Source: Lacipirellula limnantheis (lineage in GTDB: Bacteria > Planctomycetota > Planctomycetia > Pirellulales > Lacipirellulaceae). Taken from it: DNA of 64,000 bases. Positions 1-64,000 of the stretch are shown piece by piece. How positions within the stretch are numbered: the first letter of the stretch is position 1; the number at the start of each line of letters is the position of its first letter. The notes under the pieces are model-generated. The model was not told where the DNA came from. It saw nothing but the letters and a program-made list of their open reading frames with translations, and did not search any database. The stretch is taken from positions 1,326,856 through 1,390,855 of the forward strand of contig NZ_CP036339.1 in assembly GCF_007746075.1 (NCBI RefSeq). The letters run 5' to 3'. Made by a program: the position numbers and the translations under genes.

Positions 1-112
1 GTCACAACTTGATTTTCGGGTGGAGGGATTTGAGTTTACCGCGGGCGTTTTTGACTTTCGTCGCCAATCGACGCCGCGTCGGGTGATGTTGACGTCGGTC
101 GACCAGGCTCCC
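1..112 (-). repeat. Inverted copy A of an IS630-type transposase C-terminus
   Basis: The reverse complement of this stretch matches 1901-2012 with about nine mismatches by eye. On the minus strand it encodes a tail in two frames: VNITRRGVDWR in one, and NARGKLKSLHPKIKL followed by a stop in the next. The DAR/NAR-x-KLKSL-P ending resembles IS630-family transposase C-termini. Weaker similarity continues to about position 145. The copy may continue beyond the left window edge. It is a remnant with no complete transposase attached. The match to the second copy is directly visible; the family call is inference. Confidence 0.6.
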
Positions 113-245
113 AGTTCGGATTGCAGCTTGGCCCGTGCGCCAAACCGGCGGACTGATACCGATCCGAAGTAAGAGCAGCGCGCCGTCTATTGCGCGCCCC
201 ATTCTACCCATCAAGCTAGAGCGACTAACCCGAAAGGAGGTCGCG

Positions 246-725
246 ATGGAGGTGGAGCCCCGACCGACGTTGGACGACCTGAAGCAACTTGAACGCGCCG
301 AAAAGGACGCCCGAGCGTCGAAGCGTTTGCGGGAGGTCATCCTGGCGACGGAAGGATGGACGGCCTCCGCGATGGCGATGGGCTTGTCTGGGCGGGTTTG
401 CCAAGAATGGGTCTATCGCTTCAATGAAAACGGCCTGGCGGGGCTGGAGGATCATCGCGGCCGACAGCCGAGTTCTCCGCTCACCCCTGACCAAGAACAA
501 CCAATTCGTCAGCGGATTGAGGCCGGTCCCACGGCCCAAGATGGAGTGTGCTCGTTGCGGGGCGCCGACGTCAGGCGGTTTCTGCAACACGAGTTGGGAT
601 TAATCCGCTGGACGGTCACGCATGATCGTTGGCGATCGATCTCGCCCCGCCCGCTGCCCGTCACTTGGCATTTTTCGGCAAGGAATTCAAGTTCTACCGA
701 GAACCAGCGCACTCCTCGTCGCTGA
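246..725 (+). pseudogene. IS630-family transposase, N-terminal fragment
   Basis: An ATG at 246 follows a strong AAAGGAGG at 233-240. The first 120 or so residues look like the helix-turn-helix head of IS630 transposases: an SKRLREVILATEG helix, a winged HTH (MGLSGRVCQEWVYRFNENG), the GLAGLEDHRGR linker and then PTAQDGVCSLRGADVRR. Full-length proteins of the family are about 340 residues and carry a DDE catalytic domain. Here similarity stops near base 605, and the frame runs through unrelated sequence to a stop at 725. No DDE domain follows. The matching tail may be the remnant at 1901-2012, with about 1.3 kb of other DNA between. It is a dead element. Confidence 0.75.
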
Positions 726-820
726 TAGCTAAGCAAAGCCCCCCTTGCTCCTCAGGGGAGGGCAGGGCGGCCGCCAGCGCCAGAGCGAGCGCCCCGGCGC
801 TGGCAGCCCTCCCGCGCGCT

Positions 821-1423
821 CTAGCACGGACTCGGAGCCGCATCTCCCACGAACAGCCGCCAGCTGTCGTGCAGCTCGCGCCGCAGCTGGCTGACTCGTC
901 CGGCGGTCAGCCGACAGAGCTCCGCGACGGCGCTCGTCCGTTCCCCCTGCGCCAGCGCGTGGACCACGCGCTGATCACGACGGGAGAGCGAACCGTACCA
1001 CTGGCTGAAGTCAATCCGCAGCGCCGCCATCTCCGCGGGACTTGCCCGTCGGTAGTCGCTAATGGACTGGGCGATCGAGTCGATCGGTTCGGTGCGACAG
1101 CCGCGCAGCCGGCATTTCACCGAGCCGACGTCCGCCGCGTTGTCACGGCTTCCGGTCAAGCGCCCGGATCGATAACGCCGCACGCCGTAACGGGCCAACG
1201 GCGTGGCGTAGCCGAGCTTCGCTCGACCCGCCTGCGCCAGCCCGGCATAGGCGACCGCAGCCGAAGCGATGACCGTTTGGATCGCCTCTTCGCGTTCTTC
1301 GGGGGCCAGTTCACGGAAGGCGATTCGTGCGTAGCGCCGGATCGTCGGCAGCATCTGGACGAACGAGGCTTGCCAGGGGAGGGGAGGGGCGTCATCAGCA
1401 GCGACGATTGCTGAGCAGTTCAT
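821..1423 (-). CDS. Planctomycete sigma-70 region-4-like DNA-binding protein
   Basis: This is a 200-residue protein with an ATG at 1423 behind a purine-rich AAAGGAA. Residues 25-65 (LPTIRRYARIAFREL, then PEEREEAIQTVIASA) match the start of a planctomycete family resembling sigma factors. Residues 145-190 (SLSRRDQRVVHALAQGE, then LTAGRVSQLRRELHDSW) are a sigma region-4-type helix-turn-helix. No region 2 is evident, so it is probably not a complete sigma factor. As I recall, such genes are scattered in many copies in planctomycete genomes, often in variable regions. Here it lies between IS630 remnants, and a long hairpin (1451-1497) sits just upstream of its start. The target is unknown. The tail is short, so the C-terminus may have decayed. 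Confidence 0.7.
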   Translation of the reverse strand: MNCSAIVAADDAPPLPWQASFVQMLPTIRRYARIAFRELAPEEREEAIQTVIASAAVAYAGLAQAGRAKLGYATPLARYGVRRYRSGRLTGSRDNAADVGSVKCRLRGCRTEPIDSIAQSISDYRRASPAEMAALRIDFSQWYGSLSRRDQRVVHALAQGERTSAVAELCRLTAGRVSQLRRELHDSWRLFVGDAAPSPC

Positions 1424-1450
1424 GGGACGTTCCTTTCCAAAGGGACCGCC

Positions 1451-1497
1451 CCTGTCGAGGGCGGTCGTGTGAGGTACACAACCGCCCTCGCGACAGG
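1451..1497. other. Long hairpin upstream of the sigma-like gene
   Basis: The arm beginning CCTGTCGAGGGCGGT pairs with ACCGCCCTCGCGACAGG, with a two-base bulge, and continues weakly inward through GTGT/ACAC. It lies 28 bases upstream of the minus-strand start at 1423, so it would fall in the 5' leader or promoter of that gene. It could be a protein-binding palindrome or an RNA structure. Confidence 0.6.
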
Positions 1498-1900
1498 CGA
1501 GAGCTCAAAAAGACGGTAAGCAAGCTAGGCAATCGTGAGCGACCAGATGCCTTCGAAGACAACTTTGCGAGAGGTGGATGAGGATTGCTCTGTTTGAAGG
1601 TCCGCAGCTCGGCGTCGCGTCGAACCGACTATCCTCGCCGTCGGTGTCAGATGCCACGCGCCGGGGCGTACGCACCGCAGCAAGTCGACAGAGATGTCGA
1701 GCGGAGGCCGATGAAGACCTTTACCGTCGCAAGCAGTGTTAACCGATGGGCTGCAATGATTCCTGCCCCGTTTTTGCCGTCGATTTAGCGGCGGCAGAAT
1801 GCGTTGGCACAGAAGAATCGGGGACTTCTAGCACATCCGGAATTCCCACCCATGCCAGGGGAGGTCGCTGAGGCGCCGCTCGTAAGCCGCAATCCGAACG

Positions 1901-2012
1901 AGGAGCCTGGTCGACCGACGTCAACACCACCCAGCGCGGCGTCGACTGGCGATGAAAGTCAAAGACGCCCGCGGTAAACTCAAGTCCCTCGACCCGAAAA
2001 TCAAGTTGTGAC
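1901..2012 (+). repeat. Inverted copy B of an IS630-type transposase C-terminus
   Basis: This is the inverted partner of 1-112. On the plus strand one frame reads VNTTQRGVDWR and stops. The next frame reads MKVKDARGKLKSLD and ends in KIKL plus a stop. The shift between the two frames falls at the same place as in copy A. Either both copies descend from an already broken parent or the element uses a frameshift. It has the same orientation as the transposase head at 246, so it may be that element's own tail. Confidence 0.6.
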
Positions 2013-2576
2013 AGAGCACTAGCTGCAATCGTCATTCAACCAAACGCCGTGAGAGGTTGGCGTCGATTTCCTCATGGCGTTGCTGGTTGAGTTTTTCGAC
2101 GATCACTTCTGTAAAGGGGCGGCCAAAAATCACTCCTCGTCAATTCCGCCCGGCTCCGGGATAATGCACCTCGCGTTCGCTCGTGGCGACGCCTGCGGAT
2201 CGTCGCCCCGTTAGCGGTCGCGATCCAAACGGGTCGCAAGTGCGGCCCAGATCGCGGTCCCGACTGCGTGGCAATGCCAATCCGCCCGGCGCTTCAGACG
2301 AATTTTCCGCCCGCGCCGCGCGCCGGAACGCGAAAATACCGTGGCGAAGTCGCGAAGTGGCCACGGGGACGGCTCGCCGAGTTTTGTCCGCCTGGCGTGG
2401 ACAAAAGGAAAGCCCGTCTCGCAGCCCAGAAACAGCCGTCAAACCGCTAGAAACAAAGGAAAACTGCCGCGGAAATGCCACGCCACGAGGCTGTTTTGTC
2501 CCCTCCACGGCGAATTGCACGCGTGACAGAACAGCAAATCAAACATCCAGCAACTAGCAACTAGCAATCCAAACTC
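2013..2576. other. No recognisable gene
   Basis: About 560 bases lie between the transposase remnant and the membrane-protein gene. Open frames exist on both strands around 2140-2557, but their products are Arg/Pro-rich, overlap each other antisense and resemble nothing I know. A short CAACTAG direct repeat occurs at 2550-2565. The stretch looks non-coding. Confidence 0.5.
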
Positions 2577-3233
2577 ATGCTTCCAGATCCTTTCCGACTC
2601 TCGATCGCCCTGGTCCCTCTCGCGGCCTACTGCGTGCTGCTGGGGTTGATCAACGCGCGCCGGCGACCGTTTATCACCACCGGCGGCTGCGATCTAGCTG
2701 CCCTCGGCGCGGCGATGTCGGGGCTGGTGCTGGTTGGGCCGATTGAGCTCTTCCGTCCCGAGGCGGCGAGTCAGGACTACGGCGGGTTCGTCTGGCTGTT
2801 CTTGATCGTCTTTTACTGGCTCTGCGTCTGGTTGGCGGTGCTCGTCGCCCGGCCGCGGCTGGTGGTCTACAACGTCCGCGGCGAAGAGCTCCGCCCCGCT
2901 CTGGCCGAGGCGGCCCGGCGGCTCGATCCCCACGCCCGCTGGGCCGGCGACAACCTCGCCATGCCGAACCTGGGGGTTTCCCTGCACATCGAGTGTTTCG
3001 AGATCATGCGGCACTGCTCGCTGGTCTCGAGCGGCGGCAAGCAGAACATGGCCGGCTGGGAGCGGCTCTCCGCAGAACTGCGGACCGAGCTGGCCGGACT
3101 GCGCGTCGCTCCCAACCCACGCGCCCTGGGCCTAATGCTCGCGGCGTCGCTGCTGCTCACCGCCAGCATCGGCCGGATGCTCGCCGCCCCGCAACAAGTC
3201 GCCCAAGCCATGAAGGAGATGCTGAGCTTTTGA
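2577..3233 (+). CDS. Conserved hypothetical membrane protein
   Basis: This is a 218-residue protein with no recognised domain. Hydrophobic segments lie at about residues 8-26, 40-60 and 70-92, followed by an amphipathic domain of about 100 residues and a final hydrophobic segment at about 183-203. The middle domain has an LRPALAEAARRLD helix and a VSLHIECFEIMRHC strand. The layout suggests an inner-membrane protein with one folded cytoplasmic domain. Codon bias is strongly GC3, as in real genes of this window, and a terminator-like inverted repeat follows. It probably belongs to a planctomycete-restricted family. Function unknown. Confidence 0.7.
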   Translation: MLPDPFRLSIALVPLAAYCVLLGLINARRRPFITTGGCDLAALGAAMSGLVLVGPIELFRPEAASQDYGGFVWLFLIVFYWLCVWLAVLVARPRLVVYNVRGEELRPALAEAARRLDPHARWAGDNLAMPNLGVSLHIECFEIMRHCSLVSSGGKQNMAGWERLSAELRTELAGLRVAPNPRALGLMLAASLLLTASIGRMLAAPQQVAQAMKEMLSF

Positions 3234-3241
3234 GCAAAGGT

Positions 3242-3326
3242 GGAAGGACGAAGGGGGAGGGCGGAAGGAATTGATGGTATCGCTTTTCTTCCTTCAGCCC
3301 TCCCCCTTCCGCCTTCATCCTTTTTT
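3242..3326 (+). terminator. Terminator-like inverted repeat after the membrane protein
   Basis: A purine arm (AAGGGGGAGGGCGGAAGGAA) pairs with a pyrimidine arm starting TTCCTTCAGCCCTCC, with a loop of about 18 bases, and is followed by TTTTTT at 3321-3326. It lies in the convergent space before the ASCH gene and overlaps that gene's last codons. It may work in both directions. Confidence 0.6.
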
Positions 3327-3629
3327 CCCCTCCCCCGTCACCCGAAACACCACCCGGAACGCCTGGTACCCCACAGCGAGTTTGTCACCGTAGATGGAGG
3401 AAAGCTCATGTCGCAGCGCGTTGGCAGTCTCGAACCCGTCGGGTACGGCGTCGGCGTCGGTCAGCTCGGCCAGGGCGACCGGTTCAACCCGTTCGATGGC
3501 GACGTAGCCCGCCCCGGGGATGTAGCTCCGCTGGCCGGGACGCATCATCCGCCACTTCCAGAGGCGAATCGTCTGCGTCTTGGCGCCGCTCCGGATGGCG
3601 GGGAGGAACTTTTTCTTGAACAGCAACAT
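3315..3629 (-). CDS. ASCH-domain protein
   Basis: This is a 104-residue protein starting at the internal ATG at 3629; the upstream reading frame is not protein-like. It begins MLLFKKKFLPAIRSG and continues KTQTIRLWKWR, the KP/KTxTIR-type signature of ASCH domains, which are small PUA-like beta barrels predicted to bind RNA. The whole protein is the domain. It converges with the membrane-protein gene and shares the terminator region. It is divergent from tRNA-Gly. The substrate is unknown. Confidence 0.7.
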   Translation of the reverse strand: MLLFKKKFLPAIRSGAKTQTIRLWKWRMMRPGQRSYIPGAGYVAIERVEPVALAELTDADAVPDGFETANALRHELSSIYGDKLAVGYQAFRVVFRVTGEGKKG

Positions 3630-3769
3630 GGTGGTTATGGTATCAGCGGGGCTGGCTCGGGGCGACCAGATCGAGGCTCCGGGCGAGTGGCGAGCACGTC
3701 TGTGCAGAAGGTGACGGAAAGGCCGGCTCCGCCGCGAGTTGCGAGCCGCAGGCGGCCGATTTCGCCCCC

Positions 3770-3797
3770 TTGCGGTGCATCGCCAGAGACCTATAAT
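3770..3797 (+). promoter_or_regulatory. Promoter for tRNA-Gly
   Basis: A perfect TATAAT at 3792-3797 is preceded after 16 bases by TTGCGG at 3770-3775. It lies 42 bases upstream of the tRNA, a sensible distance for a short 5' leader. Confidence 0.65.
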
Positions 3798-3839
3798 CCG
3801 GGGATGTTTCTGCTCGAGGGCGGCTCGCCCGTGCGGAAC

Positions 3840-3912
3840 GCGGGTGTAGCTCAGTTGGTAGAGCACGACGTTGCCAACGTCGTTGTCGTGGGTTCGAATC
3901 CCATCACCCGCT
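3840..3912 (+). tRNA. tRNA-Gly (anticodon GCC)
   Basis: A 73-base cloverleaf. The acceptor stem pairs GCGGGTG with CACCCGC, the D arm is GCTC/GAGC, the anticodon stem CGACG/CGTCG encloses TTGCCAA with anticodon GCC, and the T arm GTGGG/CCCAT encloses TTCGAAT. The discriminator is T. CCA is not encoded. The gene has its own promoter and a downstream hairpin with a T-run. Confidence 0.97.
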
Positions 3913-3919
3913 CTTCGGT

Positions 3920-4033
3920 AGCGGTTAGCTATCAGGTTTCAGCTGACGGCCTCGCAAGAGAAGGCAGCCCTGGGGAAGGCTTTCTCAAACGGGCCGATAG
4001 CTGGTCGCTGATCGCTAGCCGCTTTAGTTTTTT
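3920..4033 (+). repeat. Palindromic element serving as tRNA terminator
   Basis: The terminal arms AGCGGTTAGCTATCAG (3920-3935) and CTGATCGCTAGCCGCT (4008-4023) pair 14 of 16. Inner arms AGCTGACGGCC/GGGCCGATAGCT and GAGAAGGC/GGCTTTCTC also pair, so nearly the whole element folds into one long hairpin. TTTTTT follows at 4028-4033. A similar element lies at 10079-10187. It probably terminates the tRNA transcript upstream of tig. Confidence 0.6.
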
Positions 4034-4120
4034 ATTGCCAGTCTTTTTGATCGCCCGGTTGAGCTGCGAGCCGTCTCGCGCCGTGGCGGCGATCTTTGCC
4101 AATTTACGGGTAGCAGGCGC

Positions 4121-5611
4121 ATGAGTGCCAAAGAAGTTGAAGATTCGCAAGTCGACGACGTCGCCGTGGCTGAGGGGGGCGAAGAGGAAGCGGCCGAGCG
4201 GCTGAACCTCGATGTCCAAATCGCCAAACCGAGCGCCTGTGAGCGCCACGTCACCGTGACGGTTTCGCGCGAGGACGTTGATCGTTACCTCGACGAGGCC
4301 TATAGCGAGCTGATGGCTTCGGCCTCGGTGCCCGGGTTCCGCGTCGGCCGGGCGCCGCGGAAGCTCGTTGAGAATCGGTTCAAGGAAGAGATTGGCGAGA
4401 AGATCAAAGGCTCGCTGCTGATGGACAGCTTGAGCCAAATCAGCGAGGAGCAATCGTTCACGGCCATTAGCGAGCCGGAGCTGAACCTCGACGCGATCGA
4501 GGTCCCCAGCGAAGGGCCGATGGTGTTCGAGTTCGACATCGAAGTTCGTCCCGAATTCGACCTGCCGAAGTGGAAGGGGCTCACCATCGAGCGGCCGGTC
4601 CGCGACTTCACCGACGCCGACGTCGACGCCCATCTGGAGCAAATGCTGGCCCGCTACGGCCAACTCGTTCCGCACGACGGCGCCGCCGAGGCGGGTGACT
4701 TCGTGACGGTCAATCTTCGCACGACGGCCGACGGCAAGCAGTTGGCATTGGAGGAAGAGCGGACGCTGCGGATCCGTCCGACGCTCAGCTTCCTGGACGG
4801 CAAGCTGGAAGGCTTCGATCAGCTCCTCGCCGGCGCCAAGGCCGGGGACAAAAAGTCGGGCAAGATCGAACTGACCCAAGACGCACCGAACGAAGAGTTC
4901 CGCGGCAAGAGCGTCGACGTCGAGTTCGAGATCCTCGACGTGAAGAAGCTCAAGCTGCCGGAATTGACCGAAGAGTTCCTGCAGGAGATGGGCGGCTTTG
5001 ACACCGAAGCGGCGCTCCGTGAGGCGATCAAGTCGAATCTGCAGCGCCAGTTGGAGTACGAGCAACAGCGCAATTCGCGTCAGCAGATCACTGCAGAGCT
5101 CACGAAGAAGGCCGACTGGGACCTGCCGCCTGGCCTGCTGAAGCGTCAGAGCGTCCGCGAACTCGAGCGGGCCGTGATGGAGCTCCGTCGCGCGGGCTTC
5201 GCTGAGTCGGAGCTGCGCGCCCGGCAAAACGAACTGCGTCAGAATAGCGCCGCGACGACGGCGAAGGCTCTCAAGGAGCACTTCATCCTGGAGCGAATCG
5301 CGGAGGAGGAGAAGATTGACGCCGAAGAGGGCGATTTCGAGAAGGAAATCTTCCTGATGGCGATGCAAAGCGGCGAATCGCCCCGCCGAGTGCGGGCCCA
5401 GATCGAGAAGCGCGGTCTGATGGACATCCTGCAGAACCAGATCGTCGAGCGCAAGGTTCTGGAAAAGGTGCAGTCCGAGGCGAAGTTCAAGGACAAGCCA
5501 TACGAACCGGCGAAGACCACGGTTGAGGCGATTTCGGTCGCCGCCGGCGGCGACGCCGAAGCGGTTCCAGCCGCGATCGAAGCCGAAGAGCCAAAGAAGG
5601 ACAACGCGTAG
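4121..5611 (+). CDS. tig: Trigger factor, ribosome-associated chaperone and prolyl isomerase
   Basis: This 496-residue protein binds nascent chains at the ribosome exit tunnel. The ribosome-docking motif GFRVGRAP is at residues 72-79, in a well-conserved N-terminal domain. An FKBP-like peptidyl-prolyl isomerase domain follows at about 185-285 (AGDFVTVNL, then FLDGKLEGFDQLLAG). The helical chaperone C-domain extends to about 465. There is an extra acidic N-terminal segment of about 28 residues and a low-complexity Ala/Glu tail. It is followed by two clpP genes, matching the tig-clpP order common in bacteria. There is no clear Shine-Dalgarno; the ATG was chosen because the frame begins just after a stop-rich stretch. 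Confidence 0.95.
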   Translation: MSAKEVEDSQVDDVAVAEGGEEEAAERLNLDVQIAKPSACERHVTVTVSREDVDRYLDEAYSELMASASVPGFRVGRAPRKLVENRFKEEIGEKIKGSLLMDSLSQISEEQSFTAISEPELNLDAIEVPSEGPMVFEFDIEVRPEFDLPKWKGLTIERPVRDFTDADVDAHLEQMLARYGQLVPHDGAAEAGDFVTVNLRTTADGKQLALEEERTLRIRPTLSFLDGKLEGFDQLLAGAKAGDKKSGKIELTQDAPNEEFRGKSVDVEFEILDVKKLKLPELTEEFLQEMGGFDTEAALREAIKSNLQRQLEYEQQRNSRQQITAELTKKADWDLPPGLLKRQSVRELERAVMELRRAGFAESELRARQNELRQNSAATTAKALKEHFILERIAEEEKIDAEEGDFEKEIFLMAMQSGESPRRVRAQIEKRGLMDILQNQIVERKVLEKVQSEAKFKDKPYEPAKTTVEAISVAAGGDAEAVPAAIEAEEPKKDNA

Positions 5612-5710
5612 AATGTGTCGTCGCCTCTCGTGATGGGAGGGACTCGTGGGGAGGGATTCCTCCGGCCGATCAGGATCGACGTTTGGCGGTGCGCGAACCG
5701 TCCCCCCGAT

Positions 5711-5729
5711 CTCTACCGTATTGGTAGAG
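5711..5729 (+). other. Small palindrome upstream of clpP1
   Basis: CTCTACC and GGTAGAG form a perfect seven-base-pair stem around GTATT, 38 bases before the chosen clpP1 start. It could be a leader hairpin or an operator. It does not match the CIRCE heat-shock element. Confidence 0.4.
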
Positions 5730-5767
5730 AAGCTCCTGAGGAAGCTGCAAGTTCAAAGGACGAAATG

Positions 5768-6409
5768 ATGTATACGCCGATTGGAAGTTCCGCGCCCCAC
5801 CTGGATCCCCAGCTCGCCGCGGCGATGCGCGACTATCAGCGTCAGCGTCAGATGACGTTGGGCGACCTGCTGCTCGAGAACCGCGTCATCTTCCTGCAGG
5901 GCGAGATCTACGACGGCAACGCGAATGAAATTGTGATGAAGCTCCTCTACCTGCAGAGCGAGAATCGTCGCAAGGACATTCACTTCTACATCAACTCGCC
6001 GGGCGGCAGCGTCAGCGCGACGCTGGCGATGTACGACACCATGCAGATGATCACGCCGCCAGTCGCGACCTACTGCGTCGGCTTGGCGGCCAGCGGCGGC
6101 GCCGTGCTTTTAGCAGGCGGAGAGAAGGGGAAGCGATTTGCGCTGAAGCATGCAAAGATCATGATCCACCAGCCGCATGGCGGCGTCGGCGGGCAGGTCT
6201 CTGACATCGAGATTCAGGCCAACGAGATCATTCGTACCCGGCATGCGCTGAATGAGATCCTGGCGAACCACACCGGCAAATCGCATGAAGAGATTGCCAA
6301 GGCGTGCGACCGCGACTACTACATGACCGCCCTCGAGGCGAAGGCGTTCGGCGTCGTCGACGACATCCTGACGAAGCCTCCCGGCAGCGAAGAAGCCGAG
6401 GAAGAATGA
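5768..6409 (+). CDS. clpP: ATP-dependent Clp protease proteolytic subunit, first copy
   Basis: This 213-residue serine peptidase forms the proteolytic barrel that works with Clp/Hsp100 ATPases. Catalytic Ser109 (GLAASGG), His134 (MIHQP) and Asp183 (CDRDYYM) are all present, as is the INSPGGSV oxyanion-loop motif. ATGs lie at 5765 and 5768. The second sits seven bases after AAAGGA (5755-5760) and is preferred; an upstream in-frame extension looks untranslated. The active-site loop reads SGG where the neighbouring paralogue has SMG, and the N-terminus MYTPIGSS and acidic tail differ too. It is the first of a tandem pair after tig and probably forms a mixed complex with the second. Confidence 0.93.
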   Translation: MYTPIGSSAPHLDPQLAAAMRDYQRQRQMTLGDLLLENRVIFLQGEIYDGNANEIVMKLLYLQSENRRKDIHFYINSPGGSVSATLAMYDTMQMITPPVATYCVGLAASGGAVLLAGGEKGKRFALKHAKIMIHQPHGGVGGQVSDIEIQANEIIRTRHALNEILANHTGKSHEEIAKACDRDYYMTALEAKAFGVVDDILTKPPGSEEAEEE

Positions 6410-6483
6410 CGAAACCAGACTGACGAATGGGATGAGAGATTGCAGTTGTTCCGTTCGTCATGCGGGTATCGTCATTCGTCATT
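6405..6483. repeat. Inverted TGACGAAT-type intergenic repeat
   Basis: AATGACGAAACC at the clpP1 stop and CTGACGAATGG pair with GTCATTCGTCATT at 6471-6483. The left arm overlaps the stop codon of clpP1. It forms an imperfect hairpin between the two clpP genes and may tune readthrough. Confidence 0.45.
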
Positions 6484-6520
6484 TAGCGTCCACCGACCAC
6501 ACTTAAACGGATTGCCACTC

Positions 6521-7111
6521 ATGCCGCTCATTCCCTATGTCATCGAAAAGTCGGGCCGCGAAGAGCGGGCGATGGACATCTACAGCCGGCTGCTGAAGGA
6601 CCGTATCGTCCTGCTCGGCTCCGGCGTCAACGACGAGGTCGCGAACAGCTTGGTGGCGCAGTTGCTGTTCCTGCAGTCGGACGATCCGAAGGCCGACATT
6701 CACCTTTACATCAATTCGCCGGGCGGCAGCGTCACCGCGGGCATGGCCATCTACGACACGATGCAGTTCGTTACCTGCGACGTGGCGACCTACTGCATCG
6801 GCCAGGCCGCCTCGATGGGCGCCGTGCTGCTAGCTGCCGGCGCCGCCGGCAAGCGTCACGCCCTGCCGAATGCGCGGATCATGATCCACCAGCCTTCCGC
6901 CGGCATGGAAGGGACAGCCGAGGACATCATGATCCATGCCACCGAGTACCGGAAGACGAAGGAAAAGCTGAATCGCATCCTCGCCGAGCACACCGGCCAG
7001 ACAATGGATCAGATCGAAAAGCACACCGATCGCGACCACTTCATGTCGGCCCCCGAAGCGCAGGAATACCGAATCATCGATCGGGTCATCTCGAAGATGG
7101 GCGGGCAGTAA
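6521..7111 (+). CDS. clpP: ATP-dependent Clp protease proteolytic subunit, second copy
   Basis: This 196-residue canonical ClpP has catalytic Ser98 in [12 protein letters not shown], His123 in MIHQP and Asp172 in TDRDHFMSA. Its length and motifs match the typical housekeeping ClpP (about 195-200 residues). The ATG at 6521 is preferred, since upstream residues are not ClpP-like. It lies 111 bases after clpP1 on the same strand. No clpX or other Clp ATPase gene follows in the window. The two paralogues share the INSPGGSV motif but diverge clearly elsewhere, so this is an old duplication. Confidence 0.95.
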
Positions 7112-7287
7112 GCCCCGCTGGCGATTTCTTGCGGCTGTTTTCGAATGCTATCGCCGCGGGTGAGTCCGCTTGACGGCTCACGCAAGTTTTCTTATCTCTC
7201 AGCTCGCAATTTTAGAGGCCAGGGCTCCGATGCGCGCACGACGCGCGATTCTGGGCCAGCGATTAGTCCGCACGAGGCGAGCCACGG

Positions 7288-8757
7288 ATGGCCAAGCCGA
7301 AGTCAATCCAACTGATAAACGTCGCCGGCGAGCGCCGCGATGCGCGGCGGGCTCGCCGGCTGGCGCGTGCCTGCTGGCTACTGTCATGCTTGATGGTTTC
7401 GGTCCTCGGGGGATGTCGACACATCGACAATGCCCAGGTCGACGTGCTGGAAAGCGAGCTGCGGAAGCAGGAAGACTACATCTACGAGCTCGAAGAGTAC
7501 CTGATGGAGTACTCCGAAAAGTTGCGTCAGGCCCGCGCGATGCAATGCGAAACGGCGATCTCTCCCAAATCGGCGTCCAATGCCACAAGCAGCGGCGAGC
7601 CCACGCTTGACGTCGACACGGTCAAGCGGCCAACCCTTCCGATGAATGGTCGCAACAAACTTGCCCCCGCGGCGAAGCCTTCCCTGCCAGCTCCGCCGGC
7701 GACGACCGAGGCTCCGCCTGCAGGGGCCGCGGCGACTCCGCCGGAAACGTTGGAAGTCGAGCCGGCGCCGCCTGCTGAGGAGATCAATCCTGATGAGATG
7801 GAGGCTCCGGCCCTTGAAATCGGGCCCGGCGTCCAGGCGTCGCCGTTCAAGAAGACGTTTGAGTCGGCGGAAGCGCCGCTGCTGATTCCCGATCCAATCG
7901 ACTATCAAGCGGATGATGATGAACTAGCCGCCGGGTCGGCCAGACCGAACCAAGTTGAAGAACCAAATGTCGCCGACGGAGAAACGGCGGCGGCGCCTCT
8001 GCTGGCGGCGCCGCAGGTCAATGCCGAGCGGCTGTCGGCCGACCACTTGCAGATTCGTCGGGTGTTCGCGGAACGTCCTGGGCCGGATGGCGAGGCAATC
8101 GCCAGTTTGCTCGTCGTGATCGAGACCCTCAACGCCACTGACGAGCCCGTCGGCGCCGACGGCGGGGCGTCGTTGATGATCATGAAACGCGACGAATCGG
8201 GCGCCATGCGTCGCGTCGAGCGTTGGGACTTTACGCCGGAAGAGACCGCGGCGGCTTGGCAGTCGTCGCAACTTGGCGACGGTTTGCATCTGGAACTGCC
8301 ACTGGCCGAGGCGCAGCTTCCGGGCGGAGAGTTAGAGCTGTGGGCGCGAGTCCTGGCTGCCGATGGCCGCAAGCTGTTGACGCAGATTCCGCTCGAACCA
8401 ACTCAGCTGGTCTCCATGGCTGACTTCAATGCTGAAGAATCTTTGGCGGCGAAGGAGCCGGCCACGCCGACTCCCGAGACGCGGCTAACCGAGCCGATGC
8501 CAACGGACATCTCTGCTGAAGACGAAGTCGCGGTGTCCGCAATTGCGAAGACGGCGGCGGAAGCGTCGAAACCTGCGTGGCGAGCGTCGTCCGTGCGGCT
8601 CGATGATGCTCGAGTCGAGAGTTTTGCCACAACTGCCGGCGGGCCGACGGCTCGTGTTGCGTCATCCTCGACGGAATCGACGACCAAGCCAACTTGGAAA
8701 CGGAGTGCGACTGCCGGCGCCTCCGAAGCGAAGCGCGACTGGGCGCCATTTCGATAA
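7288..8757 (+). CDS. Putative lipoprotein with coiled coil and Pro/Ala-rich linker
   Basis: This 489-residue protein has no recognised catalytic domain. After an Arg-rich start comes a hydrophobic stretch ending in VSVLGGC, a good lipobox with Cys43. Residues 48-85 (VLESELRKQEDYIYELEEYL) form a coiled coil. A low-complexity Pro/Ala/Glu linker spans about 100-250. A beta-rich domain follows at about 255-380 (IRRVFAERPG, LLVVIETLNATDEPVG, LELWARVLAADG), and the tail is Ser/Thr/Ala-rich. It is probably an envelope-anchored planctomycete-specific protein. The long positively charged N-region before the signal is unusual, and an internal start is possible. Confidence 0.65.
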   Translation: MAKPKSIQLINVAGERRDARRARRLARACWLLSCLMVSVLGGCRHIDNAQVDVLESELRKQEDYIYELEEYLMEYSEKLRQARAMQCETAISPKSASNATSSGEPTLDVDTVKRPTLPMNGRNKLAPAAKPSLPAPPATTEAPPAGAAATPPETLEVEPAPPAEEINPDEMEAPALEIGPGVQASPFKKTFESAEAPLLIPDPIDYQADDDELAAGSARPNQVEEPNVADGETAAAPLLAAPQVNAERLSADHLQIRRVFAERPGPDGEAIASLLVVIETLNATDEPVGADGGASLMIMKRDESGAMRRVERWDFTPEETAAAWQSSQLGDGLHLELPLAEAQLPGGELELWARVLAADGRKLLTQIPLEPTQLVSMADFNAEESLAAKEPATPTPETRLTEPMPTDISAEDEVAVSAIAKTAAEASKPAWRASSVRLDDARVESFATTAGGPTARVASSSTESTTKPTWKRSATAGASEAKRDWAPFR

Positions 8758-8792
8758 CGGCGCCATTGATCAGCGCCTAATCTGCAGCGCAT

Positions 8793-8836
8793 AAAAAATG
8801 CCGCAGAGATCGTCGTCTGACGAGCGCTCTGCGGCA
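8793..8836 (-). terminator. Intrinsic terminator of gap
   Basis: On the minus strand TGCCGCAGAG pairs with CTCTGCGGCA around an 18-base loop that can pair further. It is followed immediately by TTTTTT (8798-8793). It lies 51 bases after the gap stop codon. Confidence 0.85.
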
Positions 8837-8886
8837 CTTCTGTTATCGAACCCGTCGGGCCGTATCATCCAGCGGCGACGAACTGC

Positions 8887-10068
<1,182 letters not shown>

Positions 10069-10078
10069 CCGGCACGAA

Positions 10079-10187
10079 AGCGGTCAGCAATCAGCTTTCA
10101 GCGGTCAGCCGCAGAAACTCAATTTCGTGCGTAGATTATTTGCAGCAGACGCCGCTTCCCCTCAGGCTGAGGGCTGATTGCTAACCG
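10079..10187. repeat. Palindromic element of the AGCGGTTAGC family
   Basis: AGCGGTCAGCAATCAGC at 10079-10095 pairs with GCTGATTGCTAACCG at 10173-10187, and further ACGxC arms lie inside. Size, arm sequence and inward layout resemble the element at 3920-4023. It lies between the gap promoter and the methyltransferase start. Confidence 0.55.
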
Positions 10188-10201
10188 TCGAAAGCTCCTG
10201 A

Positions 10202-10987
10202 ATGACCCGCCCCGACCGTCCAACATGGCAGCTTCCGCCCGGGGTTTCCCGTGGACTGTGGGACTACGTCCATACCCCCCACATCGCCGACGATTACGAC
10301 GACTATTTTGCGTTCAACAGCCTGTTCGAGACCGACGGCGCCATTCTGCGTCGACAGTTCGATCGGCCGGGGCTGGTGGCCGACCTGGGATGCGGCACGG
10401 GGCGCGCGCTCGTGCCGCTGGTGAAGGCTGGGCATCGGGGCTTGGCGGTCGACCTATCGGATCACATGCTGCGCATCGTCCAAGGGAAGGCGGACGACGA
10501 AGACTTGCCGATTGATTGCGTGCGGGCAAACCTCGTTGAAATGGACGCGATCGCCGATGGGGCCGTCGACTACGCCATGTGCATGTTCAGTACGCTGGGG
10601 ATGATTCGCGGCCGGGCGAACCGCCGGAAGGTCCTCCATCACGCGCGACGCATTCTCAAACCGCGCGGAAAATTCGTCCTGCACGTTCACAACTACTGGT
10701 TCAACCTGCGCGATCCCGAGGGGCCGTGGTGGGTAATCGGCAACATGACTTCGGCTCCCTTTCGGCGCGACGTCGACGTCGGGGATCGGTGGTTTCCTTA
10801 TCGGGGTCTGCCGAGCATGTATCTGCATGTGTTTCGCTGGCGCGAACTCGCGGCGGACTTGCGGTCGGTCGGGTTTAAGATCGTCGAGCGAGTGGCGCTC
10901 GACGCGGCGCGGCGTAAGCCGCTCGACCGGCCATGGCTATTGCCGATTCTGCGGACCAATGGTTGGATCGTCACGAGCGAGGCATGA
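10202..10987 (+). CDS. Class I SAM-dependent methyltransferase
   Basis: This 261-residue protein has the SAM-binding motif I VADLGCGTGRAL at about residues 59-70 and the acidic end of strand 2 in LAVDLSDHML. Motif IV-like GAVDYAMCMFSTLG and post-motif HHARRILKPRGKFVLHVHN follow, so the whole Rossmann methyltransferase fold is present. The aromatic-rich C-terminal part (HNYWFNLRDPEGPWW) probably forms the substrate site. It is most like the Methyltransf_11/25 group of small-molecule methyltransferases; the substrate cannot be told. It is convergent with the mddA-like gene, 15 bases away. Confidence 0.8.
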   Translation: MTRPDRPTWQLPPGVSRGLWDYVHTPHIADDYDDYFAFNSLFETDGAILRRQFDRPGLVADLGCGTGRALVPLVKAGHRGLAVDLSDHMLRIVQGKADDEDLPIDCVRANLVEMDAIADGAVDYAMCMFSTLGMIRGRANRRKVLHHARRILKPRGKFVLHVHNYWFNLRDPEGPWWVIGNMTSAPFRRDVDVGDRWFPYRGLPSMYLHVFRWRELAADLRSVGFKIVERVALDAARRKPLDRPWLLPILRTNGWIVTSEA

Positions 10988-11002
10988 TCTCGACGTTCTC
11001 AA

Positions 11003-11788
11003 TCAGACGCGAGTCTCAAGCGTACGTTCGGCCGCGTGCGAAATTTGGCGTTCGCCGGAACGCCCCCCAATGCGCGGAAGATAACGGGGGACGCGCTGTC
11101 GATACGCCGCGTACTGTTGTCCGAAATGGGCGATCAGATCGCGCTCTTCAATGAGGGCGGCGGCCATCATGTAGCCAGTGAGCACGATGGCGAGGAGCAA
11201 ATGGCCCGCGGTCATCGTTGGCGTCATCCAGAACGCCAACGCCCAGCCAACGTACAGCGGGTGACGGATGTGACCATACAGAAACGGCGTGCGGAAGGGG
11301 AGTGGTTCGTACTCTCGGCCGTGATAGTAGAGCCAAACCTGGCGCAGGCCGAACAGGTCGAAGTGGTTGATCATCAGGCTCACGATCGGCACCATCAACC
11401 ACCCAACGGCAAACAGCGTCCAAAGCAGTGCTCGGCCCACTGAACTCTCGACGTTCCAGACCAGCGTATCAATCGGCCGCCACTGCCACAGAAGTAATGC
11501 TAGAGCGAGGCTTGAGGCCAGCAGATAGGTGCTCCGCTCAATGGGTTGCGGAATGATGCGCGTCCAGACTCGCTTGAACGCGGGGCGCGCCATTGTCGAG
11601 TGTTGGATGCCGAACGCAGCCAGTAGTGCGAAATTGATCGCGACCGCCTCGGGCCATGAACTGACCACCGGCTCATCGATCGACGTCGGCGTGATCACGT
11701 TGGCCGTGAATGCGCAGAAATAGGCGTAGATTGCCAGGAACAGGAGATAGTTGGCGAGTCCGTAGGCGAAAAACATCCAACGTTTCAT
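11003..11788 (-). CDS. mddA: Methanethiol S-methyltransferase-like membrane protein
   Basis: This 261-residue integral membrane methyltransferase has about six hydrophobic segments. The sequence FGIQHSTMARPAFKR, then PIERSTYLL, then LLLWQWRPI closely fits the MddA family, which methylates methanethiol to dimethyl sulfide with SAM. The C-terminal part carries the GHIRHPLYVGW and EERDLIAHFG motifs of the isoprenylcysteine-methyltransferase/NnrU fold, which bind SAM. It is divergent from a TetR regulator across 194 bases, so that regulator may control it. MddA activity is inferred from resemblance; a related volatile-thiol methyltransferase is the main alternative. Confidence 0.75.
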   Translation of the reverse strand: MKRWMFFAYGLANYLLFLAIYAYFCAFTANVITPTSIDEPVVSSWPEAVAINFALLAAFGIQHSTMARPAFKRVWTRIIPQPIERSTYLLASSLALALLLWQWRPIDTLVWNVESSVGRALLWTLFAVGWLMVPIVSLMINHFDLFGLRQVWLYYHGREYEPLPFRTPFLYGHIRHPLYVGWALAFWMTPTMTAGHLLLAIVLTGYMMAAALIEERDLIAHFGQQYAAYRQRVPRYLPRIGGRSGERQISHAAERTLETRV

Positions 11789-11887
11789 CGTGCGCTTTCT
11801 GTGCGAGGGGCAGGGGCTTGGTCGCGTCGATCATCTGATTCATCGGCTGCGTCATGGGAATTTAAGCGTCGACCGCCGCCGTTGTCA

Positions 11888-11928
11888 GGTTGACTTGTGG
11901 TACACTCGCCGGTTGACTCAAGGTGCAC
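11888..11928. promoter_or_regulatory. Tandem 18-base direct repeat between mddA and tetR genes
   Basis: GGTTGACTTGTGGTACAC (11888-11905) and GGTTGACTCAAGGTGCAC (11911-11928) match at 14 of 18 positions with a 23-base period, about two helical turns. They lie in the divergent space before the TetR gene and are candidate operator half-sites. No convincing -35/-10 pair was found here. Confidence 0.45.
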
Positions 11929-11982
11929 CGGCCACTTTTTCCTTGATTGCCGCGATCAGACGCTCGGCGATCGCGATCGACT

Positions 11983-12585
11983 ATGCCGAATTCAACGCCG
12001 AATTCAACTCGACACCGGCTGATCGAATCCGCCATCCGACGTTTTTATCGCGATGGCTTTCGCAATGTCGGCATCGACCAGGTGCTGGCCGACGTCGGCA
12101 TCAGCAAGACGGCGTTCTACAAGCATTTCGAGAGCAAGGACGAGCTGATGCTCGCCGCGCTTGAGGCGCGGAATGTTTGGCTACAAGAAACGTTCCGAGA
12201 CATGATTCGCAGTCACGGCGGACCCGATCCCGCGGCGCAACTGCGAGGCTTGTTTGACGTCGTCGAGCGAGTGATTAATTCGGATGAATTCCAGGGATGC
12301 ATCTTCGTTAACGCGGCGATGGAGTTTCCGTTGGCGCATGAGCCGGCGCATCTCGCGGCGGCCGAGCATAAGCGGGCGATCGAGTCGATCGTCCGCGAAC
12401 TGGCCGCGGAGGCGAACGCCGACGACCCTGCCGCGATGGCCCAGGATCTCTGCCTGATCATCGAGGGAGCGTACGTCACGCGGCAGGTCACCGGCGATCC
12501 GCAGACGATTGCTATCGCGCGGCGCGTGGCCGAGTCGGTGATCGGCAAGCGTCTGCCGACGACGGCGCCGAGCGGCGTTGCTTAG
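11983..12585 (+). CDS. TetR/AcrR-family transcriptional regulator
   Basis: This 200-residue repressor has an N-terminal helix-turn-helix at about residues 29-50 (VGIDQVLADVGISKTAFYKHF), the TetR signature. The rest is the helical ligand-binding domain. The FRDGF/YRDGFRNVG entry and the DELMLAALEARNVW linker are typical of the group related to YxaF/LmrA repressors. The ATG at 11983 is preferred over one 36 bases upstream because the HTH then starts at the usual spacing. It is divergent from the mddA-like gene, so autoregulation and control of mddA are likely but inferred. Confidence 0.85.
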   Translation: MPNSTPNSTRHRLIESAIRRFYRDGFRNVGIDQVLADVGISKTAFYKHFESKDELMLAALEARNVWLQETFRDMIRSHGGPDPAAQLRGLFDVVERVINSDEFQGCIFVNAAMEFPLAHEPAHLAAAEHKRAIESIVRELAAEANADDPAAMAQDLCLIIEGAYVTRQVTGDPQTIAIARRVAESVIGKRLPTTAPSGVA

Positions 12586-12632
12586 AAAAGAAGCGTGGCG
12601 TGGCGAGCAGTGTTACCGAGGCGGGGAAGAGC

Positions 12633-13046
12633 CTACGGAATCACGCAGTCGGCTTCGATTTCGATGAGGGCGTCTCCGTCAATCAGGCGGGGGACTTCGA
12701 CGATGGTGGTCGCTGGGCGGATCTCGGCAAAGACCGACCCGTGGACGCGGGCAACTTCTTCCCACTTGCTGACGTCGGTGACGTACATCCGCGTGCGGAT
12801 CACATGTTCGATCCTTCCGCCGAGGGCTTCGATCGCGGCCTGGATGATCGCCAGTGAGCGGGCCGTCTGCTCGCCAAAGCTCTTGGCGTAGGTGCCGTCG
12901 GCGTTGACGCCGACGCAGCCGGTCACCGCGATCAGGTTCCCCGAGCGAACGGCCCGGCTGTAGCCCATGATCGGTTCCCACTTTGAACCGCTGGAGGCGC
13001 ACTGGCGGCCGGCCCGCTCTGCGACGGTGATCTTGATGTCGGACAT
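12633..13046 (-). CDS. RidA/YjgF-family protein lacking the catalytic arginine
   Basis: This 137-residue protein has the trimeric RidA fold: a GYSRAVRSGNLIAVTG strand pair, DVSKWEEVARVHG, and a closing RLIDGDALIEIEADCVI. Canonical RidA imine deaminases carry an Arg before the VEIE strand (CPRRVEVE-like). Here that position lies in DGDALIEIEA with no Arg, so the classical 2-aminoacrylate deaminase reaction is doubtful. It belongs to a YjgF subgroup of unknown function. The ATG at 13046 aligns with the family start; the upstream frame is not conserved-looking. It is convergent with the TetR gene. Confidence 0.8.
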   Translation of the reverse strand: MSDIKITVAERAGRQCASSGSKWEPIMGYSRAVRSGNLIAVTGCVGVNADGTYAKSFGEQTARSLAIIQAAIEALGGRIEHVIRTRMYVTDVSKWEEVARVHGSVFAEIRPATTIVEVPRLIDGDALIEIEADCVIP

Positions 13047-13193
13047 GCTCGGGCCTCTCTGGCGGCTGACGGTGAGATGGGGGATTGAACCACGACGGCA
13101 CAACGGACACGAAGGATACCTGCCGCCGGCACGGTTTTCTAGGAGTCGGGGCCAGTCTCTCTGACGTCACCCGGTATATATCGAAGGGATTTT

Positions 13194-13274
13194 GGAACCG
13201 CCGATAAACGCAAATTAACTCAGATGGAATTTACCGGCGTTCATCCCCGTTCATCCCCGTTCATCGGCGGTTCC
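13194..13274. repeat. Palindrome with TTCATCCCCG tandem units
   Basis: GGAACCGCCGATAAACG (13194-13210) pairs with CGTTCATCGGCGGTTCC (13258-13274), 16 of 17. Inside the right arm the ten-base unit TTCATCCCCG repeats from 13240. It is a typical degenerate intergenic repeat, between the RidA and panB genes. Confidence 0.6.
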
Positions 13275-13341
13275 ATCTGTATCGATGGCTAATGGATGGG
13301 GCTCGTTGACGGCGGCCCTCGGGGTCGATTAGCCTGCATTA

Positions 13342-14169
13342 ATGACCAAAGAAACGTCAACTCCGGAGTCTCAACGCCGTTCTCAGCGGATGACCGTGCC
13401 GAAGTTCACGGCCCTCAAAGGGACGGGCCAGAAGATCTCGATGGTGACGGCCTACGACTACCCGTTCGCCCGCTTGGTCGACGAGGCCGGCGTCGAAGGG
13501 GTGCTGGTCGGCGATAGCATGTCGATGGTCGTGCAGGGGCACGAGAACACGCTGCCAGTGACGCTCGACGAGATGATTTATCATGCCGAGATGGTCGGCC
13601 GCGCGGTGAACCACGCCCTGGTGGTGGTCGACATGCCGTTCCCGAGCTATCACCTTGGCAAGTTCAAGGCGATTGAAAACGCCGGCCGCATTCTCAAGGA
13701 GACGCGCTGCCAGGCGGTGAAGCTGGAAGGCGGCGTCGAGCAGGCCGAGACGATCGCGGCGCTCGTCTCCGCCGGGATACCCGTGATGGCCCACTGCGGC
13801 TTGCGTCCGCAGAACGTCCACCAACTTGGCGGTTACCGCGTGCAGCGCGACGAGCAGGCGCTAATGAGCGACGCCTGCGCTGCGGCGGAGGCGGGGGCGT
13901 TTGCGATGGTGCTGGAGTGTATCCCGCGCGGCATCGCGGCGAAGATTACCGGGATGCTGTCGATTCCCACGATCGGCATCGGGGCCGGCGCCGACTGCGA
14001 CGGTCAGGTGCTCGTGCTGCACGACATCCTGGGAATGGCGAGCGATTACGCTCCGCGATTTGTGAAGGCGTATGCGAATCTAAACAAGACGGTGGTTGAC
14101 GCGGTCCGAGGGTTTCGCGACGAGGTGCGCGGCGGTGACTTTCCCGCGGCGGAGCATACGTTTGAGTAG
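13342..14169 (+). CDS. panB: 3-methyl-2-oxobutanoate hydroxymethyltransferase
   Basis: This 275-residue enzyme makes ketopantoate from 2-oxoisovalerate and methylene-tetrahydrofolate, the first step toward pantothenate and coenzyme A. Family motifs include KISMVTAYDYPFARLVD, the Mg-binding Asp in VGDSMSMVVQG, VVDMPFPSYH, KLEGG and VMAHCGLRPQ, then IGIGAG and HDILG near the end. A short Ser/Thr-rich N-terminal extension of about 16 residues precedes MTVPKF, so the internal ATG at 13390 is an alternative start. No panC or panD is adjacent. Confidence 0.95.
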   Translation: MTKETSTPESQRRSQRMTVPKFTALKGTGQKISMVTAYDYPFARLVDEAGVEGVLVGDSMSMVVQGHENTLPVTLDEMIYHAEMVGRAVNHALVVVDMPFPSYHLGKFKAIENAGRILKETRCQAVKLEGGVEQAETIAALVSAGIPVMAHCGLRPQNVHQLGGYRVQRDEQALMSDACAAAEAGAFAMVLECIPRGIAAKITGMLSIPTIGIGAGADCDGQVLVLHDILGMASDYAPRFVKAYANLNKTVVDAVRGFRDEVRGGDFPAAEHTFE

Positions 14170-14217
14170 CGTGCCGCGACTTTTGCGACATGAATCCGTT
14201 AGTCGCGTCAATTGCTT

Positions 14218-14658
14218 TTACTTTATGTGCAACTGACAAGCCCCTGTTGTGCAATCCTTCGCGCTCAGTCGATACCGGTTCTTGGCAATCCACCGGTACA
14301 GCGGTCGCCAGACCAACATGCTCCCTGGAAAGTAAAGGACCGGCGCCGCCCACCAGAGTCGGCGCAGCCGCCAAGTCAGGTAACGAATCGCCGTCGGCCC
14401 CCAGTGGCGGTTGCCGTGGTGGTCGACGATCACCATCTCCTGCATCATCCGGTCGTGCGGCAGGTTGGGAAATCGTTCCTTCACCTCCGAATCGTGGAGC
14501 GAGAGGTACGCCAACTTTCCTTGGCAGTCCCACCACGGCAGCTTGCTGACCTGGGCCGTGCAGATCCCGCAGTCGCCGTCGTAGATCACGACGTCGGCGC
14601 CGGGACGGTCGGTAGGACGGGGAAGGGGGAAGGGAGCGGCGGTGGAACTAGCGGCCAT
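14218..14658 (-). CDS. DCC-family thiol-disulfide oxidoreductase (DUF393)
   Basis: This 146-residue protein carries the DCC signature VVIYDGDCGICTAQV with a Cys-x2-Cys centre at about residues 30-33. The following WWDCQGKLAYLSLHD and ATRY-like AIRYLTWRL segments also match. The family is predicted to be thioredoxin-like. The C-terminal helix (LYFPGSMLVWRPLYRWIAKNRYRLS) is the family's usual membrane-proximal end, and here a cysteine-containing tail (DCTTGACQL) is added. It is convergent with panB. The substrate is unknown. Confidence 0.8.
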   Translation of the reverse strand: MAASSTAAPFPLPRPTDRPGADVVIYDGDCGICTAQVSKLPWWDCQGKLAYLSLHDSEVKERFPNLPHDRMMQEMVIVDHHGNRHWGPTAIRYLTWRLRRLWWAAPVLYFPGSMLVWRPLYRWIAKNRYRLSAKDCTTGACQLHIK

Positions 14659-14679
14659 CGTACGGCGTCTCAGTCTAGT

Positions 14680-14705
14680 AGCGGCGGGTCAACGACCCGC
14701 CGGAG
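14680..14705. repeat. Short intergenic hairpin, GGTC-type family
   Basis: GCGGGTC, AAC and GACCCGC form a perfect seven-base-pair hairpin flanked by TAGCG and CGGAGCG. The same flanks and layout recur at 59489-59505. The rest of 14706-14883 holds no visible gene. Confidence 0.55.
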
Positions 14706-14883
14706 CGGTCAAGTATCGGATTGCATCAAGCGAAGGAAGTGCGGCAGGCGACGCGGACCCCTCGGAGTACCTCGGGGTGACGGGGGTCGCCGCAACGCCA
14801 CCCGCAAACTGCCCACCGCCAAAGGAAGCCAGCGTTAACAGTTTACCCCCTAAATCCCCCGCGGACGCCCTTTCAGCGTGACC

Positions 14884-14903
14884 CTATCGGCCAATGCCGA
14901 TAG
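14884..14903. other. Perfect eight-base-pair palindrome upstream of the coiled-coil membrane gene
   Basis: CTATCGGC and GCCGATAG flank CAAT. It stands 59 bases before the start at 14963 and could be an operator or leader hairpin. Confidence 0.4.
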
Positions 14904-14962
14904 AATGGCTGACGAGTTGGCGTCCGCCCCAGTTTCCACAATTGCCGTAAGAAAGCAGTGCC

Positions 14963-16624
14963 ATGGACCAAATCCGCAAGCAAGTCGCTCGGGCTCGCCG
15001 TCGGCTCTGGATGGAATTGTTTCTCAATCGGCTCGTCAACTGCTGGTTCGCGGCCTTGATCGTCGCCGCAGTGGCCATCGCCTTGCCGAAGTTCGTCGCG
15101 GTCGCGGATTTGCCCGCGAATTGGGCGGCTAGCTGGCTGATCGGTGCGCTGGTCGCCGGGTTGACGGTCGCACTGGGGTGGACGTGGCTCCGCGGTCGCA
15201 GCGAGCTCGACGCCGCGATGGAAATCGATCGCCGCTTTGAACTCAAGGAGCGGGTCGCGAGCAGTCTGTCCCTGCCGCCCGAAGCCGCCGAGACTCCTGC
15301 CGGCCGCGCCCTCCTTGCCGACGCCCTGAGAGCGATCGGCCGCTTGGAGATCGATCAACGCTTCCGTATCAACGTCGGCCGCTCTGCGTTGCTGCCGCTC
15401 GTTCCTGCGATGCTCGCCGGCGCCCTCGTGTTGCTGGTCGACAACAAGCAAGCGCAGAGCAGCGTCGACCCTGCGACGACGAATCTCACCCCCAAGGCTC
15501 TTGAGAATTCGACGGATGCGTTGCGGAAGAAACTCGTCGAGCGCCGTAAGGAAGCCGCGAAGAAGGGGCTCAAGGAAGCGGAGGAACTGCTGCTGCAGGT
15601 CGACAAAGACGTCGAAAAGCTGGCCGTGAAGAAAGACGTCGACCGCAAGCAGGCGATGGTCAAGATGAACGATCTGGCGAAGCAGCTGGCCGAGCGTCGC
15701 GAAAAGTTGGGCGGCGATAATGAGCTGAAAAAGCAGCTCGCCGGGATGAAGGATTTCAGCAAGGGCCCGGCCGAGAAGATGGTCGAGGCGATGAAAGAAG
15801 GGAACTGGGACAAGGCCCAGCAGGAGCTCAACAAACTTAAGGAACAATTGAAAGCCGGCAAGCTCGACGGCGCCGGAAAGAAGGAATTGCAGAAACAGCT
15901 TTCGCAACTGCAGAAGAAGCTTGAACAAGCCTCTGCCGAGAAGCAGCAGGCGATGGACGAACTCAAGAAGCAGATCGCCGAGCAAAAAAAGAAGGGGAAC
16001 CTCGCCGAGGCTGGCCAGTTGCAGCAAAAGCTTGACCAGATGCAGAAGTCGCAGCAGCAATCGAAGCAGATGCAGCAGATGGCGCAGAAGCTGGCCGAGG
16101 CCCAGCAGGCGATGCAGAAGGGGGACCAGAAGGCTGCCGCGCAAGCGATGGACCAGCTAGCTCAGCAAATGGAGCAAATGCAGAAGGAAATGGGCGAGAG
16201 CGAAATGCTCGACGCCGCCATGGAACAGCTGGAAATGGCCAAGACGTCGATGGGATGCTCAGAGTGCATGGGCGAGGGCTGCAAAGCTTGCCAGGGAAAA
16301 ATGGGAAACCGTTTTGGGCAGAAGCCGGGCACGGGCAATGGCAACGGTATGGGAGCCGGACGAGGGCAGGGGCCGCGCCCCGACGAGAAGAACGACGTCG
16401 CGTTCCGCGATTCGCAGGTGAAGCAGAATCCCGGCAAGGGCGCCGCCGTCATTACGGGCGAGGCCGACGGACCGAACATCCGCGGCGACGTTCGCGCGGC
16501 GATTCAGGAGGAAATGACCGCCTCGGCGAGCGAGCCAGCTGATCCGCTCGTTATCGAGCAGCTTCCCAAGACGCAGCGCGAGAATGCGGAGGATTACTTC
16601 AATCGCCTTCGCGATGGGGAATAG
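14963..16624 (+). CDS. Membrane protein with a long Gln/Lys-rich coiled coil
   Basis: This 553-residue protein is of unknown function. Two hydrophobic segments lie at about residues 28-46 and 56-75, followed by a conserved-looking SELDAAMEIDRRFELKERVASSL segment and a third hydrophobic segment at about 143-158. Residues 190-420 form an almost unbroken coiled coil rich in Lys, Gln and Glu. A CSECMGEGCKACQG cysteine cluster (three CxxC/CxxxC spacings) follows and could bind zinc. A Gly/Asn-rich linker and a conserved-looking C-terminal domain (ENAEDYFNRLRDGE) end the protein. The layout resembles DUF4175-type proteins, but I am not certain. It is probably anchored in the inner membrane with a long rod. 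Confidence 0.7.
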   Translation: MDQIRKQVARARRRLWMELFLNRLVNCWFAALIVAAVAIALPKFVAVADLPANWAASWLIGALVAGLTVALGWTWLRGRSELDAAMEIDRRFELKERVASSLSLPPEAAETPAGRALLADALRAIGRLEIDQRFRINVGRSALLPLVPAMLAGALVLLVDNKQAQSSVDPATTNLTPKALENSTDALRKKLVERRKEAAKKGLKEAEELLLQVDKDVEKLAVKKDVDRKQAMVKMNDLAKQLAERREKLGGDNELKKQLAGMKDFSKGPAEKMVEAMKEGNWDKAQQELNKLKEQLKAGKLDGAGKKELQKQLSQLQKKLEQASAEKQQAMDELKKQIAEQKKKGNLAEAGQLQQKLDQMQKSQQQSKQMQQMAQKLAEAQQAMQKGDQKAAAQAMDQLAQQMEQMQKEMGESEMLDAAMEQLEMAKTSMGCSECMGEGCKACQGKMGNRFGQKPGTGNGNGMGAGRGQGPRPDEKNDVAFRDSQVKQNPGKGAAVITGEADGPNIRGDVRAAIQEEMTASASEPADPLVIEQLPKTQRENAEDYFNRLRDGE

Positions 16625-16918
16625 GCGGTCCGCCGCCCCCTCGTTCGTTGCGTTTTTGCATCATCCTGCCGGCGGCTCGGCGATCAGCGGCTAGGCTGAC
16701 CAGCGCCCCGCATCTCCCGCATCGCCAAGCCGCCCGCGGCGGCAGCGTCGGTTGCGCCCCCGAATTTGAGGGTTCCTGCCCGAAGTCCGCAGGGGAGGTA
16801 CGCAATTTGCAAGACTAGGCGGATTGGATAATTGGCGCAAAACATACCTGGCCGGTAGCATGGCCGTTGCGCATTGAAGCAGCATTGAACACGCACCATC
16901 GGACGCGGGAGCGGCATC

Positions 16919-19219
16919 GTGAAGTCAAGTTTAAGGATGCTAGGGTTTTGTTTTACAACTCTCGTCGTCTTCGCCGCGGTCAGCCCGCGAGGCTATGGTC
17001 AGGAATCGCCGACGTCGTCGCCCGATCCGGCGCCCGTCCTCGCGGCGCTCGACCGGGTCGATGCGTGGCTGGGAGCCGGCGAGAATGCGCAGCGCTGGCG
17101 GAGGTTCGTCGGCATCCCGGCGTTGCGAACGGAGGTCCCCAAGGGCCCCAACGCGAACACTGCTCCGATCACCCACGCGCTGGAGCGACTTGCAAGCAAA
17201 GCACCGGGGCTAGAATTGAAGCCATTCGCGCAACTGCGCGATGCGCTTTCCGACTTTCGGCGACAACTTAGCGCCCAGGGGACGCCAGACTTTGCCTCGC
17301 TCGCCGCGGCAGTGAGCGACGACCGTCAGCCGCTGACGCCGGAGCAATTCGTCAAAATCCGCGCGACGATGCGCGACCGCGCTCGCGACTTGGAGCAGGC
17401 GTGGGGCGGCCCCAACACGTCGCTGGCGCGCGGCTGGAAGAAGTTCTTGTTATGGGACCAGCTGGAACCTAACTTCGCGGACGATTTCGAAATTACCCGC
17501 GGTTCACTGATGAAACTCGACGAGGTCCTGCTGCGTTTCCGCGCGAACCAACCTGGCTTGGAACTGCCAGTCTTCACCGACGCGGCCCGGGCGATTGCGC
17601 GCTATCGAGCCTTGGCGACGTGGGCGACCGCCTCTAAGTCGCGGGACATTCGCGCGGATTACGGCGAATTGCTCAAGCAGATCGCCGTCGACCTCCAACG
17701 GCATTTTGAAAATCCGACCACGGAGACGGCGTGGAAAGCGGGGCGCATCCTAGGGGTGATTGATAATCTCGGTCACTCGGCAGACTTCGTCCGTACCGTG
17801 CGGGATCGCTTCGCACAGAAAAACATCATCGGCTTTGCGTCGGCGCGGGTCCTGGAGAATCTCCCGAACCGCGATTTCAGCCAAGCCCGCCCGGTACGCG
17901 ACTGCATCTTGGGGACGAGCATCTTCGGTTCGGCCCAAACGATGGGCAACGTTCGGTACGAATTAGTTCCTGCCGACGACAGCATCCAACTGATGGTTCA
18001 CCTCACCGGCCGAGCCAACTCGCGCACGAACGGTTACAACGGACCTGTCCGCATCAACTCGCTAGGCAATACCTCCTACGCCGCCAGCAAGCGCCTTTCA
18101 TTTAGCGACGTGGTCTTCGAGGCAGATCCCGCCGTTGCCGAGGTCGATACGCGGACGCAGATCAAGTCGATCCAGAAGACCGGCGGGCAATTCGCGGCGA
18201 ACCTCATCGAGAAAGTCGCCTGGAAACGGGCGATGGAGTCGAAGCGGCAGGCGGAGCGGATCTCGGCTGCGCACACACGAGAGAATGTCATCGAGGAATT
18301 CAATGAGCGGGTTGCCAAAGACCTCGGCGACGCGCGGCTTCGCTATCAGACGCGCGTGCGCGATCCCTTGACCCGACGGGCGGTCACTCCGGAATACCTT
18401 CACATGAGCTCGTCGCCGAATGGCATCGAGATCGAAACGACCTTTGCCGCCCGCTACCAACTTGCCGCCAATCAGGGGCCGCCCGTACCGAAGCCTGGTC
18501 ATGACTTGCTGTTGCAGGTCCACGAGTCGGCCGTCAATAACTACCTGCCGTTGGCATTGGCCTCGGCCCGAATCAGCCAGGAAACAGCCGAGCAAGCGCC
18601 CGACCTGCAGGGCGACGTTCCCAATTGGATCAAAGTCCTGTCGGTCAAGCAGCCGAAACTGGCCGGCGTTGCGGCGACCGGCGCGGCCGTCGTGGATAAG
18701 GCGAGCGAGACTATCGATCAGGTGGTCGAAGGCGAAGCCGATGAGCGCGGCCCGAACGCCCCGCCGGCGTTACCTCCGTTCCGCCCCTACGCGATCACAC
18801 TGAACTCTGAAGCGCCGGCTGGCGTTCACTTCGACGACGGCAAGGCCGTGATTCGAGTGAGGGCGTCGAAGCTCTACAGCGACGACGTCGAGTACTCCAA
18901 CTGGGACTTCATCATCACGTACGCCGTGATGCAGCAAGACGACCGTATCGTGCTGCAGCGAGTCGGCGACATTGAGGTCTTTCCGACAGGGTTCGATCCC
19001 GCATGGGACAAGCAGTTGACGGCCCAGCAATCGGGTTTTCGCAGCACGCTCGCGAAAAACATCAACGCGCGAGCCAACGCCGGCGAGAGCTTTCCCAAGG
19101 AGATTCCGCTTGATCCGATTCGGGTGGCGGCCGTTGGGACGTTGCTATTGAACGAAATCAAGGTAGACGATGGTTGGCTGACCGTGGGCTGGATCTTGCC
19201 GCCGCCCGCGGCGCCGTAA
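16919..19219 (+). CDS. Large exported protein of unknown function
   Basis: This 766-residue protein starts at a GTG preceded after seven bases by GGGAG; an ATG at 16937 is an alternative. Residues 1-27 form a signal peptide (MLGFCFTTLVVFAAVSP, cut near GYGQ). No known domain is recognised. The first 300 residues are helical and Arg-rich. A middle region has beta-type text (YELVPADDSIQLMVHLTGR, then VRINSLGNTSY). Further on are RVRDPLTRRAVTPEYLHMS and an acidic Pro-rich linker near 610. The last 130 residues are beta-rich and again carry conserved-looking VIRVRASKLYSDDVEYS. It is probably a periplasmic or surface planctomycete-specific protein. The following small gene may be co-transcribed. 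Confidence 0.7.
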   Translation: MKSSLRMLGFCFTTLVVFAAVSPRGYGQESPTSSPDPAPVLAALDRVDAWLGAGENAQRWRRFVGIPALRTEVPKGPNANTAPITHALERLASKAPGLELKPFAQLRDALSDFRRQLSAQGTPDFASLAAAVSDDRQPLTPEQFVKIRATMRDRARDLEQAWGGPNTSLARGWKKFLLWDQLEPNFADDFEITRGSLMKLDEVLLRFRANQPGLELPVFTDAARAIARYRALATWATASKSRDIRADYGELLKQIAVDLQRHFENPTTETAWKAGRILGVIDNLGHSADFVRTVRDRFAQKNIIGFASARVLENLPNRDFSQARPVRDCILGTSIFGSAQTMGNVRYELVPADDSIQLMVHLTGRANSRTNGYNGPVRINSLGNTSYAASKRLSFSDVVFEADPAVAEVDTRTQIKSIQKTGGQFAANLIEKVAWKRAMESKRQAERISAAHTRENVIEEFNERVAKDLGDARLRYQTRVRDPLTRRAVTPEYLHMSSSPNGIEIETTFAARYQLAANQGPPVPKPGHDLLLQVHESAVNNYLPLALASARISQETAEQAPDLQGDVPNWIKVLSVKQPKLAGVAATGAAVVDKASETIDQVVEGEADERGPNAPPALPPFRPYAITLNSEAPAGVHFDDGKAVIRVRASKLYSDDVEYSNWDFIITYAVMQQDDRIVLQRVGDIEVFPTGFDPAWDKQLTAQQSGFRSTLAKNINARANAGESFPKEIPLDPIRVAAVGTLLLNEIKVDDGWLTVGWILPPPAAP

Positions 19220-19319
19220 GGTTTGGTTTTCCTCGGCGGTTCGACAAGGGCTGAGTCTCACGCGCCACAAATCTCTGGCGACGGTCGGTCGCCGACGGCA
19301 TGATATCGGCAGGAGATAT

Positions 19320-19814
19320 TTGAAGGTGACAATCGAGCCGCCCCCATCCGTCGTTGACGTTGAGTTCGACTGTGTGCCGCTGCGCTCGATCAAGCGGCTA
19401 GATATCCCGCTTGACGCGTCCGACGTCCAGCGTCGTCGAGCTGCCCGCATGCAGGCGGCGATTGGCAGTTACGGAGTCGAGCGGACGTATTTCCTGCAAA
19501 ACGCTCGCTGCGTTTTTCGCTTTGCCAACAGCGACGTCGAAGGGGTCTGCCGCTTCGAGTTTGAGGGCGTCGCCCGTACGGATGCGGGTGATCGGAAATG
19601 TGAGGAAGTGAATCTCGACGTCACGCTCGTCAGCGAAACTTGCGGCGGCGTGCCTGTGGCCGTGCAGCAATGGCTCATCGAGCGCGTGCGACATGCCGTG
19701 GCGATTGAATTTGATCGCTTTCTCGCTGCGGGGCAGCCCGCGGCGCCCTCGCCGGATGCTAGCGAGAAGACCCCCGCGACGGCGCTCGGAGGTTTAGGCG
19801 GGCTGGACGTCTAA
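19320..19814 (+). CDS. Conserved hypothetical protein with TTG start
   Basis: This 164-residue protein starts at TTG, four bases after AGGAG (19311-19315), which decides the start. No signal peptide or membrane segment is seen. It has a beta-rich body (VEFDCVPLRSIKRLDIP, RTYFLQNARCVFRFANS, GVCRFEFEGVARTDAGD), a helix (VPVAVQQWLIERVRHAV) and a low-complexity Ala/Pro/Gly tail. It lies 100 bases after the large exported protein on the same strand and may be in its transcription unit. Function unknown. Confidence 0.65.
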   Translation: MKVTIEPPPSVVDVEFDCVPLRSIKRLDIPLDASDVQRRRAARMQAAIGSYGVERTYFLQNARCVFRFANSDVEGVCRFEFEGVARTDAGDRKCEEVNLDVTLVSETCGGVPVAVQQWLIERVRHAVAIEFDRFLAAGQPAAPSPDASEKTPATALGGLGGLDV

Positions 19815-20133
19815 ATGGCGTCTTCGCGTGTGCATTGCGGGGCAAAGCGAGCCGTCGCCCCTTGCTGAATGGCCGTTACGGCTTAGCGGGCGTGGCGAGC
19901 GCGGGCGCGAGTGCGTGAGCAGCGTTAATCGCTAGCACCGCTATCGGAACAATTTCGCAAAATGTCAAAGTTTGCCGATTGCGCAGACGATACTGATTCT
20001 GCTGAGTGTTCCGTCGGCCTGCGCGCGTGCTCCATCGAGCCGCTCAGGAGTGCTAGCGGAGCAATAAAAGTTGCGGCGTCACCGCCGCAACTCCGCACTG
20101 GGGGGTGCGAAATGGCAGTCAGAAAGATCGCGC
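19815..20133. other. Intergenic, no clear gene
   Basis: About 320 bases precede the outer-membrane factor gene. An upstream in-frame extension of that gene (from 20071) and an overlapping frame from 19962 exist, but neither looks like protein. No clear promoter was identified. Confidence 0.45.
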
Positions 20134-22605
20134 ATGATGAATCGGCAACTAAGGACGGCGACTTCGCTGCTGCTGTGCGGGCTCACGCTCTGCAGCGGCT
20201 GCACGCCGATTCAGCCGTTTTACTTCAAGGAAGATGGCGATCTTTCCCACTACATGGACGTCGCCACCAACATTGAATATCCCGACGTCAATGCCCAACC
20301 GATTGCCGACGTCGCCAACGCTCAGGCCCCGTTGACGCTCGCTAACGCTCAAGACTTCAAAATCTGGGACCTCACGCTCGAAGAGGTCGTTCGCCTGACG
20401 CTGGAAAACAGCACCGTCGTCCGCAATCTCGGCGGCCGAATCAATGATGGCGGCCAAAATATCTCGACGACCGCGCCGGAAGCGTTGACCGCCGGCGGCG
20501 GCAATGCGATCACCACCTACGACGCCGCATTGACCGAAAGCGGCTATGGCGGCAACACCGGCAGTCAGTTCAGCGGCCGCGGCGTGGAAGCGGCGCTGTC
20601 GGAATTCGACGCGCAACTCGACTCGAGCCTCGTCTGGCAAAAGAACGATCGGCCGCAGAATTTCGGGCTCGCCGCCGCGCCCAACTTCTTCAATCCGCTG
20701 TTTCGACAAGACACCGGTCGGTTCACCACGGGTCTGACGAAAACAGCTGCCAACGGCAGCACGTTCGAGGCCCGCACCAACACCAACTACGACCAGAACA
20801 ACAACGGCAGCCGCACGCAGCCGAGTGACTGGTTCGCGAACGTCGAAGCGGCCGTCACGCAACCGTTGTTGCAGGGCGCAGGCACCGAGTACAACCGTAT
20901 TGCCGGGCCGCGGAGCTTTCAGGAGTCGTCGGGCAACTTCTCCGACCAGATCGACGGCGTGCTGATCGCCAAGATCCGCACCGACGTGACGCTCACTGAC
21001 TTCGAGGCCGGCGTCCGCGATCAGATGCGCGACGTGGAGGAGGCCTATTGGGAACTTTACTTCTGCTATCGAGACCTCGAGGCGCGCCGCATCGGCGAAG
21101 CCAGCGCCCTGGAAACGTGGCGCAAGGTGAAAGCCAAGTTCGTCATCGGCGGCGAGGGGGGCGAGGCGAACACGGAGGCCCAATCGCGCTCCCAGTACTT
21201 CAATTTCCGCCAGCAGGTCCAAGTCGCGCAATCGAACTTGTTCGCGATCGAAAACCGTCTGCGCTTCCTCATGGGCCTGAGCGTCTCCGACGGTCGATTG
21301 ATTCGTCCTGCCGACGAGCCGACGGTCGCGCCGGTGACATTCGATTGGGCGACGATACATATCGAAGCGTTGGCGCGGCGCGAGGAAATTCGCCGCCAGA
21401 AGTGGACGATCAAGCGGCGCGAACTGGAGCTCATCGCGGCGAAGAACCAGCTCTTGCCGCGACTCGACCTGGTTGGCCGCTACCGTTGGCTCGGCGCCGG
21501 CGACGACCTGATCGACGTACCGCGCAACGGAATTCCGCCGTTTCTCAATGGTTCGACCGCGTGGGAATCTCTCACCAGCGGCGACTTTCAGGAATGGGAA
21601 GCGGGGCTCCAATTCTCGATGCCGTTAGGGTTCCGCCTGGGGATGACGACGGTTCGCCATTCTCAATTACTGCTGGCCCGTGAACGAGCCGTGCTGCAGG
21701 ATATGGAACTGTCGATCTCGCACCAGTTGGGGCAGACGATTCGAGATCTTGACCTGTCGTACGGCACGACGCAGACCAATTTCAACCAACGCGCCGCCGC
21801 CGAGGACGACGTGCAGGCCGTGGCGGCGATTTATGCTTCGGGTCGCGTCACGATCGATCTGTTGCTGCAAGCCCAGCAGCGGCGTGCCCAAGCCGAGTCG
21901 GCCTACTATCGGTCGCTCGTCGATTACAACCGGGCCATTATGCGGGTCCATTGGCGGAAGGGTTCGCTGCTGGAGTACAACGGCATTTACCTGCAGGAAG
22001 GGCCTTGGCCGGGCAAGGCGTACTTCGACGCCACCCGTCGGGCGCGCCGTCGCGACGCCGCCATGGAGTTGGACTACGGATTTACCCGTCCAAACGTCAT
22101 GAGCCGCGGTGTCTACAATCAGACCCCCGGTACGGCCAAAGGCGCCGCTTGGGAGGGTCCGGTTCCGACCATTGTGCCCGAGCCAATCGCGCCGGCGCCG
22201 AGCGTGCCGCAGGCTTCGGCTACCAGTACATCGGAATTCGCCCCGGCGAGCGAATTCTCGGACGTCGGCTCTCTAGCGGAATTGCCGGCAGTCAGTACGA
22301 TGGAGCCGGCGTCGGCGCCTGCTCACCCGACGACGACTCCCGCGGCAGGGGTCGCCGCCACGGGCGCTCCGCAAACCGCTCCGATGAATCCTTTTCCTCG
22401 TTCCGATGTAGCTCCGACCGTCGTCGTGCCGGCCGGTTCGGCCGCGGCGAGTTCCGTTCCGAATCCTTTCGGTGCGCCGCAGCCGCTCCCCGCCGCTACG
22501 GCGCCGAGCGTCGTTGGCGAGTCCGCCGCCTATGAACCTCAAGCGAATTACGCGACTACTCAAACTGCTGCAGACGCTGCAGGCTGGACAGGGGGACAAC
22601 GCTGA
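20134..22605 (+). CDS. TolC-like outer-membrane efflux factor
   Basis: This is an 823-residue protein of the outer membrane efflux protein (OEP) superfamily, which forms trimeric channels for type I secretion or RND/MFS efflux. The start at 20134 (or 20137) gives a signal sequence with LCSGC, an imperfect lipobox at Cys23. The OEP features are the WDLTLEEVVRLTLENS entry helix, a first repeat containing DVEEAYWELYFCYRDLEAR, and a second containing QLGQTIRDLDLSYGTTQTN and RAQAESAYYRSLVDYNRAIM. It is much longer than TolC (about 490). Extra material includes a Gly/Asn-rich insert around 110-230 and a Pro/Ala-rich tail of about 170 residues. The last 74 bases overlap the WYL regulator. No pump partner is adjacent. 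Confidence 0.85.
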   Translation: MMNRQLRTATSLLLCGLTLCSGCTPIQPFYFKEDGDLSHYMDVATNIEYPDVNAQPIADVANAQAPLTLANAQDFKIWDLTLEEVVRLTLENSTVVRNLGGRINDGGQNISTTAPEALTAGGGNAITTYDAALTESGYGGNTGSQFSGRGVEAALSEFDAQLDSSLVWQKNDRPQNFGLAAAPNFFNPLFRQDTGRFTTGLTKTAANGSTFEARTNTNYDQNNNGSRTQPSDWFANVEAAVTQPLLQGAGTEYNRIAGPRSFQESSGNFSDQIDGVLIAKIRTDVTLTDFEAGVRDQMRDVEEAYWELYFCYRDLEARRIGEASALETWRKVKAKFVIGGEGGEANTEAQSRSQYFNFRQQVQVAQSNLFAIENRLRFLMGLSVSDGRLIRPADEPTVAPVTFDWATIHIEALARREEIRRQKWTIKRRELELIAAKNQLLPRLDLVGRYRWLGAGDDLIDVPRNGIPPFLNGSTAWESLTSGDFQEWEAGLQFSMPLGFRLGMTTVRHSQLLLARERAVLQDMELSISHQLGQTIRDLDLSYGTTQTNFNQRAAAEDDVQAVAAIYASGRVTIDLLLQAQQRRAQAESAYYRSLVDYNRAIMRVHWRKGSLLEYNGIYLQEGPWPGKAYFDATRRARRRDAAMELDYGFTRPNVMSRGVYNQTPGTAKGAAWEGPVPTIVPEPIAPAPSVPQASATSTSEFAPASEFSDVGSLAELPAVSTMEPASAPAHPTTTPAAGVAATGAPQTAPMNPFPRSDVAPTVVVPAGSAAASSVPNPFGAPQPLPAATAPSVVGESAAYEPQANYATTQTAADAAGWTGGQR

Positions 22606-23530
22606 CGGGTTGGCAAAGGCCTGCGGCATGAGCCGCCGCACCGCATTTCGCGATCTGGAAACGCTCCGCGAAGCGGGAGTGCCGCTGCAGTTCGATAAAG
22701 CGAGTTCACGGTACTCGATTGCCGGCGATTACTTTCTGCGTCCGACCAACTTTACTTCGATGGAAGCGCTGGCCATCGTCGCGCTCACGACGGACCTGGG
22801 CGCCGGATGTGATCTACCCTTCTTCGGAGCCGCCCGCTCGGCAGCGCTGAAAATCCAGAGCGCCCTCCCCGCGTCGCTGCGCGGCAACGTGCAATCGCTC
22901 GCGCGTTGCATCCATGTTCGCCTTAATCCGCTCGACCGATTGCAGGGAGCGGAAACCGTCTACGGACAGCTGGTTGAGTCGTTGTCCCAGCAGCGCATCG
23001 TGCGCATCAAGTATCGGAGCCTCACCGAGTGGGAGGAGATCGATACAAAACTGCGTCCGTATCAGTTGCTGTTCAACCGGCACACGTGGTACGTCAACGG
23101 CCGTAGCTCACTCCACGGCGGACCGCGAACGTTCAACGTCGGCCGCATTGCCAATATCGAGTTGCTGCCTCAGAAGTACGCCCGGCCGCGGGGCTTTAGC
23201 GTCGAGCGTTACCTCGGCAACGCCTGGAACATTATGCCGAGCCCAGGTCCGGACGAGAGCATTGTGATTCGCTTTAAACCGTTGGTGGCGAGCAATGTAG
23301 CCGAGGTTACCTGGCACAAGTCGCAGCGGCTGGAATGGCTCGACGACGGGTCGCTCGACTTCCACGTCCGCGTCTCGGGCTTGAATGAGGTCGTGTGGTG
23401 GATCCTCGGTTATGGCGATCAAGCCGAAGTGCTCCGCCCGGCGAAACTCCGTAAACTAGTCGCTCAACGGGTACGAAACCTCTACGACGCCTACAGCGGC
23501 GAAACGCCTCTCCCTGGCCGGGGATTGTGA
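22532..23530 (+). CDS. YafY-type helix-turn-helix regulator with WYL domain
   Basis: This 332-residue transcriptional regulator has an N-terminal DeoR/HTH_11-type winged helix (KACGMSRRTAFRDLETLREAG, about residues 27-48) and a WYL domain at about 150-230 (VRIKYRSLTEWEE, then PYQLLFNRHTWYVNGRS). WYL domains sense small ligands or nucleic acid ends. A C-terminal WCX-like domain follows (VTWHKSQRLEWLDDG, then WWILGYGDQAEVLRP). The ATG at 22532 gives a complete HTH, and that start lies inside the last 74 bases of the TolC-like gene in another frame. No Cas or defence genes are nearby, so it is probably a local or global regulator. Confidence 0.88.
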   Translation: MNLKRITRLLKLLQTLQAGQGDNADGLAKACGMSRRTAFRDLETLREAGVPLQFDKASSRYSIAGDYFLRPTNFTSMEALAIVALTTDLGAGCDLPFFGAARSAALKIQSALPASLRGNVQSLARCIHVRLNPLDRLQGAETVYGQLVESLSQQRIVRIKYRSLTEWEEIDTKLRPYQLLFNRHTWYVNGRSSLHGGPRTFNVGRIANIELLPQKYARPRGFSVERYLGNAWNIMPSPGPDESIVIRFKPLVASNVAEVTWHKSQRLEWLDDGSLDFHVRVSGLNEVVWWILGYGDQAEVLRPAKLRKLVAQRVRNLYDAYSGETPLPGRGL

Positions 23531-23596
23531 GCAATAGTTCACCGCGGGTAAAACTGCGGCAGTCATTCTGCTCCCTAACGCCGGTCGCCAGTTGCC

Positions 23597-24211
23597 ATGT
23601 CCCTGTTTTTCTCCTTCGACGGCATCGACGGCGGCGGAAAGAGCACTCAGCTAAAGCTCTTCTGTCAGTGGTTGAGCGACCAGGGGCGCGATCCCATCGT
23701 GTGCCGCGATCCCGGCACGACGGCGGCGGGTGAGGAGATCCGGAAGCTCCTCTTAGCCGCTGACGACTCTACTCCCATCGCTCCGCGCAGCGAGATGCTG
23801 CTCTACATGGCCGCCCGGGCCCAGTTGGTGGACGAGATCATCCGACCCGCCCTCAAAGCGGGCCGCACGGTGGTTTCTGATCGGTACTTGCTCGCCAACC
23901 TGGTCTACCAAGGCCACGCGGGCGGATTGCCGGTCGAGGCGGTACGGCGAGTTGGTTCCATCGCCACCGACGGGGTCATGCCCGACTGCACCTTCCTGTT
24001 AGATCTCGATCCCGCGATCGCCCTGGCACGGATGGGGAGGCAACTCGATCGTGTTGAGAATCGAGGAACAGCCTACCGCGAACGCCTGCGGGTTGGCTTT
24101 CTGACCGAGGCCGCCGGTTCCAACGGCAAAGTTCACGTGATCGCCGCCAATCGCCAGGTTGATTCGATCCAGCAGGAAATCCGCGAGATCGCGACGAAGT
24201 TGCTCAACTAG
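23597..24211 (+). CDS. tmk: Thymidylate kinase
   Basis: This 204-residue enzyme phosphorylates dTMP to dTDP. The P-loop GIDGGGKST is at residues 9-17. The conserved Arg of CRDPGTTAAGE, the VVSDRYLLANLVYQG segment that binds thymidine monophosphate and the CTFLLDLDP strand are present. The length is normal for the family. Its FDGIDGGGKS replaces the common FEGIDG(A/S)GKS, a minor change. It has the same orientation as ispE downstream, with a 345-base gap. Confidence 0.95.
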   Translation: MSLFFSFDGIDGGGKSTQLKLFCQWLSDQGRDPIVCRDPGTTAAGEEIRKLLLAADDSTPIAPRSEMLLYMAARAQLVDEIIRPALKAGRTVVSDRYLLANLVYQGHAGGLPVEAVRRVGSIATDGVMPDCTFLLDLDPAIALARMGRQLDRVENRGTAYRERLRVGFLTEAAGSNGKVHVIAANRQVDSIQQEIREIATKLLN

Positions 24212-24556
24212 CGACGCCAAAAGCAGGCTCTGCGGCCGCAAAGCTTCGCGGTTTCGTCCGAAGGCCCGACTGAAACCGGTCGTTTCACCGAGCCGCGCGG
24301 TCCGAATTGACTCCGTACGCCAAAAGCGCTAAAATCTCATGGCACTTAAGCTTACGTTCATTGTCCGCGAATTTGCTGATTCGTCTCGCCGCTTCCTGGT
24401 GGCGAACGTCGGGTTAGATCGTCGATACGACAACAGTGTGATTCCCGTGCAGGTCCATACCATCGGCCGCGAGTCGGCGATTCGTCAGCCGCAGATGCAC
24501 GGAACGCACGCCAAGGTTCGACCTGGCTCGGGTGGCCAGTCGCCGTCCTTGGCGCC
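24212..24556. other. Intergenic between tmk and ispE, doubtful small ORF
   Basis: A 99-codon frame starts at 24339 (ATG after a TAAAAT box) and runs 82 bases into ispE. Its start looks protein-like (LKLTFIVREFAD), but the rest is low in bias and matches nothing I know. A small stem TGAAAC/GTTTCA lies at about 24270. I leave it unassigned. Confidence 0.35.
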
Positions 24557-25510
24557 ATGCCCTCAGGGAATGGGGCTGCGAGAATGTATGCTCGGAGGAT
24601 TGGTGACGCTTGGGAGGCCCTTGCGCCGGCCAAGCTAAATCTCTATCTCGACGTTTTGGGACGTCGACCTGACGGGTTCCACGAGCTGGAAACCTTGTTG
24701 GCGCCAATCCGCCTCTACGACCGGCTGGTTTGGCATCCTCACGACATCGACGGCTCCGCTGAGTTCAGCTTCCGTTACCATCCTTTCTCGGCGACCACGT
24801 TGGTCGACCAGGCGCCCCCGGACGAACGCAATCTCGTTTGGCGCGCCGTTCACTCATTGGCTGCAGCGGCGGGTAGGCCGCCGCACGGCTCCTTCGTCCT
24901 CACCAAACGCATCCCGATCCAGGCCGGCCTGGGGGGCGGCAGCAGCGACGCCGCCGCGGCCCTCGTACTGGCGAATGCCGCCTGGAACATCGGCTATTCG
25001 CCGGCACGTTTGAGCGACCTTGCCGCGCAACTGGGCAGTGACGTCCCGTTTTTCATGGCAGGTCAGACGGCCGTCTGCCGGGGGCGGGGCGAGCGCGTCG
25101 CGCCAGTCGACTCGATGCCCCGCCTCAACGTTGTCGTCGTCGCGCCGCGCGAGGGAATTTCGACGGCCGGCGCCTTCCGCGAGCTCGATGCCCCCGAATG
25201 GAACCCGGCCGAAGGTCGCCAGGGCCACACGCGGCTCGCACAATTGTTGGAGTCGCTGCGTCGGGGCTCATTGACGTCGGCGGCGCGATGGATGACGAAC
25301 GCGTTGCAGGCCGCCGCGACGAGCCTCTGTCCCGTGGTGGAGCGGCTCGGCACAATCTTTGCTTCGCTGGGGTGCTGCGCCCACCAACTCACCGGAAGCG
25401 GCTCTGCCTATTTCGGCGTGATGCGATCCGCCCGCCATGCTCGTCGAGCCGCCGCAGTTCTTGCCTCCGCCAATTTGGGTGCCGTCTTCACGACCGCGAC
25501 GTGCCGCTAA
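24557..25510 (+). CDS. ispE: 4-diphosphocytidyl-2-C-methyl-D-erythritol kinase
   Basis: This 317-residue GHMP kinase of the MEP isoprenoid pathway phosphorylates CDP-methylerythritol. The N-terminal [21 protein letters not shown] motif carries the substrate Lys. The ATP loop is [18 protein letters not shown], and the third GHMP motif is [12 protein letters not shown]. Catalytic Asp is in [12 protein letters not shown]. The start may be 24557 or the ATG at 24584; neither has a good ribosome site. spoVG follows 25 bases later, as in the ispE-purR-yabJ-spoVG order known from Bacillus but without the middle genes. Confidence 0.95.
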
Positions 25511-25535
25511 GGACTACCTCGCAAGGAGTATTGCC

Positions 25536-26171
25536 GTGGAAATCACCGAGGTTCGGATCAAACTCATGGACGAGCCGGGAGAACGTCTCAAGGCGTTTTG
25601 CTCGATCACGTTTGACAACTGCTTCGTCGTGCGCGACCTGAAGATCATCGAAGGAACCAGCGGTCCCTTCGTGGCGATGCCGAGCCGCAAGCTCACGGCG
25701 CATTGCCCGCGCTGCGGAATGAAGAACCATCTCCGCGCTCCCTACTGCAACCAGTGCGGCAGTCAGCTCTCGAACGACCGAATGCCGCTCGACGCCGACG
25801 GAAGAGCCAAGCTGTACGCCGATATCGCGCATCCGATCAACTCGGCCTGTCGCGAAATGATTCAAGAGGTCGTCGTCCAGGAATACTTCGAGGAAATCGA
25901 GCGCGCGAAGCACCCCGACTACGTGTCGCGCTACGACGACTTCGACGTGGAATTCGGCGATTTCAAACGACCGCAGCAAGCGGCGGGGGGCGATACGCGA
26001 GTCGATCAGGCTCACCAGCGGCGACATTCGCACCTCGGAAACAACCGGCCGCAAGCTGGCGGGCAGACTCGCGATCGCAACGCGCCCTCCTCTTCACCGA
26101 CGGCCGCGCGCAATAACTATCGGGAGCCGCCGCAGACCGGTTTCGGCGCAGGCATTTTTCCCGGCGAATAA
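25536..26171 (+). CDS. spoVG: SpoVG family protein with a C-terminal zinc ribbon
   Basis: This 211-residue protein starts at GTG, seven bases after AAGGAG (25523-25528), which decides the start. Residues 1-50 are a SpoVG domain ([12 protein letters not shown], then [26 protein letters not shown], then [10 protein letters not shown]), known in Bacillus and Borrelia as a nucleic-acid-binding regulator of about 85-95 residues. A zinc ribbon follows at about 55-80 ([19 protein letters not shown]). Then come an amphipathic helix ([19 protein letters not shown]) and a disordered Gln/Arg/Ser tail. It forms one transcription unit with ispE. The zinc-ribbon fusion distinguishes it from the Firmicute protein. 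Confidence 0.9.
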
Positions 26172-26665
26172 GCATGGGCGCGAGGCAATCGTCGCCCTAA
26201 CGCCAACGCAACGTCAATTCATTCTGAGTGCAATGAAGAGGATTGACGAACAGGCGAGCGTCCCCATTCTTCGCGGCACTCCTCGCAGCGCATCATGCCG
26301 GCGCGCAGCACGCGCTTGAGCGAAAGCGACGTTGAATCTCTTCGGTGAGATTCCATTGGAAGCGGCTCTAACGCTTCGCGCTAACATCTCGATCGCGCCC
26401 ATGCGACGCTAGCGTGCAAGCTTCGCTACTCGTCAAATCTTAACGGCGGCTCTGTAGCTAGCGGCGACTCGCCGCCGATATCTAAGGCTGTCGCAAGTCA
26501 CCCAGCTTAAGGCTGGCGAGTTGATGACGAAGTCGGACGAAGTACGCTGTGCAACCAGAGACCCCTTGGCTCGCCAACGGAGAGGTCGCTACAAGAGAAC
26601 GCCGCGTCTAGTCCCCTCACCGTGAGTTGACTGCTTAAGAAGTCCCCCATGAGGTTTGCCGCTCG
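26172..26665. other. Intergenic, repeats and hairpins only
   Basis: About 490 bases without a credible gene. An 11-base inverted pair, GCATGGGCGCG (26173-26183) and CGCGCCCATGC (26394-26404), brackets about 230 bases. A GCGGCGA/TCGCCGC hairpin lies at 26460-26476, preceded by GTAGCTA like the hairpin family at 14680. No full open frame is convincing. Confidence 0.45.
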
Positions 26666-26953
26666 ATGGTCGAGAACGCCGAGCGTCTCACGACGCTGGA
26701 GCAAGTCCATCAGTATGTCGCCCGCACTCTGAGCCGTCTGGAGACCTTGGACCCCGATCGCTTCCCGCTGACCCAACAAATTCTCAATCGCTCCGGCAAG
26801 CCGTGCGGCATTTACTACTGCCTCCAGGGCCCTCGGGCCGTCCGCCTGACCGCGATTTGGGAAACTGAGCAGAACACGATCCTGTTCTACGGCTCGTGCG
26901 GACGACGGATGCAGCGCACCCGATTGCTGGAGGCCCCCTTGGTCGGGGCCTGA
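26666..26953 (+). CDS. Small conserved hypothetical protein
   Basis: This 95-residue protein has an N-terminal helix (LTTLEQVHQYVARTLSRLE) and beta text (CGIYYCLQGPRAVRLTAIWETEQNTILFYGSCG). It has no signal or membrane segment. Codon bias matches real genes, and the sequence ends with a natural GERxQ-type turn (GRRMQRTRLLEAPL). It lies 55 bases before the csrA promoter. Probably planctomycete-restricted. Function unknown. Confidence 0.65.
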   Translation: MVENAERLTTLEQVHQYVARTLSRLETLDPDRFPLTQQILNRSGKPCGIYYCLQGPRAVRLTAIWETEQNTILFYGSCGRRMQRTRLLEAPLVGA

Positions 26954-27008
26954 GACGCCGCTGAGCGCGCCTCAGCTAACGAATGCCAGAATTATTCGCC
27001 GGCCGGCA

Positions 27009-27036
27009 TTGCGAACCCGGTTCGGCTCGGTATACT
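27009..27036 (+). promoter_or_regulatory. Promoter of csrA
   Basis: TTGCGA (27009-27014), a 16-base spacer and TATACT (27031-27036), about 50 bases before the csrA ATG. It resembles the tRNA-Gly promoter in this window. Confidence 0.65.
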
Positions 27037-27085
27037 ATACAGAAGTACACAACGTCCCGCCGCGGGAAACATGGAGGTCAACCAA

Positions 27086-27313
27086 ATGCTGGTCCTATCT
27101 AGAAAGCAATCGCAACGCATCAAGTTGGGAGATTCGATCGTCATCACGGTGGTTCGCGTCGCCGGGGATAAGGTTCGCCTGGGGATTGACGCGCCGCGCG
27201 ACATGTTGGTCCTGCGCGATGAGCTGGAGCCGCATGCTGCGGACGCTTCGTTGGAATCGCTGGAAGTCGAGGTCGCCGCCGGTGAGTTGGCGTCGCTGGC
27301 CCGTTCCGCGTAA
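27086..27313 (+). CDS. csrA: Carbon storage regulator, RNA-binding protein
   Basis: This 75-residue post-transcriptional regulator binds GGA motifs in mRNA leaders. It opens with MLVLSRKQSQRIKLGD and carries the second RNA-binding segment IDAPRDMLVLRDEL with Arg44. The ATG at 27086 stands eight bases after GGAGG (27073-27077), so the five-residue upstream extension is not used. The strong leader, clear promoter and a long hairpin after the stop make it a single-gene unit. No fliW or flagellar genes are nearby; fliW usually accompanies csrA in motile bacteria. The tail after residue 48 is acidic and longer than in E. coli (61 residues). Confidence 0.95.
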   Translation: MLVLSRKQSQRIKLGDSIVITVVRVAGDKVRLGIDAPRDMLVLRDELEPHAADASLESLEVEVAAGELASLARSA

Positions 27314-27350
27314 GAAAGCCCGCTGCGTCGAAACGTGCTTCTTAGGATGC

Positions 27351-27387
27351 GAAGAGGCCGTCCCGGCGACGCCGGGACGGCCTCTTC
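27351..27387 (+). terminator. Perfect 17-base-pair hairpin after csrA
   Basis: GAAGAGGCCGTCCCGGC (27351-27367) pairs perfectly with GCCGGGACGGCCTCTTC (27371-27387) around GAC. No T-run follows, but position and strength suit a terminator. Confidence 0.7.
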
Positions 27388-27484
27388 TGCTGATCTTTGA
27401 CAATCCACGCACCCGTGACGAATCTCGTCGAGCACTTGCTGAGTTAAACAGCAGGCGACGTCGAAAAATCGCTTCGTCAAGGAA

Positions 27485-27715
27485 CTAGTCGCGAGGACGC
27501 ACGGCGCCGGTCAGGCCAGTGTAGTCCGAGCGGTCTTCCTCGTGCCAGAGCGGTTGGCCCGATCGAATCCGCTCCGCCAGCACTTCGAGCTTTTCGCGTG
27601 AGCCAGCCGGGGCCTGGGTCGCCTTGAATTCTTCATCCATCCGCGGGGCGAAGTCTTCGTCGTGACCGTACTTGAGGATCGCTTCGAAAACGTTCTTCAA
27701 CTTGGGATCGGGCAT
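27485..27715 (-). CDS. Small acidic conserved hypothetical protein
   Basis: This 76-residue soluble protein starts MPDPKLKNVFEAILKYG and continues HDEDFAPRMDEEFKATQA. It is helical, acidic and has no signal. Real-gene codon bias and natural composition support it. It is convergent with csrA across the hairpin. Function unknown. Confidence 0.65.
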   Translation of the reverse strand: MPDPKLKNVFEAILKYGHDEDFAPRMDEEFKATQAPAGSREKLEVLAERIRSGQPLWHEEDRSDYTGLTGAVRPRD

Positions 27716-28126
27716 GGTCCTGCTACCTTTACTAGTTCAACGAACAATATTGCCTTGCATCGAAATGCGCCAATGCGAGCGAAGGCCGCGAGGCCTCTGA
27801 GTGATGCGCCTGGGTCAGTGCTCGCAAGAATCCTCAGCCGGCAATGCAGAGGTGGGAATCTTGGTGGGTGCTTCAACGGTGAGGCGATCCATTCGCCGCC
27901 ACCAGCCGCCGGCTGTTTAATTTTGGATTAAGCGATTATTACCAGCTGGTGAACCAAGTCAAGTTTTTTCCCCTTGACTTCGAGGCCCATACGCAATTTA
28001 ACAACCCCTTTGCGCGAATCCTTAACGCTTAGGTCGAGCTGCCAGCTGAATCGAATTGCACTAAACCGAAACGAGGCCGAGTGCGCTCGGTAAAACCGCG
28101 GGTTTACGCTGACTTTGCGAGGTATC
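27716..28126. other. Intergenic, AT-richer stretch
   Basis: About 410 bases. The part from 27920 to 28080 is visibly less GC-rich than its neighbours. A minus-strand frame at 27928-28164 has protein-like text (SWQLDLSVKDSRKG, then VHQLVII) but lacks a good start and would overlap the start of the YjbQ gene. I do not call it. Confidence 0.4.
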
Positions 28127-28546
28127 GTGAGGTGGTTCCAGGAGGAGATCGAGCTGCCTGCCAAACGGCGCGGGTTTCACCTTGTAACGCCCGACATTTT
28201 GGCGAAACTCCCTCATTTGGCCGGCATCCGCGTTGGGCTGCTCCATTTGTTTCTACAGCACACGTCGGCCTCTCTCTCCATCAATGAGAACGCCGACTCG
28301 GACGTGCCGCTCGATTTGGAGTCGTCGTTTTCGGCGCTCGCGCCGGAGAGCTTCCCTTACCGCCATACATGCGAAGGTCCCGACGATATGCCCGCCCATG
28401 TAAAGGCGTCCCTGCTGGGAGCCTCGCTTTCAATCCCCATTCGCGAGGGGCGCCTGGCGCTCGGGACCTGGCAAGGCATCTACCTGTGCGAACACCGGAA
28501 CCATGGCGGGCGGCGACGGTTAATCGCCACGATCTGGGGAGAGTGA
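28127..28546 (+). CDS. yjbQ: YjbQ family protein (UPF0047)
   Basis: This 139-residue protein matches the YjbQ fold throughout: WFQEEIELPAKRRGFHLVTPDI, LHLFLQHTSASLSINENAD, and TWQGIYLCEHRNHGGRRR. Conserved His and Asn residues at the trimer site are present. The E. coli member is reported to have weak thiamine-phosphate-synthase activity in vitro; its cellular role is unclear. GTG at 28127 (after GAGG) matches the usual MWFQ-like start; TTG at 28115 is an alternative. It is convergent with ribD. Confidence 0.88.
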   Translation: MRWFQEEIELPAKRRGFHLVTPDILAKLPHLAGIRVGLLHLFLQHTSASLSINENADSDVPLDLESSFSALAPESFPYRHTCEGPDDMPAHVKASLLGASLSIPIREGRLALGTWQGIYLCEHRNHGGRRRLIATIWGE

Positions 28547-28595
28547 ACTCCCGACGGGCGCGCTTACGAGTTGGACGACGCACCGCGCTTGGTCG

Positions 28596-29705
28596 TTAGC
28601 GGGCCTTCTCACTCTTCAAACGGCCATGGACGTAAAGGTCTTCACCCAGCGATTCGACGCACCGATCCACGAGTGAGAGGGCCTGCGCCATCGTCGGCAG
28701 TCCTTCCCCAGCCAACGGACTCGGCCCTGCGCCCCCCACGAACCGCGGTGCGATGAAGGCATGAACCTCGTCGATTTCGTGCGCGTCCAGCAGTGCGCCG
28801 AGAACTTTAGCTCCCCCTTCGACGAGAACGTTCGTCATGCGCCGACGGCCGAGTTCATCGAGCAGGGACAGCCAGCGATCGCTAGCGCTCAATGCCGTTG
28901 GCGCAGCTTGCCAAACTTCGACGCCTGCCTCGCGGAGAGCATGACAACGCGATTCTGGCGCGTTCGCAGCGGCCGCTAACAGCACCGGCGCCTCGGACGC
29001 CGTGCGCACCAGCTGACTGTCGAGCGACAGCACCGCTTGAGAGTCGAGCACAATCCGCGTCGGCGTCCGTGCTCCTACGGGACGTGCAGTGAGCAGCGGA
29101 TCATCGTGCTCGGCCGTGCCGCGGCCAACGACGATGGCGTCCATCCTCCCCCGTAGCCGATGAACCACAGCGCGCGACTCTTCGCCGCTGATCCATCGGC
29201 TATCGCCGGAGGCAGCGGCCAGTTTGCCGTCAAGCGTCATCGCCCACTTGGCGATCACCCAGGGGCGGCCTCGATTCATTAGCTTGGTAAACGGGGCGAT
29301 CAGCGCAGCCGCCTCGCCGTCGCTTTCAAAAAGTTCAACCGCGATCCCGGCGGCCCGCAAGGCGCCGATCCCGCGACCGTCTACCACGGGATTAGGATCT
29401 CGGCAGCCGACGACGACGCGGGCGACGTGCGCAGCAATCAATGCTTCCGTGCAAGGAGGCGTCTGGCCCTGGTGGGCGCACGGCTCCAGCGTGACGAAGG
29501 CCGTGGCGCCGTGCGCTGCCGCGCCCGCTGTCGCGAGCGCTTCGATCTCGGCGTGCGCTCCGCCAAACCGCTGATGCCAACCTTCGCCGACGACGTTGCC
29601 GTTGCGCACCAGCACGCAGCCGACCATGGGGTTCGGTTCGACGAGCCCCTCACCGCGGCGGGCGAGTTCGATCGCCCTCTGCATGGGTCGTGAATTGTCG
29701 TTCAT
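28596..29705 (-). CDS. ribD: Bifunctional riboflavin deaminase-reductase
   Basis: This 369-residue enzyme performs two early riboflavin steps: deamination of the pyrimidine intermediate, then NADPH-dependent side-chain reduction. The deaminase zinc site is HAEIEA (His51, with catalytic Glu53) and EPCAHQGQTPPC (Cys76, Cys85). The reductase domain (about 150-369) begins RPWVIAKWAMTLDGKLA and contains DSRWISGEESR and VEGGAKVLGALL. ATG at 29705 is preferred over one seven codons upstream. No FMN riboswitch is visible in the 126-base upstream gap. No ribE, ribA or ribH is adjacent. Confidence 0.95.
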   Translation of the reverse strand: MNDNSRPMQRAIELARRGEGLVEPNPMVGCVLVRNGNVVGEGWHQRFGGAHAEIEALATAGAAAHGATAFVTLEPCAHQGQTPPCTEALIAAHVARVVVGCRDPNPVVDGRGIGALRAAGIAVELFESDGEAAALIAPFTKLMNRGRPWVIAKWAMTLDGKLAAASGDSRWISGEESRAVVHRLRGRMDAIVVGRGTAEHDDPLLTARPVGARTPTRIVLDSQAVLSLDSQLVRTASEAPVLLAAAANAPESRCHALREAGVEVWQAAPTALSASDRWLSLLDELGRRRMTNVLVEGGAKVLGALLDAHEIDEVHAFIAPRFVGGAGPSPLAGEGLPTMAQALSLVDRCVESLGEDLYVHGRLKSEKAR

Positions 29706-29831
29706 GGAACTAAGCCACGGCGGCACGACGAAAGAGGGACGCTAACGCGCAACGCCTGGGTGGAAAGCATTTTCGACTTCCCTCGTGACGCTCGTTGCAT
29801 CTTCGTGGTGAAAAACTAGCCGCATACCATG

Positions 29832-31952
29832 CTACGGCGTCCAGATCGCCGACTTGCCGCCGCCGGCGCTCGGCGCAGCTGCGGGCGCGCCTTGGTCGGG
29901 CGTCCAGAGCCGGCTTGGGTTAGCGGCCGGCGTCTCTAGCGGTCCGCCGCCGGTCGGCATGCCTCGCGGCGTCAGCAACCCGGCCGCGTACAGCAGTCGG
30001 TACGTCGCCTCCGCAATGCCCGGCTCGTTGAGGTGCTTCGCGCGAATTTCGTTGAGCGTCTCCTGCACGCCGAGCGGATCGCCCCGTTCGATCTGCACCT
30101 CAAGTTCCAGCAACGACCACTCTCCGGCTGGCTTGGTCGCCCGAGCGGCCCAGTCCTTGGCTTGGGCGGTCCACTGGAGGGCCTTGTCCGGATCCGGTTC
30201 AGAGCGAATCACCTGCCGGAACACCGGACCCAGGTCGACGCCTGGCGTATTGCGTCTGATCAACTCATGCGCCAAAGCCAACGACGCCACCGCGGCGCCC
30301 GACATCGACGCACGGTTGAACAGCTGCATCAACCGATCTTCTGGCGCCTTGGCCATGTCAAGCCGCGACAGCCGCGTGATCGGAATGCGCTCCCAGTCGA
30401 CGTTCGCCGGATCGACGGCCTCTGCTCGCGGCACGCCCAACTGCTCGCGCAGTTCTTGAAACATCGCCTGCTCTTCTGGATCAACGGCCGCCTGTTCCAC
30501 GATCAGAATGCTCGCCAACAGCGGAATGCGCAACTCGGCTTTACCAGCCGCGTCGCGCGGAGACAATCCGTTGAGCGCGGCTCGCGGCGCCGCGGTCCAA
30601 TCGTCGACGATTGCCTGGCGGCGCCGCTGCGCGAGCAACTTCCGCCGGAGCGCCGGGGGCGTGTCGTTTGGCAATCGCCAACGCCAACTGAGCGCCTCTT
30701 CCGACGCCGACTTCTCGGCAACGACCTCTTCCTCGCTTTGCGGCCCAACGGCGTCGCCCAAGATCTGGCCGATCAACTGCTGCACTTTCTCAAACTGCTC
30801 GCCCCGGTCGGTCGTCACCTCGACGCGCGCGTCGCGATCGGTCCTTTTGCCGTAGATGCTGATGAACGCCAGGACGTTCGGCGCATCCTCGAAATTCAGA
30901 TCCGTCCCGGTCTTGGGTACGGGGCGATCCAACAGGATGTGAGTGCTGCGAGGACGAGTGACTTCGTCCTCTTCCAGCGACTCCGGATCGAGTTCGTAGT
31001 GCTCAATCCGCTTGTCGCTGGCGAGCTTCTCGGTGACGGCGTCTTCATCGAGGATCGGATACGTGAGTCGCACTGACTGCAGTACAGGCTCCTCCAAGTT
31101 TGGATCGACGAGTTGGGCGAGCGCCTCGGCCTCGACCGCTTCGTCGAGCGATACGTTGAGTTTGGCAAACCGGTGGAGCCCCTCGGCAAAACGCCCTTCG
31201 TCGCCGAGCCAGCCGCGCATGAGCGCCAGGTTGTAGGTGACCGCGGGATCGGGATTCGCTTCGTTGAGGATCTTGGCGAACTCCGCCTCGGCGCGGCGCC
31301 ACAAGCCGCGACGCGCGAGTCGCAAGCCTTCCTCAAAAGTCCCCTTGGTGCCCGTGGCGAAGTGCGACGGGCAATCCATCAACATCAGGTTATCGCGCAA
31401 CAGCAGCGGCAACCCCCCTTGAAGATTGAGCCGCAGCAATAGTTCCAGCGCTTGATTATCCCCTTCGGGGGCTACGCCCGCGTAAAGCAACAGATGGGCG
31501 CGAGCGGCGATCATGTCCCCGTCGATCAGTAGCGCGTGCCCGACGGCCCCGATTGCCTCAAACACTCGCTGGGGCATGTCGTTGTCCGTCAGCTCTAGCG
31601 CATCCTGCAGCCGAGTGACGGCTTGGATGACCTCTCCGCGCGAGGCGGCGAGCACGGCCAATTGCGCATGGGCCGCGGGATTCTGGGGCGCCACGCTCAG
31701 AAAGTGCTCCAGCGTTTCTTCCGCAGCATCCAGATCGTTAAGCGACAACTCGATCATCGCACGGATGTCGAGCAGCGACGCTCGGTCGGGTTGCTTCGCG
31801 AGCAGCGTCTCGACATGCTTCAGCGCCGCGTGCGGCTGTTCTCCCGCGACTAGCTTCGTGATCTTCTCGATGTCGGCGGCGAGATCAACGCAGCAAAACT
31901 TCAGCTTCTTGCCGCTGCCGCAAGGACACGGGGAATAGGGATCGATGGCCAT
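29832..31952 (-). CDS. SEC-C motif protein with tetratricopeptide-like repeats
   Basis: This 706-residue protein begins with a SEC-C zinc motif (SPCPCGSGKKLKFCC, residues 7-21), known from the SecA C-terminus, where it binds zinc and SecB or ribosomes. TPR-like helical repeats follow at about 30-270 (DIRAMIELSLNDLDAAEETLEHFL, then VTYNLALMRGWLGDEG). A beta-rich middle part and a second helical region occupy the rest. The tail repeats SRLWTPDQ and SAIWTP, an ending I associate with planctomycete SEC-C proteins. Probably cytoplasmic. A role in protein quality control or export is only a guess. Confidence 0.8.
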   Translation of the reverse strand: MAIDPYSPCPCGSGKKLKFCCVDLAADIEKITKLVAGEQPHAALKHVETLLAKQPDRASLLDIRAMIELSLNDLDAAEETLEHFLSVAPQNPAAHAQLAVLAASRGEVIQAVTRLQDALELTDNDMPQRVFEAIGAVGHALLIDGDMIAARAHLLLYAGVAPEGDNQALELLLRLNLQGGLPLLLRDNLMLMDCPSHFATGTKGTFEEGLRLARRGLWRRAEAEFAKILNEANPDPAVTYNLALMRGWLGDEGRFAEGLHRFAKLNVSLDEAVEAEALAQLVDPNLEEPVLQSVRLTYPILDEDAVTEKLASDKRIEHYELDPESLEEDEVTRPRSTHILLDRPVPKTGTDLNFEDAPNVLAFISIYGKRTDRDARVEVTTDRGEQFEKVQQLIGQILGDAVGPQSEEEVVAEKSASEEALSWRWRLPNDTPPALRRKLLAQRRRQAIVDDWTAAPRAALNGLSPRDAAGKAELRIPLLASILIVEQAAVDPEEQAMFQELREQLGVPRAEAVDPANVDWERIPITRLSRLDMAKAPEDRLMQLFNRASMSGAAVASLALAHELIRRNTPGVDLGPVFRQVIRSEPDPDKALQWTAQAKDWAARATKPAGEWSLLELEVQIERGDPLGVQETLNEIRAKHLNEPGIAEATYRLLYAAGLLTPRGMPTGGGPLETPAANPSRLWTPDQGAPAAAPSAGGGKSAIWTP

Positions 31953-32211
31953 GGCCGGGAGCTTTCTGCGTCGTAGTGAATGGAGAGTCGGACCGGAGGG
32001 GATGGCGCCGTCGGGGGACTTTATCGTACCAAACCGGGGAACGGGCGACGACCCGCCGCCCAGTCAGCAAACGCAGACCGCTGATGCCTTGAGCCCGCGG
32101 GCAAAGGCGCGTCATTCGGGCGAGAAGTGGACTCGCGCAGCGGCGGGGCGGCGAAACTTCCACCCTGAAGACTGTTCGGCGCGGCGAATTTGGCACGCAC
32201 CGTTTCCGACG

Positions 32212-33261
32212 TTATGCAAGCGAAGACCGCTTGATCTCCAGCAGTGCGAGCAACGCCTTTTGCGGATCGGCGAATTTGCGAAGCCCCTCTTCCATGAGCG
32301 TCTGCTCCATATGAACGCCGTCGACCTTCGCGGCTATTTCGCTCAATACTTCGGCAGGCGGCAGGTCATCGATCGTGCGCGAGAAGGTCCGCCCGCTGGC
32401 CTGCACCGCGTCATTCGTCGCCGGCGGGTTCGTCTGAATGTCGCTGCCCACGAGCGCTTCGACGTACTTCCAGGGGGGATCGCTGGCCCGTTTGGTGCCT
32501 GTGCTGGCGAACACGATCTCCTGCTTCAGCGGCGTCTTTTTGTCCGCCCAGAACGTTTGGTTCGCCCGCCAGATTTGCTTGGCGTTTACCAGACCGACCT
32601 GTCCCTGCGCCGCTTCCGAAAGACTCGGGACGTACTTCTCCGTATAGACGTCTAGCCGCGAGATAAAGATGCTGTAGACGCTCTTGAATGCATCCAGTGT
32701 ATTTCGCCGTTGCGCCCCGCGCCATACCGCGTCACGCGCCGCTTCATACTGTCGCATCGAAAAGACGAGCGTAACGTTGAGCGAAATGCCCCGCGCGCAC
32801 AATTCCTCCAGCGCGCCGAGCCCCGCCGGCGTGGCCGGCACCTTGATCATGCGATTGGGGCGCTCCTTGGACCAGTGCGTGCCGAGTTCGATGTACCGCT
32901 GGCTTCGTTCTTCGATCGCCAGCTGGCAGTTGACGTCTTCCAGCAACGGGTCGAGCTCAAAGCTCACGTAGCCGTCGTCGCCGTGAGTTTGGTCCCACAC
33001 CGGTCGAAACACCTCTTGGGCTCCCGCCACCACCTGATCCGTGAGCGCCCAGGCGGCATCGGCATCGGCTAGTCCGCTGCGCAGCAACTTGGCCAGCTGG
33101 TCGTCGAAGCGTCCGGTCTTGATCAGATCGCTGATGATGATCGGGTTCGACGTGGCTCCGGAGGCGCCCAGAGCTCGGTTGGCGCGAACCAAATCGGGAT
33201 CGACCGAGTCGAGCCAAATCTTGGTACCGGCGGCGACAATCGATTCGATGGGGGAGGGCAT
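32212..33261 (-). CDS. tal: Transaldolase
   Basis: This 349-residue TIM-barrel enzyme of the non-oxidative pentose phosphate pathway transfers dihydroxyacetone units. Asp18 (KIWLDSVD), [11 protein letters not shown] and the Schiff-base Lys140 in [17 protein letters not shown] are present, as is the [14 protein letters not shown] strand. Its length fits the group used alone by many actinobacteria and planctomycetes (about 350-370) rather than the E. coli TalB group. There are no pentose-phosphate neighbours. The 258-base gap upstream to the SEC-C gene is without visible genes. Confidence 0.95.
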
Positions 33262-33575
33262 GGCGGAATCACCTGCAGGACTGGATGCGGACCGTTGTCA
33301 TCATACCGAATCGCCGCTGCGCGAGCTGAGTGGTCCCAGGGTCGGCTGGACTCAGGCTGCCGGCAGCGGGCGCCAGCATGGTAGTTAATCTGCGCAAAGC
33401 GAGGCGAGACTGTGGTTCGGCCACGAGTTTGGCGGTTGTTCCGGTGGAAACGTTTTTGGCGATTCTAGCGGTTATTCCTGTGCTGATGGTCAGTGGCGGA
33501 CGATTAAACAGTTGTGCAAACGGCGGGCGCAAACCGTGCGTCGCTGGGGGGACCGTTGGGCGAGGAGACTGTCCG
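33262..33575. other. Intergenic before the BBP7 barrel gene
   Basis: The frame of the barrel gene extends upstream to 33330, but the text is low-complexity and lacks a ribosome site. I assign it as leader. No clear promoter was recognised. Confidence 0.45.
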
Positions 33576-34877
33576 GTGAAAATCTTCAATCCTCTTCTGT
33601 TGGGTCTGGTGCTCGCACTCGCGAGTCGAGGGGCGACCGCGCAGGAGACGTTGTCTGGACCGCTGACCGGCGATGGCGGCGACCTGCCGCCGGCAGTGGA
33701 TCTGAGCAATGACTACGGCGGCGAAACGCTGCCCAGCGTCGTTGACGAAGGCGACAGCCCCCTGGAACCGATTGCCGCCGGCGAAGAGACCGAAGGCTTC
33801 GACGGTTCCATTCTTGGACAGCCGATGCACCTGCTGGAGCAGTGCACGCCCTACTTCGAAAGTTCCGGCACCTGGCTGCAGCGAGGATTCTGGTTCACGG
33901 AACTCGACTACGTCGCCTTCAATCGCAGTTGGGAACGCAAAGGGCTCATCCTCGCCAACGAGGAACGCGTCGTCACGACGAATCCGATCGGGCAGTACAT
34001 CGTGCAAAACGTCCTGCAGATTGGCGGATCGCGGCCAGGCATGGAAGGCGTCGGCCGAGTTAAGCTTGGCCGATTCTTGTTCCGCGACGTTAGCAATCGC
34101 GATCATCTGCTGGAGGCGACCTGGCTCGGCGGCGGCAGTTGGCAGCAAGCGGTGAGTCTCGACGCCGCGACGACCAACGGCTTGCAAGTGTCGAACTTCA
34201 TTGATCGCGTCAACGAGTCGTTCGACGGCGCACGCAGCATGAACTACGTCTACGACAGCGAGATGAATAGCGGCGAGCTCAACTACACGGTTCGCACGCG
34301 CATGTCTCGCGACCAGTTGCAACTTCAGCCCAATGGCACGTGGGTGCGGGCGGCCAACCCCACCAAGACTTACTCTTATCTGGCCGGCCTGCGGTACATC
34401 GACGTCAGCGAAGAACTCGACTGGAACGCCACCGAGATTCCGGTGACGAACGTCTTGAACGAGTCGGGCTTTTACACCATCGACACGGAAAACCGCCTGC
34501 TCGGCACGCAGATGGGCGGCTCGTTCGGTTACGAAACGGCGCGGTGGAGCATCACGGCAACGGCCAAAGCTGGCGGCTACTGGAATCGCATGCACTTGAA
34601 GTCTGCGTTCCAAGTCGGCGAAACGACGATCGTCAACAGCGGCGAAACCGACAGCACCGAGGACAACCTCTCGTTCGTCGGCGAGGCCGGCCTGCTCACC
34701 AAGTGGCATCTACGGCCGAACGTCTCGCTCCGCGCGGGACTGGACCTGCTGTACATCGAATCGGTCGCGCTGGCCCCGTTCCAAGCCAACTTCATCCCCG
34801 GCGGCTACTCCGCGATCGCCTCCGGCGGCGACTGCGTCTACATGGGCGGCTCGGTCGGCATCGAGTCGTATTGGTAA
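33576..34877 (+). CDS. BBP7-family outer-membrane beta-barrel protein
   Basis: This 433-residue protein starts at GTG after GAGGAG with an eight-base gap. The signal peptide is KIFNPLLLGLVLALASRGATAQ. A linker of about 75 residues leads into alternating beta strands: WFTELDYVAFNRSWERKG, GRVKLGRFLFRDVSNRDHLLEATWLGG, SYLAGLRYIDVSEELDW, and WSITATAKAGGYWNRMH. The chain ends in SVGIESYW with an aromatic last residue, as in Bam-inserted barrels. The BBP7 family is expanded in Pirellulales. A hairpin terminator follows. The barrel's ligand or role is unknown. Confidence 0.85.
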   Translation: MKIFNPLLLGLVLALASRGATAQETLSGPLTGDGGDLPPAVDLSNDYGGETLPSVVDEGDSPLEPIAAGEETEGFDGSILGQPMHLLEQCTPYFESSGTWLQRGFWFTELDYVAFNRSWERKGLILANEERVVTTNPIGQYIVQNVLQIGGSRPGMEGVGRVKLGRFLFRDVSNRDHLLEATWLGGGSWQQAVSLDAATTNGLQVSNFIDRVNESFDGARSMNYVYDSEMNSGELNYTVRTRMSRDQLQLQPNGTWVRAANPTKTYSYLAGLRYIDVSEELDWNATEIPVTNVLNESGFYTIDTENRLLGTQMGGSFGYETARWSITATAKAGGYWNRMHLKSAFQVGETTIVNSGETDSTEDNLSFVGEAGLLTKWHLRPNVSLRAGLDLLYIESVALAPFQANFIPGGYSAIASGGDCVYMGGSVGIESYW

Positions 34878-34934
34878 CCATGCCCCGGTAAGCTTGCGCG
34901 ATCGACAGACTCAAGATTGCTAGCAATCAAATCT

Positions 34935-34961
34935 GAGCCGCGGGGGCAAACCCTGCGGCTC
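34935..34961 (+). terminator. Hairpin terminator of the BBP7 gene
   Basis: GAGCCGCGGGG pairs with CCCTGCGGCTC (one G-U pair) around a short loop, 58 bases after the stop. GCTTTCG follows; there is no long T-run. Confidence 0.6.
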
Positions 34962-35193
34962 GCTTTCGTTGACGCCGCCCGAGTTTTGAGCGGCCTTCTA
35001 CAAGCCCGTAAGGCCCTGAGGCTTCGCAGTCGGCGTAGACTCTGGCGCCGATTGACGCTACCGTAGTTGCTTGCATGGCGAGTGCGCGGGGCCATGGTTC
35101 GCCAACCGGATGCGAGCAGCCCGGCACGCAACTCGCCGAGCCCCTTTCATGAGGAAAGGGAGCTTCGAAACGACCCCGCGCGACTGCCTCTCC

Positions 35194-38100
35194 ATGCCGA
35201 CGAAGCAACCATCGTTCTTGGCGCGCACGACGCTTGGACTGCCTCATTACTTGCTCGTCGCGATGGCGGCGCTCTTCGTGCTGGCGCTGGCGCCGCTTGG
35301 AGCCTGGAAGGCAGTCCAACGGCAATCAAATCAGATCGAGTCCTGGCTCCCGGCGTCGCATGGCGTGGCGCTGGACGACCGCTGGTTTCGCGAGCAGTTC
35401 GACGGTCAGCAGTTTATCATGGTCAGCTGGGACGATTGCACTCTCGGCAAACCGGCCAAGCTCGCGACGCTCGCTCGCAAGCTGCAACAAGAGGCGGCCG
35501 GCCCTGATTCCGCCATCGCCCGCGTCGAAACCGGACCGCAGTGGGTTGATCGGCTCACTGCGGCCCCTTACGGATTGGCGTATGAAGGCGCGATCGACCG
35601 GCTCGAGGGAACGTTTGTCGGGCCTCCTCAACGCGACGAGCGCGGCGCGTCGTTAGGTTATGCTTCGCGTCAAACTTGTCTCGTGGCGTACGTCACTCCG
35701 CTGGCCGCCTCCAGCGACGCCGCCGTCGCCTCGGCGATCGAACGCATTCGTACGGCAGCCCAGGAAAGCGGCATCGAAGTCGCTTCCCTACGGATGGCCG
35801 GTCCCGCGATTGATGCGGTCCTCACGGGCCAAGAGAACCTCGCTTCGCTGCTCCGCTGGGGCAGTCTCGCGGTGCTGTTGAGCGCGGCGATCTGCGCCTG
35901 GCGGCTGCACAGCATTCGCCTGGCAGCGATGGTCGCCCTCCCCGCCGTGGCAAGCGGCGTCATCATGCTGGCCATTGTGTTTTACTCGGGAGCGCTCGAA
36001 GTCCTGTCGCTCGGCCGGCCGACGCCGCTGCTGGGCGTCGCCGATGCGTTAGTGATGGCTGCGCCGCTGCTGACCTACGCTCTGGCGCTTGTCGCCGGGC
36101 TCCGCGTGCTTCACTACTACCGTGACGCCCGGTTGGCCCACGGCCTCGACGGGGCCGCCGAGCGCGCGGTCGCCGATGGTTGGCCTGGCTTGGGGATGGT
36201 CGCCTTGCTCTTCGCCGCCCTGATGGGCGCCCTTTGCTTCAGCGATCTCTTACCGCTGCGGCGCTTTGGCCTCTTCGCCGGTCTCGGGACGCTGGCGAGC
36301 GTCGGCGCTGTGCTGGCAATTCTGCCCGTTTGGCTCCATCGTTTTCCGCTCGGCGACCGCGCTGTGAAGTCGATGGCCGGCCCGCGGCAAGACGGTTCGC
36401 CGTCGCCGCGCCTGGCCAGCGTGTTTGAAGCCGCGATCACTGGCCGCGGCCTGATGGCGGCCGCCGGTTTGCTCGTACTCGCAGCCGCGGTCATTGGCGC
36501 GCAGCAACTCAACCCAGTCACGCGCCTGCCGGCACTGCTGGGAGGCCGCTCAGCGCTGGTCAGCGATTACGACTGGTTCGGGGCTCGCGTCGGACACGCC
36601 GTGCCGCTCGAAATTGTGCTGACCGTGCCGAACGAACGCCATCGCGACCCCCACGAAAGTCCCGAAGTCGACGGTCAGCAATACCGCATGACCAAGCGCG
36701 AACAAATGGAGTTCGTGAGCGAAGTGCAAGCTCGTCTCGACGGCATCTCTGAATTAAGCGGGTCGCTCTCCGCCGGTACGTTGCTGCCGGCGAGCGGCGA
36801 TCTCGGCGACGGCGTTGCACTTCAGCGCGACTTGACGGCGCTTGAGCTAGTTCGCGCCGAGCGTCGCATGGGCAGCGATCTCGAAACAGGCCGGCAACTT
36901 TGGCGGGTCAGCGCTCGACTGATGGCCGCTACGCCCGGACTGCCCGTCGATTATCTCGCGACGCGCGACCGCGTGCATATTGCGGTGAATCCAGTGCTTC
37001 AGGCGTACGAGCAACGCGACTGGCTAGTCCGCGAATTGCACGAGCGAGGCGGCCAATTGCAAGACGCCGCCATTTGCATCTTGTTCCACGGACTCGACGA
37101 CGCGGCGACGCCGGAGGACGGCGCGCCCGCGGCGCTGTTGGGCGCCTTGCTCAATCGGAGCGGCGTTCAGCGCGGAGGGGTCACCTACTACAACACCCGC
37201 CAGCTTGAACGCCAAGGCCAAGCAGCCGCCGCGCGCGAGCGGGCTGCCGACAGTTTGCGAAACAGTGCGGTGGTCTTGGCTGCGCCTGTTGCCGACGCCT
37301 CTCCGGAAGCCACGGCCCTCGCGGGCTTGGCGCAGGCCGGACTAAGCGTCATTGACCTCGGCAAGTTGCCGCCGATCGAGGAATCAGCGACGTCCCCCTC
37401 GGTCGAAATCGGCGGCGCGCGACCGATTCGCGCTGTGTTCAACGGGACGCCCATGATCGCAACGGCCGTCAGCGAAGAGTTGAGCGCGACGCCGGGCATC
37501 GTCTGGAAAGTCGTCGTGCCCGGCCTAATCGTGGCGATGATGTGCGTCGTTTGGCATCCGGTTGTTGGGTTGGCGGCCGTGATCGCGGTCGCCTTGCCGC
37601 TCGCGCTGACGCTGGGCGTCATGGGCTGGGCTGGCCTGCCATACGATCTCGGCATCGTGCTGATCGGCGGCTTGGCGGTCGGCTTGGCGCTTGACGGGGC
37701 CATCCATTACGTCGCCTGGTTCCGCCACGGCGTCAACGCCGAACTCTTCCGGGACGAGGCGGCTCGCATGGCGTTCGCGCGCTGCGCACCCGCCACGGTC
37801 GACGGCGCCATTGCGATCGGAATCGGCTTCTCCGCGCTCGCGCTGAGCCCCGTTACCCTATTCCATCAGCTTGGGCTGGTGGCTCTGGGCCTCGAAGCCG
37901 CCGTCCTGTTCGCCTGCCTCGTCGTGCTGCCGGCCATCATGGCGAGCCCGCTGGCCGCGATGATGGGGGCCGACGCCGCGCCGGCGGCCGCGAACCAGAC
38001 GATCCCGCCGGTGCGCATCGTTCTGCCCGGCGAGGGCGACGGCGAACTTCGCCCCTCTCGCACGGACGCCGCCGCTACGGGCGTGCCCGCCCCGACGCAT

Positions 38101-38208
38101 CGTGGCCGCACCCCTGTACCTGCGTCTCATGGCGGCCGCGACGCGGAGGGCCCTCACGAAAGCCTTCAGGCGAAGCTCCAGCGGTTGCGTCACGCCTCGG
38201 GCGAATAG
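35194..38208 (+). CDS. MMPL/RND-superfamily transporter
   Basis: This is a protein of about 1004 residues with two RND halves. The first transmembrane helix lies at about residues 15-40, an exterior domain of about 190 residues follows, then a block of five helices (around 220-410: SLAVLLSAAICAW, PTPLLGVADALVMAAPLL, VALLFAALMGALCFSDLLP). The second half repeats the pattern with FGARVGHAVPLEIVLTVPN outside and a final block (WKVVVPGLIVAMMCVVWHP, GLAVGLALDGAIHYVAWF). Such proteins move lipids or hydrophobic molecules across the inner membrane. It is similar in layout to hopanoid transporter HpnN, but no hopanoid genes are nearby. No ribosome site; 35149 is an alternative start. A 50-residue disordered tail follows. 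Confidence 0.85.
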   Translation: MPTKQPSFLARTTLGLPHYLLVAMAALFVLALAPLGAWKAVQRQSNQIESWLPASHGVALDDRWFREQFDGQQFIMVSWDDCTLGKPAKLATLARKLQQEAAGPDSAIARVETGPQWVDRLTAAPYGLAYEGAIDRLEGTFVGPPQRDERGASLGYASRQTCLVAYVTPLAASSDAAVASAIERIRTAAQESGIEVASLRMAGPAIDAVLTGQENLASLLRWGSLAVLLSAAICAWRLHSIRLAAMVALPAVASGVIMLAIVFYSGALEVLSLGRPTPLLGVADALVMAAPLLTYALALVAGLRVLHYYRDARLAHGLDGAAERAVADGWPGLGMVALLFAALMGALCFSDLLPLRRFGLFAGLGTLASVGAVLAILPVWLHRFPLGDRAVKSMAGPRQDGSPSPRLASVFEAAITGRGLMAAAGLLVLAAAVIGAQQLNPVTRLPALLGGRSALVSDYDWFGARVGHAVPLEIVLTVPNERHRDPHESPEVDGQQYRMTKREQMEFVSEVQARLDGISELSGSLSAGTLLPASGDLGDGVALQRDLTALELVRAERRMGSDLETGRQLWRVSARLMAATPGLPVDYLATRDRVHIAVNPVLQAYEQRDWLVRELHERGGQLQDAAICILFHGLDDAATPEDGAPAALLGALLNRSGVQRGGVTYYNTRQLERQGQAAAARERAADSLRNSAVVLAAPVADASPEATALAGLAQAGLSVIDLGKLPPIEESATSPSVEIGGARPIRAVFNGTPMIATAVSEELSATPGIVWKVVVPGLIVAMMCVVWHPVVGLAAVIAVALPLALTLGVMGWAGLPYDLGIVLIGGLAVGLALDGAIHYVAWFRHGVNAELFRDEAARMAFARCAPATVDGAIAIGIGFSALALSPVTLFHQLGLVALGLEAAVLFACLVVLPAIMASPLAAMMGADAAPAAANQTIPPVRIVLPGEGDGELRPSRTDAAATGVPAPTHRGRTPVPASHGGRDAEGPHESLQAKLQRLRHASGE

Positions 38209-38405
38209 GCTGGCTGTTGCCCTCGGGCCGCCGTGGTATTCTGGCAATGGCTTGCCCTGCCGTCGCCGCCGCAATAATTAACCGCGGCCCCCGGCGATGC
38301 ATTGAGATCCGCCAACGCCGCCAGACACCGCGCGCCCGATCCGTTCTGAAAATTGCCGCCGCACGCCTCATTTCGCCAAACTGATAACTCAATCGATAAT
38401 CCTCC

Positions 38406-39746
38406 ATGTCTTACCGCAACCTGATGTTGCTGATGGCGATGCTGCTTGTCTCGTATGCCTGCTACGTGCGCGCCGAGCAGAACCCCTACGCCCGCTACGT
38501 TGCCGCGGGCTTTTCCGTAATCGACGACTGGGCCCTTGAGAAGGCGCCTGACCAGGAACTTTTCAACGGCGCCATGCACGGCATGATCTCCGTGCTTCAC
38601 CGGCACGGCGACCAGCACTCCGAGTTCGTCGACGCGAATCAGCAGGACGCGTTCACCGAAGAATACGACCAGGAGTTCGGCGGCGTCGGCATTCGTTTGC
38701 GACTGTTGGGCGAACCTCAAATGCCGACGGTGATCGGCCTTCCCGAACCAGGGACGCCCGCCGCCGAGGCCGACATCCGTTTGGGCGACCGGATTGAAGC
38801 GGTCGACGGCAAAGCGACCGCCGGACTCAGTCTCGAAGAAGTCACCCGCATGGTCCGCGGTCCGATCGGCGAACCGGTGACGCTCACGATCATGAGGCCC
38901 GACGCCGAAGCGCCCCATGCCGTCACGATCGATCGCGCGGTGATCATGGTCGAGTCGATCCTCGGCGACGTTCGCGGCCCCGACGGCCGCTGGAATTTCC
39001 TGATCAGCGAAAATCCGCGCATCGGCTACGTCCGCATTCGCATGTTCGGCGACAAGACCGCCGAGGAACTTTCCTCGGTCCTTGCTGAACTCACGAAGGA
39101 TGACGAACTGGCCGGCCTGATCATCGACGTCCGCGACGATGCTGGCGGCGCCCTCGACGCCGCGGTGGAAATCAGCGACCTCTTTCTGCGTGCGGGCCGA
39201 CAAATCGTCTCCACCCGCGATCGCGACGGCAACGTCCGGGACCGTTACCTTTCGACTGGCTCCGGCGGCTACGCCGGCCTGCCGTTGGTCGTCCTCGTCG
39301 ATCGCAATAGTGCAAGCGCCAGCGAGATCGTCGCCGCCTGCCTGCAAGACTACGACCGGGCGAAGATCGTCGGCGAACGCTCCTACGGCAAAGGAACCGT
39401 TCAGCGGCTCATGCACATCGAGTCAGGCCGCAGCATGCTGAAACTTACTTCGGCGACCTACTGGCGCCCCAGCGAGAAGAACATCCATCGCATGCCCGGC
39501 GACGACGAGTCGGCCGAGTGGGGCGTGACTCCTGACGACGGTTTTCTCGTTCCCCTGACGGATGAAGAGTACGAGGTGTGGCGCAACTATCGCGGTCGGC
39601 GCGATTTGATCGGCGAGGGCCTCGAGGGCGACTTAGCGAAGGAACTCACCGCGCACGACGGCGAACTTCCAGCAGACTATCAGGACCAAGCTCTGCGGCT
39701 GGCGATCGAATTCTTGAGTCAAAAGCCCGAGAATTCAAGCAAATAA
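38406..39746 (+). CDS. S41-family C-terminal processing protease with PDZ domain
   Basis: This 446-residue protein has an N-terminal signal segment (LMLLMAMLLVSYACYVRAE). A PDZ domain spans about 90-175 (FGGVGIRLRLLGE, then GDRIEAVDGKATAGLSLEEV). The S41 catalytic core follows: DVRDDAGGALDAAVEIS, Ser304 within NSASASEIV and Lys329 within ERSYGKGTVQ, giving the usual Ser-Lys dyad 25 residues apart. In typical CTPs the segment reads DLRNNPGG; DVRDDAGG is a variant. It is secreted to the periplasm and trims protein C-termini. The target is unknown. A large C-terminal helical part follows the protease. Confidence 0.92.
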   Translation: MSYRNLMLLMAMLLVSYACYVRAEQNPYARYVAAGFSVIDDWALEKAPDQELFNGAMHGMISVLHRHGDQHSEFVDANQQDAFTEEYDQEFGGVGIRLRLLGEPQMPTVIGLPEPGTPAAEADIRLGDRIEAVDGKATAGLSLEEVTRMVRGPIGEPVTLTIMRPDAEAPHAVTIDRAVIMVESILGDVRGPDGRWNFLISENPRIGYVRIRMFGDKTAEELSSVLAELTKDDELAGLIIDVRDDAGGALDAAVEISDLFLRAGRQIVSTRDRDGNVRDRYLSTGSGGYAGLPLVVLVDRNSASASEIVAACLQDYDRAKIVGERSYGKGTVQRLMHIESGRSMLKLTSATYWRPSEKNIHRMPGDDESAEWGVTPDDGFLVPLTDEEYEVWRNYRGRRDLIGEGLEGDLAKELTAHDGELPADYQDQALRLAIEFLSQKPENSSK

Positions 39747-40059
39747 TTCTGGCGGCAAAAGTTGCCCAATCGACGCTGTTTGCGACTCGCTGCAAGGTAG
39801 TTTGAAGAAACTTCTTCCCGAGCGGCCACGCCATCGGTCCCTGCCACTGGCGGCTTCGAGCCGCGCGGATCGCAACTCCTTGCTCCGCTGACGGTTGCCG
39901 CCGCAAGTAGCGCAGCGTGCGGACGTCGCCGTGGCCATTGGCATGAGGAGTGCATTAGAGGGTCCCGTTCGAATCTTGTCTGGTCCCTCTCATTCAACAA
40001 CAGTCTTATCACCGTGGCCGCGATGGACGCCGCCGCGAGCAGCGAGAAAGGAATTTTCG
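39747..40059. other. Intergenic, no clear gene
   Basis: About 310 bases. An upstream extension of the next frame (from 39895) lacks protein-like text and a ribosome site. Nothing else is recognised. Confidence 0.45.
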
Positions 40060-40416
40060 ATGGTCGCCCCCAACAAAACACGCCGAGTTGTCTGCACCGT
40101 TGTCCGCGTTGCCGACGAGCCGCAAATTGAAACGAGCCGTTACATTCGCAAGCCGAGTACGCTTGTACCCTGGGCTGACCCTTACATCGCCGGCTTGGTC
40201 CGTCGTCTGCAAAGCGAGGTGCGGATGGAACGGGCCGAAGCCGCCGACCGCGGCGAAGCCCACGCTTTGGAGATGTTCGACAATCGCGGCGCCGTCGCCT
40301 GGCTCGCCCAGTCGGCCGTGGCCGACCTTGACCCGCCGTCGCCGGCGATCGACGAGGATTGGCACTGGAGCGAAATGCCGCGGTGGTCATTCGATGACGA
40401 AGCAATTGCGGAATAA
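40060..40416 (+). CDS. Small acidic hypothetical protein
   Basis: This 118-residue protein has an ATG seven bases after AAGGA (40048-40052), which fixes the start. The sequence VVCTVVRVADEPQIETSRYI is basic, the central helix (ADPYIAGLVRRLQSEVRMERAEA) is amphipathic, and the tail is strongly acidic with three Trp (DEDWHWSEMPRWSFDDE). There is no signal or membrane segment. It is probably a planctomycete-restricted protein. Function unknown. Confidence 0.6.
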   Translation: MVAPNKTRRVVCTVVRVADEPQIETSRYIRKPSTLVPWADPYIAGLVRRLQSEVRMERAEAADRGEAHALEMFDNRGAVAWLAQSAVADLDPPSPAIDEDWHWSEMPRWSFDDEAIAE

Positions 40417-40422
40417 CGACAG

Positions 40423-40441
40423 CCCCGGACTCCGCCCGGGG
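40423..40441. repeat. Intergenic hairpin, CCCCGG-type, first of a pair
   Basis: CCCCGG and CCGGGG flank ACTCCGC, with the CTCCGC core seen in other members at 46467 and 47951. It lies seven bases after the stop of the small acidic gene. Confidence 0.45.
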
Positions 40442-40477
40442 GTAGCAGCAAACAACGCAAAACCCACCGATCATTCA

Positions 40478-40500
40478 AACCCCGGGCGAAGCCCGGGGTT
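40478..40500 (+). repeat. Intergenic hairpin, CCCGGGC-type, second of a pair
   Basis: AACCCCGGGC (40478-40487) pairs perfectly with GCCCGGGGTT (40491-40500) around GAA. It may terminate the small acidic gene. Similar pairs lie at 46458-46528 and 47942-48022. Confidence 0.6.
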
Positions 40501-40591
40501 GAAGACGTCGACAATCTAACTAACTTGGCGAAAGGATTCGCAATGCTCACCTTTCTGGCCGCTTTTTTAGTCCATTCGATTCATCGCTCGA

Positions 40592-42028
40592 TCAAACGTT
40601 CGCAGCCTTTGCAGCCGCAGCCGTTGCCAGTCCCCTCAATTCGGCGGCAATAAAGAACGAACCCGTAATGCAGAGAAGCTGGTCAGGTTTTGTCCACTGC
40701 AGAGCCAGCCGCCAGGCTTCGACGGGCAGCGGGCAAGTCTTCACGGCGTCTTCGTCGGTCGCTTGGCCCAATCGCGATTTTTCGTCGCGACACCACTGGG
40801 CGATCTGGTTGACCGGAATGGCCCGCGGATTTTCTTGAAACTCCGTGGCGACGACCCGCTGAAAATGCGGCAACAGCACGCGCAGCATCCCCGGGGCGTC
40901 CTTGTCCTTTGACGCCGCGAACACCAGCACCCGCTCGGTCGCTGCGAAACTTTCGCAGAGCGATTCAACCAACGCTTCCACCGACGCCACATTGTGCGCC
41001 ACGTCGAGCACCACCGTTGGCCGGCGCCCCACCACTTCAATGCGTCCCGGCAGCGTCGCCGTCGCGAGACCCGCCCGCATCGCGTCGGTTGAAATCAGCC
41101 AACCCTGGCGGCGCAACTCCAGCGACGTCGCCAGCGCCACGGCGGCGTTCGCCGCCTGGTGGTGTCCCAGCATCCGCAGCGGCGATTCCCGCAACGAAAA
41201 GCATTGTTCGCCGCTCCCTGCCGTGAAGTCGATCTCGCCTGTCGCGGCATGGGCGTCGACCTCGTGCGGCGCACGATAGACCGCGGCAAAATCCTTCCTT
41301 GCGTCGATAACGCGGGCCCCGTGCTGCCGGGCGATCTCCACCAGCACGGCATGGGCCGAGTCGTCGAGCGTCCCCAGCACCACCGGGACGCCATGCTTGA
41401 TGATCCCCCCTTTCTCAGCCGCGATCTTCGCGGTCGTGTCGCCCAACTGCTTCGTATGATCGAGGCTGATGCTCGTGATGACGGTGACCGCGGGCTGGCA
41501 GACATTCGTTGAATCAAGCCGTCCGCCGAGGCCTACCTCCAGCACCACGGCATCGACTTGCCGATCGGCAAAATGCATCAGCGCCAGCGCCGTGGTGATC
41601 TCAAAAAACGTGGGCGAATGCGACGAATCGCCGCTGGCGACTCCTTCGTCGTCCATCTGCTGGACGACCGGGCGGATACGGTCGACGAGGCCTATCAGTT
41701 CGTCGCCCGAGCAGGGAACGCCGTTCACTGAAAAACGTTCTTCCAGTCGCTCCAGATGAGGCGAACTATAAACGCCCACGTCGTAACCCGCCGCATGCAA
41801 AATCGCCGCCACCAGCGCCGACGTTGAACCTTTGCCCTTCGTCCCCGCGACATGGACGATCGGCAGCCCAGCATCTGGATTTCCCAAGCGGTTCAGCAGG
41901 GTGCGCATCCGGTCGAGCTTTAGCTGCCGCTCACCGTAGGGCAGCACGGCCACTCGTTCGTAGTTGATTCTGCCGAGCAGAAATTCCAGGGCAGTCGCGT
42001 GGCGATCAAGAGGAGCCGCGTCGGGCAT
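40592..42028 (-). CDS. folC: Folylpolyglutamate synthase / dihydrofolate synthase
   Basis: This 478-residue enzyme joins glutamate to dihydropteroate or folates. The start at 42028 follows the family (DRHATALEFLLGRINYERV). The P-loop is AGTKGKGSTSA at residues 62-72, followed by SPHLERLEERFSVNG, and the Mur-ligase-like VTSISLDHTKQLG and EKGGIIKHGVPVV are present. The C-terminal domain has VVLDVAHNVASVEALVESL. It is longer than E. coli FolC (422) mainly by loops. A structured RNA stretch with a perfect terminator lies 149 bases upstream on the same strand, so attenuation of folC is possible. Confidence 0.95.
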   Translation of the reverse strand: MPDAAPLDRHATALEFLLGRINYERVAVLPYGERQLKLDRMRTLLNRLGNPDAGLPIVHVAGTKGKGSTSALVAAILHAAGYDVGVYSSPHLERLEERFSVNGVPCSGDELIGLVDRIRPVVQQMDDEGVASGDSSHSPTFFEITTALALMHFADRQVDAVVLEVGLGGRLDSTNVCQPAVTVITSISLDHTKQLGDTTAKIAAEKGGIIKHGVPVVLGTLDDSAHAVLVEIARQHGARVIDARKDFAAVYRAPHEVDAHAATGEIDFTAGSGEQCFSLRESPLRMLGHHQAANAAVALATSLELRRQGWLISTDAMRAGLATATLPGRIEVVGRRPTVVLDVAHNVASVEALVESLCESFAATERVLVFAASKDKDAPGMLRVLLPHFQRVVATEFQENPRAIPVNQIAQWCRDEKSRLGQATDEDAVKTCPLPVEAWRLALQWTKPDQLLCITGSFFIAAELRGLATAAAAKAANV

Positions 42029-42176
42029 GGTCGGGAATTCGGCTGGCGTCAATCGAAGGCTGAAAGCCAATGGCGGCAGTTCACCATAGACCCAAGACCG
42101 GCCGAGGGACAAGCAAGAACTCGACGCATTTGGTCGTGTCTATCGTGCCGCGGGGTGTAGCCCTCGAACGCTAGCC

Positions 42177-42223
42177 AAAAAAATGAAGGGCCGACGAGGT
42201 GCGGGAAACCTCGTCGGCCCTTC
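42177..42223 (-). terminator. Perfect intrinsic terminator upstream of folC
   Basis: On the minus strand GAAGGGCCGACGAGGT pairs perfectly with ACCTCGTCGGCCCTTC around seven bases, followed by A and TTTTTTT (42183-42177). It stands 149 bases upstream of the folC ATG and cannot terminate any known upstream gene on that strand. Confidence 0.85.
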
Positions 42224-42454
42224 CGGAGGGGGGAGACGCAAAGGGAACGTGGGTGAGCGTGAGTTACCCGATCGTTTGTTTGGAGTGGCCGCCGCGGTTG
42301 GGAGGTTGAAGCCCGCGGCAGCCGAAGGCACCTAAAAGCGAATGGGGCGCCAAACCTTGCCTTTGTCGCGACGCCAAATTTGCCGGTGCGAATTGGCGCG
42401 CCCTAAGTTTTTTTGCAGTAGAATGTTATGGTTTATGTCGCCAAAAACGTGCAA
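42224..42454 (-). ncRNA. Candidate structured small RNA or folC leader
   Basis: Between a possible promoter (TTGCAC at 42454-42449, 18 bases, CATAAC at 42430-42425) and the terminator lies about 200 bases with no ATG on the minus strand. It contains an 11-base-pair stem, GGCTGCCGCGG with CCGCGGCGGCC (one G-U), around a 15-base loop at 42287-42323. CGCCAA/TTGGCG and GGCGCC palindromes lie further upstream. Frames found here (for example from GTG at 42331) encode improbable peptides. Two readings fit: a stand-alone small RNA, or a conditional leader of folC. I cannot match it to a known riboswitch class. Confidence 0.5.
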
Positions 42455-42673
42455 GGCGACAGATCGTCGCGGCGACCCTTTTCCTTGTAATTCTCGCCGC
42501 TGGTTTGAAAGAATTTCTCCCTGGCAGGAACCGAGGTCCGCGCAACCCCGTAGCAAAGGGTTTGGGCGCCCGGCTCCATGGGGTTCGCCTATGGCCAGCG
42601 CCGCCTGGCGGCTATCATACCAATCCCGCCGCAACTCCTTGCCACGTCAGTCCTTCCCGCATTTTGTCGCCCC

Positions 42674-43345
42674 ATGCTCCTTTTGGAAAACGTCCGCAAA
42701 GCCTACATCGAGCCGAGCGGCGAACCGCTGCCGATTCTCGACGTCGAGCGGTTTGAAATCGCCGCCGGCGAGCAGGTCGTCCTCCGCGGACGTAGCGGCT
42801 GCGGCAAGACGACGCTCCTAAACTGCATCGCCGGCCTGACGACCGTCGACAGCGGCGCCATCACCGTCAACGGCCGCGACGTGACCAAGCTCCCCGAAGC
42901 GACCCGCGACCGTTTCCGGGCCACGTACATCGGCTTCGTGTTCCAGACGTTCAACCTGCTGCCAGCGTTTACGGCCCTCGAAAACGTCATGCTGGGGATG
43001 ACCTTCACGGGATCGAGGCCCGACGCCGTGCGGGCCACCCAGCTTCTTACCGACGTGGGCCTCGGTCATCGCCTCACTCACAAGCCGCGCGCCCTCAGCG
43101 TCGGCGAACAGCAACGCGTCGCCGTCGCTCGCGCGCTGGCCAATCGCCCCGTACTGTTGCTGGCCGACGAACCGACCGCCAACGTCGACCCCGCGCACCA
43201 GCAGCACGTCATCGACCTCCTCCGTTCCGCTTGTGAGCGTGAAAACATCGCCATGCTGCTGGTCACCCATTCGCCCGAGGTGTCGCAGCAGTTCATCCGC
43301 GTCGAGGAATTGGAACGAGTCAACCGCGCGGCGAGGGTGGCATGA
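42674..43345 (+). CDS. ABC transporter ATP-binding protein, MacB/LolD type
   Basis: This 223-residue ATPase has Walker A GRSGCGKTT at residues 39-47, a Q-loop VFQTFNLLPAFTALEN, signature LSVGEQQRVAVARAL, Walker B LLLADEPT and switch His in LVTHSPEV. The signature reads LSVGE rather than the usual LSGGE. VFQTFNLLPAFTALENV is characteristic of the MacB/LolD subgroup that powers mechanotransmission with FtsX-type permeases. The ATG at 42674 gives a normal N-terminus; 32 codons upstream are not conserved. Its stop overlaps the permease start by four bases (ATGA), so the two are translationally coupled. Confidence 0.95.
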   Translation: MLLLENVRKAYIEPSGEPLPILDVERFEIAAGEQVVLRGRSGCGKTTLLNCIAGLTTVDSGAITVNGRDVTKLPEATRDRFRATYIGFVFQTFNLLPAFTALENVMLGMTFTGSRPDAVRATQLLTDVGLGHRLTHKPRALSVGEQQRVAVARALANRPVLLLADEPTANVDPAHQQHVIDLLRSACERENIAMLLVTHSPEVSQQFIRVEELERVNRAARVA

Positions 43346-44667
43346 GCTATTTCAAGATCGCCTGGCGAAACATGCAGGAGCGGGCGCTGGCGAGCTCGCT
43401 CACCGGACTTTCGATGGCGCTTGGCGTCGCCCTCATGGTGCTCGTCCTGGTCATCCACGAAGTTGTCGTCGCCCAGCTCTCCAACGACGCCCAGGGTTAC
43501 AATTTCATCGTGGCAGGGAAGGGGAGTCCCTACGAAATTGTTCTGACGACCGTCTTTCACGTCGGCAAGCCGCTCTACCCGATTCCCTGGAAGTACTACC
43601 AAAAGTTCACCGACGGCGAGTTCGCTCCGTTCACCGATTTGGCCGTCCCCATCTGCCTCGGCGACAGTTACCCGACTGCCGACGGCCAACTTTTTCGCGT
43701 CGTCGGCACGACCGCCGACATGTTCAACGAGCTCTCCTATGGGGCCGATTCGCAAGGAAATGAAAAGCGGTACGAGTTCTCCTCGGGCCGCAACTTTCGC
43801 TCGAATCACTTCTTCGAGGCCGTGATCGGCTCCGTTGCCGCGAATCGAACGGGTCTGAAAGTCGGCGACCGTTTTCAACCGTCGCACGGCATCAGTGCGG
43901 AAGGCAAGAAGCACAACGAGTTTGAAGTCGTCGGCGTCCTCGCCCCCACCGGCACGGCGAACGATCGGGCGCTCTTTGTGAATGTCGAAGGCTTCCTGCT
44001 CCTCGACGGCCACGCCCGCGCGCCGAAGCCAGGCGCCGAATCGGAGCCTCCGATCGTCGTCGACGATGCGCCGCCGGGGCAGCCCGCCCCTCTGCCGATC
44101 TCGCAGCGCGAGGTCACGTCGATCCTTGTTCGATGCAATCCGGAGGAGATGATGGCGCCCATGCAAATCGACATGGGCGTCAACAAGGGCGAAGACCTCA
44201 CGGCGCAAGCCGTCGCCCCGGTCAGCGTCGTCGAACGACTTCAAGCCAGCTTCCTCGCCCCGATGCGGCTCATCCTGCTGGTCCTCACGGTGATGATCGT
44301 GATCGTCGCCGGCATCAGCATTCTGGTCAGCATCTACAACTCGATGAGCGAGCGCAGCCACGACATCGCCGTGATGCGGGCCCTCGGCGCCAGTCGCAAC
44401 GCGGTGATGGCCGTCATCCTAGTCGAGTCGATCCTGCTATCGATCCTCGGCGGACTCGCGGGCCTGGTCCTGGGCCACGGCGTGCTGGCGCTGGCGAGTC
44501 CCGTCGTCGAGTACTACACCGGCGTCACCGTGCGGGCCTGGAGCTTCACCTGGCAAGAGACGCTGCTGGTTCCCGGCCTGGTCGCGTTCGCGGCGCTGGT
44601 CGGCTTTCTTCCAGCTCTCTCCGCCTACCGTACCGACGTCGCGAAAACCCTTGGAGGGGCCAGATAG
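43342..44667 (+). CDS. FtsX/MacB-type ABC permease
   Basis: This 441-residue inner-membrane permease begins SYFKIAWRNMQERALASSLTGLSMALGVALMVLVLVIHEV, the N-terminal helix of MacB-type permeases. A periplasmic domain spans about 45-300 (YNFIVAGKGSPYEIVLTTVFH, CLGDSYPTADGQLFRVVGTT). Three C-terminal helices follow: LRLILLVLTVMIVIVAGISILVSIYNSM, the AVMRALGASRNAVMAVILVESILLSI coupling segment, and LLVPGLVAFAALVGFLPAL. It works with the ATPase it overlaps. The substrate is not told by sequence; a lipoprotein or metal-related envelope function is inferred from the genes downstream. Confidence 0.93.
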   Translation: MSYFKIAWRNMQERALASSLTGLSMALGVALMVLVLVIHEVVVAQLSNDAQGYNFIVAGKGSPYEIVLTTVFHVGKPLYPIPWKYYQKFTDGEFAPFTDLAVPICLGDSYPTADGQLFRVVGTTADMFNELSYGADSQGNEKRYEFSSGRNFRSNHFFEAVIGSVAANRTGLKVGDRFQPSHGISAEGKKHNEFEVVGVLAPTGTANDRALFVNVEGFLLLDGHARAPKPGAESEPPIVVDDAPPGQPAPLPISQREVTSILVRCNPEEMMAPMQIDMGVNKGEDLTAQAVAPVSVVERLQASFLAPMRLILLVLTVMIVIVAGISILVSIYNSMSERSHDIAVMRALGASRNAVMAVILVESILLSILGGLAGLVLGHGVLALASPVVEYYTGVTVRAWSFTWQETLLVPGLVAFAALVGFLPALSAYRTDVAKTLGGAR

Positions 44668-44770
44668 CCGCACCTTCCAGGTACGGTCTCCCGGCCAGGA
44701 TGGCCGGGCGATGCAGCGGGCGGATACAATAAATGGCTGGCTTTGCCCGGGTCGTTGGGAGAATGGACAC

Positions 44771-46450
44771 ATGATAATTCGTTCAAAAATTCAAGCGATC
44801 GCGGTTGGTTTGCTCGCGGCGCTCATGCTATTCACTGACATGGCGGTCGCGATCCAGCGCGCCGCCGCCTGCCCCTTCTGCAGCGCCGCCATGGCGACCC
44901 TAGGCCAAGAGATCGCCGGCGCCGACGGAGCGGTGATTGCCGAGTTGATCAAGCCGATGCCCGCCGCTGACCCGGCTGTCGGCCCCGTCGACCCGACGCA
45001 GGCTGCCGCCACCTTCCGCATCGTGAAGGTCCTCCGCGGCGAAGAGAAGCTCGCCGGCGCCAAGGAGATCGACGTCGTCTACTTCGGCGAAGACGCCCCC
45101 GACAAGAAGTTTCTCATTACGGGCATCGCGGCGATCACTCCCGACAAGATCGAGTGGACCACGCCGGTCCCCCTCGCGCCTCGCGCGGTCGAGTACGTCG
45201 AAAAGCTCCCGACGCTCCCCGAGACCGGCGTTGAACGGATCGCCTTCTTCCAGGAATACCTGGAAGACGAAGATCCGCTCCTCGCGCAAGACGCCTACGA
45301 CGAGTTCGCCCGGGCGCCCTACGCCGACGTCATCGCCATTGGCCCGCGGATGCACCGCGACCGACTGCTCCAGTGGATCAAAGACCCGTCGGTAGGTCCC
45401 TCTGGCCGCCGGCTCTACCTCACGATGCTCGGCATCTGCGGCCAGCCTGACGACGTGACGATGATTGAGGAATTCCTCAACTACGATTACCAAATCACCA
45501 AGCCCGGCATCATCGCCGCCATCGGCACGACGGGCGTCCTCGGGACCCCGATTGGCACGGGTCTGATCGACGAAGCGATCCACGCCGATGAGCGTCGCAA
45601 GAAGGAAAGCCTCGACGCACTGATCGCCTGCTACATCAAGCTCAAAGGCCCCAGCGCCTTGGAATTGGTGAACGCCAAATTCCTCGGCAACCCGACCGTC
45701 GAGTACAAGCATCTCCACTCGGCGATCATGGCCCTCCGCTTCCATGGCGAGGAGACCGACATCATCCCGCGCGAGAAGTTGCTCGATTCGATGCGGCTCG
45801 CCCTCGACCACAAGGAGTTCGCCGACCAGGTGATCCCCGATCTCACCCGCTGGGAAGATTGGGAGGTGATGCCGCGACTGGTGAAAATGTTCAAGGATGC
45901 GCCGGCAGACGACTGGATCCGTCAGCCGGTGGCGTCTTATGTGCTCGTTGCCGCCGAGCAACCGGGGGAAGTCGGCGAGCAAGCCAAGGCGTCGATCGCC
46001 GAACTGGAATCGATCGACGCCGATACGGTCGAACGGGCCCGCAGCCTCTCGGCCTTCAGTTTCCTTGCCAAAGCCGCCGCAGCCGACGCGGCGACGCCTG
46101 GAGCAACGCCCGCGGCCCCCGTCAGTGCGAACCAAAATACGGCCGACGCCAAGGCGGCCACACCGGCGGAAGCAGAAAAATCCCCCGCGGCAGCCGCGGG
46201 GAAGACGGCCGAAGACGCCCTCGTGCCGGCCGTGAAGGAGCCGATGTCCCTGTCGCCGGCGTCGAGCCAGGCCAAAGCGAACATCCAGCCGCCGACGGCG
46301 CCGGTTGCGCCGGTCGCCACGACCGACCTCCCCGTACCGAGCAAATTGAAGCTGATCGGCGTACCACTACTAGCAGCCGTTGTACTACTGGCGATCTTCG
46401 CCGTGCTGCTGCGAGGGACTGACCCCCGCTCCGCCGAAGAACGCCCGTAG
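44771..46450 (+). CDS. Exported membrane-anchored protein with CPFC motif and helical repeats
   Basis: This 559-residue protein has a signal segment ending AVAIQR and then ACPFCSAAMATLGQEIAGADG, so CxxC is at Cys34 and Cys37 right after the signal. Residues 45-130 are beta-rich (AVIAELIKPMP, TFRIVKVLRGEEKL). Residues 160-450 are helical, HEAT-like (DVTMIEEFLNYDYQI, KESLDALIACYIKLKGPSALELV, AIMALRFHGEETD). A Pro/Ala-rich linker and a C-terminal membrane helix (LIGVPLLAAVVLLAIFAVLL) end it. The start at 44771 follows from the signal. It lies 104 bases after the ABC permease on the same strand. It may act as the periplasmic partner of that transporter. Confidence 0.75.
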   Translation: MIIRSKIQAIAVGLLAALMLFTDMAVAIQRAAACPFCSAAMATLGQEIAGADGAVIAELIKPMPAADPAVGPVDPTQAAATFRIVKVLRGEEKLAGAKEIDVVYFGEDAPDKKFLITGIAAITPDKIEWTTPVPLAPRAVEYVEKLPTLPETGVERIAFFQEYLEDEDPLLAQDAYDEFARAPYADVIAIGPRMHRDRLLQWIKDPSVGPSGRRLYLTMLGICGQPDDVTMIEEFLNYDYQITKPGIIAAIGTTGVLGTPIGTGLIDEAIHADERRKKESLDALIACYIKLKGPSALELVNAKFLGNPTVEYKHLHSAIMALRFHGEETDIIPREKLLDSMRLALDHKEFADQVIPDLTRWEDWEVMPRLVKMFKDAPADDWIRQPVASYVLVAAEQPGEVGEQAKASIAELESIDADTVERARSLSAFSFLAKAAAADAATPGATPAAPVSANQNTADAKAATPAEAEKSPAAAAGKTAEDALVPAVKEPMSLSPASSQAKANIQPPTAPVAPVATTDLPVPSKLKLIGVPLLAAVVLLAIFAVLLRGTDPRSAEERP

Positions 46451-46457
46451 CATTGCA

Positions 46458-46478
46458 GCCCCTGGCTCCGCCAGGGGC
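46458..46478. repeat. Intergenic hairpin, GCCCCTGGC family
   Basis: GCCCCTGGC and GCCAGGGGC form a perfect nine-base-pair stem around TCC, seven bases after the stop of the CPFC gene. Confidence 0.65.
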
Positions 46479-46509
46479 GAACGACCAAGAAGCTTTCCTT
46501 CCACTCCGA

Positions 46510-46528
46510 CCACCGGCAACGCCGGTGG
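46510..46528. repeat. Second intergenic hairpin
   Basis: CCACCGGC and GCCGGTGG form a perfect eight-base-pair stem around AAC, 17 bases before the DUF3299-type membrane gene. The two hairpins sit in tandem in one 95-base gap. Confidence 0.6.
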
Positions 46529-46545
46529 CTTGTACCACAAATCCC

Positions 46546-47271
46546 ATGTCCACCGCCGAAGCCGTGTCCGCCAGCCGTCCCGCCATCCGCGGCGAAGAGT
46601 TCGAATACCGCCCGATGAACACCGGCGCGATCGCGTCGCTGGTGTTCGGGCTCCTATCGGCGTTGATTTTCTTCGCCGGCCGCGATGGCTTCCAGAACTC
46701 GCTCCTGCTGACGCCGCTGCCGCTGATCGGCATCGCGCTTGGCGTACGCGCCATGGCGGCAATGCGCGCCAATCCCGACCAATTTACCGGCGGCGCGATG
46801 GCGAAGATCGGCACGGGGCTTTCGATCTTCTGTCTGATCTTCGGCTTAGCCTATTCCGGCTACGTCTATGCGACCGAAGTCCCCGCGGGGTACGCCCGCA
46901 CCTCGTTCTTCGACTTGCAGCCTGACGACATCGACCTTCGCGGCGGGCATGCGATCCCCCCGGATATTGCCGCCCTCGACGGGAAAAAGGTCTTCATTAA
47001 GGGCTACATCCGCCCCGACTCGACCAACAACGGCTACCGCCAAAACATCAGCCAGTTCCTGCTCGTCCGCGATAGCAACAACTGCTGTTTCGGAGATCTG
47101 AGCACCGTGAAATACTTCGACCAGATGCTGGTGCAGATGAAGGGCAACGATCGGGTCGATTACTCGCCGGGGCTGCTTCGAATGGGAGGCATCCTCCGCA
47201 TCTTCCCGCAACATGCCGGCGACGGCGCTCCCGGTCCCGCATTCGTCCTTGAAGCCGATTACTCGAAATGA
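46546..47271 (+). CDS. Membrane protein with DUF4190-like N-part and DUF3299-type C-domain
   Basis: This 241-residue protein has three membrane segments at about 28-45, 54-72 and 86-108, forming a DUF4190-like unit (GAIASLVFGLLSALIFF, then IGIALGVRAMAAM). The periplasmic C-domain (115-241) reads LDGKKVFIKGYIRPDS, FLLVRDSNNCCFGDLS and VDYSPGLLRMGGILRIF. The CC pair (180-181) inside RDxxxCCFG is the signature of DUF3299 proteins, which are found beside ABC-transporter genes in other Gram-negative bacteria. Two neighbouring cysteines could bind metal or form a disulfide. Its stop overlaps the next gene by four bases. The ATG at 46546 was chosen by the membrane layout. Confidence 0.82.
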   Translation: MSTAEAVSASRPAIRGEEFEYRPMNTGAIASLVFGLLSALIFFAGRDGFQNSLLLTPLPLIGIALGVRAMAAMRANPDQFTGGAMAKIGTGLSIFCLIFGLAYSGYVYATEVPAGYARTSFFDLQPDDIDLRGGHAIPPDIAALDGKKVFIKGYIRPDSTNNGYRQNISQFLLVRDSNNCCFGDLSTVKYFDQMLVQMKGNDRVDYSPGLLRMGGILRIFPQHAGDGAPGPAFVLEADYSK

Positions 47272-47927
47272 CGTCTCGCCCACTGCAATGGATGGCATGG
47301 AGCGCCTTGATCGTCGCCGCAGCCGGCTGCGACGCGGCGACATCGGCCCGCGAATCGTCCACCGGCGAGCGGGCGGCGTCAGCCGCTCGGCCACCTGCGT
47401 ACGAGAGGGTTCCGCCATCGTCAGCGACGTCGCCGCAACCTCAGCCCACGGTCTCCGCGGAGCCCCCCGCTCCAGCGAGCAACGCACCGGCTCCGTCAGC
47501 GTCTGAGCCGTCGCGCACTGTCGAGGTCAAACTCCCCGATCCCGACTCCTCCGGCTACATCGAAACCACCTTCGATGACCTGAAGTTCGAGATGACGAAG
47601 ACCGAGCTTTTCGATCGGGCGATGCTCACCCCGAAGGTGAACGCCCTGATGGATAAGAAGATCCGTATCCGCGGCTACATCTTTCCGACGCTCCGCAAAA
47701 CGGGCCTCAACCGCATCGTGCTGGTCCGGGACAATATGGAATGCTGCTTCGGCCCTGGCGCCGCCCTGTTCGACTGCGTCCTCGTGACGATGGCCCCCGG
47801 CAAGACGGCCGAGTACTCGATCCGCCCCGTCGCGGTCGAAGGGACGATTCGCCTCGAAGAACTGCAAGGCGGCCCCGACGGCCGCCCGCTCGCGATTTAC
47901 CAGATGGTCGGCGACAAGGTCGAGTAA
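47268..47927 (+). CDS. DUF3299-type lipoprotein
   Basis: This 219-residue protein has a signal ending VAAAGC (lipobox, Cys21), a Pro/Ala/Ser-rich linker to about 80 and a DUF3299 domain from about 95 (FDDLKFEMTKTELF, KKIRIRGYIFPTLRKTG, IVLVRDNMECCFGPGAALFDC). The Cys-Cys pair (159-160) in RDNMECCFG corresponds to the pair in the preceding gene, so these are tandem paralogues. An extra Cys170 lies nearby. The ATGA overlap with the upstream gene couples their translation. As a lipoprotein it would sit on the periplasmic face next to the other. Function unknown; metal or thiol handling is inferred. Confidence 0.82.
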   Translation: MTSRPLQWMAWSALIVAAAGCDAATSARESSTGERAASAARPPAYERVPPSSATSPQPQPTVSAEPPAPASNAPAPSASEPSRTVEVKLPDPDSSGYIETTFDDLKFEMTKTELFDRAMLTPKVNALMDKKIRIRGYIFPTLRKTGLNRIVLVRDNMECCFGPGAALFDCVLVTMAPGKTAEYSIRPVAVEGTIRLEELQGGPDGRPLAIYQMVGDKVE

Positions 47928-47941
47928 TCTATCCCTTTGCA

Positions 47942-47962
47942 GCCCCCGGCTCCGCCGGGGGG
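47942..47962. repeat. Intergenic hairpin, CCCCCGGC member
   Basis: CCCCCGGC and GCCGGGGG form an eight-base-pair stem around TCC, 15 bases after the lipoprotein stop. Same design as 46458-46478. Confidence 0.6.
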
Positions 47963-48003
47963 TAGGTCGCCATACCGGTCGGCGTCGCCCCGCGTCACGC
48001 AAC

Positions 48004-48022
48004 CCCCTGGCGGAGCCAGGGG
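48004..48022. repeat. Intergenic hairpin, reversed CCCCTGGC member
   Basis: CCCCTGGC and GCCAGGGG form a perfect eight-base-pair stem around GGA, the reverse complement of the TCC-loop version. It is the second hairpin of the 122-base gap. Confidence 0.65.
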
Positions 48023-48049
48023 CTGAAAAGCCAAACCCCGAGCATCCTC

Positions 48050-48541
48050 ATGCCGCGCAACGCCCTCCTCTTCCTCCTCGCCGCCATCTCCCTCGCGGCC
48101 GTCGCCTACGCCGCGGAACCAACGGCCAAACCCGCAACCGACCCGGAAGAAAAAGAAGTCCGGGGGCTCCTTGATCGCTACTTCGCCAGCTGGTCGAACC
48201 AGGACCTGATGCGCTACGGCCAATGTTTCATGCCGCAGGCGGCTATTCAGATGATTGACCCCGAGCGCGGCCTGATCACGATGCCGCTCGGCCCGTTCCT
48301 GCAGAGCCAACAGCAAGCTCACCGCGCGTCGAAGAATCGCATGACGGAAGCGGCCGAGTCGATGAAGATCCGCTTCGATGCCGACCTGGCCCACGCGCTG
48401 GTTTACTGGAAGCTCGTCGACGGCGACCGCCTGGAATATGGCTACGACCACTTCACCCTAATGAAGTCGGACGGCAAATGGCGCATCGCGAACCTGGTCT
48501 TTTACGCCGTCCCTCCGCCCAAAGAGGCCGCTGAAAAATAA
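48050..48541 (+). CDS. Exported NTF2/SnoaL-like protein
   Basis: This 163-residue protein has a signal peptide (ALLFLLAAISLAAVAYAAE) and then an NTF2-like cone-shaped fold: VRGLLDRYFASWSNQDLMRYGQCF, ALVYWKLVDGD and a closing DHFTLMKSDGKWRIANLVFYAVP. That final strand pattern is typical of SnoaL/DUF4440-type domains with one ligand pocket. No catalytic set is clear. It lies downstream of the DUF3299 pair and may complete the unit. A binding or scaffolding role is possible. Confidence 0.75.
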   Translation: MPRNALLFLLAAISLAAVAYAAEPTAKPATDPEEKEVRGLLDRYFASWSNQDLMRYGQCFMPQAAIQMIDPERGLITMPLGPFLQSQQQAHRASKNRMTEAAESMKIRFDADLAHALVYWKLVDGDRLEYGYDHFTLMKSDGKWRIANLVFYAVPPPKEAAEK

Positions 48542-48592
48542 GACCGACTCTCCGCCCCCGGCTCTTCAAACCCGGTGGCTCAAACGCCGAGC

Positions 48593-49471
48593 CTACTTCG
48601 CCCGCTTGCCGCGCTGGCTGAAGACAATCAGCGTGAGATCATCCGGCTTGTGCGGCTGCCCTTCGAGCGCCGTCTGCATCCGTTGCATCGCGACGCCGGC
48701 AATCTTGGCGGCCGCGCTCGCTGCTGTGCCGTTTTTGAGGAACCCGTTGATCTCGTCCATTAGCAGGTTGTCGAGCACGCCATCGCTCGCCACGAGCAGC
48801 CCATCGCGAGTCGAGACCTTCCGGACGCTGCCAACCTCAACGTGCATCGCCTCAGAACCAAGGTAGTTCGAAACGAGATGCCGCTCTTCGTGATCGAGAG
48901 CTTCCTGCTCTTCGAGCATTCCCGCTTCCATGGCGTAGCCCACCGGCGAATGCGACGTGGTGAGCAGCTTCACCTTGCCGCGGCCGCCGACCATCACGAT
49001 CTGGGCGTCGCCAATGTGGTAGGGGCGGGCCTCGCCGTTTTCGATCTGGACGATTGCCAGCGTGGCGCCGGCGCCGTTCTTCAGTTCGATGATTTGGCGA
49101 TTCGCCTCCTCGATGCCGTCGAGGATTGCCGTGCGGAGCGACTCTCCCGCCGCCGCCGCGGTGGCGATGTGGTTCGTCAAGCTATCGATCGCGATGCGGG
49201 CCGCTTGCTCGCCATTGGCCATCCCGCCGCAGCCGTCGGCGACGATCAGCACCGCGGCGTTCTCGCCCGCGGCGACGACGGCTGCGGCGTCTTGATTGGC
49301 AGTCGTCTTCTCGGGTTTACGCGCCGACAACACCGCCACCGATCCGCCCGCCAGCTCGAACACTTCCGGTTCGAGCATGTCGACGTTCAGGTAGACCCGC
49401 GATTCACAGGTAGTGAGTTGCTGGCAGTCCATCGTGGTCGTTTGTTTCAGCGCGCCGAAAACTTGGCGCAT
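48593..49471 (-). CDS. PP2C-family Ser/Thr protein phosphatase
   Basis: This 292-residue metal-dependent phosphatase has the PP2C motif series: NQDAAAVVA, VLIVADGCGGMANGEQAAR (DGxGG metal site), GATLAIVQIENG, YHIGDAQIVMVGG, LLVASDGVLDNLL (SDG) and KPDDLTLIVFSQ (DD metal site). It is cytosolic with no membrane segment. Internal ATGs at 49432 and near 49378 are alternative starts. It follows the Ser/Thr kinase gene on the same strand with a 75-base gap, making a likely kinase-phosphatase pair. It may reverse that kinase's phosphorylation. Confidence 0.88.
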   Translation of the reverse strand: MRQVFGALKQTTTMDCQQLTTCESRVYLNVDMLEPEVFELAGGSVAVLSARKPEKTTANQDAAAVVAAGENAAVLIVADGCGGMANGEQAARIAIDSLTNHIATAAAAGESLRTAILDGIEEANRQIIELKNGAGATLAIVQIENGEARPYHIGDAQIVMVGGRGKVKLLTTSHSPVGYAMEAGMLEEQEALDHEERHLVSNYLGSEAMHVEVGSVRKVSTRDGLLVASDGVLDNLLMDEINGFLKNGTAASAAAKIAGVAMQRMQTALEGQPHKPDDLTLIVFSQRGKRAK

Positions 49472-49546
49472 CGCTTAGTCTTTGCCTAATCGGCCGTGGC
49501 TTCATTTTTTCTAAAGTTCGCACGTCGGCGCCGGCACAACCGGCGC

Positions 49547-50947
49547 TCATTGTCCGCCGAGCCGTTTGCAACACCAAGGACAGTGGCTCCAGTAGCCCGG
49601 AACGACGCCCCAACCGCAGTGGCCGCAGTTGCGATTCGACTCAGGGATTTTCCACTTCTTCCGGACTTTCCGATGGCACCAGCAGCAGTAGCGCATGAAC
49701 GGCATCAATAATTTTCGCGTGCACTTCGGATTCTGGCACCGGCCGGTATAGCGCTTGTCGGTGAATTTTCGCGTCGAGGTCGGCTCAAAGCCGGGGCCAT
49801 AGCACCAGGGGCAATACTCCCAGTCGAGCTTCATCCCCCGGAAGCACCGCGGACACTGTTGCGGGAAATCGGTTTGACCCTCGTGCGCCAGGCGCGTCTT
49901 GCCGCACCAGGGGCAACATTGCATGGGCTCCGACACCGGACCATTGCATGCGGGGCACTGGTGCTTGGCATCGAGCACTTTGCCGAATTCCTGTTGGAAT
50001 TGGCGGCGCTGAATGGTTTTCCAGTCGGCGCTGCGGCGAGAGCTTTTCGTCCCGCGCTTCGCCGCGGTTCGTCCCCCCTTGGGCGACTTGATCCGCGCGA
50101 ACGCCGCGAGCATCGCCTCAGCGTCGGCAAACCGCTTTTGCGGCGCCAGCTCCATCGCCTTCCGCATGAGCTCGATCAGTGCGGGATGGACTTTACGCTG
50201 GAGTTCGCGATACCCCGCCGGCGGCCACTCGAACGGATATTCGGGCAGCCGCCCGGCAAACATTCGATACAGGACCAGCCCCAACGCAAACACGTCGCTC
50301 CGAAACGACGGCCGTCCCATTGCCTGCTCGGGCGCCATGTAACCGAGCGTGCCGGCGCCGGAGGCTCGCAACGTTCGCTGCGCCACTTTGGCGACGCCAA
50401 AATCGGTGAGCCGCAGGCGGTTATCCTCGAACAGAATGAAGTTATCGGGCTTGATGTCGCAATGAATAATCTGTTGGCTATGAGCGTATGCGACCGCCGC
50501 CAGCATCTGCCGTGCGAAGTCGAGCGCCGTGTCGATCGACAGCCGGCGGCTAATCCGATCGTCAAGCGTCTCGATGCCAAGCGCGCTGACGATCACAAAG
50601 TATTCGTTGATGAACTGAGCCGTCTTCAGCGGCAAGATGTTCGGATGCTCCAGCTGCGCGACCATCCGAACTTCGCGGCGGAAGTCTTCCAGCGCCGATC
50701 CGGTAAGCAGGTGAGCGTACGGAATCTTGAGGGCGACGCGGATGCCCTCGATTTCATCCTTCGCCTGATAGACGGTCGCAAAGCCACCCTCGCCCAGCTT
50801 ACGCTCGATAACGTACTTGCCGAGCTTTTGCTTGGCTCGCAACAGCTTTCGCGGCCGGCGCTTGATCGACGTTCCCGGCGCCGCGGGCGGATGGGGGCGC
50901 GTGCGGTTCGTCGGCGGTTTGGGGCCAGGCTGGCTGTCAGGCGTCAT
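49547..50947 (-). CDS. Ser/Thr protein kinase with C-terminal zinc-ribbon array
   Basis: This 466-residue Hanks-type kinase has a Gly-rich loop GEGGFATVY (52-60), Lys74 in VALKIP, a catalytic loop HCDIKPDN (Asp164) where the usual HRD is replaced by HCD, DFG (182-184) and APE (205-207). The kinase core ends near 285. The tail (330-466) has CPAC, CPWC, CPRC, CPWC, CQNPKC, CCWC, CGHC and CPWC pairs, enough for about four zinc ribbons. There is no membrane segment, so it is cytosolic. The ATG at 50947 was chosen because upstream text is low-complexity. It is co-directional with PP2C. HCD kinases are active in some families; activity here is not certain. Confidence 0.88.
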   Translation of the reverse strand: MTPDSQPGPKPPTNRTRPHPPAAPGTSIKRRPRKLLRAKQKLGKYVIERKLGEGGFATVYQAKDEIEGIRVALKIPYAHLLTGSALEDFRREVRMVAQLEHPNILPLKTAQFINEYFVIVSALGIETLDDRISRRLSIDTALDFARQMLAAVAYAHSQQIIHCDIKPDNFILFEDNRLRLTDFGVAKVAQRTLRASGAGTLGYMAPEQAMGRPSFRSDVFALGLVLYRMFAGRLPEYPFEWPPAGYRELQRKVHPALIELMRKAMELAPQKRFADAEAMLAAFARIKSPKGGRTAAKRGTKSSRRSADWKTIQRRQFQQEFGKVLDAKHQCPACNGPVSEPMQCCPWCGKTRLAHEGQTDFPQQCPRCFRGMKLDWEYCPWCYGPGFEPTSTRKFTDKRYTGRCQNPKCTRKLLMPFMRYCCWCHRKVRKKWKIPESNRNCGHCGWGVVPGYWSHCPWCCKRLGGQ

Positions 50948-51444
50948 GTGCTGCGAATCTTGATGAAAACCAACGAAGCGCGCAACGCGGCGAAGCGCCT
51001 GCCTCGCCCGGAGTCTCCGCTCAAACCTACGCCATTCCCGGCCCGGTACCTTCAGTATCCGAACCGGCCGGCGGCTCGACAACAACCCGATCTTGCGGGC
51101 GCCACGGCCGCCTCGACGTAGAGCCCCTGTTATAGCGACAATAGGGCCCACGAGCCCTATGGACCAGAACGCCGTCAGGATGATCCGGGCGACGCAGGCG
51201 GCCACGGCGGCTGGCCTGGGCGACGACGGTCGATCCTCACGGAACGCCCAACGAGCATTCCTGGTGCGGCATTGGGGGCTCCCAGGCTCCAAGTTCCGAG
51301 GGACTGGCTGGTCGCGGCCTCTCGGCTGGCCAGCAGGGGGTAACTCAGCCTAAATTGCCAAGTGGCGGACCACCGTCAACGGAAGCACAGCTCGCGTCGT
51401 GCAAATCGAAACGCCGTATCCACTCCTGACCCCTGACGCCCGCC
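50948..51444. other. Intergenic before kinase and dehydrogenase genes
   Basis: About 500 bases shared by divergent promoters. The kinase frame stays open to 51292 with Arg-rich text. A perfect ATAGGGC/GCCCTAT seven-base-pair palindrome lies at 51141-51160, possibly an operator. No other gene is seen. Confidence 0.45.
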
Positions 51445-52404
51445 ATGTCGACCTACCGCGCACTCTACACGGACTACCCCTGGGCCGACGTCGAGATCGA
51501 GCGCCGGACGCTCGCTGAGGTCGATTGTGAGCTCATCGTCTCGCCCGACAACAAGGAAGAGACGCTGATCAAGCTCGCCCCCGGGATCGACGTGATCCTC
51601 ACTTGCTGGGCCCCGGTGACCGCCCGCGTGATCAACGCCGCCGACCGTTGCCGCCATGTCGCCCGTACCGGGATCGGGCTCGATAACATCGACGTGGCCC
51701 GGGCCACTGAGCGCGGCATGATCGTCACGAACGTCCCCGACTACTGCATCAACGAGGTCGCGGAGCACACGCTCGGGCTCATCTACGCCCTCGGCCGCGG
51801 CATTGCCGGCTACCACTTGGCCACGAAAAACGGCCAATACGACCTCGTTGCCGGACTCCCCGCCGAGCGGATCAGCGGCAAGACGCTTGGCATCATCGGT
51901 CTAGGGCAGATCGGCAAGATCCTGGCCCGATTGGCCCGCGGCGTCGGCATGCGGGTCGTCGGGACAAACCGGTCCAAGACCCCTTGCGACGGCGTCGATT
52001 GGCTGCCTCTCGACGAACTCCTGGCCCGGAGCGATTTCGTATCGGTCCAAGCACCGCTCACCCCCGAGACCAAGCACCTCATCAACCGCGAAACATTGCG
52101 ACTGATGAAGCCGACGGCATACCTGATCAACACGGCCCGCGGTGGATTGGTCGATCATGCGGCGCTTGCCGAAGCGCTCGATCAAGGCGTGATCGCCGGG
52201 GCGGCGCTCGACGTCCAAACGCCGGAACCGCCGGACCTCTCGCAGCCGCCCTACGACGATCGTCGCGTCATCGTAACGCCTCACGTCGCGTTCTATTCGA
52301 GCCAGGCAACGGAGGAACTCCGCACGCGCGTCGGACGGCAGGCGGTAGACTTTCTCTGCGGGCGCTGCCCGGAGAACATCGTGAATACGAAGGTCCTCTC
52401 CTGA
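51445..52404 (+). CDS. D-isomer specific 2-hydroxyacid dehydrogenase
   Basis: This 319-residue NAD-dependent oxidoreductase has the nucleotide loop TLGIIGLGQIGKILARLARG and catalytic Arg in INTARGGLVDH. Catalytic Glu lies in PEPPDLSQ and His in VTPHVAFYS. The N-terminal lid domain begins YRALYTDYPWADVEIE. It resembles the C-terminal-binding-protein/phosphoglycerate-dehydrogenase-like branch, whose substrates are hard to predict. It is soluble. It shares an intergenic space with the kinase but runs in the opposite direction. A coiled-coil gene follows. Confidence 0.9.
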   Translation: MSTYRALYTDYPWADVEIERRTLAEVDCELIVSPDNKEETLIKLAPGIDVILTCWAPVTARVINAADRCRHVARTGIGLDNIDVARATERGMIVTNVPDYCINEVAEHTLGLIYALGRGIAGYHLATKNGQYDLVAGLPAERISGKTLGIIGLGQIGKILARLARGVGMRVVGTNRSKTPCDGVDWLPLDELLARSDFVSVQAPLTPETKHLINRETLRLMKPTAYLINTARGGLVDHAALAEALDQGVIAGAALDVQTPEPPDLSQPPYDDRRVIVTPHVAFYSSQATEELRTRVGRQAVDFLCGRCPENIVNTKVLS

Positions 52405-52628
52405 CCCCGGCGCCCCGCTCAGGTCGATTTGCGCTTTCGATCCCCGCATCTTCGGCACATCCGGACCAGGCCCGACAACGCTTCCCCGCCGTTTTGACTA
52501 GCCCCCTCCTGCGGCCTATATACCGTTGGAACAACCCCTCTTCGCGCGTCGAGACTTCGGCCGAGGTCGCGCTGCGCGACGATACAGAGAGACTCCATCG
52601 AAATCGCAACGTTGGGCCAGGCGTCGTC

Positions 52629-54743
52629 ATGGAAGAAGCCAAACCGCGCCCCGGTTTTCCGGGTGACCGTGCACAGGTAGCAGCAGAGAAGCTGCGCGCC
52701 TTGCGCGAGCGCGCGAACCAGGCTCTTGGCGACCACCGCAAGCGACTCGCTCAGATCGAGAGCGAGCTGAGCGATCGCGTACGGCAACTCGCCGAGGAAT
52801 TTGAATCGGCGGCCGAAGGGATCGAAAAGCATCTCCCGGGCAGCCGGGACGCGGAGGTTGCCGCGCTGCGCGAGCAACTCGAAGAGAATCGGGCGAAGCA
52901 CGAGAAGTTCGTCGAGCAACTCGCGATTGCCCGCAAGCAGATCGACTCGATCCAATCAGAGCCCTGCCCCGCGTGCGACGATGCGGCTCAGCAATTGGCC
53001 GATGCACAAGGAGAAATCCGCCAGCTGCGCGAGCAAGTCGGCGCGCTTGAGCAGCAACGGCAAGAAGACCGCGGCCGCAATGAAAAAGTTGCCGAGCAGG
53101 TAGCCGCTGCGCGGCTGGCGATTGGCGACTTACAAGCTCGCGCCAGCGAGCAATCGAGCCAGCTTCAGGCAGAACTTGACGAGGCAATAGCGGCTCGTCA
53201 ATCGGCCGATGAGCGAGCCAAGGCCGCCGCCCACGACTTGGAGTTGCTGCAAGCGGACTACGACAAACTCGAACAAGAGAGCCAATCGCAGGAACAATTC
53301 GAGGCAGCGCTAGCCAAGGAACGGGTGCGGGCCACGGCCGAACTCGACAACATGCGTGACGCGCTGCAGCAAGCCGAGCAACGGCTTGCCGACGTCGAGG
53401 CCGCACTGGCCGCAGCAGAGCGTCAGACTGAATCGATTCAGAACGAAGCGGCCCAGCTCGAGCTCGCTAACGCCAACCTCGCCGCGCAAATGACGGCGTT
53501 GCAGGCGGCGCATGCCGACGAGCAAGAAGGGCTGTCGTCACGGCTTTCGGCCGTCGAGCAGGAAGCCGCTGCGCTGCGCAATCAGCTAACGAACGACGAC
53601 GCCGAGGTCTCGTCGCTGCGCGCGCTCCTCGCCGAGGTCACTACGGCACGGGACGAACTGCAGTCCGCGGTCGACGCGGCGCATAGCCAGATCGACGCCT
53701 TGGAGCAGGAAGCGGCCGCCTCCGTGCCCGAGTTGGAGCGCCAGTTCGAGCAGTTCCAGACGGAGGTGGAAGCTGCCGAGGAGGCGCGGGCCGCGGTGCT
53801 CGCGACGCTCGACGCGACAAAGGCAGAGTTGGCCGCCCTCCGCGAAACCACGTGCCCGCGGGCCGACCTCGACGCGCTACAACATAAGTTTGGCGTTACG
53901 CTTTCGGAGGTGCAAAAACTCAAACGTGAGAATAGCGAACTGCGCGACGCGGCGGCTGCGGGTTCGACGAACGATGGGGCCGCGTCGCCAGAGTTGATTG
54001 CCGTGCGGCAAGAGCGGGATGACCTAGCCGCGCGCCTGGCTGAACTCGAATCGGCGCCCGCCCCTGAGCCAACGCCGCCGGCAGACGACTCGGCGCTCCG
54101 TCAGCAGATGGAGGATCTGCAACACCGCTTCGAGATGACGCTCGACGATCTGCGGAAGGCGAATCAGGTCAATCACGAGCTGCGCGGTCAGCTTGCCGCG
54201 GCCCAGTCGGCTGCCGGCTCAGCGATTGTCGCCGGAGGATCTGACTGGGCTTCCCAGCGAGCGCGTCTGATGGCGATGCTTGAAGACGAGGATTACGAAG
54301 GGGTCAGCGACGCGGCCCGCAAGAAGGAACGGGCGACGATCGAAAGTACGATTGCCGCCACCGATCGTGCCATTGCCGACAAGGATCGCGAACTAGCGGA
54401 ACTGCGAGCGAGCGGGATCGGCATTGGCGGCGACGCAGGAGACCATCAAGCTCGCAATGCGGCCATCGACGCCGATGAGGCGATCATTGCCGAGCGCGAG
54501 AAGCTGGCGATGATGCAAGCTGAGTGGGAAGAGAAGGTCCGCAAAGCGGAGCTTGAGTTCGCGCTCGAACGAGCGAAGCTGGCTCGCGATCAGGCGGCAC
54601 TGAAGGAGAAGATGTTCGAGTTCCAGAAGACCGATCCGCAAGGGATTCTGGCGAACGACGCCGACGGCAAACCTCGTCGACGGTGGCTGGCGGCGTTGGG
54701 GCTGGGCGAGGAAGGAGATGAGAACGGCAAGTCGAAGGGGTGA
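52629..54743 (+). CDS. Long SMC-like coiled-coil protein
   Basis: This 704-residue cytosolic-looking protein has no signal or transmembrane segment. From about residue 15 to 600 it is nearly continuous coiled coil (EKLRALRERANQALGD, DLELLQADYDKLEQES, LEELAALRETTC). A CPAC motif is at about residues 117-120. The C-terminal 130 residues (SDWASQRARLMAMLEDEDYEG, VRKAELEFALERAKLARDQ) look like a separate helical domain and end in a Lys/Gly tail. A conserved region with RRRWLAALGLGEE precedes the tail. It resembles planctomycete structural or chromosome-associated coiled-coil proteins. No ATPase heads are present, so it is not an SMC. Confidence 0.7.
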   Translation: MEEAKPRPGFPGDRAQVAAEKLRALRERANQALGDHRKRLAQIESELSDRVRQLAEEFESAAEGIEKHLPGSRDAEVAALREQLEENRAKHEKFVEQLAIARKQIDSIQSEPCPACDDAAQQLADAQGEIRQLREQVGALEQQRQEDRGRNEKVAEQVAAARLAIGDLQARASEQSSQLQAELDEAIAARQSADERAKAAAHDLELLQADYDKLEQESQSQEQFEAALAKERVRATAELDNMRDALQQAEQRLADVEAALAAAERQTESIQNEAAQLELANANLAAQMTALQAAHADEQEGLSSRLSAVEQEAAALRNQLTNDDAEVSSLRALLAEVTTARDELQSAVDAAHSQIDALEQEAAASVPELERQFEQFQTEVEAAEEARAAVLATLDATKAELAALRETTCPRADLDALQHKFGVTLSEVQKLKRENSELRDAAAAGSTNDGAASPELIAVRQERDDLAARLAELESAPAPEPTPPADDSALRQQMEDLQHRFEMTLDDLRKANQVNHELRGQLAAAQSAAGSAIVAGGSDWASQRARLMAMLEDEDYEGVSDAARKKERATIESTIAATDRAIADKDRELAELRASGIGIGGDAGDHQARNAAIDADEAIIAEREKLAMMQAEWEEKVRKAELEFALERAKLARDQAALKEKMFEFQKTDPQGILANDADGKPRRRWLAALGLGEEGDENGKSKG

Positions 54744-54833
54744 TTGCCGTCATTCTGGGCATCCAGCGTCTTGATCGAGCTTCTCAAACTCTTCGCTCCG
54801 CTGAATGACAATAGTTGGCAAGGTGGCTGCGTA
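54744..54833. repeat. Convergent spacer with GTCATTC/GAATGAC inverted repeat
   Basis: GTCATTC near 54749 and GAATGAC near 54802 form a loose palindrome enclosing CGCTCCGCTGAATG-like text. The TGTCATTCTGAG-type repeat is common in planctomycete intergenic DNA. It lies between two converging genes. Confidence 0.4.
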
Positions 54834-56450
54834 CTAAAACGACATCGTCTCGATTGGCGCGTAGTCGTCGGTGAACAGCGTGGCCTGCTTCCTCTCTGGA
54901 ATCGTCGTCAACAGATCGCCAATCATGCGGCGCACCTCCACGTTGCCGACGTATGACGCCGATTCGTAGGCGGCGGCTTTCGCTAGCCATTCTTCAGCAT
55001 TCAGAGGTTGATCACTGTTGACCGCGACGAGAATCACATTCGTCGACTGGTCGGCGAGCCCTTGCTGTTTGCCGATGGCGAATACGTGCACTTGCGGAAA
55101 TGCCTCGGACAGCGTCGCGTACATCGACTCGAAAATCTCCGCGTTCTTGCCGCGAACGGCGCTGTTGATGTTCATCACGAAGACGCCGCCAGGGGCGAGT
55201 TTCTGGCGGCAAAGTTGGAAGAACTCGCGCGTGACTAAGTGGAACGGAATGCGGCCGCCAATCGTGAACGCGTCGAGAAAAATGGCGTCGTAGCGGCCAT
55301 CGGTCGCGTTGCGGACGAATGTGCGACCGTCGGCGGCGATGGTGCGAATGTTCTCACTTTCGGGCAGGTAGAAATCGCTGCGCGCGACGTCGAGCACCGC
55401 CTGATCGATGTCGACCACGTCGATCTCCATCGTCGGGTCGTGCTGGTGGAACGCCCGGGGCCCCACGCCGCCGCCCGCGCCGATGAACAGGGCACGGCGA
55501 ATCTTTGGCTGCGGTAGGAAGGCGAGATGGAAGTACTTGGTGTACTCGCTCTCGGAACGATGCGGCTCGCTAAGTTCGATGGCGCTTTCTGTGAACCTGT
55601 CAAACTTCAATTCGCGACGCCCTTGTACCTGGTTGTCGATCACTGAAATGTGATGGTACGGCGTGTTGATCTCGCGAACTAAATCGCTCCCGACGGGAAG
55701 CGATGCGGCTCGCAAATCGCCGAGACCGAAAAAGCCCGCCGCGATGGCTGCGAGGATGGCCAAACTGCCGCGGATTGCTGAACCGCCGCTCCCGAACGGG
55801 AATGTTCCTAAGGCGACGAGCGCGAGTACGCCGGCGAGTCCCTTCAGAATGGCGCCCGCGCCAAAGTTGGGGATCAGGACGAACGTCGTGAGCATCGTGC
55901 CGATGATGCTCCCCAGCGTTGAAAGCGCGTATAGCGTGCCGGAGGTCTTGCCCACCGATGCGACGGTCGCCGTCGCCAAACGAATCGCAAACGGCGAGAC
56001 CATCCCCATCCCGATGCTGGGGAGTAAGAAGAGTATGGAGCCGGCGAAAAACGGACCCGATTTCTCGCCAAAGTTGGCGCGTAAGATCGCATCACAGACG
56101 GGTTGCCCGATGGCGACGATCAAAAACATGAGCGCGGCGACCACGAGGATGATTCCGCTGAGCAGCGCCCGCGACGGATACCGATCCGAAAGCCCGCCGC
56201 CAATGTAGTAACCGACGCTCAGCGCAATCAGAAACAGTGAAATGAGGCTGCCCCACACAAACACCGAATTGCCGAAATACGGCGCGAGGATCCGGCTGCC
56301 GACGATCTCAAGTCCCATCAGCACGGCGCCGGAGGTGAGGACGAGGAGCTTGAGGCCGAGTGAAGGCGGCAGCAGTGAGAAGCTCGTGCGACTGGCCGTT
56401 CGTGCGGGCCCAGTTTCGAGAGAAGGTTCCGTATGCTGTTTCGCCGCCAT
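54834..56450 (-). CDS. Membrane-fused spermidine synthase-like protein
   Basis: This 538-residue fusion has about eight hydrophobic segments (40-290: LKLLVLTSGAVLMGLEIVGSRILAPYFGNS, SVYYIGG-like glide segment, SIGMGMVSPFAIRLAT) followed by a spermidine-synthase-like Rossmann domain (300-538). The latter has ALFIGAGGGVGPRAFHQ, the acidic VVDIDQAVLDVAR and FLDAFTIGGRIPFHLVTREFF. Canonical spermidine synthases carry a DSSDP-type loop; here it reads DAFTIGG, so polyamine synthesis is doubtful. The upstream neighbour encodes an exported relative. It may be a transporter-linked aminopropyl- or methyltransferase. Confidence 0.82.
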   Translation of the reverse strand: MAAKQHTEPSLETGPARTASRTSFSLLPPSLGLKLLVLTSGAVLMGLEIVGSRILAPYFGNSVFVWGSLISLFLIALSVGYYIGGGLSDRYPSRALLSGIILVVAALMFLIVAIGQPVCDAILRANFGEKSGPFFAGSILFLLPSIGMGMVSPFAIRLATATVASVGKTSGTLYALSTLGSIIGTMLTTFVLIPNFGAGAILKGLAGVLALVALGTFPFGSGGSAIRGSLAILAAIAAGFFGLGDLRAASLPVGSDLVREINTPYHHISVIDNQVQGRRELKFDRFTESAIELSEPHRSESEYTKYFHLAFLPQPKIRRALFIGAGGGVGPRAFHQHDPTMEIDVVDIDQAVLDVARSDFYLPESENIRTIAADGRTFVRNATDGRYDAIFLDAFTIGGRIPFHLVTREFFQLCRQKLAPGGVFVMNINSAVRGKNAEIFESMYATLSEAFPQVHVFAIGKQQGLADQSTNVILVAVNSDQPLNAEEWLAKAAAYESASYVGNVEVRRMIGDLLTTIPERKQATLFTDDYAPIETMSF

Positions 56451-56581
56451 GGAATGCTCTACTCCGAGTGTCGTGTTGTGTTTCAGTCCTCGGTTGCGCC
56501 GAGGGTTCGCGCCGCGTTGCGGTCGCGACTTTTGATTGTTCCGCCCCTCGGCGACGTCCACTCGCTCCACGCGGAGAGCGA

Positions 56582-57490
56582 CTAACGCTTGAGCCGACGG
56601 GCCATCTCTTGGAAGTCGAGCGACGACTTGAACCGGCGATTCAAGTCTCGCCCGCGGCGGGCGAGATCGTTTGGCTCGAGCCGTTTCGAATCGATGGCGC
56701 CAATCGCCACCAAGCCGTTGAACTGCGACAGCGGAAAAACGTACAGCTGCGGAAACGCTTCCGTCAGGCCGCGAACGTCCGCATCGAGGTCGGCGTGAGG
56801 GTTCAGATTGAACGCCACGACCCCGCCCGGTTTGAGCTTTTGCTGGAGTTGCTTATAAAACTGCTGCGTCCGCAGCGCCAGCGGGGCCCCGGTGCCGTCG
56901 GTGTCGGCCGAGGGTTTGAGAAAGGCATCCATGTAGATCACGTCATACGTCTGGTCCTGCGCCGCGGCGATGAACTTGAACCCGTCGGCCGTGACGATCT
57001 TGACGTTCTCTGCCGGTTTCGTGCCGAACATCTCAGCGGCGATTTTCACCACCAGCGGGTCAATCTCCACGGCGTCAATCTTCACGCCGGGGTCGGTTTG
57101 CTGCAGGTAGTGAACCATGCTGCCGCCGCCGAGTCCGACGATTAACACCCGCTTGGGCTCGGGCTGGAACAGATAACTGGCAAACAGGTACCGCAAATAC
57201 TCGAATTTCAGATCAGCGGGACGGCGCAGATCCATTTGAGTTTCGAGGACTTCTTCACCCGCGTCGCGGACGAAGATCATCGAGCGAATCGGACCGCGAC
57301 GGCGGATGCGGATGTGCGAGTAATCGCTCTGGCCGTCGTACTCAAGCTGTCCGGCGGCGTTTTCCAGCGCGGTCCGCGCCGATTGCGCCACAGCGACTGC
57401 GGGTAGGCCTGTCGCTGCTAGCAGCCAGCCGACCACGGCTGTCGCCAGCAACGGGCCGCGTCGATGGCGGGTTATTGCAGCGTCTTCCAT
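56582..57490 (-). CDS. Exported spermidine synthase-like protein
   Basis: This 302-residue protein has a signal peptide (ATAVVGWLLAATGLPAVAVAQS) and a spermidine-synthase-like fold: RVLIVGLGGGSMVHYLQ (motif I), DAVEIDPLVVKIAAEMFG, TADGFKFIAAAQDQ, YDVIYMDAFLKPS. The DSSDP loop is replaced by MDAFLKPS. A classical cytosolic polyamine enzyme would not need export, so this relative probably acts on periplasmic substrates or has lost catalysis. It precedes the membrane-fused homologue on the same strand with 131 bases between. Confidence 0.8.
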   Translation of the reverse strand: MEDAAITRHRRGPLLATAVVGWLLAATGLPAVAVAQSARTALENAAGQLEYDGQSDYSHIRIRRRGPIRSMIFVRDAGEEVLETQMDLRRPADLKFEYLRYLFASYLFQPEPKRVLIVGLGGGSMVHYLQQTDPGVKIDAVEIDPLVVKIAAEMFGTKPAENVKIVTADGFKFIAAAQDQTYDVIYMDAFLKPSADTDGTGAPLALRTQQFYKQLQQKLKPGGVVAFNLNPHADLDADVRGLTEAFPQLYVFPLSQFNGLVAIGAIDSKRLEPNDLARRGRDLNRRFKSSLDFQEMARRLKR

Positions 57491-57656
57491 GGCTAGCAGT
57501 CTAATTGACGGCGCCTTTTCGGCCTATGGCACGCTCGGGCTTCCCATGGCTGATCTTGTGACGAGCTGTGCGCCTTTCTAAAATTCGCCCCCTCTCGCCG
57601 CCCGCACGCGGCGTCTTACGACCAGGGCGACCATGTCTCCGCAGTTTGAGTAAGCT

Positions 57657-58277
57657 ATGCGATTCGACCCCAAACGGATTGTCAAGGCCGTCAATAAGCT
57701 CCACCGCGAGACGGTCGTTCGCTGGCATCAAGTCGAGCCAGACAACGCGTACGCCGACTTCCTCGGCGCCGTTTGCCAGCAGCATCAATACAACTTTCTC
57801 CTCTGGCACGAAGAGGATATTGCGCGTAGCCCCGATGTTTCCAACGCCCGTATCGCCATGGTGAAGCGGGCCATCGACGGCTACAACCAACAGCGCAATG
57901 ACTGGATCGAGCGGATTGACGAAGCATTTCTTGAACTGCTCGCCGAAGCTAGCGTCAAGCCGGCGGCAGGCGCGAAGCTCAATACCGAAACGCCTGGTTC
58001 GTCAATTGACCGGCTGTCGATCATGTCGCTGCGAATCTTCCATCTGGAAGAACAGCTGGAGCGAACCGACGTCGACGAGGCCCATATCGAGCGCGTGCAG
58101 CAGCGGATCGCCCGTTGCCGACTCCAGCAGAAGGATCTTTCGCAGTCTTTGGCCGAACATCTCGCTGATTTGGCGGCCGGGCGCAAGATCCTAAAGGTTT
58201 ACCGGCAGATGAAGATGTACAACGACGCGACGCTGAATCCTTATCTTTACCAAACTGGAAAAAAGCACGTCGCGTAA
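57657..58277 (+). CDS. DUF4254 protein
   Basis: This 206-residue cytosolic all-helical protein matches DUF4254: FDPKRIVKAVNKLHRETVVRWHQ, LLWHEEDIARSPDVSN, DRLSIMSLRIFHLEEQLERTD and KILKVYRQMKMYNDATLNP. It lies 70 bases before a glycosyltransferase gene on the same strand. DUF4254 genes often neighbour LPS or surface-glycan loci, so a role there is plausible. Biochemical function is unknown. Confidence 0.85.
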   Translation: MRFDPKRIVKAVNKLHRETVVRWHQVEPDNAYADFLGAVCQQHQYNFLLWHEEDIARSPDVSNARIAMVKRAIDGYNQQRNDWIERIDEAFLELLAEASVKPAAGAKLNTETPGSSIDRLSIMSLRIFHLEEQLERTDVDEAHIERVQQRIARCRLQQKDLSQSLAEHLADLAAGRKILKVYRQMKMYNDATLNPYLYQTGKKHVA

Positions 58278-58346
58278 ACGGAGCTGCCCGCAGCGAAGCG
58301 GCACAATCGCCGCGCCGCGACCTCCAACATTTCGGAACCAAATGAC

Positions 58347-59486
58347 ATGGCGACGGTCACTTCGGCCTCACAAGCTCGGCGGGCACAAATGGCGGCGGCG
58401 ATTGCGTCGCGCGTCGTGAACTGCCGTCGCGTCCTGCAGGTGATCACTCCGTCGCACATGTCGGGCGCCGAGATGCAGCTGGTGCGGCTGACGCGCCGCA
58501 TGCGCGCCCGCGGGCACGAACTGCCTGTGCTGGTAAAGCACGATTCGCCCGCGATCGAACACATGCTCGAGAAGGGGCTTTCGGTCGAGCGGGGACGCAT
58601 CGGCGGCAAAGTCAATTTCATGGCGATTTCACGAATCGCCCGGGCGGCGCGGCAGCATCGCGTCGATCTGGTCCAGTCGACCCTGTCGACCGCCAGTTGG
58701 TGGGCTGGCTGGCTCGAAGCCTGCGGCGGTCCCAAGTCAATCGGTCACGTGCAAGGTTTTACGTCGGCGCGCTGGCACCGCCGCCAGAGCCACTTGCTAG
58801 CCGTCTCTGGCGCCGTGCGCGACGATTTGGTGGCCCAAGGGATCTCACCGGATAAAATCACGGTGCTCATGAACGCACTGGAGGCCGACGAATATCGCCC
58901 GCAGCGCGACCCATTGGCGGTGCGAGCGGAATTTGGCGCAGACGCCCGCACGCCAGTGGTCGGCACGTTCGCCCACCTTTCGGTGAAGAAGGGCTACCGC
59001 GAACTATTCGCCGCCATGCCGCAGGTGCTCGCACAAGTTCCCAATGCCCAATTCTGGATCATGGGGCAGGGGCCGCTGCGGGACGAGCTCGAACAGACGG
59101 CCCGCGCGGGCGGGTACTTGAAGCAGGTTCGCTTCGCCGGCTTCCGCCGCGATGCGTGCGACGTCATGAACGCCATCGACGTGATGGCGTTGCCGTCTCA
59201 TCGAGAGCCTTGTGCGCTCGCCTACATCGAAGCAGCGCTTTTGGCCAAACCGATCGTCGCTTGCCGCGCCGGCGGAGCGCCGGAGTCAATTGCCGACGGC
59301 GAGACGGGAATACTCACCCCGGTGGGCGATAGCCGCGCGATTGGCGAGGCGATTATTGGACTGCTGGGAAACCGCGACTTAGCGCGCAGCATGGGTCAAG
59401 CAGGCCACGAGCGGGCTCGTGAGGTTTTCTCTTGGTCGCGCTTCATCGCCACGCTGGAAGGCGTCTGGGAACGCGTTCTGTCGTAG
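58347..59486 (+). CDS. GT4-family glycosyltransferase
   Basis: This 379-residue GT-B enzyme begins RVLQVITPSHMSGAEMQLVRL, a typical N-terminus. The C-terminal nucleotide-sugar domain has VVGTFAHLSVKKGYRELF, QFWIMGQGPLRDELEQ and the EPCALAYIEAALLAKPIVACRAGGAPE motif with its conserved Glu. It probably elongates a surface glycan or glycolipid. No membrane segment. It is followed by a hairpin and by the heptosyltransferase gene on the opposite strand. Confidence 0.9.
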   Translation: MATVTSASQARRAQMAAAIASRVVNCRRVLQVITPSHMSGAEMQLVRLTRRMRARGHELPVLVKHDSPAIEHMLEKGLSVERGRIGGKVNFMAISRIARAARQHRVDLVQSTLSTASWWAGWLEACGGPKSIGHVQGFTSARWHRRQSHLLAVSGAVRDDLVAQGISPDKITVLMNALEADEYRPQRDPLAVRAEFGADARTPVVGTFAHLSVKKGYRELFAAMPQVLAQVPNAQFWIMGQGPLRDELEQTARAGGYLKQVRFAGFRRDACDVMNAIDVMALPSHREPCALAYIEAALLAKPIVACRAGGAPESIADGETGILTPVGDSRAIGEAIIGLLGNRDLARSMGQAGHERAREVFSWSRFIATLEGVWERVLS

Positions 59487-59488
59487 CC

Positions 59489-59505
59489 GCAGGTCAGCGA
59501 CCTGC
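59489..59505. repeat. Short intergenic hairpin, GGTC-type family
   Basis: GCAGGTC and GACCTGC form a perfect seven-base-pair stem around AGC. The flanks GTAGCC and CGGAGCG are shared with 14680-14705. It lies between convergent genes and may terminate either. Confidence 0.6.
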
Positions 59506-59544
59506 CGGAGCGCCCTCACTCGAGTGCGCTCGCGACGTTGTGGC

Positions 59545-60576
59545 TCACGACGCGCACCGTTGTGCATGATTGGTTTCAATCAGGCGCCGGCAAGCTGCGA
59601 AGACCATCTCCACCGAGATTTCACGCATCGCCGAGTCGTCAGCCTGACGTCGCTGTTGAGCTGAGCCTGCCTCGTAGCGGATCTGGAGCCGAACGTTCTC
59701 GGGCCCGTAGGCGCCGCACCAGTTGGCCATACTCGGACCATGGAGACTGATCGTCGGCGTCCCAACGGCGACGGCCAGGTGCATTGGTCCGGTGTCGGAG
59801 CCGACGAACAGCCCGGCCCGACGACACACGGCGCCGAGTTCGAGTACCGAAGTCGGCGGCGCCAAGCGAGCTGCCCCGGCGCTAGCTCGGACAATCGTCG
59901 CAGCCAACGCCTTTTCGTCCGGAAGGCCCCAGACGGCAAGCGTTGGGATACCGAGGTCGCTGAACAGGCGTCGGGCGAGTTCGCCGTATCGCTCGGGCGG
60001 CCAAATCTTCGAGGGCCAGCCTGCTCCTGGATTAAGAACGGCGAAGCGGCCGCGCGGTAGTTGTTCGCTATGCAGGATTTGCTCTGCTAGCGAGCCGTCG
60101 GATGCCCGCTCAGGCAGATCGAAATGGACCCGCGGCGACGTGACGCCTAGCGGGGCGAGCATTTCGAGGTAGTGATCGATCACATGTTCGCCGCCCACCG
60201 CCACGAGCTCGTTGTGAAAAAACTTGCTCAACTCTCGCCCGTCGCTGCCCGCTTTACCGATCCGTCGCGGAGCGCCGCTCAATTTCGCCGCGATCGCACT
60301 CTTGGTGAGGCATTGCAGGTCGATGGCGATCTCAAAGCGGTGCGCCCGCAGCTCGCGTCGAAGTGCTAGCACCGCCCGCGGTGACTTGAGCCAGCCGCGC
60401 GGGGCGCGAATCACATGATCGATGGCGGGGTGAGCTTCCAGCAGCTCCGCTGTGCGTCCTTCGACGACCCAGCCGATGGTCGCCTGGGGAAAGGCGTCGC
60501 GTAAAGCACAGGCGACTGGCGCCCCGTGAATCACGTCGCCGAGGGCCGATAGCCGAACGATAAGAATACGCGGCAT
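59545..60576 (-). CDS. GT9-family heptosyltransferase-like protein
   Basis: This 343-residue protein begins PRILIVRLSALGDVIHGAPVACAL, the start of WaaC/WaaF lipopolysaccharide heptosyltransferases. The C-half has FAVLNPGAGWPSKIWPPERYGELARRL, PTSVLELGAVCRRAGLFVGSDTGPMHLAVAVGTP, with the conserved Asp/Gly donor site. It transfers a sugar to lipid A core or a related lipid, on the inner leaflet. The start at 60576 (MPRILIVR) is preferred; 60603 is an alternative. It supports a Gram-negative-type outer membrane. Confidence 0.92.
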   Translation of the reverse strand: MPRILIVRLSALGDVIHGAPVACALRDAFPQATIGWVVEGRTAELLEAHPAIDHVIRAPRGWLKSPRAVLALRRELRAHRFEIAIDLQCLTKSAIAAKLSGAPRRIGKAGSDGRELSKFFHNELVAVGGEHVIDHYLEMLAPLGVTSPRVHFDLPERASDGSLAEQILHSEQLPRGRFAVLNPGAGWPSKIWPPERYGELARRLFSDLGIPTLAVWGLPDEKALAATIVRASAGAARLAPPTSVLELGAVCRRAGLFVGSDTGPMHLAVAVGTPTISLHGPSMANWCGAYGPENVRLQIRYEAGSAQQRRQADDSAMREISVEMVFAACRRLIETNHAQRCAS

Positions 60577-60733
60577 GACGCCGAGCGGTGCAGAAGAAGA
60601 CATGGCGGGAAGGCTATCAGCCCCCGCTCCACGGAACAAGACAAACTGGGAAGAACGATCGCCACGGGGCACTCTCCCGCCCGTCGAGCGATGCACGAAA
60701 CTTTCGAGGGCGCCTGGCTCGGTCGACTTGCGT

Positions 60734-61792
60734 TCAGCGCGGATGCTCAGTCTCGTTCTTGAGGTCAGCCTCGACCATCATCTTTGCCAAGCCGGCAAAC
60801 GTTACCTTGGGCTGCCAGTTCAACTCGCGGCGCGCCTTCGACGCGTCGCCCAGCAGCAGGTCGACTTCGGCCGGTCGGAAATAACGGGGGTCGATCTCGA
60901 TCAGCGTGCGTCCATCAGGTCCAATGCCCCGCTCATGGACGCCCTCCCCTTCCCACGTGATCGGCATGCCAATGTGCTTGAAGGTCACTTCGCAGAACTC
61001 GCGGACTGAGTGGGTTTCGCCAGTGGCGACGACGTAGTCGTCAGGCTTCTCGGCTTGCAGCATCAGCCACATTGCTTCGACGTAGTCGCCGGCGAATCCC
61101 CAATCGCGCTTAGCGTCGAGATTCCCCAGATAAAGCTTTGCCTGCAGGCCCAGTTTGATTCGGGCGGCTGCCCGCGTTACCTTGCGCGTGACGAAGGTCT
61201 CGCCGCGGCGCGGCGACTCGTGATTGAACAGGATGCCGTTGACGGCAAACATGTCGTACGACTCGCGGTAGTTCTGCGTGATGTAGAAGGCATAGGCCTT
61301 GGCTGCCGCATAGGGACTTCGCGGATGAAACGGCGTGCGCTCGGTCTGCGGCGTTTCGACGACCTTGCCGTAAAGCTCCGAGGACGAGGCTTGGTAGAAT
61401 CTCGCATTCAAGCCCAGTTCTCGTATCGCTTCGAGCAACCGCGTAACCCCCAGGCCAGTCACGTCGCCGGTATACTCCGGAACGTCGAACGACACCTTGA
61501 CGTGCGACTGAGCGCCCAGGTTGTAAATTTCGTCCGGCCGCACCTTCTTCAGGATCTGATTGATGCTCGAGGCATCGCTCAGGTCGCCGTAAACCAGCCG
61601 CAGGTGAACCTCGGATTCGTGCGGGTCGCGGTAGAGATGGTCGATGCGGCCCGTGTTAAATGACGAGCTGCGGCGAATGATGCCCCACACTTCGTAATTC
61701 TTTTCAAGCAACAACTCGGCAAGGTACGAGCCGTCTTGACCGGTGATGCCAGTGATGAGTGCGGTTTTACGCGGGGTGGCGGACGATGACAT
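60734..61792 (-). CDS. gmd: GDP-mannose 4,6-dehydratase
   Basis: This 352-residue SDR enzyme makes GDP-4-keto-6-deoxymannose, the first step of GDP-L-fucose synthesis. The NADP loop is [19 protein letters not shown], and the catalytic set Ser-Glu-Tyr-Lys appears as [12 protein letters not shown] and [28 protein letters not shown] and [17 protein letters not shown] are family signatures. It lies 55 bases downstream of the GDP-fucose synthase on the same strand, so the two form an operon in the pathway order synthase-dehydratase. ATG 61792 is used rather than an upstream TTG. Confidence 0.96.
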
Positions 61793-61847
61793 GGGCAATT
61801 CTTCTGACGCCTTTCAGGGCGTCGGCGTAGGCGGGACAAGGGGCGTC

Positions 61848-62795
61848 TCAGCTTGCGGCGGCGACCGCGACGCGGGAACAATACCATTCATAGGCCGAGG
61901 CCAATCCCTCGGCGAGCGCCGTCTGATGTCGCCAACCGAGAGCGCGCAGCTTCGAAACGTCGAGCAGCTTTCGCGGCGTACCATCGGGCATGCTAGCGTC
62001 AAACGCAATTCTTACGCCAGGGCAAACCGCGTCCCGGATAAGCTCTGCCAGGGCGGCAATCGTGAGATCTTCGCCCGAGCCGACGTTGATTGTTTCTTCG
62101 CCTTCATAGTTGTCCATCAGAAAGAGGCACGCATCCGCCAGATCGTCGACGTGCAGAAACTCTCGTCGCGGCCGGCCGGATCCCCAGACTGCCACCTCCG
62201 CGGCGCCGTTGATGCGCGCCTCGTGGAATTTGCGGATCAGCGCCGGGACGACGTGTGAACTGGTGAGATCAAAGTTATCGTTCGGCCCGTAGAGGTTCGT
62301 CGGCATCGCCGAAATGAACCGACAGCCATATTGCTTGCGGTAGGCTTCACACGACTTCAAGCCGGCGATCTTTGCCACCGCATAGGCTTCGTTCGTTTTT
62401 TCCAAGGGCCCGGTCAGGAGGTATTCCTCTTTGATCGGCTGCGGACAGTCGCGCGGGTAGATGCAAGAGCTGCCGAGGTAGAGAAGCTTTTCGACGCCCG
62501 TGCGATAGGCCGCGTGCAGCACAGTCGCGTGGATCATCAAGTTATCGTACAAAAACTCGGCGGGGCGGGTGGCATTCGCTTGAATGCCACCGACGGTGCC
62601 GGCCGCGTGAATAACGTGCGCTGGCCGATGTGAGTCGAACCACGAGTCGACTGCCGCCTGCTCGCGGAGATCCAGCTCTGAACGCGTTGCTGTGAGGATG
62701 TTCCCAAACCCCGCCGACTTCAGCCGGCGGACAAGCGCCGAGCCGACCATGCCGCGATGGCCGGTGACAAAGATGGGTGCATTGCGGTCGATCAT
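61848..62795 (-). CDS. fcl: GDP-L-fucose synthase
   Basis: This 315-residue epimerase-reductase completes GDP-L-fucose synthesis. The loop [16 protein letters not shown] and the catalytic Ser-Tyr-Lys ([35 protein letters not shown]) are present, as is [17 protein letters not shown] conserved His is in [14 protein letters not shown]. With gmd downstream it provides fucose for the surrounding glycan cluster. The closing tail is short and Ala-rich. Confidence 0.96.
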
Positions 62796-62908
62796 AGCAA
62801 CTGAGTATAAGCGACCGGGTAGGGGGAGTTAACGCCCGGGGGCCTCGTTTTGCGCGCGGCGAGGAAATACCGCCCCGGATCAGCGAATCATAACGAATCT
62901 GTGGGCAA

Positions 62909-63514
62909 TTAGGCGCCTGCCGGCGGCTCGCGACGACCCATCTCCCTGGCCGGGACGCCGCCGACAATTTGGGCTGCCTCCACGTCTCGGGCAACGACGC
63001 TGCCGCTCGCCACGAGGGCGTTGGCTCCCACGCGCACGCCGGGAAGGATCGTTGCACGAGCCGCGATCCAGGCCCCGTCTCCAATTCGAATGGGGGCCGG
63101 AAGCAGATCGAATGTTCGGCGGCGATGGTCGTGACTTCCGGTGCAGAGGTACGTCAACTGCGAGATGCAAACATGGTTTCCAATCTCGACGTCGACCATA
63201 TTGTCGAGCCACGACTCCTGCCCGATCCAACAATGGTCGCCTACGGCGAGCCGCCAAGGAAACTTGATGCGCACATGCGGTTTGATGACGACTCCGCGTC
63301 CAATGCGCGCCCCGAACAGACGCAATAGTCGCACCTTGAGACTGCTCACTGGCAGCCAGCCCCCTTCAAAGAAGACCAAGCTGCAGAAGTACCACAGCGT
63401 CCGCACGACGCGACCGCGTCCCGGATCGAAGTTCGAGTTTTCGTAGCCGGATAGATCGACCCATGAAGACGTCGTCTCGGCTGACAAGGGCGGTTGGTGC
63501 ATCTCGGTGCTCAT
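62909..63514 (-). CDS. WcaF-type acetyltransferase
   Basis: This 201-residue left-handed beta-helix acyltransferase has hexapeptide repeats from about residue 70 (GARIGRGVVIKPHVRIKFPW, WIGQESWLDNMVDVEIGNHVCISQ) and a C-terminal ILPGVRVGANALVASGSVVARDV coil. The N-terminus (DLSGYENSNFDPGRGRVVRTLWYF) is typical of WcaF colanic-acid acetyltransferases. It would O-acetylate a glycan precursor. Its start abuts the stop of the upstream glycosyltransferase without any gap, so the two are co-translated. Confidence 0.88.
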   Translation of the reverse strand: MSTEMHQPPLSAETTSSWVDLSGYENSNFDPGRGRVVRTLWYFCSLVFFEGGWLPVSSLKVRLLRLFGARIGRGVVIKPHVRIKFPWRLAVGDHCWIGQESWLDNMVDVEIGNHVCISQLTYLCTGSHDHRRRTFDLLPAPIRIGDGAWIAARATILPGVRVGANALVASGSVVARDVEAAQIVGGVPAREMGRREPPAGA

Positions 63515-64000
63515 TTACGCCGTCCGCTTGGAATCGCACGTTCGATCGGCGACCGTTGCGAACGGAGCCGGGCCGCGGGCGATCGCGCCGCGATACATCG
63601 CTTCATATCCAGCCGCTAGTCGGTCGCCGTCGAGCCATTGCCGCACAAAGGTCTGTTGCTGAAGGCGCATCGCTTCGGCTTTTGCCGGATTGCCGAGAAT
63701 CTCAGCGATGCTCGCCGCGATGGCTTGAGGAGCGTTCTCAACGATGCTCACCCCTCCTTGTTGCAACTCGCGCCAAATGTCGGTGCCGCGCGTCGTAACG
63801 ACAGGCGCCCCGCAGGCCATTGCTTCCGGTAGCACCAAGCCGAAGTTCTCCTGGTGCGTCGGCAGGACAAACACGTCGGCGGTCTCGTAGAGCGACAACT
63901 TCAATTCGCCGCGGACCATACCTAGAAAAAACGTCTGGTTACCGATCTTGAGCTCCGCGGCGAGTCGAGTAAGTTCGGCGACGTAACGGTCCTCGCCCGG
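63515..64000 (-). CDS. GT4-family glycosyltransferase, C-terminal part (cut by window edge)
   Basis: The frame remains open to the right edge, giving at least 161 residues of the donor-binding half. It reads RYVAELTRLAAELK, then VFVLPTHQENFGLVLPEAMACGAPVVTT with the two Glu of the EX7E motif. The segment ADVFVLPTHQENFGL is diagnostic of GT4. The N-terminal acceptor domain lies outside the window. It directly precedes the wcaF-type gene with zero spacing and belongs to the same surface-glycan unit. Confidence 0.85.
   Translation of the reverse strand, partial: PGEDRYVAELTRLAAELKIGNQTFFLGMVRGELKLSLYETADVFVLPTHQENFGLVLPEAMACGAPVVTTRGTDIWRELQQGGVSIVENAPQAIAASIAEILGNPAKAEAMRLQQQTFVRQWLDGDRLAAGYEAMYRGAIARGPAPFATVADRTCDSKRTA

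What the first reader, a model, noticed from the sequence alone, without database searches (positions are those of the whole stretch)
42674..48541. Cys-rich envelope system: ABC exporter plus CPFC protein plus two CCFG proteins
A MacB-type ABC ATPase/permease pair is followed by an exported protein with CxxC directly after its signal and by two tandem DUF3299-type proteins, one membrane-anchored and one lipoprotein, each with a Cys-Cys pair. An NTF2-like exported protein ends the run. Overlapping starts (43342, 47268) and short gaps indicate co-expression. The shared cysteines suggest a metal or thiol ligand passing between parts. I know of no described planctomycete system of this exact composition.
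Basis: partly seen in the sequence, partly recalled or inferred. Interest (0 to 1): 0.75.

Follow-up and report, generated by a model that had tools for sequence, protein, structure and literature searches.

The report
Cysteine-based Zrg-like zinc ABC system
Planctomycete bacteria carry a conserved gene cluster whose ABC-transporter core is related to the zinc-scavenging Zrg system of Vibrio, but it lacks the usual histidine-rich protein and has three cysteine-motif proteins predicted to sit in the cell envelope, which would likely pass zinc along by cysteines.

Summary
Five co-directional genes (ATPase, MacB-type permease, exported CPFC protein, two CC proteins) lie at 42674-47927; the sixth, NTF2-like gene is not part of the system. 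The five stand in the same order in 30 of 40 relatives examined. The motifs are invariant: CP[FY]C 39 of 39 (best copy per locus), CC 39 of 39 and 41 of 41.

The closest known system is Zrg (ZrgA, B, C, E), a Zur-regulated zinc-starvation ABC system. The permease is a ZrgB homologue (hhalign E 2e-56); the lipoprotein's best structural match is P. aeruginosa PA4066, the ZrgE homologue. ZrgA is absent.

Across 174 permeases, three clades each keep their own partner: ZrgA with C-x-H DUF3299, a His-rich lipoprotein, or CPFC with CC DUF3299. Two histidines and an aspartate of the permease are nearly invariant. In three genera of the phylum, ZnuA with ZnuB and/or Fur genes lies nearby.

Best reading: a Cys-ligand variant of Zrg that handles zinc on the periplasmic side. 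Substrate and direction are inferred, and published work on Zrg direction conflicts. No zinc box was found upstream in the window.

The parts
42674..43345 (+). ABC ATPase (ZrgC-like)
   Evidence: Pfam ABC_tran E 1e-33; linked to the permease in 30 of 40 order loci
43342..44667 (+). MacB/FtsX-type permease, ZrgB homologue
   Evidence: FtsX + MacB_PCD; hhalign to three proteobacterial ZrgB sequences Prob 100, E 2e-56
43654..43656 (+). permease Cys105 codon, in the P-x-C-L-G-D loop
   Evidence: C in 28 of 28 order sequences (window included), S in 3 of 3 ZrgB
43885..43887 (+). permease His182 codon (HG motif)
   Evidence: 168 of 174 permeases H, the other 6 C
43912..43914 (+). permease His191 codon
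   Evidence: 169 of 174 permeases H
44011..44013 (+). permease His224 codon
   Evidence: H in 42 of 42 CPFC-type, 47 of 47 His-lipoprotein-type and 68 of 75 unlabelled permeases; not in ZrgB, which has a His two residues earlier in the alignment
44771..46450 (+). CPFC protein: signal, N-terminal beta (OB/NTR-like) domain, helical HEAT-like solenoid, linker, C-terminal TM helix
   Evidence: AlphaFold2 model mean pLDDT 82; Foldseek hits to agrin NtA/TIMP-1 and to HEAT/ARM repeats
44870..44881 (+). codons of the CPFC motif, directly after a signal-peptidase-I-like site
   Evidence: best copy per locus: CP[FY]C 39 of 39, Ala at -1 39 of 39, A/V/L/G/T at -3 39 of 39 (A-x-A in 29); one further copy has CSIC
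46546..47271 (+). membrane-anchored CC protein (DUF4190-like TM part + DUF3299-like domain)
   Evidence: found in 38 of 40 order loci
47083..47088 (+). CC codons of the membrane CC protein
   Evidence: 39 of 39, window included
47268..47927 (+). lipoprotein CC protein (DUF3299-like, ZrgE-like OB fold)
   Evidence: PF11736 20.8 bits, cut-off 22; model best match 4hsp = PA4066
47328..47330 (+). lipobox Cys21 codon, Asp at +2
   Evidence: C in 40 of 41 order sequences (one gap); +2 Asp in 48 of 57 close homologues but only 13 of 40 across the order
47742..47747 (+). CC codons of the lipoprotein
   Evidence: 41 of 41, window included
47775..47777 (+). third conserved Cys (170) of the lipoprotein
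   Evidence: 38 of 41

Best explanation
This is a Zrg-like ABC system that lacks ZrgA and carries three cysteine-motif proteins instead, and it likely collects zinc on the periplasmic face and hands it to the permease under ATP power. Shown here: gene content, order, conservation, homology of the permease to ZrgB and of the CC proteins to the ZrgE/DUF3299 family, and the strict pairing of each permease clade with its own partner. Inferred: that the metal is zinc; that CPFC, freed by signal peptidase I, offers an N-terminal Cys-Pro-Phe-Cys ligand set; that the CC proteins, held at the membrane by TM helices or a lipid, carry the ion by CC (plus Cys170 in the lipoprotein); that the ion reaches His182, His191, His224 and Cys105 in or beside the MacB-like periplasmic domain; and that ATP hydrolysis, as in other type VII (mechanotransmission) ABC proteins, reshapes that domain so the ion is taken up or passed on. 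Net effect inferred: zinc acquisition or retention rather than efflux.
Confidence: 0.58

Rival explanations
1. It is a MacB-type exporter that expels a metal or a metal-chelate complex from the cell, as proposed for PA4063-PA4066 (cobalt-pyochelin).
For: MacB_PCD and FtsX domains; PMC11481552 passages report cobalt and pyochelin accumulation in PA4065 mutants.
Against: No MacA- or TolC-type gene among the 13 window genes scanned with Pfam (not searched genome-wide); the pyochelin-type thiazolinyl reductase TIGR01761 is over its cut-off in 0 of 59 relatives, 30 of which have weak hits below it; the partners look like metal-ligand proteins fixed at the membrane, not adaptor tubes.
Confidence: 0.17
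2. The same relay, but for Cu(I): CC and CPxC ligands deliver copper to or from envelope proteins.
For: All-cysteine ligand motifs in the three partner proteins; Cys105 of the permease is nearly confined to the CPFC clade.
Against: The permease core keeps the His/Asp set shared with zinc-linked ZrgB; neighbours in some relatives are ZnuA, ZnuB and Fur genes. Copper genes were not searched for specifically.
Confidence: 0.13
3. A thiol-redox or lipoprotein-extraction machine: CPFC is a redox CxxC and the type VII ABC core moves or reduces lipoproteins, like LolCDE.
For: CPFC/CPYC resembles glutaredoxin active sites (hmmsearch E 0.16); the ATPase scores best against LolD models but far below their cut-offs.
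Against: No thioredoxin-like protein among the listed fold matches of the CPFC model; the motif lies in a low-confidence N-terminus right after the signal; the two other permease clades have His-rich partners.
Confidence: 0.07

Closest known systems
Zrg system (zrgABCDE of Vibrio cholerae / PA4063-PA4066 of Pseudomonas aeruginosa)
   Same: Separate ATPase and MacB-type permease homologous to ZrgC/ZrgB; DUF3299-family protein(s) downstream; conserved HG...H...D motif in the permease.
   Different: No ZrgA (PF10986); a CPFC protein instead; DUF3299 proteins are CC-type without the C-x-H-PPPP motif, two copies, both predicted membrane-tethered; no Zur box found.
His-rich-lipoprotein variant in other Planctomycetota, Verrucomicrobiota and others (unnamed; found here)
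   Same: Same ATPase-permease core and, in 38 of 48 loci, CC-type DUF3299.
   Different: A His-rich lipoprotein where this system has CPFC; the two are not detectably homologous.
MacAB-TolC / LolCDE / FtsEX (type VII ABC)
   Same: Permease domains and, by family, mechanotransmission core (mechanism from listings and passages).
   Different: No MacA or TolC among the window genes scanned; metal-ligand-like partners; His182 missing in the four distant open frames compared.
TIMP / NTR (netrin-like) OB domains
   Same: Foldseek matches of the CPFC model (1jb3, 7s7m, 3ma2, 9sop; prob 1.00, E 7e-3 to 5e-2); Cys as first mature residue (TIMP side recalled; CPFC side predicted).
   Different: Sequence identity of only 12-16%, four cysteines in all, fused to a HEAT-like solenoid and TM helix.

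Membership tests
Zrg zinc system | MacB-type permease of the ZrgB family with its own ATPase | tested here: met
   hhalign Prob 100, E 2e-56; shared His182, His191, Asp208
Zrg zinc system | DUF3299-family (ZrgE) protein in the operon | tested here: met
   Pfam 20.8 bits, just under the cut-off of 22, but many close homologues carry PF11736; best fold match PA4066; profile match Prob 88, E 3e-6
Zrg zinc system | C-x-H-x-PPPP motif of canonical ZrgE (4 of 4 sequences) | tested here: not met
   CC followed by F/Y-G instead; CC in 39 of 39 and 41 of 41
Zrg zinc system | ZrgA (DUF2796, PF10986) zinc-binding protein | tested here: not met
   PF10986 has no match in the own genome at E 1e-3 and none in the locus
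Zrg zinc system | Zur control / Zur box | tested here: inconclusive
   consensus scan of 370 bases around the ATPase start found none; the Zur motif of this group is unknown to me
Zrg zinc system | needed for growth under zinc limitation | not testable with these tools
   needs a mutant
TIMP/NTR domain | OB/NTR fold | tested here: inconclusive
   Foldseek E 7e-3 to 5e-2 to agrin NtA and TIMP-1; the rows are filled by the solenoid
TIMP/NTR domain | cysteine as first mature residue | tested here: inconclusive
   A-x-A directly before CP[FY]C in 29 of 39, Ala at -1 in 39 of 39; cleavage itself not measured
MacAB-TolC efflux pump | MacA adaptor and outer-membrane channel encoded with it | tested here: inconclusive
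   none among the 13 window genes scanned with Pfam; not searched genome-wide

The most novel reading that the evidence does not exclude
A bacterial TIMP-like protein, anchored at its far end, presents the N-terminal amine and thiol of its CPFC terminus to capture zinc and feeds it, through two vicinal-cysteine OB-fold carriers, into a type VII ABC mechanotransmitter: an all-cysteine zinc relay that replaced the histidine-based partner when the permease lineage diverged.
Probability: 0.3. Interest if true: 0.75.

Novelty: new variant of a known kind. Interest (0 to 1): 0.58.

Why it matters
What a MacB-type ABC core does for zinc is disputed in print (zinc import in Vibrio, cobalt-pyochelin export in Pseudomonas). 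A version present in nearly all examined relatives of this order, where no pyochelin-type reductase is over its cut-off, with a different ligand chemistry and a strict partner swap per permease clade, gives an independent system to decide it. It also points to a likely metal site (His182, His191, Asp208) in the permease that can be tested directly, and it gives DUF3299, CPFC and an unnamed His-rich lipoprotein family a common context.

Tried and rejected

Limits: only 40 of the 56 genomes with a lipoprotein match were examined for gene order. 60 phylum loci from 58 of the 74 genomes with a permease were examined. One sequence outside 330-530 aa was dropped from the tree (174 used).

Full report
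What is there. The window lies in a genome of 6.83 Mb; the nearest named proteins to its CPFC protein are from Lacipirellula, which belongs to Lacipirellulaceae, Pirellulales, Planctomycetota. Five genes run on the plus strand: ATPase 42674-43345, permease 43342-44667, CPFC protein 44771-46450, membrane-anchored CC protein 46546-47271, CC lipoprotein 47268-47927. The first two and the last two overlap by ATGA.

Conservation. A match to the lipoprotein is found in 56 of 59 genomes, own included, 55 of them with two matches. In 40 loci taken from those genomes the order ATPase-permease-CPFC-CC-CC is complete in 30. In nine of the other ten genomes a permease homologue lies elsewhere in the genome, so the parts stay together even where the operon is split. 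CC is invariant in 39 of 39 membrane proteins and 41 of 41 lipoproteins, window included. In the best copy per locus CP[FY]C is invariant in 39 of 39, with Ala at -1 in 39 and A, V, L, G or T at -3 in 39 (A-x-A in 29), the pattern of signal peptidase I; one further copy has CSIC. If cleaved there, the mature protein would begin with Cys-Pro-Phe-Cys.

What the parts are. The permease has MacB_PCD and FtsX domains and matches proteobacterial ZrgB along its length. The CC lipoprotein touches Pfam DUF3299 (ZrgE) at 20.8 bits against a cut-off of 22; its predicted OB-fold domain matches best the solved DUF3299 protein PA4066, though other OB folds score nearly as high. The membrane CC protein is its paralogue. 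CPFC has no Pfam match and no NCBIfam match at E 0.1. Its model (mean pLDDT 82) has an N-terminal beta domain that Foldseek places near agrin NtA and TIMP-1 (weak, E 7e-3 to 5e-2), a helical HEAT-like solenoid, a low-confidence linker and a C-terminal helix that reads as a TM segment.

Comparison across bacteria. The canonical operon, as annotated in plasmids of Pseudomonas, Sulfitobacter and Phaeobacter, is ZrgA(DUF2796)-ATPase-permease-DUF3299, with tandem DUF3299 in Sulfitobacter and a Fur gene first in Phaeobacter. In 60 loci of the phylum fetched around permease homologues, 41 have a DUF3299-type gene downstream on the same strand; of the 56 DUF3299-type open frames listed in those loci 50 have CC, five C-x-C and one neither; and 9 loci have a strongly His-rich lipoprotein right after the permease, part of an unnamed family. 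ZnuA together with ZnuB and/or Fur genes occurs in 5 of the 60 loci, from three genera (genera); Pfam confirms seven of these genes; three of the five loci also have a linked DUF3299. A scan of genome contigs with record titles added Verrucomicrobiota, Acidobacteria, Poribacteria and others. Classified together, 171 loci show CPFC only with CC-type DUF3299 (41), the His-rich lipoprotein never with C-x-H (48: 38 CC, 5 other, 5 none in reach), ZrgA only with C-x-H (7), and no locus with two kinds; 75 loci have none of the three within reach. The permease tree separates the three without mixing of labelled types: 42 of 42, 47 of 47 and 10 of 10, in bipartitions of 54, 85 and 13 sequences with supports 0.998, 0.954 and 0.72. 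Permease and DUF3299-type proteins co-occur in genomes: 72 both, 9 one only, 118 neither, of 199 (not corrected for descent).

A likely metal site. His182 is H in 168 of 174 permeases and C in the other six; His191 is H in 169; Asp208 is D in 173; His224 is H in all 89 permeases of the CPFC and His-lipoprotein groups and 68 of 75 unlabelled ones, while ZrgB has a His two residues earlier in the alignment. Four open frames of distant MacB/FtsX-type permeases in the same loci lack His182 (a small control, two of the four overlapping on one strand). Cys105 is C in 35 of 42 CPFC-type permeases, 4 of 75 unlabelled, 0 of 47 and 0 of 10 in the other two groups.

Mechanism. Shown: composition, order, conservation, homology and partner exchange. 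Inferred: zinc as the metal, the ligand roles of CPFC and CC, and ATP-driven handling by a type VII core. The literature agrees on zinc starvation as the setting but not on direction: V. cholerae zrgA is needed for growth and survival of a znuA mutant in zinc-deficient medium (PMC9820375, passages), whereas PA4065 mutants of P. aeruginosa keep their zinc content and accumulate cobalt in a pyochelin-dependent way, though they also grow worse under zinc limitation when other zinc uptake is missing (PMC11481552, passages). PA4063 was described as a possible zinc chaperone or regulator (PMC8561739, passages). The pyochelin-type reductase TIGR01761 is over its cut-off in 0 of 59 relatives here (30 have weak hits below it), so that substrate is unlikely to be the common one.

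Against the reading. No zinc box was found upstream; no Znu or Fur gene was recognised beside the order-level loci; the own ZnuA and Fur genes lie elsewhere in the genome. Cysteine ligands also fit copper. The TIMP-like fold call is weak.

Print status. In the held library, DUF3299 occurs in 4 papers, DUF2796 in 1, zrgABCDE in 6, ZrgB or PA4065 in 22 (12 listed, several unrelated), and Planctomycetes with Zur and zinc uptake in 2. I read passages of four papers and saw the rest only as listings; no listing described this planctomycete system.

Verdict. A real system, present in nearly all examined relatives of the order, best filed as a new variant related to Zrg and not as Zrg itself, since ZrgA and the ZrgE C-x-H motif are absent.

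Noticed in passing
window 46459-46477, 47943-47961 and 48004-48022; 40423-40441, 40480-40498: A REP-like palindrome matches 7 times in the window counting both strands (five places; 0.06 expected); the own genome has 96 matches with at most 1 mismatch, reversed-pattern control 0, many as inverted pairs 60-61 bases apart, so REPIN-like. One pair separates the CC lipoprotein from the NTF2-like gene.
   Followed up: partly
L112 6767-7318, L121 8253-8810, L136 4334-4858, L147 2525-3007 and others: An unnamed family of His-rich lipoproteins, most with an H-G-G-x-L type motif after the His stretch, follows the Zrg-like permease in Planctomycetota, Verrucomicrobiota and other phyla; no Pfam family fits beyond one borderline ZrgA hit.
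   Followed up: partly
L050 9704-10894, L052 10372-11520, L059 7114-8400, L066 5314-6552: A second, shorter CPFC paralogue follows the CC lipoprotein in several other families of the order; the own genome has only one CPFC gene at E 1e-3.
   Followed up: no
L119 2369-2806, L132 1794-2318, L134 3655-4113: Short DUF3299-like proteins with a C-E-C-G motif instead of CC lie near the permease on the other strand.
   Followed up: no
window 49547-51292 (-): A Ser/Thr protein kinase whose C-terminal part carries several CxxC zinc-ribbon-like motifs, next to a PP2C phosphatase gene at 48593-49471 (-).
   Followed up: no
G051 (L109): One genome of the order has the permease (46% identity) without the tandem CC pair; a single divergent DUF3299-type match lies elsewhere.
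   Followed up: no
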